Shown: piece by piece, positions 1-64,000 of the stretch
Position numbering within the stretch: position 1 is the stretch's first letter
Layout of the letters: each line of letters begins with the position of its first letter
DNA from: an uncultured Chlorobiota bacterium
Lineage (GTDB): Bacteria > Bacteroidota > Ignavibacteria > UBA10030 > UBA6906
Assembly: GCA_900696645.1 (NCBI GenBank)
Contig: CAADGV010000006.1
Location: forward strand, 1-64,000
DNA length: 64,000 nt
Direction of reading: 5' to 3'
Position numbers and translations under genes: made by a program
Notes under the pieces: generated by a model
What the model saw: the letters and a program-made list of their open reading frames with translations, nothing else
The model's database searches: none
Told to the model about the DNA's origin: nothing

Positions 1-198
1 CAAACGAGCCAAGGTGAAGCCCAACAGCAAACAAGGACAATCTCGGGGTTGACGATGACAGTGTATTCCTTACATGGTATTACCTGTTCGCCCAACCTAC
101 CGGAAGGATTTCCTAATCGTAAATAACTTACAAGAGTAAGCGGCATGGAAATGTCATCAATCAACCATTGTACAATTCGTAACATAGGAGAGCATGCT

Positions 199-1713
199 GT
201 GAGAGTGAGTATTCTACTCGTATTGCTATCGCTGGTGGCAGTGAACCTGCAGGCACAAACGTACTACGTTGCAACAACGGGAAGTGATTCCGCTGCGGGT
301 ACGTTCGAGGAGCCCTTCAGAACGATTACAAAAGCGCATTCCGTTGCAACTGTGCCCGGTACCACCATCTACGTTCGCGGCGGCTCGTACGCATATTCCA
401 CTACGATAGTTCTTTCCCGCATCGGCACGAGTGATAACATGTTCAAGCTGCATGCGTATCCGGGTGAACGTGTGTTCCTTGATTTTTCTTCGATGCCAGT
501 AGCCGATGCAAATCGCGGCATTCGGATCACCGGACGCTATTGGCATGTGAAAGGATTCGATATCTGGAAGGCTGGAGATAACGGCATGCACATCTCCGGC
601 TCTTTTAATATCGTTGAGAACTGTTCGTTCAGCGAGAACTATGATACGGGTCTTCAACTCAGCGGCAATGCATCGTACAACAACATCATCAATTGTGATT
701 CATACTTTAATGCCGATATCGGACAAGGCAATGCCGACGGTTTTGCGCCCAAACTTGATGTCGGTACCGGAAACTACTTCTACGGTTGCAGGGCATGGCA
801 AAATTCCGATGACGGGTGGGACGGCTATCTACGTCCTGCCGACAACGTCACCACGACGTTGGAGAACTGCTGGGTATTCCACAACGGATATCTGAAGAGC
901 GGCGCGCCGAGTGTGGGCAACGGCAACGGATTCAAAATGGGAGGCGGTGACAACACCAACGCCGACAGTCTAAGACATAACATGATTCTCATCAACTGCC
1001 TCGCATTCGACAATCGGGTGAAGGGATACGATCAGAACAATAACAGAGGCTCGATGACGTTATTGAACTGCACCGCATACAGAAACGGGACAAATTACCA
1101 GATCAGTTCACCCATCAAAAGCGGCTCGACTCTGACGGTGAAAAACTGTGTGTCGCTGGGGTTCTACGGCTCGCTCGGCAGCTTTGCGATTCAAGCGACC
1201 AACAGTTGGATGTCTCCCTTCGTGGTGAACGACGCCGACTTCATAAGTCTTGACACAACAGGCATGCGCGGCCCGCGCCAGGCTGATGGCAGCTTACCGA
1301 TTCTTCCCTTTATGCGTCTTGCCCAGGGTAGTGATCTCATCGATGCAGGAACGAATGTCGGATTACCTTTCAACGGCACCGCTCCCGATTTGGGGTGCTT
1401 CGAAAGCGACTATCCGACATCCGTGCGGTATGCAATTGACATGCCCGCTGCATTCAAACTCGAACAGAACTACCCCAATCCGTTCAACCCGGTGACAACG
1501 ATTGCATTCACAGTAGATCGAACACAGCCGGCAATGCTTGAGGTGTTCAATGCTCTTGGGCAGAAGGTGGCGACTGTATTTGACAGGCTGGCGGTTTCCG
1601 GAACGCGGTACGAGTTGAAGTTTGAGGCATCCCATCTTTCGAGCGGCATGTACTTCTACACGCTGTCGAGCGGGAACAACAAGGAAATGAAAAAGCTGAT
1701 GCTGTTGAAGTAA
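199..1713 (+). CDS. Secreted PL9-type pectate lyase with T9SS C-terminal domain
   Basis: Predicted calcium-dependent pectate lyase of the right-handed beta-helix type, cleaving polygalacturonate by beta-elimination outside the cell. A signal peptide (MRVSILLVLLSLVAVNLQAQ) begins at GTG 199, which has AGGAG at 186-190 with 8 bases of spacing; an in-frame ATG at 145 is possible but would put a poor leader before the signal. Helix repeats rich in Asn and Gly fill residues about 25-400. NADGFAPK (about residue 178) and NSDDGWDGY (about 201) match the PL9 calcium and catalytic-lysine region. The last 90 residues hold the NYPNPFNP-type sorting domain. It is the first gene of the pectin locus, 27 bases before the GH28 gene. 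The PL9 assignment is by motif recall; another polysaccharide lyase of the same fold is the main alternative. Confidence 0.85.
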   Translation: MRVSILLVLLSLVAVNLQAQTYYVATTGSDSAAGTFEEPFRTITKAHSVATVPGTTIYVRGGSYAYSTTIVLSRIGTSDNMFKLHAYPGERVFLDFSSMPVADANRGIRITGRYWHVKGFDIWKAGDNGMHISGSFNIVENCSFSENYDTGLQLSGNASYNNIINCDSYFNADIGQGNADGFAPKLDVGTGNYFYGCRAWQNSDDGWDGYLRPADNVTTTLENCWVFHNGYLKSGAPSVGNGNGFKMGGGDNTNADSLRHNMILINCLAFDNRVKGYDQNNNRGSMTLLNCTAYRNGTNYQISSPIKSGSTLTVKNCVSLGFYGSLGSFAIQATNSWMSPFVVNDADFISLDTTGMRGPRQADGSLPILPFMRLAQGSDLIDAGTNVGLPFNGTAPDLGCFESDYPTSVRYAIDMPAAFKLEQNYPNPFNPVTTIAFTVDRTQPAMLEVFNALGQKVATVFDRLAVSGTRYELKFEASHLSSGMYFYTLSSGNNKEMKKLMLLK

Positions 1714-1740
1714 CCATCACCAAGAATAGGGTCAGGAAAT

Positions 1741-3162
1741 ATGAGAGATATTGTCAGATTGGCCGGAAAGAAATCGTTCCTCTTCTACGCCGTTTGTGTT
1801 GTTGCGTGGTCGGTTGGTGGTTGTTCTGCGACAAGTCAGCAAACGTCGGATCCGTGGCAACAAGTTGATGCCATTCTCCAGAGAATTCAACCCCCGACAT
1901 TTCCCGAGAGGGACTTCGATGTCACGCAGTTCGGCGCCAAGGGTGATGGCCTTGCGGATTGCTCGGTTGCATTCAGAAAAGCAATCGACGAATGCTCCCG
2001 CGCCGGCGGAGGACGGGTTGTTGTTCCGAAGGGCGAATTCCTGACGGGGCCGATTCATCTCAAAAGCAATGTCAATCTTCATCTCGCCGAAGGCGCCGTT
2101 ATCAAGTTCCATCGTGACCCGAAGAGATATCTCCCGCTTGTCTTCAGCCGTTGGGAAGGTGTCGAGTGCATGAACTATTCGCCTCTCATTTATGCGTTCG
2201 AGCAGGAGAAGATCGCCGTGACAGGGAAGGGAGTTCTCGATGGACAGGCAAACAACGAGTACTGGTGGCCATGGAAAGGAAAGAAGGAGTACGGTTGGAA
2301 GGAAGGCATGCCCGAACAGACGAAAGGGAGGAACCTTCTGTTCGATATGGGTGAGAAGGGTGTGCCGGTAGAAGAGCGGAAGCTCGGCGAAGGCTACTAT
2401 CTGAGACCCAGTTTCATTCAGCCGTACAGAAGTAAGGATATTCTGATTGAGGGGATCAAGATCATCAACTCGCCGATGTGGGAAATTCATCCCGTTCTGT
2501 GCGAGAATGTCACAATCAGGAATGTTCACATCGAAACACACGGTCCGAACAACGACGGCTGCAATCCGGAATCGAGCAGGGATGTGCTGATCGAGGATTC
2601 CTATTTCGATACAGGCGACGATTGCATAGCAATCAAAGCCGGAAGAAACAACGACGGCCGCCGTGTCGCGACGCCGAGCGAGAACATTGTTATTCGCCGC
2701 TGTATTTTCAAAAATGGACACGGAGGAGTAACGGTGGGCAGCGAAATGTCGGGCGGCGTGCGCAATGTATTTGCCGAGGATTGCGAATTCGAAAGCCCTG
2801 TGCTGTACAGCGCCTTGCGCATCAAGACGAACGCGGTACGCGGCGGCATCGTGGAGGACATCCACCTTCGCAACATGAATGTCCGCCTTGTGGACCGTGC
2901 CGTCGTAGACATCGATCTGTTCTATGAAGAAGGACGGAACGGGAACTTCCCTCCCACTATTCGGAACATCAGCATCGACAGGATGACGGTGGAAACCTGC
3001 AAAACGGCGCTCAACCTTGTCGGGTACGAAGAAGCGCCTCTGCAGAACATCCGCCTCGTGAATTGCGAATTCAAAGAAGTGACTCAAGGATACAAGATAG
3101 AACACGTAACCGGTTTTGAAGCTGTGAACACAACAATCAACGGTAAGGAACTGAAACCGTAG
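1741..3162 (+). CDS. GH28 polygalacturonase, lipoprotein
   Basis: Glycoside hydrolase family 28, hydrolysing alpha-1,4-galacturonan. The N-terminus is a lipoprotein signal with a VGGC lipobox, so the enzyme is probably anchored to the outer membrane or periplasmic face. The family start VTQFGAKGDG is at about residue 61. The catalytic signatures are all present in order: NND (about 268-270), DD in TGDDCIAIKAG (about 293-294), GHGG (about 326) and RIK (about 360). Length of 473 residues is usual for bacterial exo-acting GH28. AGGAAAT precedes the ATG. It lies between the PL9 lyase and the TonB-dependent receptor. A 457-residue open frame on the opposite strand is only a shadow of this gene. 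Confidence 0.93.
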   Translation: MRDIVRLAGKKSFLFYAVCVVAWSVGGCSATSQQTSDPWQQVDAILQRIQPPTFPERDFDVTQFGAKGDGLADCSVAFRKAIDECSRAGGGRVVVPKGEFLTGPIHLKSNVNLHLAEGAVIKFHRDPKRYLPLVFSRWEGVECMNYSPLIYAFEQEKIAVTGKGVLDGQANNEYWWPWKGKKEYGWKEGMPEQTKGRNLLFDMGEKGVPVEERKLGEGYYLRPSFIQPYRSKDILIEGIKIINSPMWEIHPVLCENVTIRNVHIETHGPNNDGCNPESSRDVLIEDSYFDTGDDCIAIKAGRNNDGRRVATPSENIVIRRCIFKNGHGGVTVGSEMSGGVRNVFAEDCEFESPVLYSALRIKTNAVRGGIVEDIHLRNMNVRLVDRAVVDIDLFYEEGRNGNFPPTIRNISIDRMTVETCKTALNLVGYEEAPLQNIRLVNCEFKEVTQGYKIEHVTGFEAVNTTINGKELKP

Positions 3163-3207
3163 GGCTTGGGTAATCCATACACACCAACGTTAATTCAAGG
3201 AGCATTT

Positions 3208-6200
3208 ATGCATAGCCGCCACAAATTTCTCGCGCTCATGATTCTCCTGATGCCTTGCACTCTGTTTGCTCAGGGCATCCTGCGGGGCGTTGTGACAGAT
3301 TCTGTTTCGAAGGAACCCCTCATCGGGGCGAATGTATTCCTTCGCGGAACATCATTGGGGGCAGTCACAGACCGGGAAGGGAAATACAGGGTTGCCGGTA
3401 TCTCGCCCGGCTCGTATTCGGTGCGAGTGTCGTACATCGGGTACGTAACGAAAGAAGTCACAAAGAACATCGTCAGTGGAGAAAATTCACTGAACAGCGC
3501 CCTTCTGCCTGATGTATTGGAAGGGGAGGAGGTTCTTGTCACGGCACAGGCCCGCGGCCAAATTGCCGCCATCAACCAACAGATCACCTCCAACACGATT
3601 GTGAATGTCATTTCGGAGGAGAAGATCAAGGAACTACCCGATGCCAACGCTGCGGAGGCAATTGGCCGCCTGCCCGGTGTTTCGCTGATTCGTTCAGGAG
3701 GCGAGGCAAGCAAAGTGATTCTGCGGGGTATGAGTGACAAGTTCACTACGTTCACGATTGACGGAGTCAGAATTCCTGCCACCGACGCTGATGAACGGGG
3801 TGTCGATCTCAGCACATTCTCTCAAGGCACGCTTGCAGGCGTTGAACTGTTCAAGGCGCTTACGCCAGACAAGGATGCGGATGCAATCGCGGGAAGCGTG
3901 AACCTTGTAACACGGAAAGCCCCGTCGACACGTTTGGTTCGTGTCGATGTGAAACAGGTTCACAACAATCTTAGTAACGAAGGAATCTTGTTTGATGTTA
4001 ACGGGAAGTACGGCGAGAGGTTTTTTGATGATGTGCTTGGCGTACAGGTCACAGGGAATCTTGAGCGACGAGATCGAAGTGATGAACGGTATAATCTCTC
4101 CGTTGAAGATCAATTCAACATCGGCCAGGGGTCGGGCTGGAAATACACGGATTTCACGCTGAACTACAACAGCGAAATCAGAAAACGGAACGGGGCCGGC
4201 CTGATGCTTGATGTGAATACTCCCGACAGCGGTTCGATTCGTATCAACAATCTCTACAGTCTTACAAACAGGAACTACATCAACTTCTCCCGCAACTACC
4301 CGATCGGCGGAGATGCAGTGTTTTATTCGGCGTGGGATAGAGAGCAGGAAATCAAAACGCTCAACAGCTCGATTCAGGGCGAGAATTATCTGTTTGATTT
4401 CAAAGTGATGTGGGGAGCTTCGTATGCGGAGTCGAAGGGGAGTTCGCCGTACGATTACAAGATGGTGTTCAGCGAGCCCTCTATTGTTGATTCGGCGGGG
4501 ATGCGTCCTGCCCCGGGTTCGCTGGCGAACGGGCCTCCCGAAGCGTTTATTCCTCTTGCATACAACAATTTTGCGAAATCACAGCTTGATACCGCATACT
4601 TCACGTCGCAAAAGAATGACGACAGAGAGCGGACGGTGTTTCTGAACATTGCAAAACAGTATACGATCGGCGATTTGCTTGCCGGAGAGTTCAAGATCGG
4701 AGGAAAGTACCGTCATAAAAACCGCCTTAAGGAAACCAGCCAGCTCTTTGCTCCCTACTACCTGAACTATTTTCAGGACTATACTCTTAATCCGGACGGA
4801 AGCATAACGAGGAAAAATTTTCAGGGAACGCAATTCGAGCAGTTGCAGTTGTTCGGCCGGCTTGTACTCTTCCCGAATTTCCTCCATACGCCGAACATTC
4901 AGCGAAACCTGTATGACAGGTACAGTCTCAATCCGCTTGTCAATCGCAGCGCGTTACGCGATTGGTACGAGTTGAACAAGAACGGCGTTTCACAAAATGG
5001 CCGGCAGTTGGAATACAATCCGAACCCGGAGGCATTGGCGGATTACTATGATGTGACAGAGCGTGTAACGGCCGGATATGTGATGAACACGTTTACTCTC
5101 GGGTCGGTGGCAACACTTATTGCAGGCGTTCGCGTGGAACAGGAAAGGAATGACTACCTTGCGAAATATGCCGATCCGCCGCTTGCAGGTTTCCCGACAA
5201 CCGGTACGTTGCACGACACAACGGCAAGTTTCAAGGAAACAAACTGGCTTCCCAACTTCCATCTCACAGTGCGTCCGCTGGATTTCATGAGCCTGCGGTT
5301 TGCCGCGTATCGGGCTCTTGCGCGCCCCGATTTCAATGCCCGCCTTGAGAAACTGGTCGCCCGAAAAACAAATCCGAGAAACATCCTCGTCATCGGCAAT
5401 CCGAATCTCAAGAATGCAAAAGCATGGAACTTTGAAGTCAGCACATCATTCTATGGAAACAGAATCGGCCTTTTCACGGTCTCGGGATTCTACCGGGAGA
5501 TTACCGATATGTTCAACACGATCAGGGATTTTCGCGCCGACTACAGGCCCGATTCGGTACGTTCGTTGCTCGACACACTCGGCATTAAATGGCGTCCGAG
5601 TGGGTTCCAGACGGGCGAGCCGTTCAGTTTGACCTACTCGCTGAACAGCCCACAACCGACGAAGGTGTGGGGGATCGAGGTGGAACATCAGGCAAATCTC
5701 AACTTCCTGCCCGGCCTGCTTTCGAATATCGTATTGAGCTACAACTTCTCGATTGTTCGTTCTGAGACGTTTCTTCACTCGACAAATATCGAAACTATCT
5801 ATGTCCAGGTGCTGCCGCCCCCGTTTCCGGCAACTCCGAGATTCCGAACAGTGTTGACCGAACGCAAGGCGAAACTTGAAGGTCAACCGGATTTCTTCGG
5901 AAACTTTGCGGTGGGTTATGATTTGGGAGGGTTTTCAGGAAGAGTCTCGGTGTTTTTCCAGGGCGAGTTTTCGCGTTCGTTCTCGGCGAGGCGCGATTCA
6001 GATCCTGTATCGAAGCAATTCTCGCGGTGGGATTTGTCGCTGAAGCAGCGCATCAATGAGAATGTGTCTGTATTTCTCAATGTGAACAATCTTACAAGTA
6101 TAACTGAAGATCGAACGAGAGTGCATACCGGGGCTGTTCCAGGGTCAGTGCCCTATGAAGTTCTCACGTCAAGCCAGCGTTATGGCTTGTCGGGGGATTT

Positions 6201-6222
6201 CGGTGTTCGCGTGGAATTGTAG
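3208..6222 (+). CDS. TonB-dependent receptor with carboxypeptidase-regulatory-like N-domain
   Basis: Outer-membrane active transporter, by context for pectic oligosaccharides. The start at ATG 3208 is chosen because AAGGAG lies just upstream and the product then begins with a signal peptide ending in LFAQG; an in-frame upstream start at 3166 would precede the ribosome site. Residues about 21-110 form the CarboxypepD_reg-like beta sandwich typical of FCB receptors. The plug follows (LPDANAAEAIGRLPGVSLIR; VILRGMSDKFTTFTIDG), then a beta-barrel of about 750 residues. No SusD-type lipoprotein gene follows, unlike most Bacteroidota glycan receptors; the next gene is a secreted beta-helix protein. 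The substrate is inferred from neighbours only. Confidence 0.93.
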   Translation: MHSRHKFLALMILLMPCTLFAQGILRGVVTDSVSKEPLIGANVFLRGTSLGAVTDREGKYRVAGISPGSYSVRVSYIGYVTKEVTKNIVSGENSLNSALLPDVLEGEEVLVTAQARGQIAAINQQITSNTIVNVISEEKIKELPDANAAEAIGRLPGVSLIRSGGEASKVILRGMSDKFTTFTIDGVRIPATDADERGVDLSTFSQGTLAGVELFKALTPDKDADAIAGSVNLVTRKAPSTRLVRVDVKQVHNNLSNEGILFDVNGKYGERFFDDVLGVQVTGNLERRDRSDERYNLSVEDQFNIGQGSGWKYTDFTLNYNSEIRKRNGAGLMLDVNTPDSGSIRINNLYSLTNRNYINFSRNYPIGGDAVFYSAWDREQEIKTLNSSIQGENYLFDFKVMWGASYAESKGSSPYDYKMVFSEPSIVDSAGMRPAPGSLANGPPEAFIPLAYNNFAKSQLDTAYFTSQKNDDRERTVFLNIAKQYTIGDLLAGEFKIGGKYRHKNRLKETSQLFAPYYLNYFQDYTLNPDGSITRKNFQGTQFEQLQLFGRLVLFPNFLHTPNIQRNLYDRYSLNPLVNRSALRDWYELNKNGVSQNGRQLEYNPNPEALADYYDVTERVTAGYVMNTFTLGSVATLIAGVRVEQERNDYLAKYADPPLAGFPTTGTLHDTTASFKETNWLPNFHLTVRPLDFMSLRFAAYRALARPDFNARLEKLVARKTNPRNILVIGNPNLKNAKAWNFEVSTSFYGNRIGLFTVSGFYREITDMFNTIRDFRADYRPDSVRSLLDTLGIKWRPSGFQTGEPFSLTYSLNSPQPTKVWGIEVEHQANLNFLPGLLSNIVLSYNFSIVRSETFLHSTNIETIYVQVLPPPFPATPRFRTVLTERKAKLEGQPDFFGNFAVGYDLGGFSGRVSVFFQGEFSRSFSARRDSDPVSKQFSRWDLSLKQRINENVSVFLNVNNLTSITEDRTRVHTGAVPGSVPYEVLTSSQRYGLSGDFGVRVEL

Positions 6223-6366
6223 GATGGAAGCCCTATTCAACAGGTCATCAATCGTTCTTGTAAGGAGGCAGGAATGTACAGGAGATTCTTTTCGTCATCA
6301 TGAGAGATCATCTATCTCTTACCATCACAACCAAACAACCCATACACAATATAAACGGAGGTCGCT

Positions 6367-8070
6367 ATGCACAAAATCCAAACTGCTTGTCTGCTGCTGC
6401 TGGTTGGCTTGCTGTTGTATCCGCTGAGCGCAGAGGGGCAAAACATTGTTCGTGTTCCGCCTTTCAGCGGCACGAACTACCTGAATAACATCATCAACGG
6501 TGACACGCTTGCGAACGGAACCCGCAGAGATCCCAATGCGGTGTATGTTCTGCAGCGAGGCGGGCTGTATCTTTCCAACGCCGTAATACGAAACATCGGG
6601 TATACGCTTCGCCTGCAAACGCATGATACAACGGCAGGTATCAGCAACCCGGCAGTTTTTCTGTTCCCTGCCTCGGCAGGAGGAAATCCTCCCGGACAGT
6701 TTGTTGATATGCGAGGGGACGCAATCATCAAGAGCCTTATTATCTCGGGATATTTCGAGGCTGATCCTACTGAGTTGACCAAGTTGCAGGGCGCGCTGTT
6801 TAATGCCACTGCACCGGGACTCAATCTCACGATCGACAGTTGTATCCTTACGAACACCAACGGTAATCACATCCGCACAGATCAGGCTCCCAGAACAATT
6901 CGCGTAACGAACACTATCTTCGGCAACATGGGGTACCTGGGCAGATCGAATCTTGGTGCCGGCAAGGGGCTTGACGTTCGAGGTGGTTCGGTTGATTCGT
7001 TGATCATCATGAACTGTACATTCGTCAACTGGCAGGATCGTGTTGTGCGCCATTTCGCCAGCACGGCAAATATTAACTACATGCGGTTCGAGCACAACAC
7101 GCTCGTGAACGGAATGTCGTATCACGGTCTTTTGTCGTTGGGCAGAGTTGGCCGCCGGATAATCATTCGGGACAACCTTCTGATTGACCCGTTCGGAGCC
7201 GGACAGGACACCGATGCCGTACGTCAGGCTGAGTTTACCGACTCGGGTGAGCTTGATGCGTTCGGCTTCCCGCGTATGACGTGGATCTTCTCCAATCCCA
7301 ACGATTCGACGAGTTGGCTCATCAAGAACAACTACTACCGTGTAACGCCGGTGGGGCAATCATTCTATGACTCCGCTTCGATTCTTCCGATTGTCGCCAA
7401 CCCGCCGCTCACTGTGGGGTCTCCCCTTTCATATCACATCAATAGCAAGATCGGTGCGGATTCTGCAACAGCATTCCGGACGACGGATGTAAGCTTGGCA
7501 AACGTGCCCCGCCAGATGGATGCGTTGATGAAATGGTACAGAAGACCAACAGCAATGGGTGGCGCAAACAAGACGAAGGCCACAGGTAATTGGGCGGCCG
7601 CGTATGATTATGATCGGAGAAGCTATCAATACTGGAGGGATACGCTGAATGCGTCGTACTCGACATCCCATGCCATGTACACGGCGGGTACTTGCGGCTA
7701 CCCTGTTGGCTCGCTCATGTGGTTCCCGACGCGCTATGCTGCGTGGCTGACGGATCCCTGCGTGAATACGACATTGCCGGTGAAGGACGGCGATCCGGGC
7801 GTTCCGACCGCGTTTGAGTTGGAACAAAACTACCCCAACCCGTTCAACCCGTCAACGAAAATTGCCTTCAGCCTGACAGGGTCCGGATTCACCACGTTGA
7901 CAGTGTATAATGTGCTGGGGCAGAAGGTCGCATCGCCAATGGCGCAGAACATGGAAGCAGGACGCCATGAGGTGGATTTCAACGCTTCCGATCTGACGAG
8001 CGGCGTGTACTTCTACCGGCTCGAATCGGGCAACTATTCAGCGGTCCGAAAGATGATGATCCTGAAATAA
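6367..8070 (+). CDS. DUF4957-like beta-helix protein with T9SS C-terminal domain
   Basis: Secreted parallel beta-helix protein resembling the DUF4957 and DUF5123 proteins of pectin loci in Bacteroidota; family recognition is from memory. The signal peptide spans about residues 1-25 (ending LSAEGQ). Residues about 30-450 carry Asn/Ile-rich helix turns, and the C-terminus from about 478 is a NYPNPFNP sorting domain. ACGGAGG precedes the ATG by 6 bases. No catalytic signature was identified, so a pectin-binding or accessory lyase role is possible. Its place between the receptor and the pectin methylesterase supports a homogalacturonan role. Confidence 0.75.
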   Translation: MHKIQTACLLLLVGLLLYPLSAEGQNIVRVPPFSGTNYLNNIINGDTLANGTRRDPNAVYVLQRGGLYLSNAVIRNIGYTLRLQTHDTTAGISNPAVFLFPASAGGNPPGQFVDMRGDAIIKSLIISGYFEADPTELTKLQGALFNATAPGLNLTIDSCILTNTNGNHIRTDQAPRTIRVTNTIFGNMGYLGRSNLGAGKGLDVRGGSVDSLIIMNCTFVNWQDRVVRHFASTANINYMRFEHNTLVNGMSYHGLLSLGRVGRRIIIRDNLLIDPFGAGQDTDAVRQAEFTDSGELDAFGFPRMTWIFSNPNDSTSWLIKNNYYRVTPVGQSFYDSASILPIVANPPLTVGSPLSYHINSKIGADSATAFRTTDVSLANVPRQMDALMKWYRRPTAMGGANKTKATGNWAAAYDYDRRSYQYWRDTLNASYSTSHAMYTAGTCGYPVGSLMWFPTRYAAWLTDPCVNTTLPVKDGDPGVPTAFELEQNYPNPFNPSTKIAFSLTGSGFTTLTVYNVLGQKVASPMAQNMEAGRHEVDFNASDLTSGVYFYRLESGNYSAVRKMMILK

Positions 8071-8076
8071 GGAACG

Positions 8077-9351
8077 GTGTTGAATTTCAGCTCAACATAT
8101 CTTGCAGTAACGCTTATGCTGGCGGCCCTCTGCGAAGTTGCACAGGGCCGCGAGCGGGCGAATATCATTGTTGCCGTAAACGGGCAGGGAGATTACAGGA
8201 CGATTCAGGAAGCAATCGACTCGGTTCCGGCCGGGAATGTCGAACCTGTAATCATCCTCGTCCGCAACGGCGAGTACAACGAGAAGGTGTTTATTCAGAA
8301 GAGTTATATTTCGATGGTAGGGGAGAATCGCGACAGCACTCGTATTGTGCTTGACGTGCTGCGCGAAGAGTGGCACAAGCAAGGCAGCGGAAGCGATTGG
8401 GGCGCCGGGGTTGTCAACATCGACACGGGCGTCACGGATATCACATTTGCGAATCTGACCATCTACAACAACTACGGCTGGAAACACGGCGTGTTCAACA
8501 AGCATCAGTTTGCGATTCGCGGAGCCGGAACACGCATCATGCTGCTTCACTGCAATGTTATGTCCGACGGGGGAGATGCGGTAAGCCTCTGGAACAAACA
8601 GAACGGCATGTATTATCACGCGGATTGTTACTTTGAAGGATGGGTGGATTTTGTCTGTCCGCGCGGCTGGTGTTACATCACAAATTCGAGATTCTTCGGG
8701 CACAACAAAAGTGCCTCACTCTGGCACGACGGAAGCGGCAACAAAAATCAGAAATTTGTCATCACAGATTCGTATTTTGACGGCGTCCCCGGCTTTCCGC
8801 TCGGCAGACATCACCGCGACGGGCAGTTCTATCTGGTGAACTGCACGTTTTCGTCGAACATGGCAGACAAACCCATCTACCTTCCGGTTGAATCGCCGAA
8901 TGCCCGCGAGTGGGTGTGGGGGCAACGTCATTATTATCACGGTTGCAAACGTGAAGGGGGAGACTTTGCTTGGTTTGCCGACAATCTTCATACTGCCGAA
9001 CATTCCCCCGAACTGGCCGGCATCACGGCGCAATGGACTTTTGACGGGCAATGGGATCCTGAAAGCAATATGCCATCTGTGCTGCCGTTTGCCTATCTTC
9101 CAACGCCAAAAAGAAGAGCAAAAGAGATTGAAAAGAAGAGTATCAGGCTTACCTGGGTTCCCGGTCGCAATGCGATTGCCCACAAAGTATTCTTCGGAAC
9201 TTCGACGGAGCCGCAATATCAAGCGCAGACTGTAACGGCCGCGTTTGAGCCGGGACCTCTCTCTGCCCGAACAATATATTACTGGCGTGTGGACACAGTG
9301 ACTGAAGACGGAGATGTTCCCGGAGAACTCTGGTCATTTACAACAAAGTGA
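8077..9351 (+). CDS. CE8 pectin methylesterase with C-terminal FnIII-like domain
   Basis: Carbohydrate esterase family 8, removing methyl esters from homogalacturonan so that lyase and polygalacturonase can act. It begins at GTG, preceded by AAGGAAC, and has a signal peptide to about residue 25. VAVNGQGDYRTIQEAID is the family N-terminal motif. WVDFVCPRG holds the expected catalytic aspartate (canonical motif VDFIFG, here diverged), and PLGRHH fits the LGRPW arginine region. After about residue 330 an Ig/FnIII-like module follows (IRLTWVPG to YYWRVDTV). Unlike its neighbours it has no T9SS domain. Only 6 bases separate it from the preceding gene. Confidence 0.87.
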   Translation: MLNFSSTYLAVTLMLAALCEVAQGRERANIIVAVNGQGDYRTIQEAIDSVPAGNVEPVIILVRNGEYNEKVFIQKSYISMVGENRDSTRIVLDVLREEWHKQGSGSDWGAGVVNIDTGVTDITFANLTIYNNYGWKHGVFNKHQFAIRGAGTRIMLLHCNVMSDGGDAVSLWNKQNGMYYHADCYFEGWVDFVCPRGWCYITNSRFFGHNKSASLWHDGSGNKNQKFVITDSYFDGVPGFPLGRHHRDGQFYLVNCTFSSNMADKPIYLPVESPNAREWVWGQRHYYHGCKREGGDFAWFADNLHTAEHSPELAGITAQWTFDGQWDPESNMPSVLPFAYLPTPKRRAKEIEKKSIRLTWVPGRNAIAHKVFFGTSTEPQYQAQTVTAAFEPGPLSARTIYYWRVDTVTEDGDVPGELWSFTTK

Positions 9352-9357
9352 ACAACA

Positions 9358-10821
9358 ATGGAATTCATTCACGATAATTTCCTTCTCGAAACTGAACAGG
9401 CTGTCAAGCTGTATCACGATTATGCTGCTTCACTGCCGATCATAGACTATCATTGCCATCTTTCGCCGAGAGATATAGCGGAAAACAAGCGGTTTGAGAA
9501 TTTGACGCAAATCTGGCTGTACGGCGACCATTACAAATGGCGGGCGATGCGAACGTGCGGTGTTGATGAACGCTTCATCACCGGCAACGCTTCCGATTGG
9601 GAGAAGTTTGAGAAGTGGGCGGCCATTGTTCCGAAGACGCTTCGCAATCCGCTGTATCATTGGACGCATCTCGAGCTCAAACGTCCGTTCGGAATTGCGG
9701 ATCGTCTGTTGAATTCCACGACTGCAAAGAGTATTTGGGATGAATGCAATGCGAAACTTGCGCTTCCCGGGTTCACAACACGCGGCATTCAGCAGCGGAT
9801 GAATGTGGAAATCGTCTGCACAACCGACGATCCCGTTGATAGTCTCGATTATCACAAAATCCTTGCAGCGGATGCAGAGTTTCCCGTTAAGGTGTATCCT
9901 GCATTCCGTCCGGATAGGGCTATGGCATTCGAAAACGTTCCTGCGTTTCTTGCCTACCTGCCACAACTTGAAGAGGCCGCCGACTTGGAAGTGATTACGT
10001 TCAAGGATTTCCTCGCAGCCCTTCGGAAACGTCACGACTATTTCCATGCAAACGGCGCACGTCTTTCGGATCACGGTTTGGAAACCATCTATGCGGAAGA
10101 CTACAGTGAAACTGAGATTCAGGTTCTCTTTGCAAAAGTGTTGGAAGATAAACCTCTTCCGCCTTCCGAAGTTGTGAAATTGAAGTCGGCCGTGCTGTAC
10201 GAATGTGCCATTATGGATTGGGAGAAGGGCTGGGTACAACAATTTCATCTCGGCGCATTGCGGAATACGAATTCACGAATGGCACGAACGCTCGGCCCTG
10301 ATACGGGATTTGATTCCATTGGCGACTTTGCAATGGCGCAGCCGATTGCGAGATTTCTGAACAGGCTTGATGACGGAAACAAGCTTGCAAAAACCATTCT
10401 CTACAACCTTAATCCGCGAGACAATGAACTGTTTGCCACGATGATCGGGAATTTTCAGGACGGATCGGTGGCAGGCAAGATGCAATTCGGCTCGGCGTGG
10501 TGGTTTCTCGATCAAATGGACGGGATGACGAAACAGATCGAAGCCCTCTCGAATATGGGCCTTCTGAGCCAATTTGTCGGAATGCTGACGGATTCACGCA
10601 GCTTTCTTTCGTATCCGCGTCACGAGTATTTCCGTCGCCTGCTCTGCAACATCCTCGGCTCGGAAATGAAGCGCGGCCTCTTGCCAAATGATATTGAGTT
10701 GATAGGCGGTATGGTACAGGATATCTGTTACTACAATGCAAAACGGTACTTTCCCTTCACACAATATGAAGCGCGCAACGGAAGTGACACTGAACGCAAT
10801 AAGGAGATAGCGACGACATGA
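9358..10821 (+). CDS. uxaC: Glucuronate/galacturonate isomerase
   Basis: Uronate isomerase of the amidohydrolase superfamily, interconverting D-galacturonate and D-tagaturonate, or D-glucuronate and D-fructuronate, in the cytoplasm. The signature IIDYHCHLSP (about residues 24-33) carries the HxH metal motif, and the full-length fold of 487 residues matches the family (about 470). It opens the cytoplasmic half of the locus, 6 bases after the methylesterase, and its end overlaps the kduD start (ATGA). It feeds UxaE encoded downstream. Confidence 0.97.
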   Translation: MEFIHDNFLLETEQAVKLYHDYAASLPIIDYHCHLSPRDIAENKRFENLTQIWLYGDHYKWRAMRTCGVDERFITGNASDWEKFEKWAAIVPKTLRNPLYHWTHLELKRPFGIADRLLNSTTAKSIWDECNAKLALPGFTTRGIQQRMNVEIVCTTDDPVDSLDYHKILAADAEFPVKVYPAFRPDRAMAFENVPAFLAYLPQLEEAADLEVITFKDFLAALRKRHDYFHANGARLSDHGLETIYAEDYSETEIQVLFAKVLEDKPLPPSEVVKLKSAVLYECAIMDWEKGWVQQFHLGALRNTNSRMARTLGPDTGFDSIGDFAMAQPIARFLNRLDDGNKLAKTILYNLNPRDNELFATMIGNFQDGSVAGKMQFGSAWWFLDQMDGMTKQIEALSNMGLLSQFVGMLTDSRSFLSYPRHEYFRRLLCNILGSEMKRGLLPNDIELIGGMVQDICYYNAKRYFPFTQYEARNGSDTERNKEIATT

Positions 10822-11570
10822 CGAGTTTTGATCTCACAGGCCGCAGCGCAATTGTAACGGGAGCAAGCACGGGCTTGGGCAACGGCATTGCACGAGCCTT
10901 GGCCGCTGCAGGAGCCGACATACTGATGGTTGACAGGGCGCCGCGTGAAGCCGGCATAGACGAGATAAAAGGAAAAGGAGTTCGAACGGTATCTCTGCTG
11001 GCTGATTTATCCCGACAAGAATCGATAGGTGAGATTGTCTCGACAGCCATTCGTGAATTTGGCAAGGTTGATATTCTCGTGAACAACGCCGGCATCATCC
11101 GCCGGGCCCCTGCAATTGATTTCAGTGAAAAGGATTGGGATGACGTTATGAACATCAATACAAAGGCGGTGTTCTTTCTGGCCCAAGCCGCAGCGCGGGA
11201 TATGATGAAGCGAAAGTACGGGAAGATCATCAACATTGCATCGCTGTTGTCGTTTCAAGGCGGCATCATCGTTCCGTCATACGCGGCGAGCAAAGGGGCT
11301 GTCGCCCAAGTAACAAAGGCACTTGCCAACGAATGGGCACAACATGGAATCACCGTCAATGCCATTGCTCCCGGTTACATGGCAACGAACAATACGAAGG
11401 CCTTGCGTGAAGATCCTGTCCGCTCAAAAGCAATTCTTGACAGAATCCCTGCCGGACGTTGGGGTACGCCTGACGATCTGCAGGGGGCCGCAGTATTTCT
11501 CGCTTCTGCCGCTTCGGATTATGTGAACGGGCATGTACTGGTTGTTGACGGCGGTTGGCTGGCACGGTGA
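10818..11570 (+). CDS. kduD: 2-dehydro-3-deoxy-D-gluconate 5-dehydrogenase
   Basis: Classical SDR of 250 residues that reduces 2,5-diketo-3-deoxygluconate to 2-keto-3-deoxygluconate (KDG) in the unsaturated-uronate branch. The cofactor motif TGASTGLGNGIA is at about residues 13-24, NNAG at about 89-92, and the active site S..Y..K (YAASKGA) at about 155. The start overlaps the uxaC stop by four bases, indicating translational coupling. KduI, the preceding enzyme in the pathway, is the next gene. SDRs are hard to separate by sequence; the KduI neighbour makes KduD the best call. Confidence 0.93.
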   Translation: MTSFDLTGRSAIVTGASTGLGNGIARALAAAGADILMVDRAPREAGIDEIKGKGVRTVSLLADLSRQESIGEIVSTAIREFGKVDILVNNAGIIRRAPAIDFSEKDWDDVMNINTKAVFFLAQAAARDMMKRKYGKIINIASLLSFQGGIIVPSYAASKGAVAQVTKALANEWAQHGITVNAIAPGYMATNNTKALREDPVRSKAILDRIPAGRWGTPDDLQGAAVFLASAASDYVNGHVLVVDGGWLAR

Positions 11571-11594
11571 AAATATTGTAAAGAGGAAATCAGA

Positions 11595-12428
11595 ATGGAA
11601 GTCAGACACTTACCAAATCAAGATGCATATCAAAGAATGACAACAGAGGAACTTCGCCGTTCCTATGTTGCCGATCAGCTCTTTGCCGACGATGCGATAT
11701 CAACAATCTACATTGATGCCGACCGGGCGATAATCGGGGGCGCTATTCCCACTGCTCAGCCGCTCCAATTACTCGCGACAAAGAAGGAACTTGCGGCAGA
11801 GTACTTTGCCGAGCGGCGTGAGATTGGCATTGTGAACATCGGCGGTGATGGAGTTGTTCGGACTGACGATACCCATCATACACTCAAGCTAAAAGACATG
11901 TTGTACATCGGCCGTGGTGTGAAGGAGATCGAGTTCTCCAGCGTGAATGCGAAGGAGCCTGCCGCGTTCTTCTTCATTTCTTTCCCTGCTCATGCCGCAT
12001 TTCCAACAACGATGCTGCCGGCGGCATCAGCAGAGAAAGTCACTCTCGGAACACCAGAACAGGCAAACAGGCGAACGATTGCCAAGTACATTCATCCCGG
12101 CGGAGCGAAGAGCTGCCAGTTGGTTATGGGATTGACGGATCTCGAACAGGGAAGCGTATGGAACACAATGCCTCCGCACACCCACCTGCGACGAATGGAA
12201 GTGTATCTCTATTTTGGCCTTGACCCGGATTCGCTTGTTGTTCATCTGATGGGTCAACCCGACCACTCACGCAGCGTGATTCTTAGAAACCGGCAGGCGG
12301 TTATCTCTCCTGTCTGGTCAATTCACTGCGGAGCAGGGACACGCAACTATTCCTTCATCTGGGCAATGGGGGGAGAGAATCAGGAGTTCACCGACATGGA
12401 TCCGGTCGGTATGCAGGAGTTGTTGTGA
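11595..12428 (+). CDS. kduI: 5-keto-4-deoxyuronate isomerase
   Basis: Cupin-type zinc isomerase converting 5-keto-4-deoxyuronate (DKI) to 2,5-diketo-3-deoxygluconate. Length of 277 residues equals the family norm. The family start (RRSYVADQLF) and the zinc-binding segment HTHLRRMEVYLYF near residue 195-207 are intact. Preceded by AGAGGAAA. With KduD it handles the unsaturated galacturonate set free after lyase cleavage. The glycosidase that would release that sugar (GH88/GH105) was not seen in this window. Confidence 0.97.
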   Translation: MEVRHLPNQDAYQRMTTEELRRSYVADQLFADDAISTIYIDADRAIIGGAIPTAQPLQLLATKKELAAEYFAERREIGIVNIGGDGVVRTDDTHHTLKLKDMLYIGRGVKEIEFSSVNAKEPAAFFFISFPAHAAFPTTMLPAASAEKVTLGTPEQANRRTIAKYIHPGGAKSCQLVMGLTDLEQGSVWNTMPPHTHLRRMEVYLYFGLDPDSLVVHLMGQPDHSRSVILRNRQAVISPVWSIHCGAGTRNYSFIWAMGGENQEFTDMDPVGMQELL

Positions 12429-12459
12429 CCATTCAACACTTTGACAAGAAAGCACATTC

Positions 12460-13731
12460 ATGAACATAGAAAAGTATTCACTTGGCGTCGGCGATAGATT
12501 CGGCTTTGAAGGCGCGGCCCAACTGAGAGCGTTACAGAAGGCGCAGGCGTTCGGCATCGACATCGTGCCGGTGTGGAACAAATCCAACCGAGAACACAAT
12601 ATCATCGGCACCGTTCCCGAAGATACGCGCAAAGCGGCGGATACAGCGGTGAAAACATGCAACTGGAAGTCATCCTACTACGTGGATGCCGATCATATTG
12701 GACTCGCAACGGTTGACCGGTTCATCCCCTCCTGCAACTTCTTCACCATTGATGTTGCCGACTATATCGGAAATCAGACTACCTCTGAAAGCGTTTCGGC
12801 GTTCGTGAAAGATATGTCGCGATTTGTCGGGACACTGGAAATTCCCGGCATCCACCAGCCCGTTGCAGTCACAACCGGCACTGTGATGGATATTGCAGGC
12901 AAGTATCTTTACGCCGTTGATGAAGCGGGAAAAGTGTACCGCCACATTGCAGAACGGAAAGGCGCCGACAATTTCATCGCCGAAGTCTCTTTCGACGAAG
13001 CCAATAACCCGCAGACGCCGGCCGAGTTGTTCTTCATTCTCGCCGCTATTGCCCGTGAAGGAATTCCGATACAGACAATAGCGCCAAAGTTTACAGGCTC
13101 ATTCCTGAAGGGCATTGATTACGTTGGCAATGTCGGGCGCTTTGCGCAGGAGTTCGAGGATGACCTTGCCGTAGTTGCGCATGCCGTCAATGTATTTCAT
13201 CTTCCCTCCAATCTGAAACTCAGCGTGCATTCGGGAAGCGACAAGTTTTCCCTCTATCCCGTTATGTATGCTGCCATGAGGAAATTCAACAGCGGCATTC
13301 ATCTGAAAACAGCGGGCACAACCTGGCTCGAGGAACTCATCGGCCTTGCGGCATCAGGCGGAGACGGATTGAAAGCTGCCAAAGAAATTTATGTGGAAGC
13401 AATGAAACGATACGACGAGCTATGCAAGCCGTATCTCCCCGTCATTGACATCAAGAAGGAGATGCTGCCCACTCCCCAGCACGTTGCCTCATGGAGCGCG
13501 GAGGAATACGTGGCGGCGTTGCAGCACAACCAGTCTTCGTCGGCATACAACCTGCACCTCAGGCAACTTCTGCACGTCAGCTTCAAAGTTGCCGCCGAGA
13601 TGAACGGAACATTTGTATCGTTGCTTGCTGAATGCAGAACGGCAATCGAATCGAATGTGACCTACAACCTGTTTTCGCGGCATATCGAGCCGTTGTTCCT
13701 GGGACGTTCCAATGGCGGTTCTCATGACTAA
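12460..13731 (+). CDS. uxaE: Tagaturonate/fructuronate epimerase
   Basis: Resembles the UxaE family first described in Thermotoga, which epimerises D-tagaturonate to D-fructuronate and so merges galacturonate into the glucuronate path. The start MNIEKYSLGVGDRFGFEG and the long full-family match over 423 residues support the call. UxaC upstream gives its substrate and the mannonate oxidoreductase-type SDR downstream would use its product. The 3' end overlaps the TRAP binding-protein gene by 20 bases. Confidence 0.87.
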   Translation: MNIEKYSLGVGDRFGFEGAAQLRALQKAQAFGIDIVPVWNKSNREHNIIGTVPEDTRKAADTAVKTCNWKSSYYVDADHIGLATVDRFIPSCNFFTIDVADYIGNQTTSESVSAFVKDMSRFVGTLEIPGIHQPVAVTTGTVMDIAGKYLYAVDEAGKVYRHIAERKGADNFIAEVSFDEANNPQTPAELFFILAAIAREGIPIQTIAPKFTGSFLKGIDYVGNVGRFAQEFEDDLAVVAHAVNVFHLPSNLKLSVHSGSDKFSLYPVMYAAMRKFNSGIHLKTAGTTWLEELIGLAASGGDGLKAAKEIYVEAMKRYDELCKPYLPVIDIKKEMLPTPQHVASWSAEEYVAALQHNQSSSAYNLHLRQLLHVSFKVAAEMNGTFVSLLAECRTAIESNVTYNLFSRHIEPLFLGRSNGGSHD

Positions 13732-14707
13732 CACGGCAACGCGAGTCGGCATTATCGTTCTCTCCTTTGTCTGGTTTGCGTCATGTCGTGAAGCGGATGG
13801 CGTTCATGTCCTGAAGCTTGCGCACGGACTTGACCGTACTCATCCTGTTCATATTTCTATGGAATACATGGGTAAACTGGTGTACGAACGTTCCGGCGGA
13901 AGAATGAAGATCGATATCTACCCGAGCGGCCAACTCGGAACGGAACGCGAGTGCATAGAACTCGTCCAGATCGGCAGTCTTGCCATGACGAAAGTGTCAT
14001 CAAGCGTCATGGAAGGATTCGCACCAGCGTTCAAAGTATACAGCCTGCCGTATTTGTTCCGGGATGAAAATCACAGGTTCAAAGTGCTCGACGGCGAAAT
14101 CGGGCAGCGGCTGTTGACTGAAACAGAACGGTACCGTGTGCGTGGACTTGTGTATCTCGATGCGGGAAGCCGAAGTTTCTATACAAAGGACATCCCTATT
14201 CTCGTTCCCGATGACCTTGCGGGAAAGAAGATCCGCGTTCAGGAAAGCACAACATCCATCAGAATGATTCAGGCACTTGGCGGTTCGGCAACGCCGATTG
14301 CGTGGGGCGAACTCTACACGGCATTGCAGCAAGGGGTTGTTGACGGAGCGGAGAATAATCCCCCCAGCTTCCATCTTTCACGTCACTATGAAGTCTGCAA
14401 ATACTACAGTCTGAACGAACACACTGCCGTGCCCGACGTGATCATCATCAGCACGGTTGTGTGGAATGCGATGTCAAAAGAAGAGCAGGAACTACTTCAG
14501 GAGGCAGCACGCGACGCGGAAGAACTACAGAAGAAGATTTGGAAAGAAGCTTCCGAAGAGGCCTTGCAAAAAGTGCAAGAGGCGGGCGTTCAGATTTCGT
14601 ATCCCGATCGCTCGATTTTTGCAGCGAAAGTTGCCCCGATGTATGAACAGTACAGGAACGAACCGCATGTGTACGAACTCATCCAACAGATCCAAAAGGT
14701 TAAATGA
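13712..14707 (+). CDS. dctP: TRAP transporter substrate-binding protein (DctP family)
   Basis: Extracytoplasmic solute receptor of a tripartite ATP-independent periplasmic transporter, here probably for hexuronates. The leader ends in FASC, a lipoprotein-like cleavage site, so the receptor may be tethered. GKKIRVQEST with the carboxylate-binding arginine and WGELYTALQQGVVDGAENN are hallmark DctP segments. It overlaps uxaE by 20 bases and dctQ by four, so P, Q and M are co-translated. ATG 13724 is an alternative start. Ligand identity rests on context. Confidence 0.94.
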   Translation: MAVLMTNTATRVGIIVLSFVWFASCREADGVHVLKLAHGLDRTHPVHISMEYMGKLVYERSGGRMKIDIYPSGQLGTERECIELVQIGSLAMTKVSSSVMEGFAPAFKVYSLPYLFRDENHRFKVLDGEIGQRLLTETERYRVRGLVYLDAGSRSFYTKDIPILVPDDLAGKKIRVQESTTSIRMIQALGGSATPIAWGELYTALQQGVVDGAENNPPSFHLSRHYEVCKYYSLNEHTAVPDVIIISTVVWNAMSKEEQELLQEAARDAEELQKKIWKEASEEALQKVQEAGVQISYPDRSIFAAKVAPMYEQYRNEPHVYELIQQIQKVK

Positions 14708-15195
14708 AACTCAATCTTATTCGGTCACGAATTGACAAGGTTGTGGAGTGGACTCTTATCGGCATCGTTGCTGTCATGACGCTGAATGTGTTGTGGCAGG
14801 TGTTTACGCGCTTTGTGCTTCAGACACCCAGCTCATACACCGAAGAATTGGCGCGATACCTGCTCGTGTGGCTTGGTCTGTTGGGCGGAGCCTATGCCGT
14901 CGGCAGAAAGGCCCACCTCGCTATTGACCTTCTCCCGATGATGCTGAAGGGCAGAAAGAAACTCGTCCTCGAAATCGTTATTCAGTCTTTTGTGCTTCTG
15001 TTTGCGACGGCAGTTGTACTCTGGGGCGGGATCGAGCTTGTCGGCCTGACATTGACTCTTCAGCAGGTGTCGGCGGCATTGCAAGTCAAACTCGGGTACG
15101 TGTATCTCGTGCTTCCCATCAGCGGTGCGTTGATGATCTTCTACTCCATAACATTCATCGTGGAGAATATCGGACTACTCAGAGGAGATACCTGA
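14704..15195 (+). CDS. dctQ: TRAP transporter small permease (DctQ family)
   Basis: Small membrane subunit of the TRAP transporter, 163 residues with four predicted membrane segments (about 15-37, 53-70, 90-112, 130-152). SSYTEELARYLLVWLGLLGG is the DctQ signature region. The start overlaps the dctP stop (ATGA), and dctM begins one base after this gene's stop codon. It pairs with DctM to import the carboxylate bound by DctP, driven by an ion gradient. Confidence 0.95.
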   Translation: MKLNLIRSRIDKVVEWTLIGIVAVMTLNVLWQVFTRFVLQTPSSYTEELARYLLVWLGLLGGAYAVGRKAHLAIDLLPMMLKGRKKLVLEIVIQSFVLLFATAVVLWGGIELVGLTLTLQQVSAALQVKLGYVYLVLPISGALMIFYSITFIVENIGLLRGDT

Positions 15196-15196
15196 G

Positions 15197-16495
15197 ATGG
15201 AATGGACTGAAGTTATTGTTTTGGTCATCGCGTTCGCGACATTGATGGCCCTCGGTGTGCCGATTTCCTTCTGTATTGGAATCGCAACGATTGCCACAAT
15301 GCTCATTACAATTCAAACTGCTCCGTCGGTCACAACCGTTGCGCAGCGAATGGCAACAGGGCTTGACAGCTTTGCGCTGCTTGCAATCCCGTTCTTCATT
15401 CTCTCGGGCCAACTCATGAACAGGGGCGGCATAGCCCGGCGATTGATTGATCTTGCGAAAGTCCTTGTCGGAATGTTGCCGGGCGGACTCGCATTTGTGA
15501 ATATCCTTGCCTCAATGCTCTTCGGTTCAATCTCCGGCTCGGCCGTTGCGGCGGCATCGGCAATCGGCGGATTCATGACACCGCTGATGGACAAGGAAGG
15601 CTACGACCGGGGCTACAGCGCGGCAGTCAATATCTCGTCTGCAACCACGGGTATGCTTATACCGCCGAGCAATATTCTCATTGTGTATTCGCTTGCAAGC
15701 GGTGGCGTCTCAATCGCGGCGCTGTTTTTGGCAGGATATCTCCCGGGCATACTCATGGGACTGGCGATCATGATCGTTGCAGCTTCAATCGCAGTTCTAA
15801 GGAAATACCCGGTCGGTTCGGGTTTCCGGCTTGGCGAGTCTGTAAAGAGATTTCTTGATGCGATACCGAGCTTGCTGTTGATTCTTATTGTGATGGGGGG
15901 GATTATCGCCGGCTATTTCACGGCAACAGAAGCATCGGCAGTGGCGGTTCTGTATACATTCATTTTGTCCGTGCTGATTTATCGTGAGGTGAAGTTCAAA
16001 GAGCTCCCTTCCGTACTCCTGAGCACGGCATTGACTACCGCGGTTGTGATGTTGTTGATCGGAACGTCAATGGGCATGTCTTGGATTCTTGCCTACACGA
16101 ACATTCCCCAGACGGTCAGCACGGCTTTGATCACGCTAACGGAGAACAAGTTTGCAATCCTGCTAATTATCAACTTCATTCTTTTGTTTGTCGGCGCATT
16201 CATGGATATGACGCCCGCAGTATTGATCTTCACGCCGATATTCCTCCCTGTCGCCATCGGCCTCGGCATTGACCCGATTCACTTCGGCATCATGATGGTG
16301 ATGAATCTTTGCATCGGATTGTGCACGCCCCCGGTGGGAAGCGTTCTGTTTGTTGGCTGCGGTATCGCGGACGTAAGCATCTCAAAAGTCATCCGGCCGT
16401 TAGTGCCGATGTTTCTTGCAATGATTGCCGCCCTGATGTTGGTGACGTATATTCCGGAGATTACGATGTTTCTTCCAAAGTTTTTCGGCTACTAA
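15197..16495 (+). CDS. dctM: TRAP transporter large permease (DctM family)
   Basis: Large permease of the TRAP system, 432 residues, about 12 hydrophobic segments. The conserved GLDSFALLAIPFFILSGQLM, FGSISGSAVAAASAIG and GMLIPPSNILIVYS segments identify the family. Together with DctP and DctQ it is the only solute importer in the pectin locus and is therefore the likely route for galacturonate, glucuronate or unsaturated monomers across the inner membrane. Confidence 0.97.
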   Translation: MEWTEVIVLVIAFATLMALGVPISFCIGIATIATMLITIQTAPSVTTVAQRMATGLDSFALLAIPFFILSGQLMNRGGIARRLIDLAKVLVGMLPGGLAFVNILASMLFGSISGSAVAAASAIGGFMTPLMDKEGYDRGYSAAVNISSATTGMLIPPSNILIVYSLASGGVSIAALFLAGYLPGILMGLAIMIVAASIAVLRKYPVGSGFRLGESVKRFLDAIPSLLLILIVMGGIIAGYFTATEASAVAVLYTFILSVLIYREVKFKELPSVLLSTALTTAVVMLLIGTSMGMSWILAYTNIPQTVSTALITLTENKFAILLIINFILLFVGAFMDMTPAVLIFTPIFLPVAIGLGIDPIHFGIMMVMNLCIGLCTPPVGSVLFVGCGIADVSISKVIRPLVPMFLAMIAALMLVTYIPEITMFLPKFFGY

Positions 16496-16518
16496 CTTTT
16501 TGATGGGATGAATTTCAC

Positions 16519-17328
16519 ATGACAGAACTTGCTGGACAAACAGTAGTCATCACGGGCGGAACCGGTGTGTTAGGAAAAGCGATGGTACAGGCAATCGCCG
16601 GCGCCGGAGCGAACATTGCGTTGCTCAGTCGTGATCGTGCCCGTGCAGAGGCTGTGCTTGCAGAACGGAAGCTCGACCGGGCCCGCTGCGCAGCGTTTCA
16701 GGCGGATGTAATGCGCAAGGCTGAACTGCAGAACGCTTGCAAAGAGATTCTCTCCCGATTTGTGCGCATTGATTGTCTGATAAACGGGGCAGGCGGCAAC
16801 AGTCCGAAGGCAACAACGGGCCCCGACACTTCTTTCTTTCAGTTGGATGAGGAGGGAATTCGATTCGTCACCGAACTCAATCTGCTCGGTACGATTCTTC
16901 CGAGTCAGGTTTTTGGGGAAGTGATGGCGCGGCAGAAAGCAGGTAGCATCCTCAATATTTCGTCGATGAGCGCATTCAGCCCGTTGACTCGTGTCGCGGG
17001 ATATTCCGCGGCAAAAGCGGCAGTCAACAACTTCACGCAATGGCTTGCCGTGCATATGGCGCAGGAATATTCTCCCGCAATTCGTGTTAATGCAGTTGCG
17101 CCCGGGTTCTTTCTTACTGAACAAAATAGGTTCCTCCTTACGGACAAGGAGACCGGAGCTTTGACTCCGAGGGGTCAGAAAATTCTTGATCATACTCCGA
17201 TGCGACGGTTCGGTAAACCCGAAGATCTCGTCGGCGCAGTGTTGTGGCTGCTTTCTCCTTCGGCGTCGTTCGTGACCGGTATTGTGGTTCCTGTTGACGG
17301 CGGATTCTCAGCATATAGCGGTGTGTGA
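16519..17328 (+). CDS. uxuB: SDR-family D-mannonate oxidoreductase (UxuB-like)
   Basis: SDR dehydrogenase expected to reduce D-fructuronate to D-mannonate. The Rossmann motif TGGTGVLGKAMV (about residues 12-23), INGAGGNSPKATT (about 88-100) and YSAAKAA active-site segment (about 158) fit the SDR form of mannonate oxidoreductase known from Bacillus (YjmF type). The GGNSPKATT segment distinguishes it from KduD. Its stop overlaps the next start (TGATG). No mannonate dehydratase gene (uxuA) follows, which is unusual for this pathway. Confidence 0.8.
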   Translation: MTELAGQTVVITGGTGVLGKAMVQAIAGAGANIALLSRDRARAEAVLAERKLDRARCAAFQADVMRKAELQNACKEILSRFVRIDCLINGAGGNSPKATTGPDTSFFQLDEEGIRFVTELNLLGTILPSQVFGEVMARQKAGSILNISSMSAFSPLTRVAGYSAAKAAVNNFTQWLAVHMAQEYSPAIRVNAVAPGFFLTEQNRFLLTDKETGALTPRGQKILDHTPMRRFGKPEDLVGAVLWLLSPSASFVTGIVVPVDGGFSAYSGV

Positions 17329-18587
17329 TGGAAAGCGTGTTCGGAACCGGTTCCATGGAGCGGGCACTGTCTGGGGATGAAGTAAGGCAGATCTGCTCCG
17401 CAACGATTGAAGGACTTCCGCTTGACGGGCGCCGTGTTCTTGTTTTGATTCCTGACTACACGCGTCATGCACCAATTGACTTGTTCTTCGACATTCTGAC
17501 CGACCTGCTGTATCGGCGCGTGAAGTCATTGGATTTCCTCGTCGCAACAGGAACGCATGCTCCGATGCCGCTTGAACGCATCTATGATCTTGTCGGCATC
17601 ACAGATGTGGATCACCGAAATAGATTTCAGAAGATCAACTTCTTCAATCACGAACACGCCAATCCGAAGGCACTCACCACGCTGGGCAAGCTTCCTGCTG
17701 ATGAAGTGGCGGCATTGACGAACGGGCTGTTCGGCCAGGAGTTGAATATCACCATCAATCGCAAGGCCGTCGAGTATGATCACATCATCATCGTCTCGCC
17801 CGTTGTTCCGCATGAGGCGATGGGATTTGCAGGAGGGAACAAGTACTTCTTTCCCGGCATCGGGGGTCTTGACGTGATTGAAACATTCCATTGGCTTGCC
17901 GCCGTGATTACGAATCCCGTGGTCAACGGTGTGAAAGATACGCCAACACGACGCGTCATCGATCGGGCCGTTGAATTTCTTCCGACGCCGAGAACATGTT
18001 TCGCGTTTGCGGTCAACGGTCGCCACGAGATTGCCTGCCTTTTTGGCGGCGAACCGAAAGCGGCTTGGTCGAAAGCCGCTGACTACTCGGCCCGGCTCCA
18101 CATCACATACAAGGAAAAGCCGTATAAGCGCATTCTTGGCATTACGCCCCCTATCTACGATGACATTTGGGTTGCCGGAAAAGCAATGTACAAGCTCGAA
18201 CCGATTGCCGCCGAGGGAGCCGAGCTGATTATCTACGGCCCGCATATCAAGGAAATTTCGTTCACGCATGGTGAGGAAATCCGTCGCATCGGCTACCACG
18301 TTCGTGACTATTTCACCGGACAATGGGATCGATTTGCCAATGAGCCGAAGTTAGTTCTTGCCCACTCGACAAATGTCAAAGGCATCGGCAAGTTCAGCAA
18401 CGGTGTCGAAGAGCCGCGCATAAATGTCACACTTGCTACATCCATTCCGGAAGAAGTCTGTAAGCAAGTCAATCTCGGTTACCGCGATCCGCGGACTATC
18501 AATCTTGACGAATGGCGAAGAGACACCGACGATGACCTTCTCGTAGTCGAGGGAGCCGGACAAATTCTTCACAGACTTCGAAATTGA
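17328..18587 (+). CDS. LarA-type nickel-pincer 2-hydroxyacid racemase/epimerase homologue
   Basis: Homologue of the lactate racemase LarA, whose nickel pincer nucleotide cofactor is bound to a lysine. Residues H162 (in VPHEAMGFAGG), K172 (GGNKYFFPG) and H188 show the same 10 and 16 residue spacing as H174, K184 and H200 of Lactobacillus LarA; an arginine in PDYTR (46) and a histidine in GTHAP (77) are also present, so the site looks intact. GTG 17325 is an alternative start, but ATG 17328 overlaps the preceding stop. Context between a mannonate-forming SDR and gnd suggests C2 epimerisation of D-mannonate and D-gluconate, an inference. Cofactor genes larB, larC and larE are not in this window. 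Confidence 0.85.
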   Translation: MESVFGTGSMERALSGDEVRQICSATIEGLPLDGRRVLVLIPDYTRHAPIDLFFDILTDLLYRRVKSLDFLVATGTHAPMPLERIYDLVGITDVDHRNRFQKINFFNHEHANPKALTTLGKLPADEVAALTNGLFGQELNITINRKAVEYDHIIIVSPVVPHEAMGFAGGNKYFFPGIGGLDVIETFHWLAAVITNPVVNGVKDTPTRRVIDRAVEFLPTPRTCFAFAVNGRHEIACLFGGEPKAAWSKAADYSARLHITYKEKPYKRILGITPPIYDDIWVAGKAMYKLEPIAAEGAELIIYGPHIKEISFTHGEEIRRIGYHVRDYFTGQWDRFANEPKLVLAHSTNVKGIGKFSNGVEEPRINVTLATSIPEEVCKQVNLGYRDPRTINLDEWRRDTDDDLLVVEGAGQILHRLRN

Positions 18588-18604
18588 ACAGGAGACATTG
18601 AGAT

Positions 18605-19753
18605 ATGAGAATGAATAGTTCCTTCTACATGATTCTTCTATGGCTGTTCTGGTCTGTGACATCTCTTGCACAAACCGTAATGGTCACAGTCGAGAATCCT
18701 GTCCGGACAGAACGGAAAAGTGAGACAATTTCTATTCCGTTGGAACAAATATCCTCGATGTTACAGGTATCGGATCAGGCAGCCCTGACTGTGACGGAAA
18801 AGGGAAGAACTCTTCTCTCACAAATCGTGGAAGGCGAACTGCTTTTTCAATCCGATTTTGGAAAGCGTGAACGGAAGACATTTCATATCAAACAATCTGA
18901 TGCCGTGAAGGAAACGCCCCAATCACTCGTTGACGGCAGATTGGTATTGCCGCGGGAAGATTATGCCTGGGAGAATGATCGCATCGCATTCCGCATGTAC
19001 GGTCCGCCTCTGGCGAATGATGTCAACAACGGTATTGATGTGTGGACGAAGCGAGTCAGGCATCTGATTGTGCAGAAGTGGTACAAAGAAAGTGAGGGTG
19101 CTCCGCCGGGGAAGGACACGTATCATGAGGATAGGGGTGAGGGGGCGGATTTCTTTGCTGTTGGCAGAACACTTGGCGGTGGAAGTTCCGGAATCTGGTA
19201 TAGCGGCAAGCTGTACCAGCCGGGTGTTTTCACGTCACAGCGAACTATCGCGAACGGGCCAATTCGTGTTGTCTTCGAACTGACCTACGACGGGTGGGAT
19301 GTTGACGGCAGAAGATTCAGGGAAGTAAAACGCATCTCTCTGGATGCGGGCCACAATCTGAACCGGATTCAAGTCTCACTGATAGGAGCTGATCCGGGCG
19401 ATTCACTCCTTGTTGCAAGCGGGGTTGTCAAACGTGCAAACACTACCGCGGCACACGACACAAAAAACTCCTGGCTGAGTTTGTGGGGGCTGACGACCAA
19501 GGATTCTGTGAACGGATACTTGGGAACAGGAATTGTCGTTCCTCATTCTGATTTCGCAGGATTCGTCGAGGATGACAACCACTACCTTGCGCTTGGCCGG
19601 ATGTCAGGGAAAGGAACCTTTGTTTACTATTCCGGCGCAGGGTGGACTCGCAGTGGCGACTTCGCCAACGAAAAGGCGTGGAAAAGCTATCTTCATTCAT
19701 TTGCTCAGAGAATCCGCGCTCCTTTGAAAGTATCCGTTGCACTAAAGAAATAA
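18605..19753 (+). CDS. DUF4861 family secreted protein
   Basis: Secreted or periplasmic protein with a signal peptide ending in SLAQ (about residue 23). The body matches what I recall of DUF4861, a family found in pectin and uronate loci of Bacteroidota: REDYAWENDRIAFRMYGPP, NNGIDVWTKR and YDGWDVDGRRF are conserved-looking stretches. Its reaction is not known to me. It is the only exported product in the cytoplasmic half of the locus and starts 18 bases after the LarA homologue. Because the locus lacks an evident unsaturated galacturonidase, an enzymatic role on lyase products is possible but untested. Confidence 0.75.
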   Translation: MRMNSSFYMILLWLFWSVTSLAQTVMVTVENPVRTERKSETISIPLEQISSMLQVSDQAALTVTEKGRTLLSQIVEGELLFQSDFGKRERKTFHIKQSDAVKETPQSLVDGRLVLPREDYAWENDRIAFRMYGPPLANDVNNGIDVWTKRVRHLIVQKWYKESEGAPPGKDTYHEDRGEGADFFAVGRTLGGGSSGIWYSGKLYQPGVFTSQRTIANGPIRVVFELTYDGWDVDGRRFREVKRISLDAGHNLNRIQVSLIGADPGDSLLVASGVVKRANTTAAHDTKNSWLSLWGLTTKDSVNGYLGTGIVVPHSDFAGFVEDDNHYLALGRMSGKGTFVYYSGAGWTRSGDFANEKAWKSYLHSFAQRIRAPLKVSVALKK

Positions 19754-19794
19754 CACAGAACCATCATACATCAACATACGTAAGAGAGTTATCA

Positions 19795-20877
19795 ATGAGT
19801 ACAGGTCTATCAATCCGATCGGATGCGGCGCTGGATTTTGTTTCGCTTGGCGCTTTGGTCCACAGGCTTGATCCAGGTATCATCCCATTTCGCAAAGCGA
19901 CAGAGTGCCACATTCACGTAAGCGGCGGCGAATTCAATGTTGCCGCAAATCTTGCCGATTGCTTCGGTTTGAACACCGGCATCGCCTCGGCAATGGTGGA
20001 TTATCCGATTGGTGATCTCATAGCAGAGCGAGTGCGGGCAATGGGTGTAAAGCCGTTCTACAAACATTTCAAACACAATGGTGTCAACGGGCCTAATATG
20101 GCCGCCGTGTACAGCGATCGAGGTCACGGTGTCCGGCCTCCTGTCGTGTTCTATAATCGCTGCAACGAAGCGGCGGCACAGCTCAAAGTCGGAGACTTTG
20201 ATTGGAATGCGATCTTCAGCGGTGGAGTTAAATGGTTCCACAGCGGCGGCATATTTGCGGCGTTGTCGGAAACAACCGGCGAGCTTATCATTGAAGCAAT
20301 GAAGGCTGCAAAAAAGGCAGGGGCTGTCGTGAGTTTCGATCTCAATTTCCGCGAGAAGTTGTGGAATATCTGGGGCGGACAAACAAAGGCAGTTGAAGTG
20401 TTGGCTCGCATTGTCGAGAATGCCGACGTGCTTGTTGGCAACGAGGAAGATTTACAGAAGGGATTGGGTATTCCCGGTCCGGAAGTCGAAGCGAAGTCAA
20501 AGCTCGACCCCAGCACTTTCTTTGGAATGATGGATCAGGTTCTCAAAAAACATCCACAAGTGAAGATCGTTGCAACGACATTGCGTGAAGTTCACTCAAC
20601 AAATCATCACAGTTGGAGCGCCGTTGCATGGATTAACGGAAAAACATACTCTGCGCCAACGGCAGAATTGAATGTTATTGACCGCGTCGGAGGCGGCGAT
20701 GGCTTTGCAAGCGGACTCTTCTACGGTTTACTCAAAGGCAAATCGCCGGAAGAGGCTGTTCGCCTTGGCTGGGCACACGGCGCCTTGCTCACGACTTTCC
20801 CCGGCGATACAACGATGGCAACAGTGTTGCAGGTTGAAGCGTTCGCAAAAGGCGGCTCGGCTCGTATTCAACGATAG
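19795..20877 (+). CDS. PfkB-family sugar-acid kinase A (gluconate or KDG kinase)
   Basis: Ribokinase/PfkB-family kinase of 360 residues. HVSGGEFNVAANLA (about 40-53) is the N-terminal substrate motif, and DRVGGGDGFASG (about 297-308) carries the catalytic aspartate and anion hole. ATG 19795 is preferred to longer in-frame starts because those overlap the previous gene. It is followed directly by gnd. It is a clear relative of the second kinase at 22383-23468. One of the pair should phosphorylate 2-keto-3-deoxygluconate; the gnd neighbour makes gluconate a plausible substrate for this one. Confidence 0.88.
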   Translation: MSTGLSIRSDAALDFVSLGALVHRLDPGIIPFRKATECHIHVSGGEFNVAANLADCFGLNTGIASAMVDYPIGDLIAERVRAMGVKPFYKHFKHNGVNGPNMAAVYSDRGHGVRPPVVFYNRCNEAAAQLKVGDFDWNAIFSGGVKWFHSGGIFAALSETTGELIIEAMKAAKKAGAVVSFDLNFREKLWNIWGGQTKAVEVLARIVENADVLVGNEEDLQKGLGIPGPEVEAKSKLDPSTFFGMMDQVLKKHPQVKIVATTLREVHSTNHHSWSAVAWINGKTYSAPTAELNVIDRVGGGDGFASGLFYGLLKGKSPEEAVRLGWAHGALLTTFPGDTTMATVLQVEAFAKGGSARIQR

Positions 20878-20912
20878 ATATATTTACGACATCATCACAA
20901 CGAAAAGGAACA

Positions 20913-22373
20913 ATGAGCAAAATGAAAAAGGCGGATATAGGATTAGTCGGACTCGCCGTCATGGGCGAGAACCTGGTGTTGAACATGGAAAGTCACGGTT
21001 ACACTGTTGCCGTGTTCAACCGAACAGTCGACAAAGTTGATCAGTTTGTCAACGGCAGGGCAAAGGGCAAGAACATCATAGGGACACGATCGATTCAGGA
21101 ACTTGTTCAATCCCTCGCTTCACCGCGCAAAGTGATGTTGATGGTGAAGGCGGGAAAACCTGTTGATGAATTTATCGAACTCCTTCTTCCGCACTTGGAA
21201 AAGGGTGACATCATTATTGACGGCGGGAACTCGCATTTTCCGGACTCAATCAGAAGAACAAAATATCTTGAAGAAAAAGGATTGATGTTCATCGGGACAG
21301 GAGTCTCCGGTGGTGAAGAGGGTGCATTAAATGGTCCCTCAATTATGCCCGGTGGTTCACCTGCCGCGTGGCCGCACGTGAAGCCGATCTTTCAATCCAT
21401 TGCGGCGAAAGTTGCTGATGGTACTCCCTGTTGTGATTGGGTTGGAAAGGACGGGGCGGGCCACTTCGTGAAGATGGTTCACAACGGAATTGAGTACGGC
21501 GACATGCAACTTATCTGCGAAGCGTATCAGATCATGAAAGAACTGCTCGGAATGAACGCGGACGAGATGCATAAAGTGTTCACGAAGTGGAACGAAGGAA
21601 TTCTCGACAGCTATCTCATCGAGATTACACGCGACATCCTCGCCTACAAAGACACCGATGGCTCTCCACTTGTTGACAAGATTCTTGACACTGCCGGACA
21701 AAAAGGAACTGGTAAATGGACAAGCGTCGTTTCGCTTGACCTCGGCATTCCGCTAACTCTCATCAGTGAAGCAGTTTATGGGAGGTGCCTCTCGGCCATT
21801 AAGGAAGAACGTGTTGCAGCGTCGAAGGTGCTTGCCGGACCGACAATCGCGTTCAAGGGAGATAAGGAAGCCTTCTTGAAGGATCTCGAGCTTGCTCTTT
21901 ATGCATCCAAGATTGTCTCATACGCACAGGGCTTCACGTTGCTGCGAGAAGCGGCTAAGGAGTTCGCGTGGGATCTGAATTACGGAAGCATCGCGTTGAT
22001 GTGGCGTGGCGGTTGCATTATCCGGTCTGCGTTCTTAGGCAAAATCAATGACGCATTCAACACAAATCCGACTCTTGCAAATCTTCTTCTCGATCCATTC
22101 TTCAAGATCAAAGTTGATGAGGCACAACCGGCTTGGCGGCGTGTTGTTGCTGCAGCTATAACGCACGGCGTGTGGGTTCCGGCATTCTCGACAGCGCTGA
22201 ACTATTTCGATGGCTACCGCAATGCACGTCTGCCCGCAAACTTGTTGCAAGCTCAACGTGATTATTTCGGCGCCCATCAGTACGAACGGATTGACAAGCC
22301 TCGCGGAGAGTTCTTCCACACAAATTGGACGGGACGCGGCGGCGAAACGGCGTCATCGACATACAGTATTTGA
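20913..22373 (+). CDS. gnd: 6-phosphogluconate dehydrogenase, decarboxylating
   Basis: Oxidises 6-phosphogluconate to ribulose 5-phosphate with release of CO2. The Rossmann motif GLVGLAVMGENLVLN (about residues 10-24), the substrate motif IIDGGNSHFPDS (about 108-119), TGVSGGEEGALNGPSIMPGG and the active-site K and N of HFVKMVHNGIEYGDMQ are all intact; 486 residues is the long NADP-dependent form. AAAAGGAAC precedes the start. A pentose-phosphate enzyme inside a pectin locus is unexpected and points to gluconate as a pathway intermediate. Confidence 0.97.
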   Translation: MSKMKKADIGLVGLAVMGENLVLNMESHGYTVAVFNRTVDKVDQFVNGRAKGKNIIGTRSIQELVQSLASPRKVMLMVKAGKPVDEFIELLLPHLEKGDIIIDGGNSHFPDSIRRTKYLEEKGLMFIGTGVSGGEEGALNGPSIMPGGSPAAWPHVKPIFQSIAAKVADGTPCCDWVGKDGAGHFVKMVHNGIEYGDMQLICEAYQIMKELLGMNADEMHKVFTKWNEGILDSYLIEITRDILAYKDTDGSPLVDKILDTAGQKGTGKWTSVVSLDLGIPLTLISEAVYGRCLSAIKEERVAASKVLAGPTIAFKGDKEAFLKDLELALYASKIVSYAQGFTLLREAAKEFAWDLNYGSIALMWRGGCIIRSAFLGKINDAFNTNPTLANLLLDPFFKIKVDEAQPAWRRVVAAAITHGVWVPAFSTALNYFDGYRNARLPANLLQAQRDYFGAHQYERIDKPRGEFFHTNWTGRGGETASSTYSI

Positions 22374-22382
22374 GGATAAGTC

Positions 22383-23468
22383 ATGGGATTGAAAGTCTTA
22401 ACTGCGTCGGAAACTGAATTCGATTTGCTTTCTCTCGGAGAATGCATGATTCGGCTGAGTCCCCCCGGACATCAACGGATTGAACTGACGCCCTACTTTG
22501 AAGCATACGCCGGAGGGGGAGAGTACAACGTTTCGTATGCGTTGGCACGATACGGGATGCGAACGGGTTGGATTTCGCGACTAGTGGATAATCCCCTCGG
22601 GGCGTTTATCAAGAATCACGCCCGCGCCAGCGGCATGGACTTGAGCGAAGTGATTTGGGTTCCGTATGACGGCAGTGGCAGAACCGACCGTATCGGGCTG
22701 AATTTCACGGAAGTGGGCATGGGCGTGCGCGCAAGCGTAACACTGTATGATCGCGGTCATACTGCGGTGGCTCACATGAAGCCGGGCGAAGTGGATTGGA
22801 CCAGAATCTTCAACAAGCGAACGACACGATGGTTTCATACCGGAGGTATCTTTGCAGCACTCAGCGACAATTGTGCGGAGGTGACGCGCGAAGCCATGCA
22901 AGCTGCCCACACCGCCGGGGCAATCGTCAGCTATGATCTCAACTTTCGCAGCAAGTTGTGGTCGAGCAAGAAGGCAATTGAGGTAACGAAGAACCTCGTG
23001 CCGTACATTGACGTTTTGATCGGAAATGAAGAGGATTTTCAGAAAGTTCTCGGTTTTGAGGTGGAAGGAGCCGACGAACATCTCAAGAGCCTTCCCATTG
23101 AAGGGTATAAAAGGATGGTGGAGAAAGTTGTCAAGACGTATCCCAACATTCATGCTGTCGGAACAACTCTGCGTGAAGTGGTGAGCGGCCTTGTCAACAA
23201 CTGGTCGGCTATCATGTATTATGACGGCAACTTCTATGAGTCTCGTCGCTACGAGAAGCTGGAAGTAGAGGACAGAGTTGGCGGGGGCGACGGATTCTGC
23301 AGCGGATTTGTGTACGGGTTGCTGCACGGAATGTCTCCTCAAGAGTGTGTCGAGATGGGAGCTGCTCATGGGGCGCTTCTGCAAAGCACACGCGGTGACA
23401 CGAGTATGGTGACAATGGAAGAAGTAAAACACATCATGGGCGGCGGCAGTGCAAGAATCAAACGTTAA
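22383..23468 (+). CDS. kdgK: PfkB-family sugar-acid kinase B (probable KDG kinase)
   Basis: Second PfkB kinase of the locus, 361 residues, with YAGGGEYNVSYALARYG (about 41-57) and DRVGGGDGFCSG (about 298-309). It is immediately followed by KDPG aldolase (5 bases), so phosphorylation of 2-keto-3-deoxygluconate to KDPG is the best-supported role. Similar length and shared blocks with kinase A (GGIFAALS, VSFDLNFR/VSYDLNFR, IGNEEDFQK, GSARIKR) show that the two arose by duplication. Which paralogue takes which acid cannot be decided from sequence. Confidence 0.88.
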   Translation: MGLKVLTASETEFDLLSLGECMIRLSPPGHQRIELTPYFEAYAGGGEYNVSYALARYGMRTGWISRLVDNPLGAFIKNHARASGMDLSEVIWVPYDGSGRTDRIGLNFTEVGMGVRASVTLYDRGHTAVAHMKPGEVDWTRIFNKRTTRWFHTGGIFAALSDNCAEVTREAMQAAHTAGAIVSYDLNFRSKLWSSKKAIEVTKNLVPYIDVLIGNEEDFQKVLGFEVEGADEHLKSLPIEGYKRMVEKVVKTYPNIHAVGTTLREVVSGLVNNWSAIMYYDGNFYESRRYEKLEVEDRVGGGDGFCSGFVYGLLHGMSPQECVEMGAAHGALLQSTRGDTSMVTMEEVKHIMGGGSARIKR

Positions 23469-23473
23469 AGAAT

Positions 23474-24124
23474 ATGACACGATCTGAAACGGTGTCCTAT
23501 ATTTGCTCGACAGGCGTTGTAGCCGTCATCAGAATGACCGATGAGCAACGGCTCACAAAGGTTGTCGAAGCGATTGCGGCAGGTGGTGTGAAGTGCATTG
23601 AGATCACAATGACGGTTCCCGGTGCCGTTGAACTCATCGGCAGACTTGTTCGTGAGATGCCTCCGGACATAGTTGTCGGCGCCGGAACGGTCACGGATGC
23701 CGAAACGGCAAAGGCCGTTATCGATGCCGGCGCAACATTCGTTGTGGGTCCCATTCTCAATCTTGAGGTGATACGTACATGCAAGTCTGCTGATGTTGCT
23801 TGTATGCCCGGATGCTATTCGCCGACGGAGATTCTCGCAGGATGGAACGCCGGGGCTGATATTATAAAAGTTTTTCCGGCGACAAGCCTCGGACCCAAGT
23901 TCTTAAAGGATATTGCGGGGCCGTTTCCTCACATTAAACTCATGCCAACGGGTGGCGTGAGCATCGAGAACGTGGGAGAGTGGGTTGCCGCAGGCGCAGT
24001 GGCTGTCGGAATCGGGAGCGATTTGCTGGACAAGAAGGCAATTCAGGAAGGTCGCTATGATGTCTTGACGATCCGCGCAGCCCTACTAATGAGAAATTTC
24101 AAAGAAGCAGTCGCAGCGAAGTAG
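23474..24124 (+). CDS. eda: 2-keto-3-deoxy-6-phosphogluconate aldolase
   Basis: Class I aldolase splitting KDPG to pyruvate and glyceraldehyde 3-phosphate, the final step of the KDG branch. GVVAVIRMTD holds the N-terminal strand, IEITMTVPGA the catalytic glutamate region, and GADIIKVFPA (about 130-139) the Schiff-base lysine. Length of 216 is normal. It is the last + strand gene of the locus; a - strand tRNA terminator lies about 85 bases downstream and no strong + strand terminator was found. Confidence 0.96.
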   Translation: MTRSETVSYICSTGVVAVIRMTDEQRLTKVVEAIAAGGVKCIEITMTVPGAVELIGRLVREMPPDIVVGAGTVTDAETAKAVIDAGATFVVGPILNLEVIRTCKSADVACMPGCYSPTEILAGWNAGADIIKVFPATSLGPKFLKDIAGPFPHIKLMPTGGVSIENVGEWVAAGAVAVGIGSDLLDKKAIQEGRYDVLTIRAALLMRNFKEAVAAK

Positions 24125-24208
24125 CCAAAGACAAAGTGCATGCCTTTTTTGGGAAACTTCTGATGGTGAACGGCAGGTGGTTAACGTGTATCAATACATG
24201 TAGAAAAC

Positions 24209-24236
24209 GAAAAAGGCACCTGAATTTCAGATGCCT
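24209..24236 (-). terminator. Rho-independent terminator of the initiator tRNA
   Basis: Read on the - strand, AGGCATCTG, a 5-base loop, CAGGTGCCT and a run of T form a nine-pair stem (one T-G pair) followed by TTTTTCG. It lies 17 bases past the 3' end of the tRNA and ends that transcript. The + strand side lacks a T run, so it is unlikely to terminate eda. Confidence 0.8.
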
Positions 24237-24252
24237 TCTCGCAGTGTCCTAG

Positions 24253-24325
<73 letters not shown>

Positions 24326-24340
24326 ATCATTATGTGTAAC

Positions 24341-24369
24341 AATATACGAACCTTCGGCTCTTGAGTCAA
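24341..24369 (-). promoter_or_regulatory. Sigma-70 type promoter of the initiator tRNA
   Basis: On the - strand TTGACT (24364-24369) and TATATT (24341-24346) are separated by exactly 17 bases, about 16 bases upstream of the tRNA 5' end. It begins just after the stop of the polymerase-like gene on the same strand. Confidence 0.8.
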
Positions 24370-24383
24370 GTTGCGGTTGCGGC

Positions 24384-26672
24384 TTATTCCACGTACTGTG
24401 ATAGAAGAAACGGGGTAGAGACAGACTTTCTCCGTTTTTTAATCTTCATTCCAAAACCTTGTTTGAGCGTCTTTTCATCGTATCCCAGCGGCAACAAAAG
24501 CGTTTCAACGGACTTGAACACCATCTCAATATACTTCTCAATGTCATAGCCGTCATCAAAGGAGTAGAATGTCAGCGGCCTTGCTTTCTCCGGTTTCTTC
24601 TTACCGGTCGAGTCCAGCAAGACATACTCAATCGATTCTCCGGGCTGCAGCTTCATTCCTGCTTCATCGAGCGCTTTTGCGACTTCCGCATTTGCGCTTC
24701 GATTTTTGTACTCGGACGCTTCTTGCGAGATATGCCGCCGGATGACCAGTTCCATCGGATCAGCTTTTCCTGACCGAAGCAGCTCGACATATTCTTTCGC
24801 TTTTGCGAGTGCAGCTGATGCAAGGGTCTTGACTTCAGCAATAGTCTCAGCTTCACCGAGAATCTCCAACATCTCTCCCTGCATGCGTTTGATAAGCTTT
24901 GGCGTATCGCGTCGTCTGACTTCAATCCCGCGGACCTTAATCTCCTTGCTCGTATAAAATCCAACATACCGGTTCGCCGTTGGTATGTTTGGATCCATCT
25001 TTGAGGAAGGGAACAGTATCCAGTTGTAAATTCCCTCAAGTGAAATTTCTATCTTTGTTTGTGAACTCACTTCTTCGCAGAGAGCTTCGTAGTCGGCTTC
25101 TGATGCACCCTCTTTTTTGAGCCACATGCAATCAACGATTGCGTGAAGGAACTTGTATCCGCGAGATTCGGCAATTTCCTTTGCCGTCAGGATGGCGTCG
25201 CGTGAGAACGCATTCACGGATTCATGCGCCTCGATTTTGCCGAAACGGGCGTTCTTGTATCCCAAATAGCCGAAGCAGGTGACGAGCATCCACTTGAGCG
25301 CATTCTGCCGGCGATCGTAGATGTGCCATGTTGCATCTCCCGACTTCTTCAATCTCTTTTTTTCTTTCTTGTAGAAGGATCGCTTTGCAACAATTGGACG
25401 CAGGGTTTCCGGGACGATACCTTTTCGTTTTGTACAGATGGTGTATTTCAACTCAGGCACGGCTTCGTTGTTGCAGCATCTGCAATTCACCGTTTCGGGC
25501 GAGACGTTGTGTTGGACCATGATAGTAGGATACATCGAAACAAAATCCAGCTCGCCAATCTGCTCGTGATAACCCATAATGGGCTGAAAGATGAGTCCGC
25601 CGCGGTCGGCAAGAAGCAGCGTCGCAGCCGATTTGAATTCCTCCGGCTCACGCTTCTTTGCAGGAATCAAATAGTTGTTCCGGTATGCCCACGAGAGTTG
25701 CATTGACGAAAGCGCCGTACCGATGGTCGAGCGGGATTGGTGCTGAACGGGAAGCTGCGTGAGGCGGGCAATCTCCACAACGCCGTCGAGACTCGCTTCG
25801 CCCATCATGAATGAGTTTTCGGTATCGAGGTGCCAGCGCCCTGCAAGCTCGAATGCGCCGTCCTTGTGCACAATCTTTCCGTACACAAAATAGCTCGACT
25901 CCTTCGTTGTGAAGTAACCGGCCCGTTGGTCACGATTGAGGAGAAGGGGAATCTTCAGTTCAGCAGAAAGCTTTACCAACAGCGGAAGCAGAATGGCATC
26001 ACCGTATTCCGTCAGCACAATATCTGGGTCGCAGCGTTTCAGGTGAGAGTTTACGGCGTGCAGAATTTCGGCGGGCTGGTCGTTTTCGAGACTGTATGTT
26101 TCTCCCTCGTAGCTGATTTCAATCTGATATGATTTTCGGAATTTGGGAGAAACGAAATCGGGCCTGTTCATCAGCTTCATTGTTGAAAGGGGAGGCATCG
26201 AATACTCAGAGGCGTCGTATGTGTCGTGCAGCTGCCATTCTGTCAACATCCCGCTCTCGTTGATGCTGTATTCGCCGAACGCAAGAGGGAAGAGTCCCGT
26301 TTCATACAGGTAGATTTGTTGTGTCTGAATATCCGAGTTAAAGAAGACGTAGTGGGGAAAATGCCGTTCGAGCCGCTGCACTACCTGTTTGAAGCGAAGC
26401 GTGTCGTGAACGTTGATGCGAAGAACATTCCATTCTTCGTTGGAATACAATTCCCGTCGCATCACCCGGTCGAGCGTTATCTTGAAGGGAAATGATTTGA
26501 CGAGAGCCGCAACCCGTCGTTCTTCTTCAGGGGAAATATGCATGAAGAACGACGGAACAAAGGGCGTGAATGCCCGATGCTTCACGCCCTCCTTGTCAAT
26601 CAACCAAATAGTAATGCCATCGGAGGAAGGATAGATGTCAAACAGCCAGCCGGTGATGATGGAAGGTGACAC
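24384..26672 (-). CDS. B-family DNA polymerase homologue with altered catalytic motifs
   Basis: Protein of 762 residues with the PolB architecture: N-terminal domain, exonuclease-like domain (about 170-330) and polymerase domain (about 350-740). Motif A LDFVSMYP (375-382) keeps its aspartate. Motif B reads KWMLVTCFGYLGY from K460, with V where Asn is usual. Motif C is HAIVDCMW (510-517), keeping the first aspartate but having Met instead of the second of DTD. In the exonuclease domain QIEIS (183-187) replaces DIET, and TEYGDAILLP (221-230) replaces the ExoII Asn and Asp. Cys397, 399, 400 and 413 may bind zinc. GTG start. It is the last gene of a four-gene cassette. Proofreading is very probably lost; polymerase activity is uncertain. 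Archaeal-type inactivated PolB groups are the nearest parallel I recall. Confidence 0.9.
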   Translation of the reverse strand: MSPSIITGWLFDIYPSSDGITIWLIDKEGVKHRAFTPFVPSFFMHISPEEERRVAALVKSFPFKITLDRVMRRELYSNEEWNVLRINVHDTLRFKQVVQRLERHFPHYVFFNSDIQTQQIYLYETGLFPLAFGEYSINESGMLTEWQLHDTYDASEYSMPPLSTMKLMNRPDFVSPKFRKSYQIEISYEGETYSLENDQPAEILHAVNSHLKRCDPDIVLTEYGDAILLPLLVKLSAELKIPLLLNRDQRAGYFTTKESSYFVYGKIVHKDGAFELAGRWHLDTENSFMMGEASLDGVVEIARLTQLPVQHQSRSTIGTALSSMQLSWAYRNNYLIPAKKREPEEFKSAATLLLADRGGLIFQPIMGYHEQIGELDFVSMYPTIMVQHNVSPETVNCRCCNNEAVPELKYTICTKRKGIVPETLRPIVAKRSFYKKEKKRLKKSGDATWHIYDRRQNALKWMLVTCFGYLGYKNARFGKIEAHESVNAFSRDAILTAKEIAESRGYKFLHAIVDCMWLKKEGASEADYEALCEEVSSQTKIEISLEGIYNWILFPSSKMDPNIPTANRYVGFYTSKEIKVRGIEVRRRDTPKLIKRMQGEMLEILGEAETIAEVKTLASAALAKAKEYVELLRSGKADPMELVIRRHISQEASEYKNRSANAEVAKALDEAGMKLQPGESIEYVLLDSTGKKKPEKARPLTFYSFDDGYDIEKYIEMVFKSVETLLLPLGYDEKTLKQGFGMKIKKRRKSVSTPFLLSQYVE

Positions 26673-26705
26673 ACGTTCTCCCCAGCGCCCGAAAACGCAT
26701 TTCGG

Positions 26706-26990
26706 TTATGCTGCATCGTGATAGTTTTGTTTGCCGGCCTGTTCAAGCCTCTCGACGCGCTTTTTGAGATTACCGATCACCCTCTGCTGCGATACCAACA
26801 TTGCCATCGCAATGCTTTCAAACGGAATCGGGCGGGCGGCGTAGGCGCAACTCGCAAGCTGCAGACGCGCTGCTCGGAACAATTCGTCAAGCGCTTCCTG
26901 GTCTTCCTGCCGCAACCCGCGGCGGAATTTCGTCCAGCTTTCCATCTCCTGCTGGATCACCATCGTAAATGTCGGTACGGTTCTGCCCAT
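26706..26990 (-). CDS. Small protein of the PolB cassette, unknown function
   Basis: Not recognised. It has 94 residues, mostly helical in character, with a likely C-terminal coiled coil (VIGNLKKRVERLEQAGKQ, about 70-87) and no cysteine cluster or membrane segment. It lies between the RecA-like gene and the polymerase-like gene, 33 bases before the latter, in the same direction. A role as a linker or accessory subunit for the polymerase homologue is inferred from position only. Confidence 0.65.
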   Translation of the reverse strand: MGRTVPTFTMVIQQEMESWTKFRRGLRQEDQEALDELFRAARLQLASCAYAARPIPFESIAMAMLVSQQRVIGNLKKRVERLEQAGKQNYHDAA

Positions 26991-27008
26991 GATTTACCCC
27001 TCGGATAA

Positions 27009-27094
27009 ATTTTCCGCGGAGGCGCAGAGATCACGGAGGAAAATCTCCTATAGTCATCTCGGCGATCTCGGCGTCTCTGCGGTGAGACTTTTCT
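27009..27094. repeat. Dispersed imperfect palindromic repeat, copy 1
   Basis: Imperfect palindrome with arms built on TTCCGCGGAGGCGCAGAG and its counterpart CGGCGTCTCTGCGGTGAG. It shares these arms with copies at 35568, 36447 and 44636. It overlaps the 3' end of the RecA-like gene (stop at 27054), whose last residues SLTAETPRSPR are encoded by the repeat. Confidence 0.75.
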
Positions 27095-27776
27095 TTTCCC
27101 TCTCACCCCTTTCACAAACAATGCGCTGCCCCGAGTCGGTATCCACCACACGATACACCTCATCCATTGCCAGCCGGAGTTTCGGAAACAGCGCATTGCG
27201 TTCGTTCGATGCCAATTTCATATCCAGTGACGCAAGCAGGAGGGAGATATTGTTCTGCTTGAGTTTGTGCAGAGCGGCGATCACCCGTTGCAGACTCGCC
27301 TTCACCTCAAACAGCGGTGCCTGCTCGTCATAGTACGTGTCTAACAACCCGAAGATGATGACGACGGGGGAGTGTTTTTTCTGCACAAACGCCGGAAGCC
27401 GCTCGGTAATCGTTGCCTCCATTTGGTAGCAGGTAAATGCACGGGAGATGAAAATACTCTCTAACAATTGTTCGGGAGTTACCCGCCGCTTTGCTAAACG
27501 CCGACTTGTCACTTTTCTCGCGAACTCGGCAATATAGTATGCGTCGAACCTGTTGGTGCCGTCCACCAGCGTAATGGGTACACCGGCAAGCAGCGCATGC
27601 GAGGCGGCGTACAGCGACAGGCGAAAGACACTCCGGTCGCCATACAAACAGTACAACTTGCCCGGCGGCGCCGTGTTGAACTTTTGCAGCACGGTTGTGT
27701 ACGGAACAAGCGTTTGTCCGGCCTGCATTGCGGGTTGCGGCTGAACCGTTGCGTGCCTGTTATACTGCCAGTGCAT
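27054..27776 (-). CDS. RecA-fold ATPase-like protein lacking a canonical Walker A
   Basis: 240 residues with the look of a RecA/RadA-paralogue core: strand-loop-helix LYCLYGDRSVFRLSLYAA (about 40-57) where Walker A should be but without GK[ST], a strand ITLVDGTNRFDAYYIAEFA (about 69-87), and a Walker-B-like hydrophobic strand VVIIFGLLDTYYDE (about 136-149). The C-terminal tail from about residue 228 is encoded by a dispersed repeat and is probably not ancestral. It overlaps the zinc-ribbon gene by 17 bases. Placement with a polymerase homologue recalls ImuA of the ImuA-ImuB-DnaE2 mutagenesis cassette. Function is inferred, not shown. Confidence 0.7.
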   Translation of the reverse strand: MHWQYNRHATVQPQPAMQAGQTLVPYTTVLQKFNTAPPGKLYCLYGDRSVFRLSLYAASHALLAGVPITLVDGTNRFDAYYIAEFARKVTSRRLAKRRVTPEQLLESIFISRAFTCYQMEATITERLPAFVQKKHSPVVIIFGLLDTYYDEQAPLFEVKASLQRVIAALHKLKQNNISLLLASLDMKLASNERNALFPKLRLAMDEVYRVVDTDSGQRIVCERGEREKKSLTAETPRSPR

Positions 27777-27999
27777 ACTCCCTCGCGGCGCATTCCCCGC
27801 AGATGCCGTCCGGCGTGTAGCGGACGGAACATTCCCGACATACTACCAGATTTTCTTCGAGACAGGATCGGCAATACACTTCATTCAGCGAGTCGTCCAT
27901 CCGGCCGCGGAGTTCGTGCAGTTCCCGCTCGCCAAGCGGATGCTCGCACAGGCAACACGTTGCCGTGGAAAGAGTTAGCACACGTTCGACGTTTTCCAT
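27760..27999 (-). CDS. Small zinc-ribbon protein, first gene of the PolB cassette
   Basis: 79 residues with CCLCEHPLGERE (C..C), CRSCLEE, CRECSVRY and CGEC, eight or more cysteines arranged as two zinc-binding ribbons. ATG 27999 is chosen because AAAGGTGATG precedes it and the promoter's expected transcript start is near 28033, which excludes the longer open frame reaching 28221. Its end overlaps the RecA-like gene. It may recruit the other cassette products to DNA or act as a protein-contact module; no family was recognised. Confidence 0.75.
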   Translation of the reverse strand: MENVERVLTLSTATCCLCEHPLGERELHELRGRMDDSLNEVYCRSCLEENLVVCRECSVRYTPDGICGECAAREYALAV

Positions 28000-28039
28000 C
28001 ACATCACCTTTTGTTAGGGTTGTTGTTTCGACTGATGTA

Positions 28040-28068
28040 ATGATACGACAAATTTGTCGTCTTGTCAA
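28040..28068 (-). promoter_or_regulatory. Promoter of the PolB cassette
   Basis: On the - strand TTGACA (28063-28068) and TATCAT (28040-28045) stand 17 bases apart, a near-consensus vegetative promoter. The spacer is almost wholly filled by a perfect 16-bp palindrome, so a bound repressor would block polymerase. The start codon of the first gene is about 40 bases downstream of the -10 box. Confidence 0.85.
28045..28060. promoter_or_regulatory. Palindromic operator 1 of the PolB cassette
   Basis: ACGACAAATTTGTCGT is a perfect 16-bp palindrome located between the -35 and -10 boxes. Position and symmetry indicate a dimeric repressor. The repressor is not identified; a LexA-like or HTH-type regulator is possible. 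Confidence 0.8.
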
Positions 28069-28079
28069 GAGTCGAAATA

Positions 28080-28092
28080 ACAAATTTGTCGT
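28080..28092. promoter_or_regulatory. Partial operator 2 upstream of the PolB cassette promoter
   Basis: ACAAATTTGTCGT repeats 13 of the 16 bases of operator 1, with centres 32 bp apart, about three helical turns, so two dimers would sit on the same DNA face. It also lies just ahead of the divergent sensor kinase gene. Confidence 0.65.
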
Positions 28093-28110
28093 GTTAATTC
28101 TTTCAAATCG

Positions 28111-31100
28111 GTGGAAAATAGCGGGGTGGGAGTGTTCAGGTTGACTCATATCAGTCCGCATCGTAGATTGAGTCAGTTTGTTCACCAAAACACGAGCTAC
28201 TTTCCCTTGATTCGCCCCCATTTTCGAACCGGAATCCGCTGTCTCCTCGGCCTGCTTTTATGCTCTCTTTTCACAACAGCCGGGGCACAGGTTCTTCCAT
28301 TTCACACCTACTCCGTCAACGACGGGCTGCTGCAATCTACCGTCTATTCTGTTTTTCAGAATTCCAAGGGATTCCTTTGGATTGGCACACAGGACGGGGT
28401 CAGCAAATTTGACGGCTACTCGTTCACGAACTACACAACGGATGAAGGCCTCGTCAACAACCGCGTTCTTTGCATTGCCGAGGATAATGTTGGCGCAATG
28501 TGGTTTGGCACGGCAAGCGGCGTATCCCGATTCTCGAATGGCAGATTTGAAACCTTCGGCGCCGCCCGGGGAATTCCTGATGGAATAGTGTACTCAATCC
28601 TTTCCGGCCCTGATGGCACTTTGTGGATGGGAACGAAGGGCGGACTGATTCGCATCCAATCAGATTCCGTTGCGAAGATTGTTGATGGCGCCGAAATCTT
28701 TTCCGTGTTCAAAGATAAAGCGGGCACGTTGTATCTCGGCGGAAATGGCGAAGTCATAGAATTGCGTGACGGTAAGGTTCAACGCTTCAGCACCGAATCC
28801 GGTTTACCCGCATCACCTGTCAAGTGTTTTGCTGAGAGTAGAGACGGGACACTTCTCTTGGGTACTGAAGGCAACGGCGTTTATCGGAAAGAGGCCGGGA
28901 AATTCAGTCCCGTGGGGAGCAGTGTTGCTGAACGGAAGATGGAAGTTTATTCGCTGCATGTGGATGATGAAGGAGGGATTTGGGTCGGTACATACGGTGC
29001 CGGAGTGGTGAAATATCTTGAGGGTTCCTCTTCTTCATATTCTCTTGAAAACGGGCTTCCGAGCAATGTCGTGCGTTCGATTATTCAGGATAGGGAAGGG
29101 AATATGTGGTTCGGCACATACGCCGGAATTGCCCGACTGGGTTCCGAAAAAATTCAGGCGTACACGGCCGCGGTCGGACTTCCCAACAATATCGTTATGG
29201 CGATAGCCGAGGGACCCGGTGGCAGTATCTGGTTTGGAACGTACGGCGGCGGGGTTGGCAAGCTGACGAGCGGCAGGTTTCAGACTTTTACAGTATCAAT
29301 GCCGCACAACACCATCAGGGCTGTGTTGAGCGACCGGAACGGCATCCTCTGGTTCGGTACGCACAAAGGAGTTGCTCGTCTTGCCGGCAGTACTGCGAGA
29401 GTGTACGACAAACGCCACGGCCTGCCAAGCGATGTTATTCTTTCGCTTTTAGAAGACAAGCAGGGTCGGATTTGGATGGGAACCTTTGACGGAGGAGTTA
29501 GCATTCTTGACGGCGACAAGGTCGAAGTTTTAGATACACGACATGGCCTGTTGAGCAATCGTGTCCGGTCTGTTGTTGTAGATGCCGATGGCAACATTTG
29601 GCTCGGTACCGATGGCGGCCTCAGCCGGTTTGACGGTAAAGAGTTCACGAATTTCACAACGCATGATGGCCTTGCGAACAACACGATCCGTTCGGTTACT
29701 GTTCACAGCGACGGTTCAATCTGGTGCGCAACGGATGGCGGAGGAGTGAGTGTGTACCGTAACGGTTCGTTTGTGAACTACACGACAAAAGAGGGTCTTG
29801 CCAACAATGTCTGCTTCTTTGCGTTGGAGGATTTTCACGGCAATATGTGGATTGGAACGAACAAAGGAATCAGCCGCTTTGACGGGACCTCATTCAGAAC
29901 GTATTCTGTGAAGGATGGCCTCATCTCGAATGAAATGAATTCCGGCGCCGCCCTGCGCGATCGTTCGGGGCATCTCTGGTTCGGCTCGTCACATGGCGCC
30001 ATACGAATCGATCCGAATACTCCCGACACGCAAGAAAACCCGCCACCGACATACATTACCCGGATGCGGGTGTTCGATCATGACGTGCCAGTTCAAAGCG
30101 GCCTGCAGCTTTCCCACAAGCAGAATCTGCTCGAATTTGATTTTGTCGCCATTTATCTTAGCGCTCCACATGCCGTGGAATATCACTACAGGCTTGAAGG
30201 AATGGATGAGGAATGGCGAACCACGACGCAGCGAAGCATTCCCTACGGATCTGTTCCGCCGGGCAAGTACAGGTTTGCGGTGACTGCGAGAACGAGGGGC
30301 GGTGACTGGAATCCTGAGCCGGCGACATTGGAGTTTACCATCTTGCCGCCTTTCTGGGGAACGTGGTGGTTCAGGCTGGTTGCGGTAGGTTGTACGATGC
30401 TTGTTGTCGGATTGGTTATTCGAAGGCGTGTCCTGAATGCCCGGAAAGAACTGGGACACAGGCAGGAGTTCTCCCGCCGCCTGATAGAATCGCAGGAGGC
30501 GGAACGCAAACGCATTGCGGCCGGACTGCATGACAGTCTCGGCCAGAATCTTCTTGTACTGAAGAACATGCTTCAACAGTCTGCGGAAAACCGGGAACTC
30601 AATCAGGACGGGCGGGAAGAACTTTCCTCACTATCTGCTCTGGCGCAACAATCCTTAAACGAAGTGAGGGAAATTTCGTTCGACCTTCATCCTCACGTTC
30701 TCGACCGATTGGGCCTGCAAAAAGCAATCGAGACGATGGTGGAGAAGATGTCGTCGGGTTTTCCAACCCTGATTACGGCGCAGTTCGACGGCCTTCCCCT
30801 CAGACTCGACAGCCAGCTTGAAATAGGCTTGTACCGGATTGTTCAGGAAGCGCTTTCGAATGTTGTAAAACACTCGGGGGCGAAAACAGCTTCAGTTCAG
30901 TTGCGGAAAATTTCCGATACACTCGAACTTGTCGTCACAGACAATGGCGGAGGTTTCAACGCCAACGAGTATTTGTCGCGTCCCCCGGAACAATGGAGTC
31001 TCGGCTTGGTGAGCATTGCCGAGCGTGTCCGGTTGCTTGGCGGAACGTACTCGATTTCATCCCGGCCCGGTTCGGGAACGACGCTGTCAATTCTTATTCC

Positions 31101-31119
31101 GATGAATCATGAAGAATAG
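28111..31119 (+). CDS. Propeller-sensor histidine kinase (Reg_prop, Y_Y_Y, HisKA_3)
   Basis: Sensor kinase of about 1000 residues. A signal-peptide-like stretch (CLLGLLLCSLFTTAGAQ) precedes about 14 two-component propeller repeats with the GxxWIGTxxGxSxFDG pattern (about 60-640), a Y_Y_Y domain (about 665-740), a membrane segment (about 752-772), and a NarL-type kinase core with HDSLGQN as phosphoacceptor H box (about 810) plus a HATPase domain (DNGGGF, about 945). The GTG at 28111 is a weak start; TTG 28207 gives a more natural signal peptide. It overlaps its regulator gene by 11 bases. The ligand sensed is unknown. Confidence 0.92.
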   Translation: MENSGVGVFRLTHISPHRRLSQFVHQNTSYFPLIRPHFRTGIRCLLGLLLCSLFTTAGAQVLPFHTYSVNDGLLQSTVYSVFQNSKGFLWIGTQDGVSKFDGYSFTNYTTDEGLVNNRVLCIAEDNVGAMWFGTASGVSRFSNGRFETFGAARGIPDGIVYSILSGPDGTLWMGTKGGLIRIQSDSVAKIVDGAEIFSVFKDKAGTLYLGGNGEVIELRDGKVQRFSTESGLPASPVKCFAESRDGTLLLGTEGNGVYRKEAGKFSPVGSSVAERKMEVYSLHVDDEGGIWVGTYGAGVVKYLEGSSSSYSLENGLPSNVVRSIIQDREGNMWFGTYAGIARLGSEKIQAYTAAVGLPNNIVMAIAEGPGGSIWFGTYGGGVGKLTSGRFQTFTVSMPHNTIRAVLSDRNGILWFGTHKGVARLAGSTARVYDKRHGLPSDVILSLLEDKQGRIWMGTFDGGVSILDGDKVEVLDTRHGLLSNRVRSVVVDADGNIWLGTDGGLSRFDGKEFTNFTTHDGLANNTIRSVTVHSDGSIWCATDGGGVSVYRNGSFVNYTTKEGLANNVCFFALEDFHGNMWIGTNKGISRFDGTSFRTYSVKDGLISNEMNSGAALRDRSGHLWFGSSHGAIRIDPNTPDTQENPPPTYITRMRVFDHDVPVQSGLQLSHKQNLLEFDFVAIYLSAPHAVEYHYRLEGMDEEWRTTTQRSIPYGSVPPGKYRFAVTARTRGGDWNPEPATLEFTILPPFWGTWWFRLVAVGCTMLVVGLVIRRRVLNARKELGHRQEFSRRLIESQEAERKRIAAGLHDSLGQNLLVLKNMLQQSAENRELNQDGREELSSLSALAQQSLNEVREISFDLHPHVLDRLGLQKAIETMVEKMSSGFPTLITAQFDGLPLRLDSQLEIGLYRIVQEALSNVVKHSGAKTASVQLRKISDTLELVVTDNGGGFNANEYLSRPPEQWSLGLVSIAERVRLLGGTYSISSRPGSGTTLSILIPMNHEE

Positions 31120-31765
31120 CAAAATGACGATCATACTTGCAGATGATCATCCCTTGTTCCGGCAGGGGATGCTGCGAGTGCTTGAGCATGACGCTGATAT
31201 TTCAGTTCTCGGAGAAACCGGAAACGGAAAAGATGCCCTCAGACTTATTCTTGAAAAGAAACCCGACATCGCCGTGCTGGATATTTCCATGCCGGGAATG
31301 GAAGGGATTGACGTCGTGAAGGAAGCGATGAAGGATAACTCCTGTTCAACTGAGTTTGTTATTCTGACGATGTACCAGGAGGAAGCATATTTTACTGAAG
31401 CAATGGATGCCGGTGTGAAAGGATATTTATTGAAAGATAGCGCGCCGTCGGATATACTTGCCTGCATTCAATCTGTTGCAGACGGAATTCCGTATGTGAG
31501 CCCGCTCGTTTCCCATTATCTTGTCCGTCGTACGACAAGACGCCAACCACGGAATGCTAAACCCTCGATTGATGACCTGACTGCACAGGAGCGCCGCGTC
31601 CTGAAACTACTCAGTCAGAACAAAACCAGCCGTGAGATTGCCGGGGATCTCGGCATCAGCATCCGCACTGTTCAACATCACCGCAATAATATCTGCACAA
31701 AGCTGAATCTCGAAGGCTATAACAAACTCCTTCAATTCGCCCTCGAAAACCGAAGTTCTCTGTAA
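31109..31765 (+). CDS. LuxR/NarL-type response regulator
   Basis: Receiver plus LuxR helix-turn-helix, 218 residues. The receiver keeps the acidic pair (ADDHPLF), the phosphoacceptor in VLDISMPGMEG (about D58) and lysine in YLLKDS. The HTH is LTAQERRVLKLLSQNKTSREIA with DLGISIRTVQHHRNNICTKL. The start overlaps the kinase gene by 11 bases, so the pair is co-translated. Targets are not visible here. Confidence 0.96.
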   Translation: MKNSKMTIILADDHPLFRQGMLRVLEHDADISVLGETGNGKDALRLILEKKPDIAVLDISMPGMEGIDVVKEAMKDNSCSTEFVILTMYQEEAYFTEAMDAGVKGYLLKDSAPSDILACIQSVADGIPYVSPLVSHYLVRRTTRRQPRNAKPSIDDLTAQERRVLKLLSQNKTSREIAGDLGISIRTVQHHRNNICTKLNLEGYNKLLQFALENRSSL

Positions 31766-31885
31766 GGTCCTTCCGCAATACGCTTCGCACGGGCAGGTAA
31801 GCACATCTGCCTATAAGAACAAGCACATCTCTCCATTGTAATTACCTCTCAGTAGTTCTATCATCATTCCCAACATCTTACACCT

Positions 31886-32257
31886 ATGCGAATTCTACTC
31901 GTTGACGACAGCGCCATGTTCCGCAATCTGGTCAGGAAATTCTTGAGCCGTAACCTATTGATAAAACACGAGATACAGGAATGCACAAGCGGCCGGAATG
32001 CGCTTGGTGTGTATAAATCCTTCTCGCCGGATTGGGTGCTGATGGATATTAAAATGGATGGCTCGGATGGGCTTGTTGCTGCACGGCAAATTCGTGAGCT
32101 CGATCCGGAAGCAAATATCGTGATGCTCACTCAGTACAGCGAGCGGGCGTATCGTGAAGAAGCCGATGCTGTTGGCGTGAAAGGATACGTCCTGAAAGAA
32201 TACCTCGGAAACATTCTTCCTTTTCTCAATTCTCAAGCGGAGGCACAACCGGAATGA
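31886..32257 (+). CDS. Single-domain response regulator
   Basis: Receiver domain alone, 123 residues, with DDSAMF, phosphoacceptor in LMDIKMDGSDG (about D53), LTQYS and VLKEY. There is no output domain, so it acts by protein contact or phosphotransfer. It follows the LuxR regulator by 120 bases and overlaps the next lipoprotein gene (ATGA). It could share the upstream kinase. Confidence 0.92.
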   Translation: MRILLVDDSAMFRNLVRKFLSRNLLIKHEIQECTSGRNALGVYKSFSPDWVLMDIKMDGSDGLVAARQIRELDPEANIVMLTQYSERAYREEADAVGVKGYVLKEYLGNILPFLNSQAEAQPE

Positions 32258-32733
32258 AACACAGCCGCAACCTTACAACACTTGCCCTCTGCGCCACGCT
32301 GTTGTCGTGCGGGCAGCCGGCAAAGGAAACAGACAAACAGCCCGGGTCGAACGAACAGTTGAGCAGTACACCTGCTGTGATTGCCCCGAATCATGCTGTG
32401 ATTGTCGGTGAAGTGGTTGAAGTTGAATCGGCAACATTCGACCCGCCTGAAGTTGACAGCCCTTGTTCTCGGTTTCCTTGCATCGCAAAAGTCCGCGTCG
32501 TGTCGGTGCTCGGTACAGGGATGGCGTTCCCGCAGCCTTTCATGGAGGGTGAAATCTATCGCATGAAGTTCGCCTATACGCTTAGTCCCACGGATGATGT
32601 CATGCCGGAAATGAAGCCAGGGCTTCCCGGCTTGCAATCGGGCTCACGGTTCAAGGCCGACGTTGCAGGACATGAAACACTTGAAGGTGATACGCAGCCG
32701 CGGTACACAGTACATAGCTATGAACGTCAATAG
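32254..32733 (+). CDS. Hypothetical lipoprotein
   Basis: 159 residues with a lipoprotein signal whose lipobox is LLSCG (about residues 16-20). A low-complexity linker is followed by a compact beta-rich domain (about 48-150) containing CSRFPCIAKVRVVSV, where two cysteines may form a disulfide. No family was recognised. The start overlaps the receiver gene, and a T9SS propeller protein follows 36 bases later. Confidence 0.75.
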   Translation: MKHSRNLTTLALCATLLSCGQPAKETDKQPGSNEQLSSTPAVIAPNHAVIVGEVVEVESATFDPPEVDSPCSRFPCIAKVRVVSVLGTGMAFPQPFMEGEIYRMKFAYTLSPTDDVMPEMKPGLPGLQSGSRFKADVAGHETLEGDTQPRYTVHSYERQ

Positions 32734-32769
32734 AACTCAATCATCCCCAACATAATCAAGGAGGATTTC

Positions 32770-35550
32770 ATGAAGAGGCGAATAGTATTGTTGCTTGCAG
32801 GCGTCCTGATGACGATTGGAGCTGCCGGTGTTTGGGCATTGTTGCATCAGGAATCGGGGATTCCACAGGCACCGCGCCCGCCCAAGATTCGTTCGTCAGC
32901 CGGAAGCATAGACGATCCGTACGGCCGTGCGCGGCACGAATGGCTGCGCCTGCATGACCCGGCTACGGGCAGGATTCCCTCGGGCATCAGGGAGCGTGAG
33001 CTTGCCTTTGCTGCCACGCTTCCTACGCGGGAGAATGCTCAAGGGATGTCAAATGCTGCGATTACGTGGAACAGACGCGGACCCTACAACGTGGGGGGCC
33101 GTACCCGTGCCATGGCGTATGACGTGTCAAACACGAGCGTCATTCTTGCCGGAGGAGTAAGCGGCGGAATGTGGAGATCAACAAACAGCGGGGGAGTGTG
33201 GACGAAGACAACGGATGCCGCTGCGTTGCACAGCGTGACGTGCCTCGCACAGGATACACGCACGGGTCATACGCAGAAATGGTACTACGGTACGGGGGAA
33301 TATACCGGAAACAGCGCGAGTGCCCAGGGATCGGCCCTGTTTCAAGGCAACGGCATTTTCAAATCAACGAATGGCGGTGTGACATGGACTCTCCTGTCAT
33401 CAACGGCAAGCGGAACACCGCAGACGTTCGACAATCTGTTTGATTTTGTGTGGAATGTCGCAACCGATCCCTCCAACACAACGCAGGAGGAAGTTTACGC
33501 AGCAACGTACGGCTCGATTCAGCGGAGCACGAACGGCGGCACATCCTGGACTCCTGTGCTGGGCGGTGCAAGTCCCTATTCCGCTTCGACGGACGTTGCC
33601 GTAACAACGACGGGAATTGTGTACGCCGCCGGCAGTAGCGGCTCGAACATGAGCGGGATGAGGAGGTCCACCAACGGTACAACGTGGACGAACATCACGC
33701 CGACAACTGGATTTCCGACTGTGTATGGGAGAATTACTATCGCTATTGCGCCGTCCAATGAGAATATCGTGTACTTCCTTCTGCAAGGCGCAAACAGCGG
33801 AACCGGAGTTGGCGGACATCAACTCTGGCGTTACGATGCTTCAACAGGAAACTGGATCAACCGCGGCGGGAATCTTCCCAACGAAACCGGGCTTGCAAAC
33901 AATGGCGTTTTCTCAACTCAAGGCGGGTACGACCAGATGATTTGTGTTCGCCCCAACGACCCGAATTTTGTGATTGTCGGCGGGGTCAATCTTTACCGCT
34001 CAACGGATGGATTTGCTACGAGTACAAATACGGCGCGCATAGGGGGATACTTGACAGCGTCAACGTATGCCGACTATACGAACCATCATGCCGACCAACA
34101 TGCGGGCATGTTTCTTCCGGGCAGCAACACCACCTTCCTTTCAGCGCATGATGGCGGCCTGTCGCGTACCACGGACATTGCTGCCGCAACGGTATCCTGG
34201 ACGCGGCTGAACAACGGCTATTTCACGACACAGTTCTATGCTGTCGGACTTGACCGTCGGGATCCCGGAAACAACATCGTTCTTGGGGGCACACAGGATA
34301 ACGGTACGTGGTTCGTCAACAGCACAAGCCAAGCGGCCAACTGGGTGAAAGTGCATAGCGGAGACGGAGGCTTCCTCGAGCTTTCATGGCCGCGCGGATC
34401 ATATTATTTATCATCTCAATACGGAACAACATACAGATATTTGTTGAACGACAACGGGGGTGGAACTACGACATTCTACTGGACGCGAGTCGATCCTGTT
34501 AATGATACGGGCTATTTGTTCATCACTCCGTTTGTGCTTGATCGGAACTTTACCAACCGCATGTATCTTGCAGGAAAAGATCGCATCAAACGGAATACGA
34601 ACGTCACTGAAATCCCGATGGGCTCCAGCACGCCTGCCACACTGAATTGGAGTGATCTGACAAACACCATTCTGACAGGAAGAAAAATCAGCGCGCTCGA
34701 GCATACACTCAACGCTCCCACGAACCGCCTCTACTACGGGACAACGAACGGGGAAATCTACAAGATTGACGCCCCTTCAACCGGTAACCCGACTCCCGTC
34801 AATATCTGGACGGGGAAAGGCTTGCCCGCGAACGCGTATGTTTCATGTATTGCAGTAGACCCGTTTGATGGAGAACATGCTATTGCTGTCTTCTCAAACT
34901 ACAGCGTCGTCAGCTTGTACCGGACGACAAATGGCGGTACAAACTGGGCGGCTATCGCGGGAAATCTTGAACAGTTTGCCAGCGGAGCGGGTAACGGACC
35001 TTCCGTTCGTTGGGCGGAGATTGTGCGTGGACGTTTCAACAACTACTATCTCGTCGGAACGAGCACGGGCTTGTATTCTACCGAAAGTATTGACGGGATG
35101 GCAACCGTTTGGGTGCAGGAGGGTTCGACTACTATCGGGAATGTCGTCGTCGATCATATCGACAGCCGCCAGCCTGACGGAGTCGTGATCGTGGGGACGC
35201 ATGGCGCCGGAGTGTTCAGCGGGCAGCATCCGTTGCCGCTGGATGTTGAAGTGGGCGAAGGCGTACCTCAGAATTTTGCGTTGCATCAGAACTATCCCAA
35301 TCCGTTCAACCCGGCCACAACCATCCGGTTTTCGGTGCCGCACAGATCGCCTGTCAGTCTCACGGTTCATGATATTCAGGGGAGAGTGGTAAAGGTTCTG
35401 TCTGATCAGCAGCAATATGCGCCGGGTGACTACAGAATGGAATGGGACGGCACCAACGCAGTGGGTCGGCCTGTTGCCAGCGGAGTATATTTTGCGAGAA
35501 TGCAGGCAGAAGGCTACATTTCTTCTGTTAAGATGGCGTTGGTCAAGTAA
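32770..35550 (+). CDS. Secreted sortilin/BNR-type propeller protein with T9SS domain
   Basis: 926 residues. An N-terminal signal or anchor (residues 1-25) is followed by repeated GGxWRSTNxGxxWT motifs (SGGMWRSTNSGGVWT, GIFKSTNGGVTWT, IQRSTNGGTSWT), the Asp-box/BNR signature of VPS10-like beta-propellers. The C-terminus from about residue 836 is a NYPNPFNP T9SS sorting domain. AAGGAGG lies just before the ATG. The exact ligand or enzyme activity is unknown; proteins of this type are abundant in the lineage and often surface-bound. Confidence 0.88.
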   Translation: MKRRIVLLLAGVLMTIGAAGVWALLHQESGIPQAPRPPKIRSSAGSIDDPYGRARHEWLRLHDPATGRIPSGIRERELAFAATLPTRENAQGMSNAAITWNRRGPYNVGGRTRAMAYDVSNTSVILAGGVSGGMWRSTNSGGVWTKTTDAAALHSVTCLAQDTRTGHTQKWYYGTGEYTGNSASAQGSALFQGNGIFKSTNGGVTWTLLSSTASGTPQTFDNLFDFVWNVATDPSNTTQEEVYAATYGSIQRSTNGGTSWTPVLGGASPYSASTDVAVTTTGIVYAAGSSGSNMSGMRRSTNGTTWTNITPTTGFPTVYGRITIAIAPSNENIVYFLLQGANSGTGVGGHQLWRYDASTGNWINRGGNLPNETGLANNGVFSTQGGYDQMICVRPNDPNFVIVGGVNLYRSTDGFATSTNTARIGGYLTASTYADYTNHHADQHAGMFLPGSNTTFLSAHDGGLSRTTDIAAATVSWTRLNNGYFTTQFYAVGLDRRDPGNNIVLGGTQDNGTWFVNSTSQAANWVKVHSGDGGFLELSWPRGSYYLSSQYGTTYRYLLNDNGGGTTTFYWTRVDPVNDTGYLFITPFVLDRNFTNRMYLAGKDRIKRNTNVTEIPMGSSTPATLNWSDLTNTILTGRKISALEHTLNAPTNRLYYGTTNGEIYKIDAPSTGNPTPVNIWTGKGLPANAYVSCIAVDPFDGEHAIAVFSNYSVVSLYRTTNGGTNWAAIAGNLEQFASGAGNGPSVRWAEIVRGRFNNYYLVGTSTGLYSTESIDGMATVWVQEGSTTIGNVVVDHIDSRQPDGVVIVGTHGAGVFSGQHPLPLDVEVGEGVPQNFALHQNYPNPFNPATTIRFSVPHRSPVSLTVHDIQGRVVKVLSDQQQYAPGDYRMEWDGTNAVGRPVASGVYFARMQAEGYISSVKMALVK

Positions 35551-35567
35551 TATTCTGAGAGGTTAGA

Positions 35568-35673
35568 GTTTTCACCGCCGAGGCGCGGAGGGTTTTTCAC
35601 TGATCTGAAATCTCTGCGCCCTCACCGTCTCCGCGGTGAATTTTCTTGGTGATTCTGCGTGTGCTTAATGGAT
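35568..35673. repeat. Dispersed imperfect palindromic repeat, copy 2
   Basis: TTCACCGCCGAGGCGCGGAG on one arm and CGTCTCCGCGGTGAA on the other, followed by a tail TTTTCTTGGTGATTCTGCGT and TGCTTAATGGAT. The tail is shared with copies at 36447 and 44636. It lies between the T9SS propeller gene and the small TA gene. Confidence 0.8.
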
Positions 35674-35708
35674 GGTTTCACCGTCGAGGTGCGGAAGATG
35701 CAGAGAAA
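35673..35708. repeat. Partial dispersed repeat, copy 3
   Basis: TTTCACCGTCGAGGTGCGGA and ATGCAGAG repeat the left arm of the preceding element in tandem with it. The right arm is missing or overlaps the end of the small gene at 35714. Confidence 0.55.
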
Positions 35709-35713
35709 AGTAC

Positions 35714-35914
35714 CTAAGCAGAATGCAGCCGCTGCCTTTTCTTCCGCGGCGGGCGTTGCGGAGCAGCGGTCCCGGCACCGAGTTGTTTTCGAAATGCTTC
35801 TGCACGGCTGCGGATATACTGTAAACGCTGTTTCGGGGTCATATCCTTCATCTCGGCATACATTGAAGCCTGAATGTCGTTCTTCATCTTCACAGCATCA
35901 AACTTCTTCTTCAT
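35714..35914 (-). CDS. Small putative antitoxin partner of the PIN protein
   Basis: 66 residues, basic and helical: MKKKFDAVKMKNDIQ and KDMTPKQRLQYIRS resemble short proteins that I recall beside PIN-domain genes (KFDCVxMK...MTPEE). It overlaps the PIN gene by 17 bases and follows it in transcription. The Arg/Lys-rich C-terminus (PRKKRQR) could bind nucleic acid. A cognate antitoxin role is likely from context but not proven. Confidence 0.65.
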   Translation of the reverse strand: MKKKFDAVKMKNDIQASMYAEMKDMTPKQRLQYIRSRAEAFRKQLGAGTAAPQRPPRKKRQRLHSA

Positions 35915-36365
35915 AACTCAACTCCTTTGGCGATCTGATATCAATAATTGTGTAGCCTTTCCGTAAGTTTACCGCATTGAACTGTCTGATTCTATCGATG
36001 TTGACCAAATGGCGAAAGTTCCAGCTTAGGATCAGATCAGCGTGATAAACGGAAGCCGTCGCCACATGTAGTGCATCATTGTACGAGGAGTCGGTCAATG
36101 CTCCGTCGGATATGTACGCTTCGGCCAGACCTTCTATTTCTTCTGAAACTGTAGCATGCACGATAGATTTGCTGGGGAGGCTGCGAAGAACATTCTGAAA
36201 TCTCGTTGGCGCTGATACTATCTCCGCCTGAGTAGTTTCCGAAACGAGTATAATGAACTTCTTGCTTCGGACGCTTCTGAAGAATTGAGTGCTGTCTTCA
36301 GCAAATTCCGGATCGAAACACCCCCCGAACACTGACGTGTCAACGTAGATGAGTCGCTGCTTCAA
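35898..36365 (-). CDS. PIN-domain protein, VapC-like putative toxin
   Basis: 155-residue PIN-domain nuclease fold, predicted magnesium-dependent RNase. YVDTSVFGG holds the first acidic residue (D9), TQAEIVS a conserved glutamate, and DALHVATA with SWNFRHLVN the C-terminal acidic/Asn region. The next gene in the direction of transcription overlaps by 17 bases and resembles an antitoxin. Toxin-first order is less common for VapBC-type pairs. Confidence 0.85.
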   Translation of the reverse strand: MKQRLIYVDTSVFGGCFDPEFAEDSTQFFRSVRSKKFIILVSETTQAEIVSAPTRFQNVLRSLPSKSIVHATVSEEIEGLAEAYISDGALTDSSYNDALHVATASVYHADLILSWNFRHLVNIDRIRQFNAVNLRKGYTIIDIRSPKELSYEEEV

Positions 36366-36446
36366 CTGTAATGCTTTTCAGGTTTCTGTTTCTGATTTGA
36401 TTCAATATAGCTTGCTTTCGTTGGAATGGCAACACCGGCAGAGGGC

Positions 36447-36560
36447 AGTTTTCATCGCCGAGGCACGGAGGATGTGGAGGGTTTTCACAGATCTGAAATC
36501 TCTGTGTCCTCAGCGTCTCTGCGGTGAATTTTCTTGGTGATTCTTCGTGTTCTCGGCGTC
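36447..36560. repeat. Dispersed imperfect palindromic repeat, copy 4
   Basis: TTTTCATCGCCGAGGCACGG and CAGCGTCTCTGCGGTGAATT as arms, with tail TTTTCTTGGTGATTCTTCGT. It ends at the stop codon of the truncated DUF2652-like frame (36559-36561). Confidence 0.8.
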
Positions 36561-36804
36561 AGTTCGCAAACTCAACACTGCAAAGCAAGGGAATTCGATG
36601 AAACGAATCCTGTCGGGTTGATACATAACCTGCTACCTCTGGCAGGCACATCAAGTCAATGATAATCTCCTCCGCATGAACCAGGTCATCCTTGTGTCGT
36701 CGCAAGAAGCTGGTGTACCCGCTGATGTCCACAATGGCGATGAACAATTGCCTGGTTTCCATTTTGCGGCCTGCAGGGTGTATATGTTGAGATGTCGTTT
36801 CCAT
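36559..36804 (-). pseudogene. Truncated DUF2652-like gene remnant
   Basis: The first about 50 residues (FIAIVDISGYTSFLRRHKDD, then AEEIIIDLM) match the N-terminus of DUF2652 proteins, which resemble class III cyclase domains and are usually about 190 residues or more. After that the frame turns into unrelated sequence and stops exactly at the edge of a dispersed repeat. The gene therefore looks broken by deletion or repeat-linked rearrangement. Confidence 0.65.
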
Positions 36805-36822
36805 TTCCTTTCACTTCATTCA

Positions 36823-36860
36823 TAAAAACAAGACTGCGTCCCTTCGAACGCAGTCTTGTT
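36823..36860 (-). terminator. Rho-independent terminator after the TonB-domain gene
   Basis: AACAAGACTGCGT and its exact complement form a 13-pair stem with an 8-base loop; on the - strand it is followed by TTTTTATG. It lies about 20 bases beyond the stop of the solo TonB-domain gene. Confidence 0.88.
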
Positions 36861-36880
36861 GGTTAATGATGCGCCGAGGT

Positions 36881-37243
36881 TTACTTCCTGTTCTTGAACG
36901 TAAACGGAATTTTCACCCAGCTTTGTACTGCATTGTCCTGCATTTTAGCAGGGGCATACTCGGCGTTGGTAACTGCCGTAATAACGGCGTTGTTGAACAC
37001 CGGATGATCGCCCTTCACCAGATGTACGTGCTTTGCTTTGCCATCTTCACCGACCTGAACCTCAACAACCACTTCTCCCTCCATGCCGTAGAGACGGGCA
37101 AAGTCGGGATAGGCGGGCTTGTCGATGCGGACGATCTCCGCAGGTTTCATTGCCGGCGTTGCAGTGGCAACCACAGATTCGTTTCCGTTGATGGACGAAA
37201 GCGAGACGATGGACGAGGCGAGTGTTGCAAGAAGGTAGTTCAT
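36881..37243 (-). CDS. Solo TonB C-terminal domain protein
   Basis: 120 residues: a signal-peptide-like start (MNYLLATLASSIVSLSS) followed by a TonB C-terminal domain (about 40-118) with YPDFARLYGMEGEVVVEVQV, and NNAVITAVTNAEYAPA. The long periplasmic linker and clear N-terminal anchor of true TonB are missing. It may be an energy-transducer relative acting in the periplasm, or an adapter. AGGAGTAACCC precedes the ATG, and a strong terminator follows. Confidence 0.85.
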   Translation of the reverse strand: MNYLLATLASSIVSLSSINGNESVVATATPAMKPAEIVRIDKPAYPDFARLYGMEGEVVVEVQVGEDGKAKHVHLVKGDHPVFNNAVITAVTNAEYAPAKMQDNAVQSWVKIPFTFKNRK

Positions 37244-37311
37244 GGGTTACTCCTTTTATGATTGTTTGTTATGATTGATTGTTGGTTGTGTGATTCTGTT
37301 TATTGTGTTGT

Positions 37312-37539
37312 TTAGAAAATTCCCCGTGCAATACAGTACGGGATGATGATGTACACCAGCGTATCTCTGACGAGGTAGTAGCCGCCGACAATCCAGAAGA
37401 TTCTCCATCCCCGCAGCTTGATCAGCTCCTTGAATCCATCCCGCTTGACAATCAGAATGCTGTCGAAGATGTAGGATTTGTAGAGACGGAACAGGATGTT
37501 CTGTTGAACGGTGCTGCTGACGATTGCCCAAGATTTCAT
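37312..37539 (-). CDS. Small membrane protein, unknown
   Basis: 75 residues beginning at ATG 37539, where AAAGGATACTAAC gives a ribosome site; a longer in-frame start reaches into the upstream palindrome. FWIVGGYYLVRDTLVYIIIPYCIA (as two adjoining hydrophobic halves, about 47-70) would span the membrane once. No family was recognised. It lies between the TonB-domain gene and the methyltransferase gene. Confidence 0.6.
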   Translation of the reverse strand: MKSWAIVSSTVQQNILFRLYKSYIFDSILIVKRDGFKELIKLRGWRIFWIVGGYYLVRDTLVYIIIPYCIARGIF

Positions 37540-37595
37540 TGTTAGTATCCTTTTCTTGAAACCGTTGAAACGATTTCTCGTTTCAGTTTTGCATT

Positions 37596-37625
37596 GCCAG
37601 CCCACGACTGAAGTCGTGGGCTGGC
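37596..37625. repeat. Perfect 14-bp inverted repeat, REP-like hairpin
   Basis: GCCAGCCCACGACT, two bases GA, then the exact complement AGTCGTGGGCTGGC. Similar GCCCACGACT hairpins are widespread single-copy or REP-like elements in many bacteria. It lies between two - strand genes and could also act as a weak transcription attenuator, though no T run follows. Confidence 0.85.
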
Positions 37626-37645
37626 CGAATCAACTCCTATTCGTT

Positions 37646-38401
37646 TCAGTTCACTGCTTGCTGTAACTGCTTCGTCTTGAACGACGGAACCAGCATCGGC
37701 ACCGTGTGGCGATAGTCCTCGTACTTCGCTCCGTGTTCGTCAACAAGGTCACGCTCCTCAAGCTGAATCGCGATGAGGATGTATGCGCTCGTTGCAATAG
37801 CAAAGAGGAGGTGTGTCACAGTCATCGTTGGGGTTGACCAAAACACCATCAACCAGCCAACATACAATGGGTGACGGACGAACTTGTACAAGCTGGGCGT
37901 CTTGAACTGCAGACGCGTGTACTCTTTGCCACGCAAGTAGAGCCACACCTGACGCAAGCCGAAGAGATCGAAATGGTTGATCAGGAATGTCGCATAGAGA
38001 ACAAGCGCCCAACCGATACCGAACAGCGAGTAAAGGACGATCCTTCCGACAACATCCTCTGCATTCCAAATAACCCCGCCAATCGGCTGCCAGAAGTTGA
38101 ACAACAGAATAAGCGCGGCGCTCGAAAAGAGAACGTACGTGCTGCGCTCGGCAGGTTTCGGGATGAACTTCGTCCACCACCGCTTGAATGCCGGGCGTGC
38201 CATCACACTGTGTTGAATGGCGAACAATCCGAGCAAAGCGGAATTGATGAGCAGCGCCTCACCGAACGGAATCTCCGGCTGCCCGTCAATCGTCTTCGGA
38301 ACGAAGAAGTTGCCGATGAACCCGATGGCGTACAGGAACGTGCTGAAGAAGAGCGCGTAGCTGAATACTCCGTACAGAAAAACAGCGATGCGTTTGAACA
38401 T
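37646..38401 (-). CDS. mddA: MddA-like methanethiol S-methyltransferase (isoprenylcysteine methyltransferase family)
   Basis: 251-residue integral membrane methyltransferase with about six hydrophobic segments. The C-terminal SAM-binding block FVRHPLYVGWLMVFWSTP (about 174-191) and LEERDLVDEHGAKYEDYR (about 215-232) define the isoprenylcysteine/NnrU group, and overall order resembles MddA, which makes dimethyl sulfide from methanethiol. AGGAGGTACAACA precedes the ATG. The MddA subfamily is a recall-based call; a different small-thiol or lipid substrate is possible. Confidence 0.75.
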   Translation of the reverse strand: MFKRIAVFLYGVFSYALFFSTFLYAIGFIGNFFVPKTIDGQPEIPFGEALLINSALLGLFAIQHSVMARPAFKRWWTKFIPKPAERSTYVLFSSAALILLFNFWQPIGGVIWNAEDVVGRIVLYSLFGIGWALVLYATFLINHFDLFGLRQVWLYLRGKEYTRLQFKTPSLYKFVRHPLYVGWLMVFWSTPTMTVTHLLFAIATSAYILIAIQLEERDLVDEHGAKYEDYRHTVPMLVPSFKTKQLQQAVN

Positions 38402-38844
38402 TGTTGTACCTCCTATGTTGTTGATGATTGATATTTTTGACGGCCTGAACCGTCGCTAATGACGATGCAAATATAGCTTGTCGAGGGGGGCGAAGTCTTT
38501 CAGGCTTGTGGCGAAGTGTAGGATTGATGTCGCAGGGGGTTGGCAGGGTTGCGAAACCCGGCCTGAAATTGTCGTATAGACTTGTTCTCTTGTCGCACCC
38601 TATTGCAGAAATGTAGCCGGAGCAAGAATTACCCCCATCTAAGGTGAGCACACTGAGCAGGAGACTCCTTTTCTGTGGTGTCCCCAAAGGGGAAATGTCA
38701 ACGCAAGCTATGGGATTGGATCTGCTTCCTGAACCTCCCCGTCGATTTCACCGTATACCTTGTATCCGCAATCTGACTCCAAATAGCGGTCTCGACCAGC
38801 GGATGGATGATTGGAAGCGTTCTTTGAATAATGGAATACGGAAG
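38402..38844. other. Intergenic region, 443 bases
   Basis: Lies between two divergent genes. It contains the ribosome site of the methyltransferase gene and a short GACGG/CCGTC hairpin at 38439-38454 that is too weak to call a terminator. An open frame from 38644 runs into the LysE gene but lacks family-like sequence before 38845. Nothing else was identified. Confidence 0.6.
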
Positions 38845-39456
38845 ATGAGTGATTTCCCGCTCTACCTGACAATGGTCACTGCCGCCATCCTCAGTCCCGG
38901 TCCGGGCGTGACACTGACGCTCACGAATGCGTTACGCTTTGGATTGATCGAAACGATGGAAGGAATTGTCGGCGTGGCCGTCGGCGCAATGGCCGTTGCT
39001 ACCATCTCCGCTTCGGGGGTCGGAATACTGCTGGCAGCTTCACCGCTGGCGTTCGACGTGATGAAGTATGCGGGGGCGGCCTATCTGATCTTTCTCGGCG
39101 TCAGAATGTGGCGCTCGCCGGCAAAGCCGCCCGCCGAAATCTCCTCACGAACATCAAGTTGGAGGCGCCGCTTCGTGGAAGGATTGTCGCTGCAGTTTTC
39201 CAACCCGAAAGCCATTTTCTTCTTCATCTCCATCTTTCCGCAATTCATCAGTCCCGACGGATCGTACTTCGCACAGTTCACGCTGCTTGTGCTGACGTAC
39301 GGCGCGCTGGTCGTTGCGGTCCATTTTCTCTATGCGTTGACAGCGAGCAAGACCAGGAGATGGCTAAATTCTCCGCGGGGCAGATCAGTGGTGAACAAAG
39401 CAGGCGGTTGCGCATTCATCTTCTTCGGCATTGCCCTTGCCAATTCGAATCTGTAA
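38845..39456 (+). CDS. LysE/RhtB-family exporter
   Basis: Inner-membrane exporter of about 203 residues with six hydrophobic segments. The N-terminal signature AAILSPGPGVTLTLTNALRFG (split across residues about 10-30) with the SPGP motif is typical of LysE/RhtB amino-acid exporters, and FSNPKAIFFFISIFPQF is the conserved fifth-segment motif. The start at 38845 is chosen from family length; in-frame starts at 38644 and 38704 add a non-conserved, non-hydrophobic leader. It converges with the hybrid regulator gene. Substrate unknown. Confidence 0.88.
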   Translation: MSDFPLYLTMVTAAILSPGPGVTLTLTNALRFGLIETMEGIVGVAVGAMAVATISASGVGILLAASPLAFDVMKYAGAAYLIFLGVRMWRSPAKPPAEISSRTSSWRRRFVEGLSLQFSNPKAIFFFISIFPQFISPDGSYFAQFTLLVLTYGALVVAVHFLYALTASKTRRWLNSPRGRSVVNKAGGCAFIFFGIALANSNL

Positions 39457-39490
39457 AGTGAAATGAGTGTGGCTGGAAGCGGGAAAGTTG

Positions 39491-42400
39491 CTAAGTGTGA
39501 GTAGAGGATTTTCGGTACTCCGACGGACTCATGCCGAACTCCTCGCCGAAGCTGCGCGTGAAATATGCCTGACTGCCGAAGCCAACCTGATAGGCAATCT
39601 CGGCAAGCGAGCCGGCATCTTTGCGGATGAGCTCTGCGGCGCGTTGGAGGCGGAATGATCGGATCAACTCGTTCGGGCCTTTGTTGGTGAGGGCTTTGAG
39701 TTTGCGGTGAAGCTGCGAGCGGCTCATGCCGATTTCGGCAGCGAGTGTTTCCACACTGAATTCCTCTTCGGCAAGATGGTTTTCGATGATGGCGGTGACG
39801 CGTTCGAGAAAGACTTTCTGCTGTGAAGGAACAGTTACTTCCGTTGGCTTCAGCAACATTTCGCTGCTGAATTTCTCACGGAGTTGTTTTCGGATTTGAA
39901 TGAGATTGCGGACGCGTACTTGGAGTTCTTGCGGATTAAATGGCTTCATCAAATAATCGTCTGCGCCCGATTCCAATCCCTCTAACTTATTCTCAGTAGT
40001 AGCTTTAGCGGTGAGGAGAATGACGGGGATGTGGTTCGTTTTCTCATTCGTTTTGATTGCCCGGCACAATTTGTACCCATCCATCTCCGGCATCATAATA
40101 TCACTAATGATGAGGTCGGGCATGAAATCTTCGGCCTTACGAACGCCATCCCTTCCATTGTCCGCCTGAATGATTGTGTACTCTTCAGTAAGCTGTTCCC
40201 TGATAAAATTCCGCAGGTCGGCGTTGTCTTCCACCACAAGTACCCTCGACTCGTCTGATGTTTCAGAAACAACCGGTTCTTCCGGTATTAGCGTTTCGAG
40301 ATCGGGATAGACTTTCAAATCATGCGTTTCAATTCTATCATCATCCTTCACAATCTCCCCCTCATCAAGATGCGCCGAGCCAAGCGGCAATCGGACGGTG
40401 AATGTCGTTCCTTCACCGTCGGTACTTTGTACGGCAACAGAACCGTGATGTAACTCCACAAGTTCTTTCACCAGTGCCAGCCCGATGCCCGTACCTTCAT
40501 AGCCGGGACGGGAGTAATCTTCAACCTGATAGAATCTATCAAACACATAAGGAAGCTTTGATGCAGGAATTCCCGTTCCGGTATCCTTCACAGAAATCTC
40601 AACACACTGAACATCTTCAACAGCATGACCTGATGAGAGAGAGATATCAACACTTCCGCCATGAGGCGTGAACTTCAATGCATTCGAAATGAGATTAACA
40701 AGCACTTTCTCAATCTTGTCATGATCAAAATGCGCGAAGACGGGACTTTGTCCGGCAGAATCAGGGGATGCCCCGTTGAACGTCAGGTCGATTCCTTTGT
40801 GTTGGGCGTACGAAGTAAGAGATGCCGTCGTTCGCTTGACGAAAGCGACAATGTCGGTATTAGCGGCGCGCAGCGTCATGCCGCCGGCTTCGATTTTTGA
40901 GAGATCGAGAAGTTGATTGATGAAATGCAGCAGTCGCCGTGCATTCCTGTCCATGACAGTATAATCACGCAGATGCTGTACTCCATCCTTGTGCATCAGC
41001 CGGTCAAGATGGCCGAGGATGACGGTAAGCGGCGTGCGGAATTCATGCGAAATGTTGGCGAAGAAATGGGATTTCTGAACATCAATTTCGCGCAGGCGTT
41101 CCGCCTGTTCGTGCAGCCGATTGCGCTGTGCAACAACTTCGCCTGTCCGTTCAGCAACAATCCTCTCCAACTCATGGCTTCGTTGCTCGAGCTTCCTTGT
41201 CCGGATTTTTGTGTAGAGAAAGACGAACAATGTGCCGAAGATGACGTACAACCCGATGGTCCAGGGAGAGAGATACCAGGGGGGCAGAATGGTGAATGCG
41301 AGGCTTGCGGGGGCGTCGCTCCGGGTTCCGTCCGCAGTTATGGCCTGCACTTCAAACGTGTACGTACCGGGTTGCAGTGAGCCGAATGCTACCGTTCGTT
41401 GGCTCGTCGGCTCCTGCCACGCTGTATCAGTGTCAATAAGCCGGTACCTGAATTGAAGCCCTTCCGGATCTTTGAAGCTGATGCCGCTGAATCGAATGAC
41501 GCAGAAGTTCTCCGAATGAGAGAATTTCTGTTCGTTCTCCAGTTTGCGGTCAATACCGTTGATGCGAAGGCCCGCAATGGAAACCAGCGGAGGGATGATG
41601 CGACCACTCTCGTTGCCGTAGTTGAAGAGCGTCAAATGCTCGGATGTGATAGTCCAGATCGTCTTCACCCCCGGGATAAAGCCGATGCCGAGAATCTGCT
41701 CTCCCGATAATCGCGGCTGACGGAACAGAATGTTGCTGTCGGGTTCGGTGTACTGTACGCCGGTGGATGTGCCGATCCACAAACGTCCTTCTTCATCCTC
41801 GACCATCCTCCAAATAGCGTTGTTCTGAAGGCCGTGTTCCGATCCGAGCGTGTGAAACTTGCCGTCGCGGTAGATGGAAATGCCGTTGAAGCGGGTACCA
41901 ATCCAGATGTCGCCGTTGCGACGCCGGACGATCGAACGGACGCGGTCACTCACAAGTCCGTCACCAACAGTGAAAATGCGTGAGGGTGAATACTTTGTAC
42001 CGTTCGGACTGAGTACATAGACTCCTCCATTAAATCGTGCAATCCACAAGTTTCCATTCGGCAGTTCGCAAATGGATTGTGCGGTTCCGCCTACAGCCTC
42101 TCCGCCGATGTCATACTTCTCAACGACACGGGCTGTACCTAAATCAACCTGAACCAGGGGCCCCGTCCGGATATTGTACCACAGTTGATTGTTTCTTGTT
42201 ATTGTTATGCCGAGCGGCGAGCCTTTCGGAAGTTCCACACCCGGGCGCAACGTGCGGAGCGGCTCGAGAATCGAGTGCTGGCCCGGTCGTGACGTAATTC
42301 GATAGTTTCGTAAACCGCCCCATTCGGACGCGACCCACAAAGTCCCATCGGGTGCAATATCCGCCGCAAATCCTCCCCGCAGATCCGAATCCTTGCTGTA

Positions 42401-43531
42401 TTCGCGTATGACAGAGGGAGCATTGTGGGGATGGCGCTGCCAGACTCCATCACTGTTTTTCCAAAATTCCAATACCAGGTTTTGAGCCGGAACAAAGAGA
42501 TGGCCGGATGCATCGACTGCGACCGCTTTATTCAGAATCTCGTGAAGAAGGTTTTCAATGCGAAATTTCAGGATGTTCCGGTAGGAAAGTTTGGAAAGCC
42601 CTTTACTCCTGCTTCCGACCCAAAGGTTGTCCTCGCGGTCAACATAACAAACGTTAATGTCATTTCCGGACAAGCCGTTTTCGGTGGAAAACCGGACAAC
42701 CTCTCCTCGCGGGAAGTTCTTCCTGGAGACTTTAACAATACCCGATGAGGATGAGAACCAAAGATTGCCGTCCTGATCGCCGGCAACCGAATGCAACGCC
42801 CCCGAGCGCAATGCGACTCGATCCACAATGCGGCCGTTTGAGACTTTGACCACCACGCCTTCCCGCGTTCCGAACCACAATGTACCATCAGCATCCTCGA
42901 AGAGACTCAAGAAGACAGGATCATCAGTGCCGAATTGCATCCGGCTTGGGGAAGCGCCGGCGGGTGCGGATGAATACAGCAAGCCGTTCGCGACGAAGAG
43001 GATTGAACCGTCTTTGGTCTGATGAATGAGCCCTATCCAGCCCGTATCCTTTTCGACGGGGAAGATGGAAGCAGAGTCATTTTCGATCCGATACAGGCCG
43101 GTGCTTGAGGAACACCAGATAACGCCGGTGCGGTCCTCCATAATTTGCGCGACCGTATTGCTGTTCTGGGTTTCGCCGACACGAATGGTGCTCATTTTGC
43201 CGTCGCGCAGTTTGCTCACTCCGCTGCCATGCGTACCTGCGTAAATTGTGCCGGGTGAGACGCGGCTTTCTATGATGGACCAGACCAGTGTGGCGGGCAA
43301 ACCATCTGCAGGCCCGATTGATTTGAACGAAACTCCGTCATACACCGCCATTCCGCCGTCTCCGCCAACCCACAGGTAACCTTTCGAGTCCTGATAGATG
43401 CAGGTGACCCAATTGGAAGGGAGTCCGTGGCTGATGTTGTAGTGATCAAAGAGGTAGGATTGTGCAAACGCAGAAACGTTAAACGCAACATGAAGTGCAA
43501 GAAGGAATCCGGCCAAGCGAGCAATTGGCAT
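39491..43531 (-). CDS. Hybrid two-component system protein (propeller sensor, kinase, receiver, AraC HTH)
   Basis: Complete signalling pathway in one chain of 1346 residues. After a signal peptide (ending SAFAQ) come propeller repeats with GxxWIGT-like motifs (about 30-640), a Y_Y_Y domain (about 690-760), one membrane helix (about 775-800), HisKA with FFANISHEFRTPLTVILGH (H near 855), a HATPase (GTGIGLALVKELVELHHG), a receiver (VVEDNADL, IISDIMMPEMDGY, LTAKA) and an AraC HTH (EIGMSRSQLHRKLKAL; IAYQVGFGSQAYFTRSF). This is the HTCS layout used by Bacteroidota for glycan loci. The pectin locus lacks a local regulator, so it is a candidate, but distance of 15 kb leaves that open. Confidence 0.95.
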   Translation of the reverse strand: MPIARLAGFLLALHVAFNVSAFAQSYLFDHYNISHGLPSNWVTCIYQDSKGYLWVGGDGGMAVYDGVSFKSIGPADGLPATLVWSIIESRVSPGTIYAGTHGSGVSKLRDGKMSTIRVGETQNSNTVAQIMEDRTGVIWCSSSTGLYRIENDSASIFPVEKDTGWIGLIHQTKDGSILFVANGLLYSSAPAGASPSRMQFGTDDPVFLSLFEDADGTLWFGTREGVVVKVSNGRIVDRVALRSGALHSVAGDQDGNLWFSSSSGIVKVSRKNFPRGEVVRFSTENGLSGNDINVCYVDREDNLWVGSRSKGLSKLSYRNILKFRIENLLHEILNKAVAVDASGHLFVPAQNLVLEFWKNSDGVWQRHPHNAPSVIREYSKDSDLRGGFAADIAPDGTLWVASEWGGLRNYRITSRPGQHSILEPLRTLRPGVELPKGSPLGITITRNNQLWYNIRTGPLVQVDLGTARVVEKYDIGGEAVGGTAQSICELPNGNLWIARFNGGVYVLSPNGTKYSPSRIFTVGDGLVSDRVRSIVRRRNGDIWIGTRFNGISIYRDGKFHTLGSEHGLQNNAIWRMVEDEEGRLWIGTSTGVQYTEPDSNILFRQPRLSGEQILGIGFIPGVKTIWTITSEHLTLFNYGNESGRIIPPLVSIAGLRINGIDRKLENEQKFSHSENFCVIRFSGISFKDPEGLQFRYRLIDTDTAWQEPTSQRTVAFGSLQPGTYTFEVQAITADGTRSDAPASLAFTILPPWYLSPWTIGLYVIFGTLFVFLYTKIRTRKLEQRSHELERIVAERTGEVVAQRNRLHEQAERLREIDVQKSHFFANISHEFRTPLTVILGHLDRLMHKDGVQHLRDYTVMDRNARRLLHFINQLLDLSKIEAGGMTLRAANTDIVAFVKRTTASLTSYAQHKGIDLTFNGASPDSAGQSPVFAHFDHDKIEKVLVNLISNALKFTPHGGSVDISLSSGHAVEDVQCVEISVKDTGTGIPASKLPYVFDRFYQVEDYSRPGYEGTGIGLALVKELVELHHGSVAVQSTDGEGTTFTVRLPLGSAHLDEGEIVKDDDRIETHDLKVYPDLETLIPEEPVVSETSDESRVLVVEDNADLRNFIREQLTEEYTIIQADNGRDGVRKAEDFMPDLIISDIMMPEMDGYKLCRAIKTNEKTNHIPVILLTAKATTENKLEGLESGADDYLMKPFNPQELQVRVRNLIQIRKQLREKFSSEMLLKPTEVTVPSQQKVFLERVTAIIENHLAEEEFSVETLAAEIGMSRSQLHRKLKALTNKGPNELIRSFRLQRAAELIRKDAGSLAEIAYQVGFGSQAYFTRSFGEEFGMSPSEYRKSSTHT

Positions 43532-43804
43532 GGTCAGTTTGCGTTGGGGATGTGAAAAAGAACAAATCTTGGTGAGAAAATAACCATCCTGTGGGTGTTA
43601 CGCAACTGGTGGAGAGGGTAAACCACGAAGTACACGAAGGTGATAGGGGGTGATGGGAACGAGGGGCCGGGTGTTCAGGCCGTTTCAGCGTGTAAACACC
43701 CAAACATGATTGCCGGCGTTGAATGTTGGCCGCTTTTGTAAATTAGCGCGTTTACCTATATTGGTTGTAAGACTGGGATGCGATGAAAACACCAAGGGAA
43801 CCAA

Positions 43805-44110
43805 ATGGAACGTTCAGGTAAAACAGCATTTGATGAGTTGTTGCACGCGTTGCCCGGCGGCAACTTGATTCGGAAAGGTTTGGAGGACTTGGGGAACGGA
43901 GAGCAGAGTGTGCCCGCACTTCTGGTTCAAATTGGAGGGCCGCGCTTACGAAGCATCGGACTTAACGTTCCAGGAGGCCGCGAGAACCCCGAGCATGCTC
44001 TGTACGAACTTCTCTCAACGGAGAATCCCGACTCCGCCCACTCACGATACAATGCCCTCATCCGAACACTTGTCAGTTTTGAGCGAGCTGCGGAATGCGC
44101 CGTAAAGTAG
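43805..44110 (+). CDS. Small protein paired with a nucleotidyltransferase, putative antitoxin
   Basis: 101 residues, no recognised family. AAGGGAACC precedes the ATG. The sequence is acidic and probably folded, without membrane segments. Its end overlaps the start of the nucleotidyltransferase-like gene by 16 bases, so the two are co-translated. By analogy with other two-gene nucleotidyltransferase modules the small upstream partner would be the antitoxin; this is inference from arrangement. Confidence 0.65.
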   Translation: MERSGKTAFDELLHALPGGNLIRKGLEDLGNGEQSVPALLVQIGGPRLRSIGLNVPGGRENPEHALYELLSTENPDSAHSRYNALIRTLVSFERAAECAVK

Positions 44111-44619
44111 ATCGAGAACGGCTCGAGCGATTCTTGCGTGCTTTTGCTGCAGCGCCAGATCAGCCCCTGAGGGTCTATCTAACTGGAGGGGCTACCGCAG
44201 TGGATGTGGGTTGGAGGGATGCGACGATCGATATTGATCTTCAAATGATCCCGGAAAATGACCGGGCGTTGCGTGCAATTCCCCAACTGAAAGAGGAAAT
44301 GGGCATCAATATCGAGCTTGCGTCACCATCAGACTTTGTTCCCGAGGTTCCCGGATGGGAGGCACGAAGCAGATTCATCCGGCATGAAGGTCAGGTTTCT
44401 TTCTTTCACTATGATTTCTATGCCCAGGCACTCGCCAAAATTGAGCGCTTCCATGATCGTGACGTCCTGGATGTCAAGGAAATGCTCACGCGCAAACTTG
44501 TCGAAACGGTTCGTCTGAGACAGCTTTTTGAAGAAATATTTCCGCTTCTCTACAGATTTCCTTCCATTGATCCGAAGTCGTTCCGGAAGAATCTCGATTC
44601 TATCCTTTCGGAGGCGTGA
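44095..44619 (+). CDS. DUF6036-like nucleotidyltransferase, putative toxin
   Basis: 174 residues. YLTGGATAVDVGWRDATIDI (about 26-45) resembles the nucleotidyltransferase core with GG and DxD (TIDIDL), and HYDFYAQALAKIERFHDRD fits the conserved downstream helix where a third acidic residue usually sits. Families of this sort, including DUF6036 and AbiEii relatives, are found in toxin-antitoxin or phage-defence pairs. Start overlaps the preceding small gene. Activity on tRNA or other substrate cannot be told from sequence. Confidence 0.75.
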   Translation: MRRKVDRERLERFLRAFAAAPDQPLRVYLTGGATAVDVGWRDATIDIDLQMIPENDRALRAIPQLKEEMGINIELASPSDFVPEVPGWEARSRFIRHEGQVSFFHYDFYAQALAKIERFHDRDVLDVKEMLTRKLVETVRLRQLFEEIFPLLYRFPSIDPKSFRKNLDSILSEA

Positions 44620-44635
44620 TACATTTCCGTTCCTT

Positions 44636-44750
44636 GTTACACCGCTGAGGTGCAGAGGGCGCGGATGGTTTTTAGCGTTTCTGAATCTCAGCGCCCTCGG
44701 CGTCTCCGCGGTGAATTTTCCGAGTGATTCTTCGTGTGCTTAATGGATCA
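44636..44750. repeat. Dispersed imperfect palindromic repeat, copy 5
   Basis: ACACCGCTGAGGTGCAGAGG and CGGCGTCTCCGCGGTGAATT as arms, and the tail GTGATTCTTCGTGTGCTTAA also seen at 35568-35673. It fills the gap between two convergent genes. Confidence 0.8.
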
Positions 44751-44762
44751 CAAAGCCAAAAC

Positions 44763-45743
44763 CTACAGCCATTTCATCTCAACATACCACTCAACCGTCC
44801 GCCGAATTCCCTCTTCCAGCGAAATCTCCTGCTCGAACCCGAAATCTCGCTTTGCCTTCGAGGCATCGCACGTCCAGTAATCCTGCACCATATCCCGCGC
44901 CTTCTCGAAGTTAATGAGGGCGGGCTTTGAGCTGAAGAGAGAGAAAAACTCTGCAAATGCAGCAATAACATACACAACAAACTCCGGCAACCTGATCCGC
45001 AACGCGCCTTTGTTCATAACCTTGCGCGTGGCTTCGCCGATTTCTTCCCAGCCGTGTTGACGCGTAGAAGTGATGAAGTAGGTTTGCCCGACAGACTTTT
45101 CGCTCTCTCCCGCCATCACAATCCCTCTCACCAAATCAACCACGTGAATCATACTCACGAGCTTCTCCGAAAACCCGACCATCGGTTGCAGGCCTTTCCT
45201 GTATGTGTTGAAGAATTCAAACACATCCTTATCCCGCTCGCCGTACACAACAGGTGGCCTGACAATGGTAACCGGCAGCTTGCCCATCACTCTGTGGCAT
45301 TCTTCCTCGGCCTGCCATTTGCTTTTGCCGTAAGTAGTTAGCGGGTTGGCAGGACGATCCTCAGCAATTGGTGTTCGGGATTCGCTCGGCCCGACGGCGG
45401 CCTGACTGCTGATGTGAACGAAGCGCTTCAGTTTCGGGTTGTGTTGCAAAGTCGCTTGCAGGATGTTCTTCGTTCCGGTTGCGTTGCCGCGGTAATATTC
45501 TTCTTTTGTTTTGGCTTTTGTAACGCCTGCAGAATGGTAAATGTAATCTACGCCGCTGACTGCTTCGCGCAAGGCATTCTCATCAAACAAATCTCCATAC
45601 ACAAATTCGATTGGCTTATCCTTCAGCCACTTTGTATCGCTGGATTTACGGATGAGACATCGGACTTCATGCTTTTTTTGGAGAAGCAAATCAACAAGGT
45701 GGCTGCCGACAAATCCGGTGCCGCCGGTGACAAGTACTTTCAC
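44763..45743 (-). CDS. NAD-dependent epimerase/dehydratase (extended SDR)
   Basis: 326 residues. The cofactor motif VTGGTGFVGSHLV (about 5-17) and the active site YGKSKWQAEEE (about 136-146) define an extended SDR. The set KAKTKEEYYRGNATGTKNI and the C-terminal extension suggest the group that includes 3-beta-hydroxysteroid dehydrogenase-like and sugar-epimerase-like enzymes. It lies beside a serine palmitoyltransferase-like gene on the other strand, so a role in reducing 3-ketosphinganine or another lipid intermediate is possible, but no specific substrate is supported. Confidence 0.82.
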   Translation of the reverse strand: MKVLVTGGTGFVGSHLVDLLLQKKHEVRCLIRKSSDTKWLKDKPIEFVYGDLFDENALREAVSGVDYIYHSAGVTKAKTKEEYYRGNATGTKNILQATLQHNPKLKRFVHISSQAAVGPSESRTPIAEDRPANPLTTYGKSKWQAEEECHRVMGKLPVTIVRPPVVYGERDKDVFEFFNTYRKGLQPMVGFSEKLVSMIHVVDLVRGIVMAGESEKSVGQTYFITSTRQHGWEEIGEATRKVMNKGALRIRLPEFVVYVIAAFAEFFSLFSSKPALINFEKARDMVQDYWTCDASKAKRDFGFEQEISLEEGIRRTVEWYVEMKWL

Positions 45744-45971
45744 GGGATTTTTTTGCTGAAATGAGTGGAAGAATGAACGGTACCACAGTGGGATTGAAAC
45801 GAGGTTCAGAACACCAATCTTCGCGAAGTCTCTGAGTTCTCTGTGGCTTTTGTCAGGTTACCGACAACTTGGCTCATCTTGTGTCTGATTGACTTTGAAA
45901 AGCCGTTCAAGTATATTGAAAACGAATCTGAGAGTCAATCCTGCATGAAGGCGGTGGAAGAGGAGCTTGCG

Positions 45972-47252
45972 ATGCGAGAGAACACCGGCAGTTTGACATA
46001 TCCCACCAATCAAGGATTAAGAGAAAGCACACATTTGAGTACTGCCGAGAAGAAACCTGTTGACTTGTTCGAGAAATGCTGGACATTTACGCGCGCCGAT
46101 GAAATCAAAGCCGCCGGGTACTATCCCTATTTCCGTCCGATAGAAGAAAACGAAGGGCCTGAGGTTCAGATCGAAGGCCGGCACATGATTATGGCAGGCT
46201 CCAACAATTATCTGGGGTTAACTGCCGACCCGCGTGTCAAGCAAGCAGCCATCAAAGCGATAGAGAAATACGGAACGGGCTGCTCCGGCTCGCGCTACCT
46301 CACAGGAACGCTCGACCTGCACATCAAGTTGGAGGAACGGCTTGCCGATTTCTTCCATAAAGAGTCGTGCCTTCTCTACAGTACAGGATACCAGACAGCG
46401 CAGGGGATTATTCCGACGCTCGTGCAGAAGGGCGAGTATGTGATTTCCGACCGCGACAATCATGCATGTATTGTTGCAGGAAACCTGATGGCAAAGGGGG
46501 CGTTTGCGGAGTTCATTCGCTTCAAGCATAATGATATGAAGGACTTGGAGCGAGTGCTGTCGAAGATTCCGCTTGAAGCACCCAAGTTGATTGCAACGGA
46601 TGGCGTGTTTAGCACGACCGGTACGATAGCAGATTTGCCGAACCTTGTTGTGCTTGCAAAGAAGTTCAATGCGCGAGTCATGGTGGATGACGCTCACGCA
46701 ACGGGAGTTATAGGCAAAGGCGGCAGGGGAACAGCAAGTCATTTCGGTTTGGAAAAAGAAGTTGACATGACGATGGGGACGTTCAGCAAAACGTTTGCCT
46801 CGCTCGGCGGATTTGTTGTGGCGGATAAGCCCGTCATTAACTATTTGAAACACATCGGCCCGGCACTGATTTTCAGCGCAAGTCCGACTCCGGCCTCCGT
46901 TGCTGCGGCGCTAGCAGCGCTTGATATTCTCGAGAAGGAACCCGAGCGCATTAAGAAACTCATAGCCAACGCTGATAAAATGCGCAAAGGCTTCAAGGCA
47001 ATGGGCTTCACGGTGATTGACAGTCCGACGGGAATTGTTCCCGTTGTCATCGGCGATGATCTCAACACATTTGTGTTCTGGCGGGCGTTGTTCGATGCGG
47101 GAGTATTCGTCAATGCATTCATCAGTCCCGGTGTGCCGAACGGCATGCAAATGCTCCGCACGAGCTATATGGCGACGCATGAAGATCGCCATCTCGACAG
47201 GATTCTTGAAACGTTCGGTACGATTGGCAAGAAGTTGGGCGTTATTCACTAA
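45972..47252 (+). CDS. Serine palmitoyltransferase-like alpha-oxoamine synthase
   Basis: PLP-dependent condensing enzyme of about 426 residues, decarboxylating an amino acid onto an acyl-CoA. Motifs: [51 protein letters not shown] and the PLP lysine in [14 protein letters not shown]. Among the family (Kbl, BioF, HemA, SPT) the N-terminal [20 protein letters not shown] segment resembles FCB serine palmitoyltransferases, giving 3-ketosphinganine for sphingolipids. ATG 45972 follows GAGGAG; the upstream GTG at 45843 lies in repeat-like sequence and is unlikely. Confidence 0.85.
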
Positions 47253-47282
47253 CCACTGTTCATTGATATTCCTGAAGCGGCA

Positions 47283-47306
47283 GCGTGCCGGAACATGTCG
47301 GCACGC
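47283..47306. other. Hairpin downstream of the SPT-like gene
   Basis: GCGTGCCG, an 8-base loop and CGGCACGC form a perfect stem, flanked by GGCA and TGCC that could extend it. No T run follows, so it is not a standard terminator; it may protect the 3' end of the transcript. Confidence 0.4.
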
Positions 47307-47373
47307 CTTCTGCCCGCAGATGTTTCATTCCGCTATTCCGTTATAGTTTTCAGCACAATCCGGAGATACAGCA

Positions 47374-48492
47374 ATCGCATCCGTAACCATTTTTCCCGTC
47401 CGCTCGAAACAAGATGAAAAGCGGTTCATAAAGCTTCAGTGGAAGATGTATGAAGGGAATCAAAACTGGGTTCCTCCGTTGCTGATGGATAGAAGAAAGC
47501 TGATCGACCGCAAGAACAATCCTTTCTACAAACATGCTGAAATGGAGATGTTCCTTGCGGAGCGCGATGGCGAATTGGTGGGACGCATCGCAGCCATCAT
47601 CAACGACAATCACAACAAAGAACACAACGAGAACATCGGTTTCTTCGGGTTCTTTGAATGTATCGACGATCAGATAGCTGCCAACGCCTTGTTCGATGTT
47701 GCAAAGCAATGGCTGAAGGCGAAGGGCGTCACCGCGATGCGCGGCCCTGCGAGTCCTTCCGTGAACGATGAGTATGGGATGCTGATTGAGGGATTCGAAC
47801 ATCCACCGGCAATTCTGATGAGCTACAACCCGCCGTACTATCAGAAGTTGGTTGAAAACTACGGCTTTGTGAAGGCGAAGGATTTGTATTCATTCTATCT
47901 TGATAGCCGGAAAGTTTTCACGGAGAAGCTCACGCGGGTAACGGAAATCGTGAAGAAAAAAACCGGCGTTACCGTCCGGCCGTTGAATATGAAACGCTTC
48001 GACGAGGAAGTGAAACTCATCCGTGAATTATACAACAAAGGATGGGCAAGGAATTGGGGCGAAGTACCGATGACGGAAGATGAATTCAACTATGTTGCCA
48101 AGGATTTGAAGGCGATTGTTGATCCGGAGCTGGTGATTATTGCCGAGGTGAAGGGCAATCCGGTCGGGTTCGGCCTTACTCTTCCGGACTATAACATGGT
48201 TTTGAAGGAGAACAAGAGAGGATGGTTGATTCCGGCGATTATCCGGATGTTGCTCTTTAAGAAGAAGATCGATTTCAGTCGGGTGATGATTCTGGGAGTT
48301 TTGCCGGAATACCTGAATTCCGGTATCGGTGGCGTATTGTTCTATGAAACGGGAGCCAGATCCGTGAAGCAAGGCTACCCGCACGGCGAAGCAAGCTGGG
48401 TCTTAGAAGATAATGTAATGATGGTCCGTGGCGCCGAATTGATGAACGGAGAAAAATGGAAGACGTACCGCGTGTACGACTATGTGTTGTAA
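47374..48492 (+). CDS. GNAT-family-like protein, probable ATC start
   Basis: About 372 residues. ACYL-transferase-like family in which the N-terminus typically reads V..V.....RFIKLPW.MY.GNP.WVPPL; here VTIFPVRSKQDEKRFIKLQW occurs in frame before the first ATG (47446). No ATG, GTG or TTG exists upstream of it after the stop at 47344, but GGAG (47362-47365) lies 8 bases before an in-frame ATC (47374). Starting at ATG 47446 would cut 24 residues of family-like sequence. Central and C-terminal GNAT-like blocks (GVLPEYLNSGIGGVLFYETG) are intact. Function unknown; it follows the SPT-like gene, so lipid acylation is conceivable. Confidence 0.75.
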   Translation: MASVTIFPVRSKQDEKRFIKLQWKMYEGNQNWVPPLLMDRRKLIDRKNNPFYKHAEMEMFLAERDGELVGRIAAIINDNHNKEHNENIGFFGFFECIDDQIAANALFDVAKQWLKAKGVTAMRGPASPSVNDEYGMLIEGFEHPPAILMSYNPPYYQKLVENYGFVKAKDLYSFYLDSRKVFTEKLTRVTEIVKKKTGVTVRPLNMKRFDEEVKLIRELYNKGWARNWGEVPMTEDEFNYVAKDLKAIVDPELVIIAEVKGNPVGFGLTLPDYNMVLKENKRGWLIPAIIRMLLFKKKIDFSRVMILGVLPEYLNSGIGGVLFYETGARSVKQGYPHGEASWVLEDNVMMVRGAELMNGEKWKTYRVYDYVL

Positions 48493-48593
48493 CATGCCGG
48501 TGACGGCAGTCCACGCGACGGCCCTTAAAGCAGTGTATATTTGTTCCACTTATGATCCTAACCTTTCAAACAAGAAAACGAATGAGGTAAGTC

Positions 48594-49520
48594 ATGCCTG
48601 TTAAAGAAGTAGAAAAAATATGGATGAATGGAACCCTCGTGAACTGGCACGATGCAAAGATCCACATCCTTTCCCACGTCATTCACTACGGCTCGAGTTG
48701 GTTTGAAGGAATCCGCTGCTATCAAACCGCCAAAGGCCCTGCAATCTTTCGCCTCGACAAGCATATCCGTCGCCTTCTCGATTCTACCAAAATCTACAAA
48801 ACTGAATGTCCTTATAATGAAGCCGAACTCGAAGAGGCGATTCTGCAGACTATCCGTGCAAATAAGATGAAGGAATGCTACATTCGCCCGGTGGTGTACC
48901 GCGGGTACGGCGATGTTGGCGTGAATCCGCTTCCGTGCCCCGTTGATGTGACGATTGCCGTGTGGGAGTGGGGCAGCTACCTCGGACCTCAGGCCCTATC
49001 CGACGGAATCGATGTGTGCGTATCAACGTGGACAAGGCCGGCACCGAACACGTTGCCAACAATGGCAAAAGCCGGCGGTAATTATGCCCTTTCGCAGATA
49101 ATGAAGGTCGAGGCAATTCAGGCGGGATTTAAAGAGGCGATTGCTCTTGATGTGCACGGCTATGTGAGTGAAGGAAGCGGAGAGAACATATTTCTCGTGA
49201 AAGACAATGTTATTTTTACTCCGCCGATTTGTTCATCATTGCTTCCCGGTATTACCCGTTCCTCGATTATCCAGCTTGCGGGAGACGCGGGATACGTGGT
49301 GAAAGAAACAAACGTTCCAAGAGAGATGTTATATATTGCGGATGAGTTATTCTTCACAGGAACGGCCGCCGAGGTGACTCCGATTCGTTCGGTTGACAAA
49401 CTGAAGGTTGCCGACGGCAAGCCGGGCCGGATTACGATGCAATTGCAGAAAAAATTCTTTGATGTTGTGAAGAATGCCAACGATCCGTACAATTGGTTAA
49501 AGTACGTCTACAACGATTGA
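48594..49520 (+). CDS. ilvE: Branched-chain amino acid aminotransferase
   Basis: Fold-type IV PLP aminotransferase of 308 residues for the last step of valine, leucine and isoleucine synthesis or the first step of their breakdown. FEGIRCYQTAKGPAIFRLD (about 34-52), the PLP lysine in MAKAGGNYALSQ (about 157-168), and SEGSGENIFLVKDN with LLPGITRSSI are all present. An ATG start with AATGAGGTAAGTC upstream. It appears as a single transcript unit, separated from both neighbours by about 90-100 bases. Confidence 0.96.
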   Translation: MPVKEVEKIWMNGTLVNWHDAKIHILSHVIHYGSSWFEGIRCYQTAKGPAIFRLDKHIRRLLDSTKIYKTECPYNEAELEEAILQTIRANKMKECYIRPVVYRGYGDVGVNPLPCPVDVTIAVWEWGSYLGPQALSDGIDVCVSTWTRPAPNTLPTMAKAGGNYALSQIMKVEAIQAGFKEAIALDVHGYVSEGSGENIFLVKDNVIFTPPICSSLLPGITRSSIIQLAGDAGYVVKETNVPREMLYIADELFFTGTAAEVTPIRSVDKLKVADGKPGRITMQLQKKFFDVVKNANDPYNWLKYVYND

Positions 49521-49610
49521 AGTGCTAGAAACGAATACAGAACTGTCAGCTGCACATCGATGGTTGATGTCCAGCCGCAGTTCGAGATTCTCCAAGACCG
49601 GAGGTGAATC

Positions 49611-50171
49611 ATGAAGAAGTCCCCCAGCAAGAAGAACGCGACACCTTCAAGAACCACAAAACGAAAGACGTCGGCGAAAAAGCCTGCACGAAAGCAAGGT
49701 CCCGCCGTACCCGAGACTCTCTCCAAATTCATCAACGAAATACTCGTTCCTGTGGATTTTTCCGGCTATTCGAAGAACGCGCTTCGATACGCAGTTCCGC
49801 TTGCCCGGCAGTACGGCGCAAGTTTGCATCTGATCTACGTCATCGAACCCACAATCTATCCTGCAGATCTCGGGTTCGGCCAGGTGGTGATGCCGGGAGT
49901 GGAGGAAGAAATCCGGACGAAAAGCGAGCACGAACTCCAGTCGCTCATCAAGGAAGAAATCGGCAACAAGGTGAAGGCGGATGCGAATGTTCGGTTGGGA
50001 AAACCTCATCAGGAAATTCTGAAAGAAGCGGAAGAGAAAAATATCGATCTCATTATCATTGCCACGCACGGACATACCGGCGTTGAACAGATTCTGTTCG
50101 GCAGTACGGCAATGCGTGTTGTGCGTCTTGCAAAATGTCCGGTGTTGACTGTTCGTCCGCTGCCGGAGTAG
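49611..50171 (+). CDS. Universal stress protein with basic N-terminal extension
   Basis: UspA-type ATP-binding domain (about 42-185). The nucleotide motif GHTGVEQILFGSTAMRVV fits G-x2-G-x9-G-S/T. Residues 1-35 are an extra Lys/Arg/Ser/Thr-rich tail (KKSPSKKNATPSRTTKRKTS) not found in standard UspA, which might bind nucleic acid or be disordered. AGGTGAATC precedes the ATG. A terminator follows at 50199, so it is separate from the second stress gene. Confidence 0.93.
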   Translation: MKKSPSKKNATPSRTTKRKTSAKKPARKQGPAVPETLSKFINEILVPVDFSGYSKNALRYAVPLARQYGASLHLIYVIEPTIYPADLGFGQVVMPGVEEEIRTKSEHELQSLIKEEIGNKVKADANVRLGKPHQEILKEAEEKNIDLIIIATHGHTGVEQILFGSTAMRVVRLAKCPVLTVRPLPE

Positions 50172-50198
50172 AGTTCGAAATACGGAAGAGTTGTCTTG

Positions 50199-50235
50199 AA
50201 GGCACTTGCACTCAATGCAAGTGCCTTTTGTTTTT
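50199..50235 (+). terminator. Rho-independent terminator after the first stress protein gene
   Basis: AAGGCACTTGCA, a 5-base loop CTCAA and TGCAAGTGCCTT form a 12-pair stem, followed by TTGTTTTTG. Confidence 0.92.
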
Positions 50236-50370
50236 GTGGGCTGCGACATGCCTGCACAAGACAAATAGCGTGTTCTCTGAGCCGATTTCGATGCCTGAAA
50301 ACAATTATTCAAACAACGAAACTATCAGGCGTTGTATCGTTGTTGTTACTTCTGAGGAAAGGAGGTAGCT

Positions 50371-50829
50371 ATGCCTGTACGCTCGATACTCTGCCCGGTG
50401 GACCTGAACGAAGGGTCACACATTGCGCTCGCTACTGCCAGCGTGCTGGCGAAATCGATGGATGCTGTGCTGCATGTTGTGTACGTCCTGCCCTGCTCAG
50501 GAGATAGCGGAAACGATCTGCGGCATGAAGATGCTCTGCAGAATGCCGTCGATCAACATGTTTCCGCCGAAGTGAGAACCCGGTTGATGTTTCTCTACGG
50601 CGACCCCGTCGACGAAATCGTCAATACAGCACACACTATTTCGGCGGATTTGATTGTCATGGCAACCGATTCCGACGGTGGATGGGAATTCCACCACAAC
50701 GGCGTGATTGCCGAAGAGGTTGCCCAGCTTGTGGAATGTCCGGTGTATGCACTGCGGATCAGTGACATCACCAATAACACATCAATACCGTTTGACTATT
50801 TTGTCCGGCAGTACATCTGCCTCAATTGA
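50371..50829 (+). CDS. Universal stress protein, second copy
   Basis: 152-residue UspA-fold protein. The N-terminal strand ILCPVDLNEGSHIALATASVL and the ADLIVMATDSDGG core are recognisable, but the G-x2-G-x9-G-S/T nucleotide loop is degraded (NGVIAEEVAQLVECPV), so it may not bind ATP. AAGGAGGTAGCT precedes the ATG. A YtxH-type gene follows within 25 bases, pointing to joint expression. Confidence 0.88.
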   Translation: MPVRSILCPVDLNEGSHIALATASVLAKSMDAVLHVVYVLPCSGDSGNDLRHEDALQNAVDQHVSAEVRTRLMFLYGDPVDEIVNTAHTISADLIVMATDSDGGWEFHHNGVIAEEVAQLVECPVYALRISDITNNTSIPFDYFVRQYICLN

Positions 50830-50852
50830 ACAATACACAAAGGAGGGATGAA

Positions 50853-51200
50853 ATGATGACGACGTACGAACGTTCGATAACCTTGAGAAAAGGAATTGTT
50901 GTTGGATTTGCCGTCGGTAGTGCAGTCGCGGCAATACTCGCCCTTCTGTTTGCCCCCAAGAGCGGAAAAGAACTTCGCGGGGATATTCGTGATAAAAGCA
51001 AGAAGCTTGTTTCAGATGTTGAAGTAATGGCAGACAAAGCAAAATCAAATCTCCGTGAGGTAACAAGAAAACTGGAGGAGAAAGAAACGAAACTCGTCGG
51101 CGCTGTCAGGGCGGGCGTTGAGGCATACAAAGAAAAGCGCAACGACGATGCTGCGACACTTGTTGATAACCGGAATGATAGCGCCGCAGGGCAGGGCTAA
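50853..51200 (+). CDS. YtxH-domain protein
   Basis: 115 residues. One N-terminal membrane helix (GIVVGFAVGSAVAAILALLF, about 13-32) is followed by the family motif APKSGKELRGDI and an amphipathic coiled region to about 90. YtxH-type proteins are general-stress envelope proteins of unknown mechanism. AGGAGGGATGAA precedes the ATG. Close to the two stress protein genes, which supports a stress-response role. Confidence 0.85.
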   Translation: MMTTYERSITLRKGIVVGFAVGSAVAAILALLFAPKSGKELRGDIRDKSKKLVSDVEVMADKAKSNLREVTRKLEEKETKLVGAVRAGVEAYKEKRNDDAATLVDNRNDSAAGQG

Positions 51201-51655
51201 CCGTTTCTTTTCACATCAGTAACGTGAGAGAACCATGAATACCAGAATCGACCATCGAGTTGCCGACGCGAAGAGGGGAGTATTCCATCCTCAACACGTG
51301 TCACCGGGAAGGAGAACCGAGTTGACTTTCCAAGCGAAGCGCATTTCCCGAGGTATGATGGTGGTCGGCAAGGTCACTCCGCGCGGTCGACACCGCATTC
51401 AACAGTATGCGGGACGCGGTCATTGAGGGGGGGCTGGGTTCAGCTGATCGAACAACCCCGACAATTTCGGGTGGCTGGTTCACATCTTGCACCGTACCCG
51501 AAATGTGTGCGTAGCGGAGCATCAAAACCGCAAATCTGCTATATTGTTTAGCAAACACGAGTTACGCCCCCTGACCGGCTTCCAAAGACTCTCATCCGGA
51601 AAGGGGTGTTGTTCCGGGAATTACCGGATCGTGCTCATCACCATTGGAGTTCTCT
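51201..51655. other. Intergenic region, 455 bases
   Basis: No convincing gene. A 63-codon frame at 51235-51426 has no ribosome site of quality and no family-like content, and codon use is Arg-rich as in random frames. No hairpin with a T run or tRNA was found. The last bases carry TTGGAG, the ribosome site of the channel gene. Confidence 0.55.
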
Positions 51656-52333
51656 ATGTCCGAACAAATCAGCGCGACGCTTGAGACTTTCAGGATGTTT
51701 TGGCGGCAGTTGGCAGACCAACTTCCTCAGTTTATTGTTGCATTCGTTCTGTTGGTGTTAGGATGGATCGTGGCGAAGGTGCTCAGAAAGGCAATAATAA
51801 GAATTCTGAAAATGGTTCGTCTCGATGTCGCTGCCGAGAAAGCAGGCTTTGAAGACATGCTGTTGCGCGGGGGCGTGCAGTACACTACGGTCACGATCAT
51901 CGCCAATCTTGTCTATTGGTTCATGATGTTTGCCGTGACGCTTGCCGTTCTGAATACGCTGGGTTTGCACGCGGCGGATGAGCTGTTCAACAAGATTATT
52001 TTCTACATTCCGAATGTCGTCGTTGCCGTTCTCGTGCTGATTTTTGGAACGCTGTTCGCGCGGTTCGTGAGAGGTGTTACGGTTACGTATCTTAGCAACA
52101 TTGGCATTTCGGGAGCCGAGTTTGTCAGTCATGTTGCGCAGTGGGCGTTGCTCCTATTTGTCGTTTCCGTTGCGCTTGAACAACTGTCGATCGGCGGGCA
52201 GATTCTCGTTTCCGCATTTCAAATAGCATTCGGGGCGTTGTGTCTTGCCTTGGCTCTTGCGTTCGGTTTGGGTGGGAGGGAGTGGGCGTCCAATATTCTT
52301 GAGAAGATCTGGAGGAATAACAGGAAAGCATGA
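51656..52333 (+). CDS. Small MscS-like/TM-helix-repeat membrane protein
   Basis: About 225 residues with five membrane segments (about 23-41, 80-103, 113-138, 160-180, 190-208). It resembles the mechanosensitive-channel-like proteins made of conserved TM helix repeats without the cytoplasmic vestibule of MscS; FYIPNVVVAVLVLIFGTLFA and AFGLGGREWA are typical repeat ends. It overlaps the next gene by four bases (ATGA). A gating role is inferred; a full channel is uncertain because the beta and vestibule domains are missing. Confidence 0.8.
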   Translation: MSEQISATLETFRMFWRQLADQLPQFIVAFVLLVLGWIVAKVLRKAIIRILKMVRLDVAAEKAGFEDMLLRGGVQYTTVTIIANLVYWFMMFAVTLAVLNTLGLHAADELFNKIIFYIPNVVVAVLVLIFGTLFARFVRGVTVTYLSNIGISGAEFVSHVAQWALLLFVVSVALEQLSIGGQILVSAFQIAFGALCLALALAFGLGGREWASNILEKIWRNNRKA

Positions 52334-53175
52334 TCATCGATTGCCACACACACATCAACAACTATCACAACGAAGAAGTAGAATCGCTGCAGAAATGCCT
52401 TGAGGCCCTGCAGCTTGAAATGCGCCGCAATCGCGTTGATGTGTCCCTCATTCTCACATCATACAAAGTAACGGCTGGCCGCCCGTCAACACACGATGCT
52501 GTACGCGCCACACGCAACCTGAACAATGTGTTCGTTGTAGCGGGTATCAGCTATCTTCACCATACGATGGATGATTTGAACAGCATCAGACCATACCTTG
52601 AAGACGGCTCGGTACGCGGCCTGAAATTATATCCCGGCTATGAGCCTTTCTATCCCGCAGATCCGAAACTCGATCCTGTGTATGCGCTTGCGGCGGAAAT
52701 GAAAGTACCGGTTATGATCCATACCGGCGACACGTTCACGCCAAAGGGGAAGCTGAAGTACGCCCATCCGCTGAACGTTGATGATGTGGCTGTTGATCAT
52801 CCTGACGTGAATTTTGTGATTTGCCATTTGGGAAGTCCGTGGTTCAGGGATTGCATGGAAGTTGTGTACAAGAACAGTAACGTTTACACGGACATTTCCG
52901 GACTGGTTCTCGGCAACTTCACGGACAGGTTCGAGAGTTACATGCACAAGCAATTGCAGGAGATGTTGACGTACGGCGTCGAGCCGGACAAAGTATTATT
53001 CGGCAGCGATTGGCCCATTTCGTCAATGAATTCTTATCTTGAGTTCATGGAAGAACTCAGAATTCCGCCGAAGGAACGGCAGAAAATTATGTATGAAAAT
53101 GCAGCACGCCTGTTCAGGATTCCCGTTCAACAACAAGGGTTCAATATTGGTTCTCTCCTCACTAAACTAACATAG
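52330..53175 (+). CDS. Amidohydrolase-2 family metal-dependent hydrolase
   Basis: 281 residues. MIIDCHTHIN gives the HxH metal pair at the N-terminus; PVMIHTGDTF, VICHLGSPW and LFGSDWPI supply the later histidines and the aspartate. The family includes TIM-barrel decarboxylases and lactonases. Start overlaps the channel gene. The next gene codes for a GNAT-nitrilase fusion, so a shared role on an amide- or nitrile-containing metabolite is possible; substrate unknown. Confidence 0.87.
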   Translation: MIIDCHTHINNYHNEEVESLQKCLEALQLEMRRNRVDVSLILTSYKVTAGRPSTHDAVRATRNLNNVFVVAGISYLHHTMDDLNSIRPYLEDGSVRGLKLYPGYEPFYPADPKLDPVYALAAEMKVPVMIHTGDTFTPKGKLKYAHPLNVDDVAVDHPDVNFVICHLGSPWFRDCMEVVYKNSNVYTDISGLVLGNFTDRFESYMHKQLQEMLTYGVEPDKVLFGSDWPISSMNSYLEFMEELRIPPKERQKIMYENAARLFRIPVQQQGFNIGSLLTKLT

Positions 53176-53256
53176 GGAGCCGGATCGGCGACATTGAGAC
53201 GGAAGACGATCGCCGGCGAATCCGACACACATATCACCATCAACGACGGAGGCAAC

Positions 53257-54792
53257 ATGATGAACATTGACCTGACCGCGTTCGAGAAAAACATCACCGT
53301 CCGGCAAATAGCGATTGATGACTTCGATCAGATCGTCGAACTGCAGTTGAAGTGTTTCCCCGGTATGAAACCGTGGACAAGGGAGCAGATCGAGAGTCAA
53401 CTCGAGGTTTTTGCCGAAGGTCAGATTTGCATCGAGTACCAAGGGAAAATCGTTGCATCCTCCAGCAGTTTGATATTGGATTTTGCGATGTACAGCGACT
53501 GGCACAGTTGGAAAGAAATTGCCGACGCAGGATTCATCCGCAATCACATTCCCGAAGGCAACACGCTATACGGGATTGAGATCATGGTTGACCCGGCATT
53601 CAGGGGAATGAAACTTGCCCGCCGTCTTTATGAAGCACGCAAGAAACTTGCCCGCGAAAAGAACCTGATGCGTATTGTTCTCGGAGGGCGCATTCCGGGA
53701 TACGTCAAATACAAAGACCAGATGACGGCGCGTGAGTATGTCGAGAAGGTCATCAACAAGTCGTTGATTGATCCTGTTCTCACAACGCAGCTTTCGAACG
53801 GGTTTGTTCTGAAGCGCCTCCTGAAGTCGTATATGGATTCGGACAAGGAGTCGCTGGGCTATGCCACATTTCTTGAATGGTCGAACCTCGACTATCAGCC
53901 CGATGTTCACCGGGCGTTCATTCCGACGAAGGCTGTCCGCATTTGCGCAGTGCAGTATCAGATGCGGGAGATCAAGAGCTTTGCAGAGTTTGCCCGTCAA
54001 TGCGAGTATTTTGTTGACGTTTCATCCGACTACAAGGCGGATTTCATTCTCTTTCCGGAAAATCTCACAACGCAACTTCTGACATTCATGCCGCCTGAGC
54101 GTCCGGGACTTGCGGTAAGGAAACTGTCGGAATTCACGCCGCAGTACTTGGAGTTGTTCTCCGGACTCGCCCTGAAATACGATGTGAATATCATTGGCGG
54201 AACTCACTTTACGCTCGAAGGCGACGACTTGTACAACGCCTCGTATTTGTTCAAGCGTAATGGCGGCATCGGCAAACAGTATAAACTCCATATCACACCC
54301 GACGAGAAGCGCTGGTGGGGAGTGAAAGGGGGCGACAGGATCGAGGTATTTGAAACCGATAAAGGAAAGATTTCTATTCAGATATGTCACGATATTGAGT
54401 TTCCGGAAGTGTCGCGCATTGCCGCGAGCCAAGGGGCACAGATCATCTTCGTGCCATTCTGCACAGATGAACGATACTCGTATCTCCGTGTACGTTATTG
54501 TGCGCAAGCCCGCTGCATTGAGAATCACGTGTACGTAGCAATGGCAGGCACGGTTGGCAATCTTCCCTCAGTCGAAAACATGGATGTTCAATATGCGCAA
54601 TCGGGCATCTTCACGCCTTCGGATATTCCGTTTACACGAGACGCGGTGTCATCCGAATCAACGCCGAACATCGAAACAGTAATTGTTGACGATGTTGATC
54701 TGGAACTGCTGAAACGCCAGCGTCAGTCGGGAAGTCTGTTGAACTGGAACGACAGACGTACTGATTTGTACGACGTGAAGCAGACAAAATAG
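53257..54792 (+). CDS. GNAT-nitrilase fusion protein (carbon-nitrogen hydrolase)
   Basis: 511 residues, two enzymes in one chain. Residues about 8-200 are a GNAT acetyltransferase-like domain (EIMVDPAFRGMKLARRLYEA is the acetyl-CoA motif A). Residues about 225-495 are a C-N hydrolase of the nitrilase superfamily with glutamate in ILFPENLTT, lysine in YKLHITPDE and cysteine in ISIQICHDIEFPE. ATG 53257 follows GGAGG. Fusions of this order are known in several phyla. It is coupled by one-base overlap to an MFS transporter gene. Confidence 0.93.
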   Translation: MMNIDLTAFEKNITVRQIAIDDFDQIVELQLKCFPGMKPWTREQIESQLEVFAEGQICIEYQGKIVASSSSLILDFAMYSDWHSWKEIADAGFIRNHIPEGNTLYGIEIMVDPAFRGMKLARRLYEARKKLAREKNLMRIVLGGRIPGYVKYKDQMTAREYVEKVINKSLIDPVLTTQLSNGFVLKRLLKSYMDSDKESLGYATFLEWSNLDYQPDVHRAFIPTKAVRICAVQYQMREIKSFAEFARQCEYFVDVSSDYKADFILFPENLTTQLLTFMPPERPGLAVRKLSEFTPQYLELFSGLALKYDVNIIGGTHFTLEGDDLYNASYLFKRNGGIGKQYKLHITPDEKRWWGVKGGDRIEVFETDKGKISIQICHDIEFPEVSRIAASQGAQIIFVPFCTDERYSYLRVRYCAQARCIENHVYVAMAGTVGNLPSVENMDVQYAQSGIFTPSDIPFTRDAVSSESTPNIETVIVDDVDLELLKRQRQSGSLLNWNDRRTDLYDVKQTK

Positions 54793-56027
54793 TGGCCGAG
54801 ACGCTTCCCGGACCGAACTTTTTCTCCACTCCTGCAGGAAGAAAATTTCTCTTTGCAGCGCTGTATTTCAGCGAAGGGGCGCCCATCGGTTTTATCTGGT
54901 GGGCTCTGCCGACCCGGCTTCGTGCAGCCGACATTCCGGTTGAAGAAATCACGGCACTCACATCGGTTCTCGTCCTTCCCTGGGTCTTCAAGTTTGCCTG
55001 GGCGCCGCTTGTGGATGTTTTGCGAACGCATCGATGGAATTTTCCCGAGTGGATTGTTGCGTCGCAAATACTCATGGGACTTTGTATTCTCCCCTTGGCG
55101 TTTCTCGACTTTCACGAGTACTACAGCCTGATTGTTCCGCTTCTCATTCTACACGCAATCACAGCAGCTACGCAGGATGCATCCATTGATGCTCTTTCGA
55201 TTGCAACTGTTCCCTCCCAAGAACGCGGCTCGCTCAACGGCTGGATGCAAACGGGGATGCTGGGAGGACGGGCATTGTTTGGCGGCGGTGCGCTACTCTC
55301 GGCCGAATGGATTGGTGAAGGCGGAGTAATCATTCTGCTTGTTGCGGCAATCTGGTTTTCGATGGGATTGGTGTTTGCTGCAAGGCCGCATCTGCAGATT
55401 CCGGTAACGTTCGAGAAACTTGCAGAACGCCGCGCTTCCTTCCTGGGAAATTTGCACGAAGTGGCAGCTTACAAATCAACATGGTTGGGATTGTTGTTTG
55501 CGAGTGTCGGAGGCGCGGGCTTTGAAGCTGTTGGAGCCGTTGCCGGACCTTTTTTGATCGATAGGGGATTCTCGAAAGCTGAGGTCGGATGGTTTTTCGG
55601 AATTCCGGTTGTGGCGGGAATGGTGGGTGGCGCTTTGCTCGGAGGCTACTTGTCGGATAGGTTCGGCAGGGCTCGTGCCGTTGTGATTTTTCTTGCAAGC
55701 ATCGCGGCGTGCATCTTCACTCTTGCATCGTTTGATGCTGCAACGAATGGAAGTGGCGGATGGGAGTATATCGTTCTCCTCTCACTGCTCTACATTTGCA
55801 TCGGGATGTTCACGGCGGCATCGTATGCGCTGTTCATGGATATCACTGATGTCCGGCTTGGCGCAACACAATTCAGCACGTACATGGGGGCAACGAACGG
55901 ATGTGAATCGTGGGCAACAATGGCGGTCGGCAGAATGATTCCGGCGTTCGGCTACCCGGTTGCATTTGCGGTAATGGCGGCGATATCGCTTCTGACAATC
56001 CCCGTGGTGCGAAGGCTTCGCAGATAG
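54792..56027 (+). CDS. MFS transporter, AmpG-like
   Basis: 411-residue major facilitator with about 12 membrane helices. YFSEGAPIGFIWWALPTRLR (about 25-44) resembles the AmpG/muropeptide and acetyl-CoA transporter branch, and GGYLSDRFGRARAVV is the MFS loop motif. GTG start overlaps the stop of the fusion gene by one base. It converges with the polyprenyl synthase gene. Substrate unknown; co-expression with the amidohydrolase and nitrilase suggests uptake or export of their metabolite. Confidence 0.9.
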   Translation: MAETLPGPNFFSTPAGRKFLFAALYFSEGAPIGFIWWALPTRLRAADIPVEEITALTSVLVLPWVFKFAWAPLVDVLRTHRWNFPEWIVASQILMGLCILPLAFLDFHEYYSLIVPLLILHAITAATQDASIDALSIATVPSQERGSLNGWMQTGMLGGRALFGGGALLSAEWIGEGGVIILLVAAIWFSMGLVFAARPHLQIPVTFEKLAERRASFLGNLHEVAAYKSTWLGLLFASVGGAGFEAVGAVAGPFLIDRGFSKAEVGWFFGIPVVAGMVGGALLGGYLSDRFGRARAVVIFLASIAACIFTLASFDAATNGSGGWEYIVLLSLLYICIGMFTAASYALFMDITDVRLGATQFSTYMGATNGCESWATMAVGRMIPAFGYPVAFAVMAAISLLTIPVVRRLRR

Positions 56028-56033
56028 GAATCG

Positions 56034-57005
56034 TCACTTATCCCTCTCAACAACAAAATCAGCAAATGAGAGAAGAGCCTCTTTGCTGGCGGTATCGGGG
56101 AATGAGGCAATTTGTTCTTTCGCCTTGACGGAAAAACTGCGGGCTTTCTCTTCCGCGTACTCGATTCCGCCGTTTCGTTCGACAAACTCAAGAACACGTT
56201 TGGCGCTGGCTTTCTTTCCGCCGTTCTTGATCATGCTGAGAATTTCCTTTCCCTCCTTCTTCGGCCCCTTCGTCAAAGCGTGAATGAGCGGAAGAGTCAG
56301 CTTCTTCTCGCTCAAATCGAGTCCGGTTGGTTTGCCGGTAATGCTCTTGCGCCCAACGTAGTCGAGCAGGTCGTCACGAATCTGGAACGCAAGCCCGACA
56401 TTCTCGCCGTAATCCCTCAGCAGCGTCCGGATATGCGGATCGGCAGTTGCGCTTGCAGCCCCGATCTCGGTGCATGTTGAGAGAAGCGATGCGGTTTTGT
56501 CGCCGATAATTCTCAGATATGTCGCCTCGTCCATGTCCAGCTTGCGGCTTTTCTGGATTTGATGGATTTCCCCTTCACTCATCCGCTTCACTGCCGTGGA
56601 TGTAATTTTCAGAAATTCAACATCATCATTGTCGAGCGAAAGCAGCAATCCCTTCGAGAGCAGATAATCTCCCATCAACACCGCAATCTTGTTCTTCCAT
56701 ACGGCATTGATGGAGGCGAGGCCACGACGTGTGTCGGCATCATCAACAACATCATCGTGAACCAGCGTCGCAGTGTGAAGAATTTCGACAAGCGTTGCGC
56801 CGCGATAGGTTTTGGTGTTGACCCCGCCGCAAAGTTCAGCACTCAGCAGAACAAGAATGGGTCGGACACGCTTTCCTTTTTGTTTGATGATATAGTTCGT
56901 AATGAAGTCCACCAACACGACTTTCGATCGGATGGATTTTGCGAACACATCTTCAAACAGCTCAAGATGATGCTGTATCGGGGAAGATATCTGTTTAAGA
57001 TCCAA
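56034..57005 (-). CDS. Polyprenyl diphosphate synthase
   Basis: Trans-isoprenyl diphosphate synthase of 323 residues, making an all-trans polyprenyl chain for quinones or lipids. The first aspartate-rich motif is HDDVVDDADTRRG (about 78-90) and the second is FQIRDDLLDY (about 206-215); GKRVRP lies near the start. The small residues before the first motif suggest a long-chain (octaprenyl type) enzyme. It is the last gene of the - strand run and converges with the MFS gene. Confidence 0.94.
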   Translation of the reverse strand: MDLKQISSPIQHHLELFEDVFAKSIRSKVVLVDFITNYIIKQKGKRVRPILVLLSAELCGGVNTKTYRGATLVEILHTATLVHDDVVDDADTRRGLASINAVWKNKIAVLMGDYLLSKGLLLSLDNDDVEFLKITSTAVKRMSEGEIHQIQKSRKLDMDEATYLRIIGDKTASLLSTCTEIGAASATADPHIRTLLRDYGENVGLAFQIRDDLLDYVGRKSITGKPTGLDLSEKKLTLPLIHALTKGPKKEGKEILSMIKNGGKKASAKRVLEFVERNGGIEYAEEKARSFSVKAKEQIASFPDTASKEALLSFADFVVERDK

Positions 57006-57052
57006 GAAGGGGATGTACTTTCAGTATGATGTGAATGGTTGACTGTTCTGCG

Positions 57053-57865
57053 TTATTCTTCCGCTGCCGCACGCTTTCGCTTGCCGCGCCACGCAAGTGC
57101 AGAGATGCCGATGCTGAGTTCGTATAACACGATAAGCGGAACAGCGAGCAGAATCTGGCTTACAGGATCGGTACCAGGCGTCAACACTGCGGCAAGCACG
57201 AACACGGCAACGATGGCGTGCCTCCGGTAATGCCGCATAAACGCCGGCGTAAGAATGCCGAGCTGCGAAAGAAACCACGACACCATCGGAAGCTCGAACA
57301 CAACTCCCGCCGCCAGCATGATGCTGATGACGAAATTCATGTATTCGTTGATGGCGATGTTGTTTTCGATGTCGGGCGAGCCGAAGCCCGCAAAGAACGA
57401 CATCGCCGACGGCATCATGATGAAATACGCGAACGCAATTCCCGCCAGAAAACAGAATGACGAAAAGAACACGATGGACTTGATGTACCGGCGTTCTTTC
57501 GGCATCAGGCCGGGGGCGATGAATGCCCAGATCTGATACAGAATATTCGGAATGCTGAGAATAATGCCGCCCGCGATGGCCACCTGCATGTACAGAAATA
57601 ATTGTCCGAACGGCTTCAGGTTTTGCAAATGGATCGGCTGCTGGCCTTCGGCGAGATTTGCATTGAGGTTCTTCACCGGCTGCAGCAACACTTGATCCAT
57701 GATGAAGTCAATGAAAACCCAGACAACGATCGTCGCAATCACGACTCCTGCCATCGCCCAGATCAAACGCCAGCGTAATTCCTCGAGATGATCGAGGAAT
57801 GTCATTTCCTTTTCTTCTCCTGCTTCGTTCTCGTGCGCAGGAGTGTCGACCGTTGCTTCGTTCAC
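57053..57865 (-). CDS. tatC: Sec-independent protein translocase TatC
   Basis: Core receptor of the twin-arginine translocation pathway, 270 residues with six membrane helices. FLDHLEELRWRLIWA near the N-terminus and LKPFGQLFLYMQVAIAGG in the second helix are TatC signatures; FELPMVSWFLSQLGILTP is the C-terminal conserved block. An extra acidic N-terminal stretch (residues 1-23) precedes the family start. It lies between a PorV-like gene and the polyprenyl synthase gene on the same strand. tatA is not in the window. Confidence 0.97.
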   Translation of the reverse strand: MNEATVDTPAHENEAGEEKEMTFLDHLEELRWRLIWAMAGVVIATIVVWVFIDFIMDQVLLQPVKNLNANLAEGQQPIHLQNLKPFGQLFLYMQVAIAGGIILSIPNILYQIWAFIAPGLMPKERRYIKSIVFFSSFCFLAGIAFAYFIMMPSAMSFFAGFGSPDIENNIAINEYMNFVISIMLAAGVVFELPMVSWFLSQLGILTPAFMRHYRRHAIVAVFVLAAVLTPGTDPVSQILLAVPLIVLYELSIGISALAWRGKRKRAAAEE

Positions 57866-57871
57866 ATCTAC

Positions 57872-59029
57872 TCAGAAGAGTTCATATTCGTATTGAACAC
57901 CCAGGGAGAATACAGCGAGAGACTTCCTCTGCTCCGCGAAGAACGGAATGGTGTTGACCGGAATCGACGTGTACGCCGCGTCAAGTACAAGCGGCATGCC
58001 GAAACCAAGCTTCTTCATGGGAGCGTGGAGTGCAAAGCCGTACCTCGCAGCAGTTGATCCCTCATTCCCATAAATGGATGTGAACGGGGCTATGTATCCG
58101 CCTAAACGAGCCGAGGCAATCTCGAACAATGTCAACGACATGCCGAAGCCCCAATAATCCTTTCGGGCATTGCGGCTGTTGGTGGCGTTTCTGTATTCCG
58201 CCGTAGCACGCACGCCGATGGGATCAAGCGCCTCGAATGAGTCGCCGTGCATCGTGTAGCAATACGAGAATCCCAGCCGCACGTAGTGTGGCATTGTGGT
58301 AGTATAACGCGTTGTTGTCTGTGTTCCGAGGATGGTTGTTTTCTGCTCTTGTTTCAGCGCTGACCCGACATTTTGAACGCTCAAGCCAAGATTTAACTGA
58401 TGGAAAAAGCTGCTACTCTCATCGTTGAGAGGAATGATGTAGAGAATGCCGAAGTCGAACAAAACCGGCAACTGTGTCGTCTTTGGAAATCCAACAACCG
58501 AGCTGGCGCTGGGCCCCTGGACTTTCACAATCGAGTTGAATGTCTTGACAGAAAGGCCGAAACTTAGCCGTTCGTCATACTGTCGCGCCAATCCGATGCC
58601 GATTGTATGATCGTAAAGGGAGATTGTGGTTCCGTCACCTTCTGGGTTCTGGTTTGTGGTGTAAAGCAGATCTCCCGCTGAAAATCTGTTGTACAACAAG
58701 CCGATGTTTACGAAGCTGGTTGGAATGGTTGCCGTGAACGAATAGTACTTCATATCCATCCCGCTCAACCAATCCATCGCCCGGCGGGAATATGTGAAGG
58801 ACAAATGGGATAGTCCGGCAAGCCCCGCCGGATTGTAGAACATGGCGGAGTTGTTTTTGGACATCGAGACAAATGATTGCCCCATGGCAATGCCGTGCGG
58901 GTCAGTGGGGACGTCAATGGAATGCGTGCCCCCCTCCAAGAAGACTCTGCTTTCAATCTGTTGGGCAAAACCTCTGCTCAGCAGTGTCATGAGAAGCAGC
59001 GTCGGCAGAAACACAAATGTGCTGTTCAT
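57872..59029 (-). CDS. PorV/PorQ-like outer-membrane protein
   Basis: 385 residues with a signal peptide ending in GFAQ. MGQSFVSMSKNNSAMFYNPA and GLAGL form the N-terminal motif of the PorV/PorQ (UPF0164-like) family of 14-stranded outer-membrane proteins, several of which serve type IX secretion, and the rest alternates beta strands ending in VQYEYELF. In this locus it could be PorQ or a general relative; the T9SS cargo in this window (three proteins with sorting domains) makes a secretion role plausible. It starts 21 bases past the glyA stop. Confidence 0.8.
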   Translation of the reverse strand: MNSTFVFLPTLLLMTLLSRGFAQQIESRVFLEGGTHSIDVPTDPHGIAMGQSFVSMSKNNSAMFYNPAGLAGLSHLSFTYSRRAMDWLSGMDMKYYSFTATIPTSFVNIGLLYNRFSAGDLLYTTNQNPEGDGTTISLYDHTIGIGLARQYDERLSFGLSVKTFNSIVKVQGPSASSVVGFPKTTQLPVLFDFGILYIIPLNDESSSFFHQLNLGLSVQNVGSALKQEQKTTILGTQTTTRYTTTMPHYVRLGFSYCYTMHGDSFEALDPIGVRATAEYRNATNSRNARKDYWGFGMSLTLFEIASARLGGYIAPFTSIYGNEGSTAARYGFALHAPMKKLGFGMPLVLDAAYTSIPVNTIPFFAEQRKSLAVFSLGVQYEYELF

Positions 59030-59050
59030 GATTCCTCCGTGAGAGATGAG

Positions 59051-60349
59051 TCATTTCGTGAGTTCAGCGTACAACGGAAACTTCACACAGAGTTCTTCAA
59101 CCCTCTTCGCAACAGATTTGTACACATCCGGCTTGCCGATGTTTTCGATTACTTCGTTGATCAGGTCGCCGATGTATTCCATCTCCCCTTCTTTCATTCC
59201 GCGTGTCGTCAGTGCCGGCGTGCCGATGCGGATGCCGCTGGTGATAAGCGGACTCTTGTCGTCGAACGGAACGGCGTTCTTGTTGACTGTAATGCCCGCC
59301 TCGTCGAGAGCCTCCTGCGCATCTTTGCCCGTTACTCCCTTGCTGCGCAAATCAACAAGCATTAGATGATTATCCGTACCGTTTGATATAATGTAGAAGC
59401 CCGATTTCACAAGCTTTGCTGCAAGCGTCTGCGCATTCTTGATAATCTGTTGAGCATAGACTTTGAAGTCAGGTTGCAGCGCTTCCTTGAAGGCAACCGC
59501 TTTTCCCGCAATCACATGCATCAGCGGCCCGCCTTGAATGCCGGGGATAACCATGGAATCCAGCAACTCACTCATCCTCTTTGTGCGTCCCGATTTCGGC
59601 GCAACAAGTCCAAACGGGTTGTCAAAATCCTTTCCCAACAAAATCAAACCGCCTCGCGGCCCGCGCAGAGTTTTGTGTGTGGTTGATGTAACGACGTGAC
59701 AATGCGGAACAGGATCGTTGAGCAAATCAGCGGCAATTAATCCGGAGGGGTGGGCGATATCCGCAAACAGGAATGCGCCGACCTTGTCCGCAATCTCTCT
59801 GAAGATCTTGTAGTCGATGTTGCGTGAGTAGGCGCTTGCACCGACAGTAATCATCTTCGGTTTCTCCCGCTTCGCAACATCCTCCACCTCGTTGTAGTCG
59901 ATGTAGCCGGTGTCTTTGTTGACTCCGTAGGCAACAAAGTTGTACATCTGCCCGGAGAAATTCACGGGCGAGCCGTGTGTCAAATGTCCGCCGTGAGAGA
60001 GGTTCATCCCCATCAGCTTGTCGCCCGGCTTGACGAACGTGAAATACACCGCCATATTTGCCTGCGACCCCGAATGCGGCTGCACGTTGGCATACTCGGC
60101 GCCGAATAGTTGCTTCACGCGGTTGCGGGCCAGATCTTCCACAACATCAACAAACTCGCATCCACCGTAGTAGCGTTTGCCGGGATAGCCTTCGGCGTAC
60201 TTGTTGGTGAGCGGCGTGCCGACCGCCTCCAACACGGCTCGGCTGACGAAGTTCTCTGATGCGATAAGTTCGAGCTTGGTGTTCTGGCGGTTGATTTCGT
60301 TGGTAACTGCGGAGAAGACTTCGGGGTCTTGCTTCTGTAGGTTGTTCAT
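59051..60349 (-). CDS. glyA: Serine hydroxymethyltransferase
   Basis: Interconverts serine and glycine with tetrahydrofolate, supplying one-carbon units. 432 residues. The family motifs [27 protein letters not shown], and the PLP lysine in [14 protein letters not shown] (about 224-237) are intact. Codons and length are normal. It lies in the - strand run between the porin-like and the PorV-like gene and is separated from the former by 63 bases. Confidence 0.98.
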
Positions 60350-60412
60350 GATGTCCTCGGCATGTAAGATGGTGACGCTGCGACATCTGTGCGAAGATCG
60401 CAGCCGGAAACA

Positions 60413-61675
60413 CTATTCTTCCTCGTAGCGGACAAACCACGGTTCGACGATCGTCAGAGAGAATGATACGCGAATGATGTTATCCTTCACGAGATTTGTC
60501 GGGATGAGGTTGGGTTGCACAACTGTTGACTTTGAGCCGCGTTGCGCATACTCGATACCGACGTTCATGCGGGTTTCGCCTGCAACAGGCATCGTGAACC
60601 CGCCCGTGAAAGCCCACTCGTTGATCGGTTCGCCGTAGATTTGATAATACGTTTGATTGTAGGAAAACCCGAGGCGATACGTGAGTTTGTCAAACCATCC
60701 GCTTGCATCTTTTATCGGCAGTTTCTCTGCCCCGATGCCAAAGCGGTTGTTGTTGCGGATATTGAGAAGCGGCTTTCCGTCGTAACGGGCATTTTTCCAC
60801 GCTTGCGTGAAGTAATCGGCTGCGACAATCCATCGGTCGGAGAACTGGTACGCAATCCCTACGCCGACTGAAACCGGAATGTTAAGTCTCTTCTCGGAAG
60901 TTGCGAACGTGTCTGCCTCGCTGGTGAAGATAATTCTGTCACTGATATCCAGCTTCAGGTTTGATTCCGTTGTTACGGCAAATCCGACCGAAAGAGGGCG
61001 GAGCCCCTCGCTAAGTCCGCCAAAACCATTGTACATTCCGCCGATCGTAAAACTCACGCCGCGTTTTTCCTCTTCGGAGTTAAGTGTGCCGCCTGATGTT
61101 CCCGATGTGAGCGGGATGAATGTCCGTTCAACACCTGTTTCCCCGAAGAAGTAGTTTACTCCCAATCCCAGCGAAATATCCTGATGCGGTGCGTACGATA
61201 ACCCGACAATTGCTTTAGTCAGACTTCCGCTGCCGATTTCGTTGATCCGGTAATCAATGTCCGCCTGCGAATTCCGGAATGATGTATTGTACCCGACATA
61301 GCTGAATGGTGAGAAGCCGCCGACCAGAACGATTCCGTTTGCAGGAGAAATCGGAAATGCCAGCATCGCTCCGCTGAACAATCCCTTGGCTTGATACAAC
61401 GACCTGTTCGTTTCTGCCGTGTTAATCCCTTCGTACAGCCCTCCTGCTTCAATGCGGACTCTGCTGATTCGAGTCCACGATGCGGGCGACATTGTGTTGA
61501 TATGATTGCCGGAGGGCAATCCGAATGAAGTATAGCCCATGCCTGTACTGCGAACTCCGGGATTATACCGGACGTCGCCGATGCCGAACATCGTGTATGC
61601 CGATCCGCCGTTTCCCGCATGCATGGTTGTCGCAGCAATCAGGATGGCACAAACGGATGCAAATAGCTTTCTCAC
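60413..61675 (-). CDS. Outer-membrane beta-barrel protein (FadL/OmpP1-like)
   Basis: 420 residues with a signal peptide ending in TMHAG. Many short alternating strands and the N-terminal pattern YTMFGIGDVRYNPGVRSTGM resemble FCB outer-membrane proteins in the OmpP1/FadL group with an N-terminal plug segment. The C-terminus ends with VEPWFVRYEEE, not the aromatic last residue of classical porins. It starts 8 bases after the lipoprotein gene. Transport substrate unknown. Confidence 0.78.
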   Translation of the reverse strand: MRKLFASVCAILIAATTMHAGNGGSAYTMFGIGDVRYNPGVRSTGMGYTSFGLPSGNHINTMSPASWTRISRVRIEAGGLYEGINTAETNRSLYQAKGLFSGAMLAFPISPANGIVLVGGFSPFSYVGYNTSFRNSQADIDYRINEIGSGSLTKAIVGLSYAPHQDISLGLGVNYFFGETGVERTFIPLTSGTSGGTLNSEEEKRGVSFTIGGMYNGFGGLSEGLRPLSVGFAVTTESNLKLDISDRIIFTSEADTFATSEKRLNIPVSVGVGIAYQFSDRWIVAADYFTQAWKNARYDGKPLLNIRNNNRFGIGAEKLPIKDASGWFDKLTYRLGFSYNQTYYQIYGEPINEWAFTGGFTMPVAGETRMNVGIEYAQRGSKSTVVQPNLIPTNLVKDNIIRVSFSLTIVEPWFVRYEEE

Positions 61676-61683
61676 ATTACCTC

Positions 61684-62889
61684 CTAATTCTGAAACACTG
61701 AATACTTGATCAGGATACGCGGGCGCAAAGCCGGATCGGTCGCGTTGCTGCTGTAGAATCCGAACAGGTCGAGCGTTCCGAATTCATTTGCTGAAGATTG
61801 TCGAAGGAGCAACCCGTGGTTGATTCCCCCTTCCCAAATTTGTGCCTGTCGCCGCACGTCGAACGTGAACGTGTTGGCCGTTCCCGATTTGAGCGCGCCG
61901 GGTGAGGAGAATGCTTCGAAATTGGTGGAATCATTGGTGAAGAGGGCGTGAACAACCGGCGCCGGATCGGCAGTGAACTTACTGACGTTAGTTATCATAG
62001 GATTGCGCTGCAACTGCAATTCCGCCGAGTTGATGATTGCGCCCCTTGGAATGTGCGACACATCGAAACGCAATCTGCTGCGATAGGCAATCCCGGCTTG
62101 CGTAACAAGATGTTGAGGGTCGAGAGGAAAAGGAAATACATCCGCCACATACGTATCTTGGCCAATCTGGCTTTCGAACCGCAACCGGGTTGTATCGGAA
62201 ACTGGAACATTTGCCCCGCGGGCAACCACATTCAGTTTGGGTTGAAAATCAGATGAATCAAATCCGAATGCATGAAATCCTCTGATGAGCGATGCGTTGG
62301 ATGTCGGGACGAGAATGATGCCGTTGTTTGTTGTTGTGTTGGACCGGAACCAGCTTGCGACCATTGCCGTATCGATATCTACGGAAATGTACTGCGTATC
62401 GGCGCCGACTGTAGAAGAGTAGGTTCCCTTTACAACAGGATCATAGAAGTTTGTCGAGTCGGCTGTGGGCCATGTGAGTGTACCTTCGGCCCATGAGGTA
62501 TTAATACTGTGAACATTGAAGCCGAGTAATCCTGCGGAATCGCCGCGCCAACTGACGAGCCGCAATGTTATTTTTGCGGAGAGAATATCAAGCGTGTCGA
62601 TCGGCGAACCGAGCGTGAACCGTATTGCCGCGTACGCCTTGTAGTTGCCGGTTCTTCCGACAAAGTTCTGACGTAACGGAGAAGCAAGCCCGTCCGCAGG
62701 AATGCGCTGCAGAAACGACGTATCGCTTATTGCAAACAGAACCGTGTCGCGTATGATCACATCCCGCGTCAACAGTCCTGAACCCGGCGTGTCGGGATTT
62801 GTGATTGACTCGCTGCACGATGTGAGCGCGAATGCCGTTAAAAGGCAGCATACCACCAAACGGCCCCTCTGTTTCAACCCATCACTCAT
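61684..62889 (-). CDS. DNRLRE-domain lipoprotein
   Basis: 401 residues. Lipoprotein signal with lipobox LTSC. Two similar beta-sandwich halves (about 60-205 and 225-395) have the DNRLRE look: SAKITLRLVSWRGDS, then LNVVARG, and SAELQLQRNPM, then RPRILIKYS. Its start overlaps the gmhB stop by eight bases. The adjoining porin-like gene suggests joint function at the outer membrane, but no enzyme activity is indicated. Confidence 0.8.
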   Translation of the reverse strand: MSDGLKQRGRLVVCCLLTAFALTSCSESITNPDTPGSGLLTRDVIIRDTVLFAISDTSFLQRIPADGLASPLRQNFVGRTGNYKAYAAIRFTLGSPIDTLDILSAKITLRLVSWRGDSAGLLGFNVHSINTSWAEGTLTWPTADSTNFYDPVVKGTYSSTVGADTQYISVDIDTAMVASWFRSNTTTNNGIILVPTSNASLIRGFHAFGFDSSDFQPKLNVVARGANVPVSDTTRLRFESQIGQDTYVADVFPFPLDPQHLVTQAGIAYRSRLRFDVSHIPRGAIINSAELQLQRNPMITNVSKFTADPAPVVHALFTNDSTNFEAFSSPGALKSGTANTFTFDVRRQAQIWEGGINHGLLLRQSSANEFGTLDLFGFYSSNATDPALRPRILIKYSVFQN

Positions 62890-63472
62890 TATGACTTCTC
62901 ACTCCTTTACGTTTGTCCAGTATAAACTCTGTCGCTTCAATGATTGACGCTGCAACATGCCCTATCGGGATGTTCTGTTCACGGCAGGTGAGCAACGATT
63001 GCTTTCCGTATCCTGTTTGCACGAGAATCGTTGTAGCGCCCACCGTATTCCCCGCCTGCATATCCACAACACTGTCTCCTACTACGAATGAACGCTGCAA
63101 GTCGAAATTGAATTCCTTCGATGCTTTGATCAGCATGCCGGGCTTCGGCTTCCGGCAATCACATTCCACATTGTAGGGAGCAATACCTGCGGTCGGATGG
63201 TGAGGGCAGTAGTAAATGCCGTCGAGTGTTGCTCCCTCGTGTGCCAACTCGGCTCTCAGCTTTGCATGAATCGGGATGAGATCCGCCTCAGTCAGGAATC
63301 CCCGCGCAACGCCGGATTGATTTGAGATGACGCATGTTACAAGCCCAGCATTGTTGAGCCGCCGCACCGAAGCCGCTGCACCGTCGATGAGCCGCAAATC
63401 GTCAGGTGTGCGAAGATAATCGACCTCGATGTTGAGTGTTCCGTCGCGGTCGAGAAAGACGCCTGCTGCCAT
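62882..63472 (-). CDS. gmhB: D-glycero-D-manno-heptose 1,7-bisphosphate phosphatase (HAD family)
   Basis: HAD-IIIA phosphatase of 196 residues in ADP-heptose synthesis for lipopolysaccharide. FLDRDGTLN (about 6-14) is the catalytic DxD motif, ISNQSGVARG (about 50-59) motif II, and the zinc-binding loop CPHHP...CDCRKPKP (about 93-113) marks the GmhB group over histidinol phosphatase. GDSVVDMQAG is motif IV. It is one base past the glgA stop and overlaps the lipoprotein gene. Confidence 0.92.
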   Translation of the reverse strand: MAAGVFLDRDGTLNIEVDYLRTPDDLRLIDGAAASVRRLNNAGLVTCVISNQSGVARGFLTEADLIPIHAKLRAELAHEGATLDGIYYCPHHPTAGIAPYNVECDCRKPKPGMLIKASKEFNFDLQRSFVVGDSVVDMQAGNTVGATTILVQTGYGKQSLLTCREQNIPIGHVAASIIEATEFILDKRKGVRSHNE

Positions 63473-63473
63473 A

Positions 63474-64000
63474 CTATTGCAGCAGTTTCTTGTACAGGTT
63501 GATGTACTTCTTTGCTGAAGCCTCCCACGAAAAATCCTTGCTCATCGCGTTCTTCTGAATCTTTCTCCACAACGCTTGATTGCCGAACTGTTGAATGGCA
63601 TGCTGAATAACAGACAGCAGCGCTTTGCTGTCGTATTCTTCGAACTTGAATCCCGTTCCGGTTCCTTTCGCCGGTTCCACTTGTTCAACTGTTTCGTCAA
63701 GACCGCCGGTGGCGCGTACAATCGGGATTGTGCCGTACTTCATGCTGTAGAGTTGGTTCAGCCCGCAAGGCTCGTACCGTGAAGGCATAAGGAACATGTC
63801 GCTACCTGCCTCAATCCAGTGTGCCAACTCCTGATCGAAGCGGAGACAGACACCGAATTTTTCGGGATATTTCTTTGCCGCTTTCTCGAAGAGCGCGTGA
63901 TATTTCTTTTCACCGACTCCCAATAACACGAACTGTGCGTTCAATTTCGCCAGCTTGTCGATGATCTCACCAATCAAATCAAAACCCTTCTGGTCGGCAA
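63474..64000 (-). CDS. glgA: Glycogen/starch synthase, C-terminal part (cut by window edge)
   Basis: C-terminal GT5 domain of an ADP-glucose-dependent glycogen synthase. ADQKGFDLIGEIID at the edge is the conserved nucleotide-binding block that follows the domain hinge, FLMPSRYEPCGLNQLYSMKYG (two parts, about 60-80 of the visible segment) is the catalytic EPCGL motif, and GGLDETV follows. The 5' half lies beyond 64000, so 175 residues are visible. No interruption is seen. Confidence 0.95.
   Translation of the reverse strand, partial: ADQKGFDLIGEIIDKLAKLNAQFVLLGVGEKKYHALFEKAAKKYPEKFGVCLRFDQELAHWIEAGSDMFLMPSRYEPCGLNQLYSMKYGTIPIVRATGGLDETVEQVEPAKGTGTGFKFEEYDSKALLSVIQHAIQQFGNQALWRKIQKNAMSKDFSWEASAKKYINLYKKLLQ

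Follow-up and report, generated by a model that had tools for sequence, protein, structure and literature searches.

What do four consecutive minus-strand genes, grouped around an unusual B-family polymerase homologue, do together, and what might switch them on? The genes lie within the window (the whole stretch of 64,000 nucleotides analysed), and a sequence-only reading had described them as a four-gene cassette, a repair or translesion module in which a RecA-like protein would partner a subunit of PolB type, by analogy with the SOS-controlled ImuA-ImuB-DnaE2 cassettes. All four open reading frames are present (Table 1) and have homologues in other genomes; together with the Pfam match of the PolB homologue (DNA_pol_B, 9.8e-38), these homologues establish the four as real genes. 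Three of the four make up iRadA-PPB2-PolB2, already known as the PolB2 mutasome operon of bacteria and the counterpart of an error-prone archaeal repair-polymerase complex; the trio is predicted to act as a mutasome in archaea and bacteria (Makarova 2014, PMC4104785; Timinskas 2025, PMC11791011). The proposed module is supported by its fit to this literature, in which the core trio had already been described, a point that the sequence-only reading missed. Our best reading of the locus, judged from sequence, is an inserter/extender translesion complex that would be induced by damage and would belong to a small regulon of its own, separate from recA.

Table 1. Features of the PolB2 operon and its promoter region (window coordinates).
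Feature	Coordinates	Strand	Description
Second operator copy ACGACAAATTTGTTAT	28077..28092	-	2 mismatches to palindrome; 32 bp upstream of the perfect copy
Promoter TTGACA-N17-TATCAT	28040..28068	-	11/12 consensus positions; composite site recurs across relatives
Operator, perfect palindrome ACGACAAATTTGTCGT	28045..28060	-	within the -35/-10 spacer
Zinc-ribbon gene ZnR	27760..27999	-	79 aa, four CxxC, first operon gene
iRadA	27054..27776	-	240 aa, RadA/Rad51 fold, no N-terminal domain, no P-loop
PPB2 (arCOG07300-like)	26706..26990	-	94 aa, small helical, N-terminal MGRT arm
PolB2-type polymerase	24384..26672	-	762 aa, GTG start
tRNA-Met (CAT)	24252..24325	-	59 nt downstream of PolB2, marks downstream boundary

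The RecA fold proposed for the second gene was borne out by a profile search, in which RadA chains were the best matches (best E 4.6e-5), and by an AlphaFold2 model (pLDDT 87) whose top PDB matches were RadA/RAD51 (E about 1e-9). The ATPase residues are missing from iRadA, and in the window's copy a dispersed repeat replaces the C terminus. Tails resembling QxLPLF end PolB2 or iRadA in several relatives; by eye in the alignments they are not obvious in the window proteins, and the tails of the window's iRadA and PolB2 hold no clear instance of the clamp motif QLxLF. PPB2 gave no Pfam match and only chance-level matches in a PDB sequence search. It starts with the diagnostic MGRT of the N-terminal arm described in PMC11791011, of which MGR is invariant across 16 aligned sequences.

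When the neighbours were looked at in related genomes, the order iRadA, PPB2, PolB2 was found to be conserved, at 36 of the 40 relatives' loci. ZnR, which overlaps the following iRadA gene by 17 nt and has no match in a Pfam search, has homologues directly after the operator in G001, G003, G005, G008, G015, G018 and G020. A fixed four-gene unit was rejected: the core of the proposed cassette comprises three genes, and ZnR is optional, a putative accessory of the operon. Nine relatives carry a DinB gene (Y-family polymerase, active-looking by sequence) inside the same operon, and in G046 the operon is split in two (L104, L152) with an operator at both parts. The window operon holds no DnaE2 (C-family) or ImuB gene, and the single Y-family gene of the genome is located outside it.

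The most informative new feature, absent from the sequence-only reading, is the promoter and operator at 28092-28040. The operator has the form ACGACA-N4-TGTCGT. Searching the genome with the palindrome core by itself was not specific enough: with 1 mismatch allowed it gave 20 sites, and the reversed control gave 16. Most two-mismatch palindrome sites, lying inside genes, were dropped. The composite site (palindrome, -35 and -10 together; up to 3 mismatches allowed, reversed pattern as control) occurs three times in the 4.2-Mb genome and not once in the control. These sites lie before the PolB2 operon, before the DUF72 gene divergent from the S24 gene, and before a unit of a ChrR-type cupin and a small protein; a Pfam search of the 66-aa protein gave no match. 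Among the relatives, 40 of 60 genomes have a composite site. The sites number 68, while the reversed pattern used as control gave 1; there are one to three per genome, in nearly all cases at PolB2 operons and at S24-DUF72. A second operator copy at -31/-32 (up to 4 mismatches) accompanies 61 of the 75 distinct sites, while any other offset is found at no more than 2 of 75. What is new at this locus is a very strongly conserved promoter-operator, which it has in common with a repressor of the self-cleaving type and few further genes.

The candidate repressor is a LexA-like protein of 220 aa and XRE + S24 type (Pfam HTH_3, 5.7e-11; Peptidase_S24, 2.2e-26), encoded 71 kb from the operon and divergent from the DUF72 gene. 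Its cleavage residues, Ala-Gly, Ser and Lys, are intact; across 29 aligned sequences the Gly of Ala-Gly, the Ser and the Lys are invariant and the Ala is present in 90%. S24 proteins of this type and the operator occur together in 38 of 60 genomes, a co-occurrence that is confounded by phylogeny, the operator being absent mostly in two families. RecA is encoded in the genome and a canonical LexA was not found there. We rejected recA and the housekeeping Y-family gene as regulon members, a good operator being found at neither; that recA and the sole Y-family gene lack the operator sets this regulon apart from a classical SOS regulon. The suggestion of SOS control gains support at the level of sequence from the operator and the S24 gene. 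The conserved promoter-operator suggests a damage switch that would serve the mutagenic repair machine by itself, and the S24 repressor could respond to a signal other than RecA.

Palindromes of the form ACA-N4-TGT resemble the operators of other small repressors. This likeness and the ChrR-type cupin in one regulated unit could mean that some other repressor, such as a BlaI/CopY-like one answering a non-damage signal, acts at the operator, and that S24 is merely co-regulated. Against this, the operator stays between S24 and its divergent neighbour whether that neighbour is DUF72 or iRadA, and near-palindromes persist at S24 promoters in two genomes without PolB2 (L275, L278). Other bacteria, moreover, have a lexA gene linked to their PolB2 (PMC4104785, PMC11791011). 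We consider control by another repressor unlikely, and binding of the operator by the S24 protein the probable arrangement.

By its motifs, the polymerase is assigned to the PolB2 type (G2). Its best PDB matches are archaeal PolBs, by profile (1e-68) and by fold (7.4e-39), and the non-canonical character claimed for it is confirmed in the active-site residues. In the profile alignment, KOD D540 corresponds to I/V512, KOD D542 to D514 and the motif A Asp to D376, so that motif C reads I/V512-x-D514 instead of D-x-D; the exonuclease is inactive by residues, with the ExoI D/E and ExoII N/D positions substituted. The first Asp of DxD is absent in all 22 aligned PolB2 sequences. This loss, together with that of the exonuclease residues, is what one would expect if PolB2 were catalytically dead and served with iRadA as a structural scaffold or replication-restart regulator, and inactivation with a role in replication regulation was indeed first proposed in PMC4104785. 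However, D376 of motif A, K460 of motif B and D514, the second Asp of DxD, are invariant in the PolB2 alignment, which places the catalytic residues under selection, and Dpo2 of S. islandicus, with a like substitution (IID), is a robust polymerase that extends mismatches (PMC8764526). A dead polymerase is thus improbable. The D(K/R) loop motif, D356-R357, is likewise invariant. That the gene encodes a standard DNA polymerase II, or the polymerase of a selfish mobile element beside which the other genes lie by accident, has the B-family fold in its favour and is scarcely credible, and both versions were rejected: Pol II models score 72 bits, far under the cut-off of 570, neither exonuclease nor DxD is intact, the neighbours are conserved, a tRNA gene lies alongside and no mobile-element genes were recognised among the ORFs listed around the operon.

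We therefore favour, with a probability of roughly 0.78, a damage-induced PolB2 mutasome under the S24 repressor. The repressor would sit on the tandem palindromes overlapping the operon promoter and block RNA polymerase; on DNA damage, RecA filaments would promote its self-cleavage and so release the operon, DUF72 and a further small unit. PolB2, lacking proofreading, would be held by the catalytically dead iRadA and the small helical PPB2 and would extend primers beyond lesions, giving rise to damage-induced mutations. ZnR may act as an accessory, perhaps an adaptor contacting DNA or the clamp.

More broadly, the chances seem to us about even that Ignavibacteria possess a dedicated mutagenesis regulon that stands apart from recA and from other repair functions, in which one LexA-like S24 repressor would control, via one fixed promoter-operator, only DUF72, the PolB2 mutasome and a small protein or two (the zinc ribbon and the MFHAPYGG protein), and in which some lineages would add a Y-family inserter polymerase to the operon, creating a two-polymerase inserter/extender unit. 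The literature on bacterial PolB2 mutasomes that we found consists of predictions, with neither experiments nor a described switch. The operator predicts the members of the response: DUF72, the zinc-ribbon protein, the 66-aa protein and, in relatives, DinB. A mutagenesis regulon without recA would demonstrate that mutation induced by stress can be controlled separately from general repair.

The locus agrees with the PolB2 mutasome as described (PMC11791011, PMC4104785) in its three core genes, whose order is the sole one reported from bacteria, in the MGRT arm, the dead RadA, I/V-x-D and the dead exonuclease, and DUF72 and a LexA-like gene again belong to the predicted regulon. It differs in ZnR as an additional first gene and in the repressor and DUF72 lying at a distance with the operator in common; a clamp motif is present in a fraction of the known members. 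Neither paper describes the operator sequence and regulon, and the main text of the PolB2 mutasome source does not describe the DinB-containing operons of the relatives.

The non-canonical CI-type LexA of Bacteroidetes, which controls translesion polymerases (PMC8565304), likewise combines an XRE/CI-type HTH with S24 and multiple palindromic promoter operators. Its operators are GGA-N5-TCC or CTAA-N5-TTAG, whereas ours is ACGACA-N4-TGTCGT, and its SOS network includes recA, in contrast to the one to three composite sites per genome found here, centred on PolB2 and, in this genome, none at recA. Ignavibacteria are absent from the text of PMC8565304, and the literature searched yielded no published LexA motif for them. 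With ImuA-ImuB-DnaE2 and Pol V (UmuD'2C-RecA) the locus shares an error-prone polymerase, a RecA-family protein and a self-cleaving repressor, but its polymerase is of the B family, its dead RadA partner of archaeal origin and its small subunit unrelated.

Dpo2 of Sulfolobus islandicus, a damage-induced extender polymerase required for targeted mutagenesis (PMC7390963, PMC8764526), has a homologous polymerase type with dead RadA and arCOG07300 partners; that operon is archaeal, Orc1-2 regulated and PCNA-based, whereas the present one is bacterial with a predicted S24-type repressor. In vitro, Dpo4 inserts and Dpo2 extends (PMC8721586). The DinB gene within the PolB2 operon of the nine relatives matches this switch, and a DinB + PolB2 operon would be the genetic counterpart of the archaeal inserter/extender hand-over.

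Four open reading frames on the minus strand of the window form an operon, with a 17-nt overlap between the zinc-ribbon gene (ZnR) and the RadA-like gene, later intergenic gaps of 63 and 33 nt, and tRNA-Met 59 nt downstream; the overlaps and short gaps described in the sequence-only reading were confirmed. Sequence-identified relatives assign the genome to Ignavibacteria (Bacteroidota). The polymerase homologue matches DNA_pol_B (9.8e-38), is fitted far better by NCBIfam archaeal-type PolB models than by Pol II models, and its AlphaFold2 model (pLDDT 78) has PDB matches among archaeal PolBs. An alignment of 22 homologues, together with a comparison against KOD-type PolB, revealed I/V in place of the first motif C Asp and replacement of the exonuclease residues, as befits the non-canonical homologue proposed earlier, while the second Asp of motif C (D514) and the motif A Asp (D376) are retained; D356-R357, the D-R loop motif, does not vary in the alignment. 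An ordinary Pol II was rejected on the model fits and the replaced exonuclease residues. The protein proposed to have a RecA fold retrieved RadA in a profile search (4.6e-5), and its model (pLDDT 87) matched RadA/RAD51 (about 1e-9); a GK[TS] P-loop was found in 0/25 homologues. The small helical protein starts with MGRT, an arm described for PPB2 (PMC11791011).

Features of the operon, its composite sites and the dispersed repeat
Feature	Position	Strand	Remark
Four-ORF operon	27999-24384	-	ORF reading
ZnR	first ORF	-	79 aa
RadA-like ORF (iRadA)	second ORF	-	240 aa
Small helical ORF (PPB2)	third ORF	-	94 aa
B-family polymerase homologue (PolB2)	fourth ORF	-	762 aa
Composite site 1			before the four-gene PolB2 operon
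Composite site 2			before DUF72 gene divergent from XRE + S24 protein
Composite site 3 locus	G000:C9:116822-117460 (L048 1823-2463)		before ChrR-type cupin, then 66-aa protein
Dispersed repeat	27014-27083		at iRadA end
Further repeat copies	near 35574-35638, 36508-36526, 44642-44712		

The dispersed repeat is about 70 bases long, has inverted arms (ACCGCAGAGACGC ... CTCTGCGCCTCCGCGG) and supplies the last residues of iRadA and most of the gap preceding PPB2.

PolB2 is present in 49 of the 60 relatives' genomes, and iRadA and PPB2 adjoin it in 36/40 loci examined (of the four remaining loci, two are at contig ends), so the conservation of neighbours expected for a cassette was found; in a broader named set, with Chloroflexi and Nitrospirota among its members, most loci of sufficient reach have the same order. 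In eight same-family genomes (G000, the window's own, and G001, G003, G005, G008, G015, G018 and G020) the gene nearest the promoter is ZnR, which is missing from other relatives' operons and is therefore accessory. The proposed four-gene cassette holds for its three-gene core only; ZnR may be an adaptor.

The operon promoter, TTGACA-N17-TATCAT, contains a perfect palindrome (ACGACAAATTTGTCGT) inside its spacer and a second copy 32 bp upstream of the first. The composite of operator palindrome and promoter boxes (TTGACANNACGACANNNNTGTCGTAT) gave three sites in the 4.2-Mb genome at <=3 mismatches, all exact (about 1e-5 expected by chance, by arithmetic), and the reversed pattern gave none at the same threshold. 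Among the 60 relatives, 68 composite sites were found in 40 genomes at <=2 mismatches (control: 1), nearly all at PolB2 operons and S24-DUF72. Of 75 distinct sites, 61 have a second copy 31-32 bp upstream (other offsets at most 2/75). The 66-aa protein, whose family had no match in Pfam, begins MFHAPYGG (loci L048, L135, L138); its gene directly follows the operator in G001 and follows operator and DUF72-like gene in G002. The operon of G046 is divided: PolB2 stands behind its own operator and iRadA elsewhere behind another, with a DUF5131-like gene and S24. The order there (L152) is operator, a gene which we take to be of the DUF5131/Gp37-Gp68 type, S24 repressor, iRadA. The operator is absent from a further family within this order and from some relatives (L092-L097, L218, L224, L233). 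In several operator-less genomes the PolB2 operon adjoins a divergent S24 gene (about 31% identical), and their operator therefore probably differs from that of the ACGACA-type composite.

The S24 protein (220 aa) combines an HTH_3 with a Peptidase_S24 domain and has an Ala-Gly cleavage site as well as a Ser/Lys pair, with Gly, Ser and Lys invariant across 29 homologues. It was the sole match, under the LexA cut-off, in a LexA-model search of the genome, whose RecA gene lies outside the regulon. S24 and operator occur together in 38/60 genomes (S24 only in 4, operator only in 2, neither in 16; Fisher p 4e-9, confounded by phylogeny). S24 promoters often bear palindromes, weaker ones in G037 and G056, both of which lack PolB2.

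Nine family members (G003, G006, G008, G009, G012, G014, G015, G018 and G020; those of G003 and G014 visible only partly, at contig ends) have a Y-family polymerase inside the operon, in most cases with a DUF72-like gene after it. Such operons hold two translesion polymerases, in the order operator, ZnR (in some), Y-family polymerase, DUF72-like gene, iRadA-PPB2-PolB2 (L067, L068, L069, L072, L165, L168; also L075, L099, L150, L167). The single Y-family gene of the window's genome lies elsewhere, without operator, and is 25% identical to the in-operon type.

In the mechanism we propose, S24 dimers would bind the tandem operators and thereby block RNA polymerase, and RecA filaments would trigger S24 self-cleavage. 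The PolB2-iRadA-PPB2 complex could then extend primers beyond lesions, as archaeal Dpo2 does (PMC8764526, PMC7390963), presumably after insertion opposite the lesion by a Y-family polymerase or another enzyme; a switch in which Dpo4 inserts and Dpo2 extends has been seen in vitro with the archaeal enzymes (PMC8721586).

The three core genes show the features that define the PolB2 mutasome operon (PMC11791011), whose bacterial order, always iRadA-PPB2-PolB2, is that of the window; an earlier study had already connected the three genes with one another and, in some bacteria, with lexA (PMC4104785). These features and the conserved order support the suggested translesion or repair module on a PolB-type subunit. 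The core system is already known, which the sequence-only reading had missed. New are the operator and the few genes it controls, ZnR as an accessory gene, and the relatives' two-polymerase operons, although ZnR and DinB (Y-family) neighbours may stand in the supplementary files of the two PolB2 papers. The S24 protein is similar to a non-canonical LexA of CI type in Bacteroidetes (PMC8565304); its system, however, has another operator and a much smaller target set.
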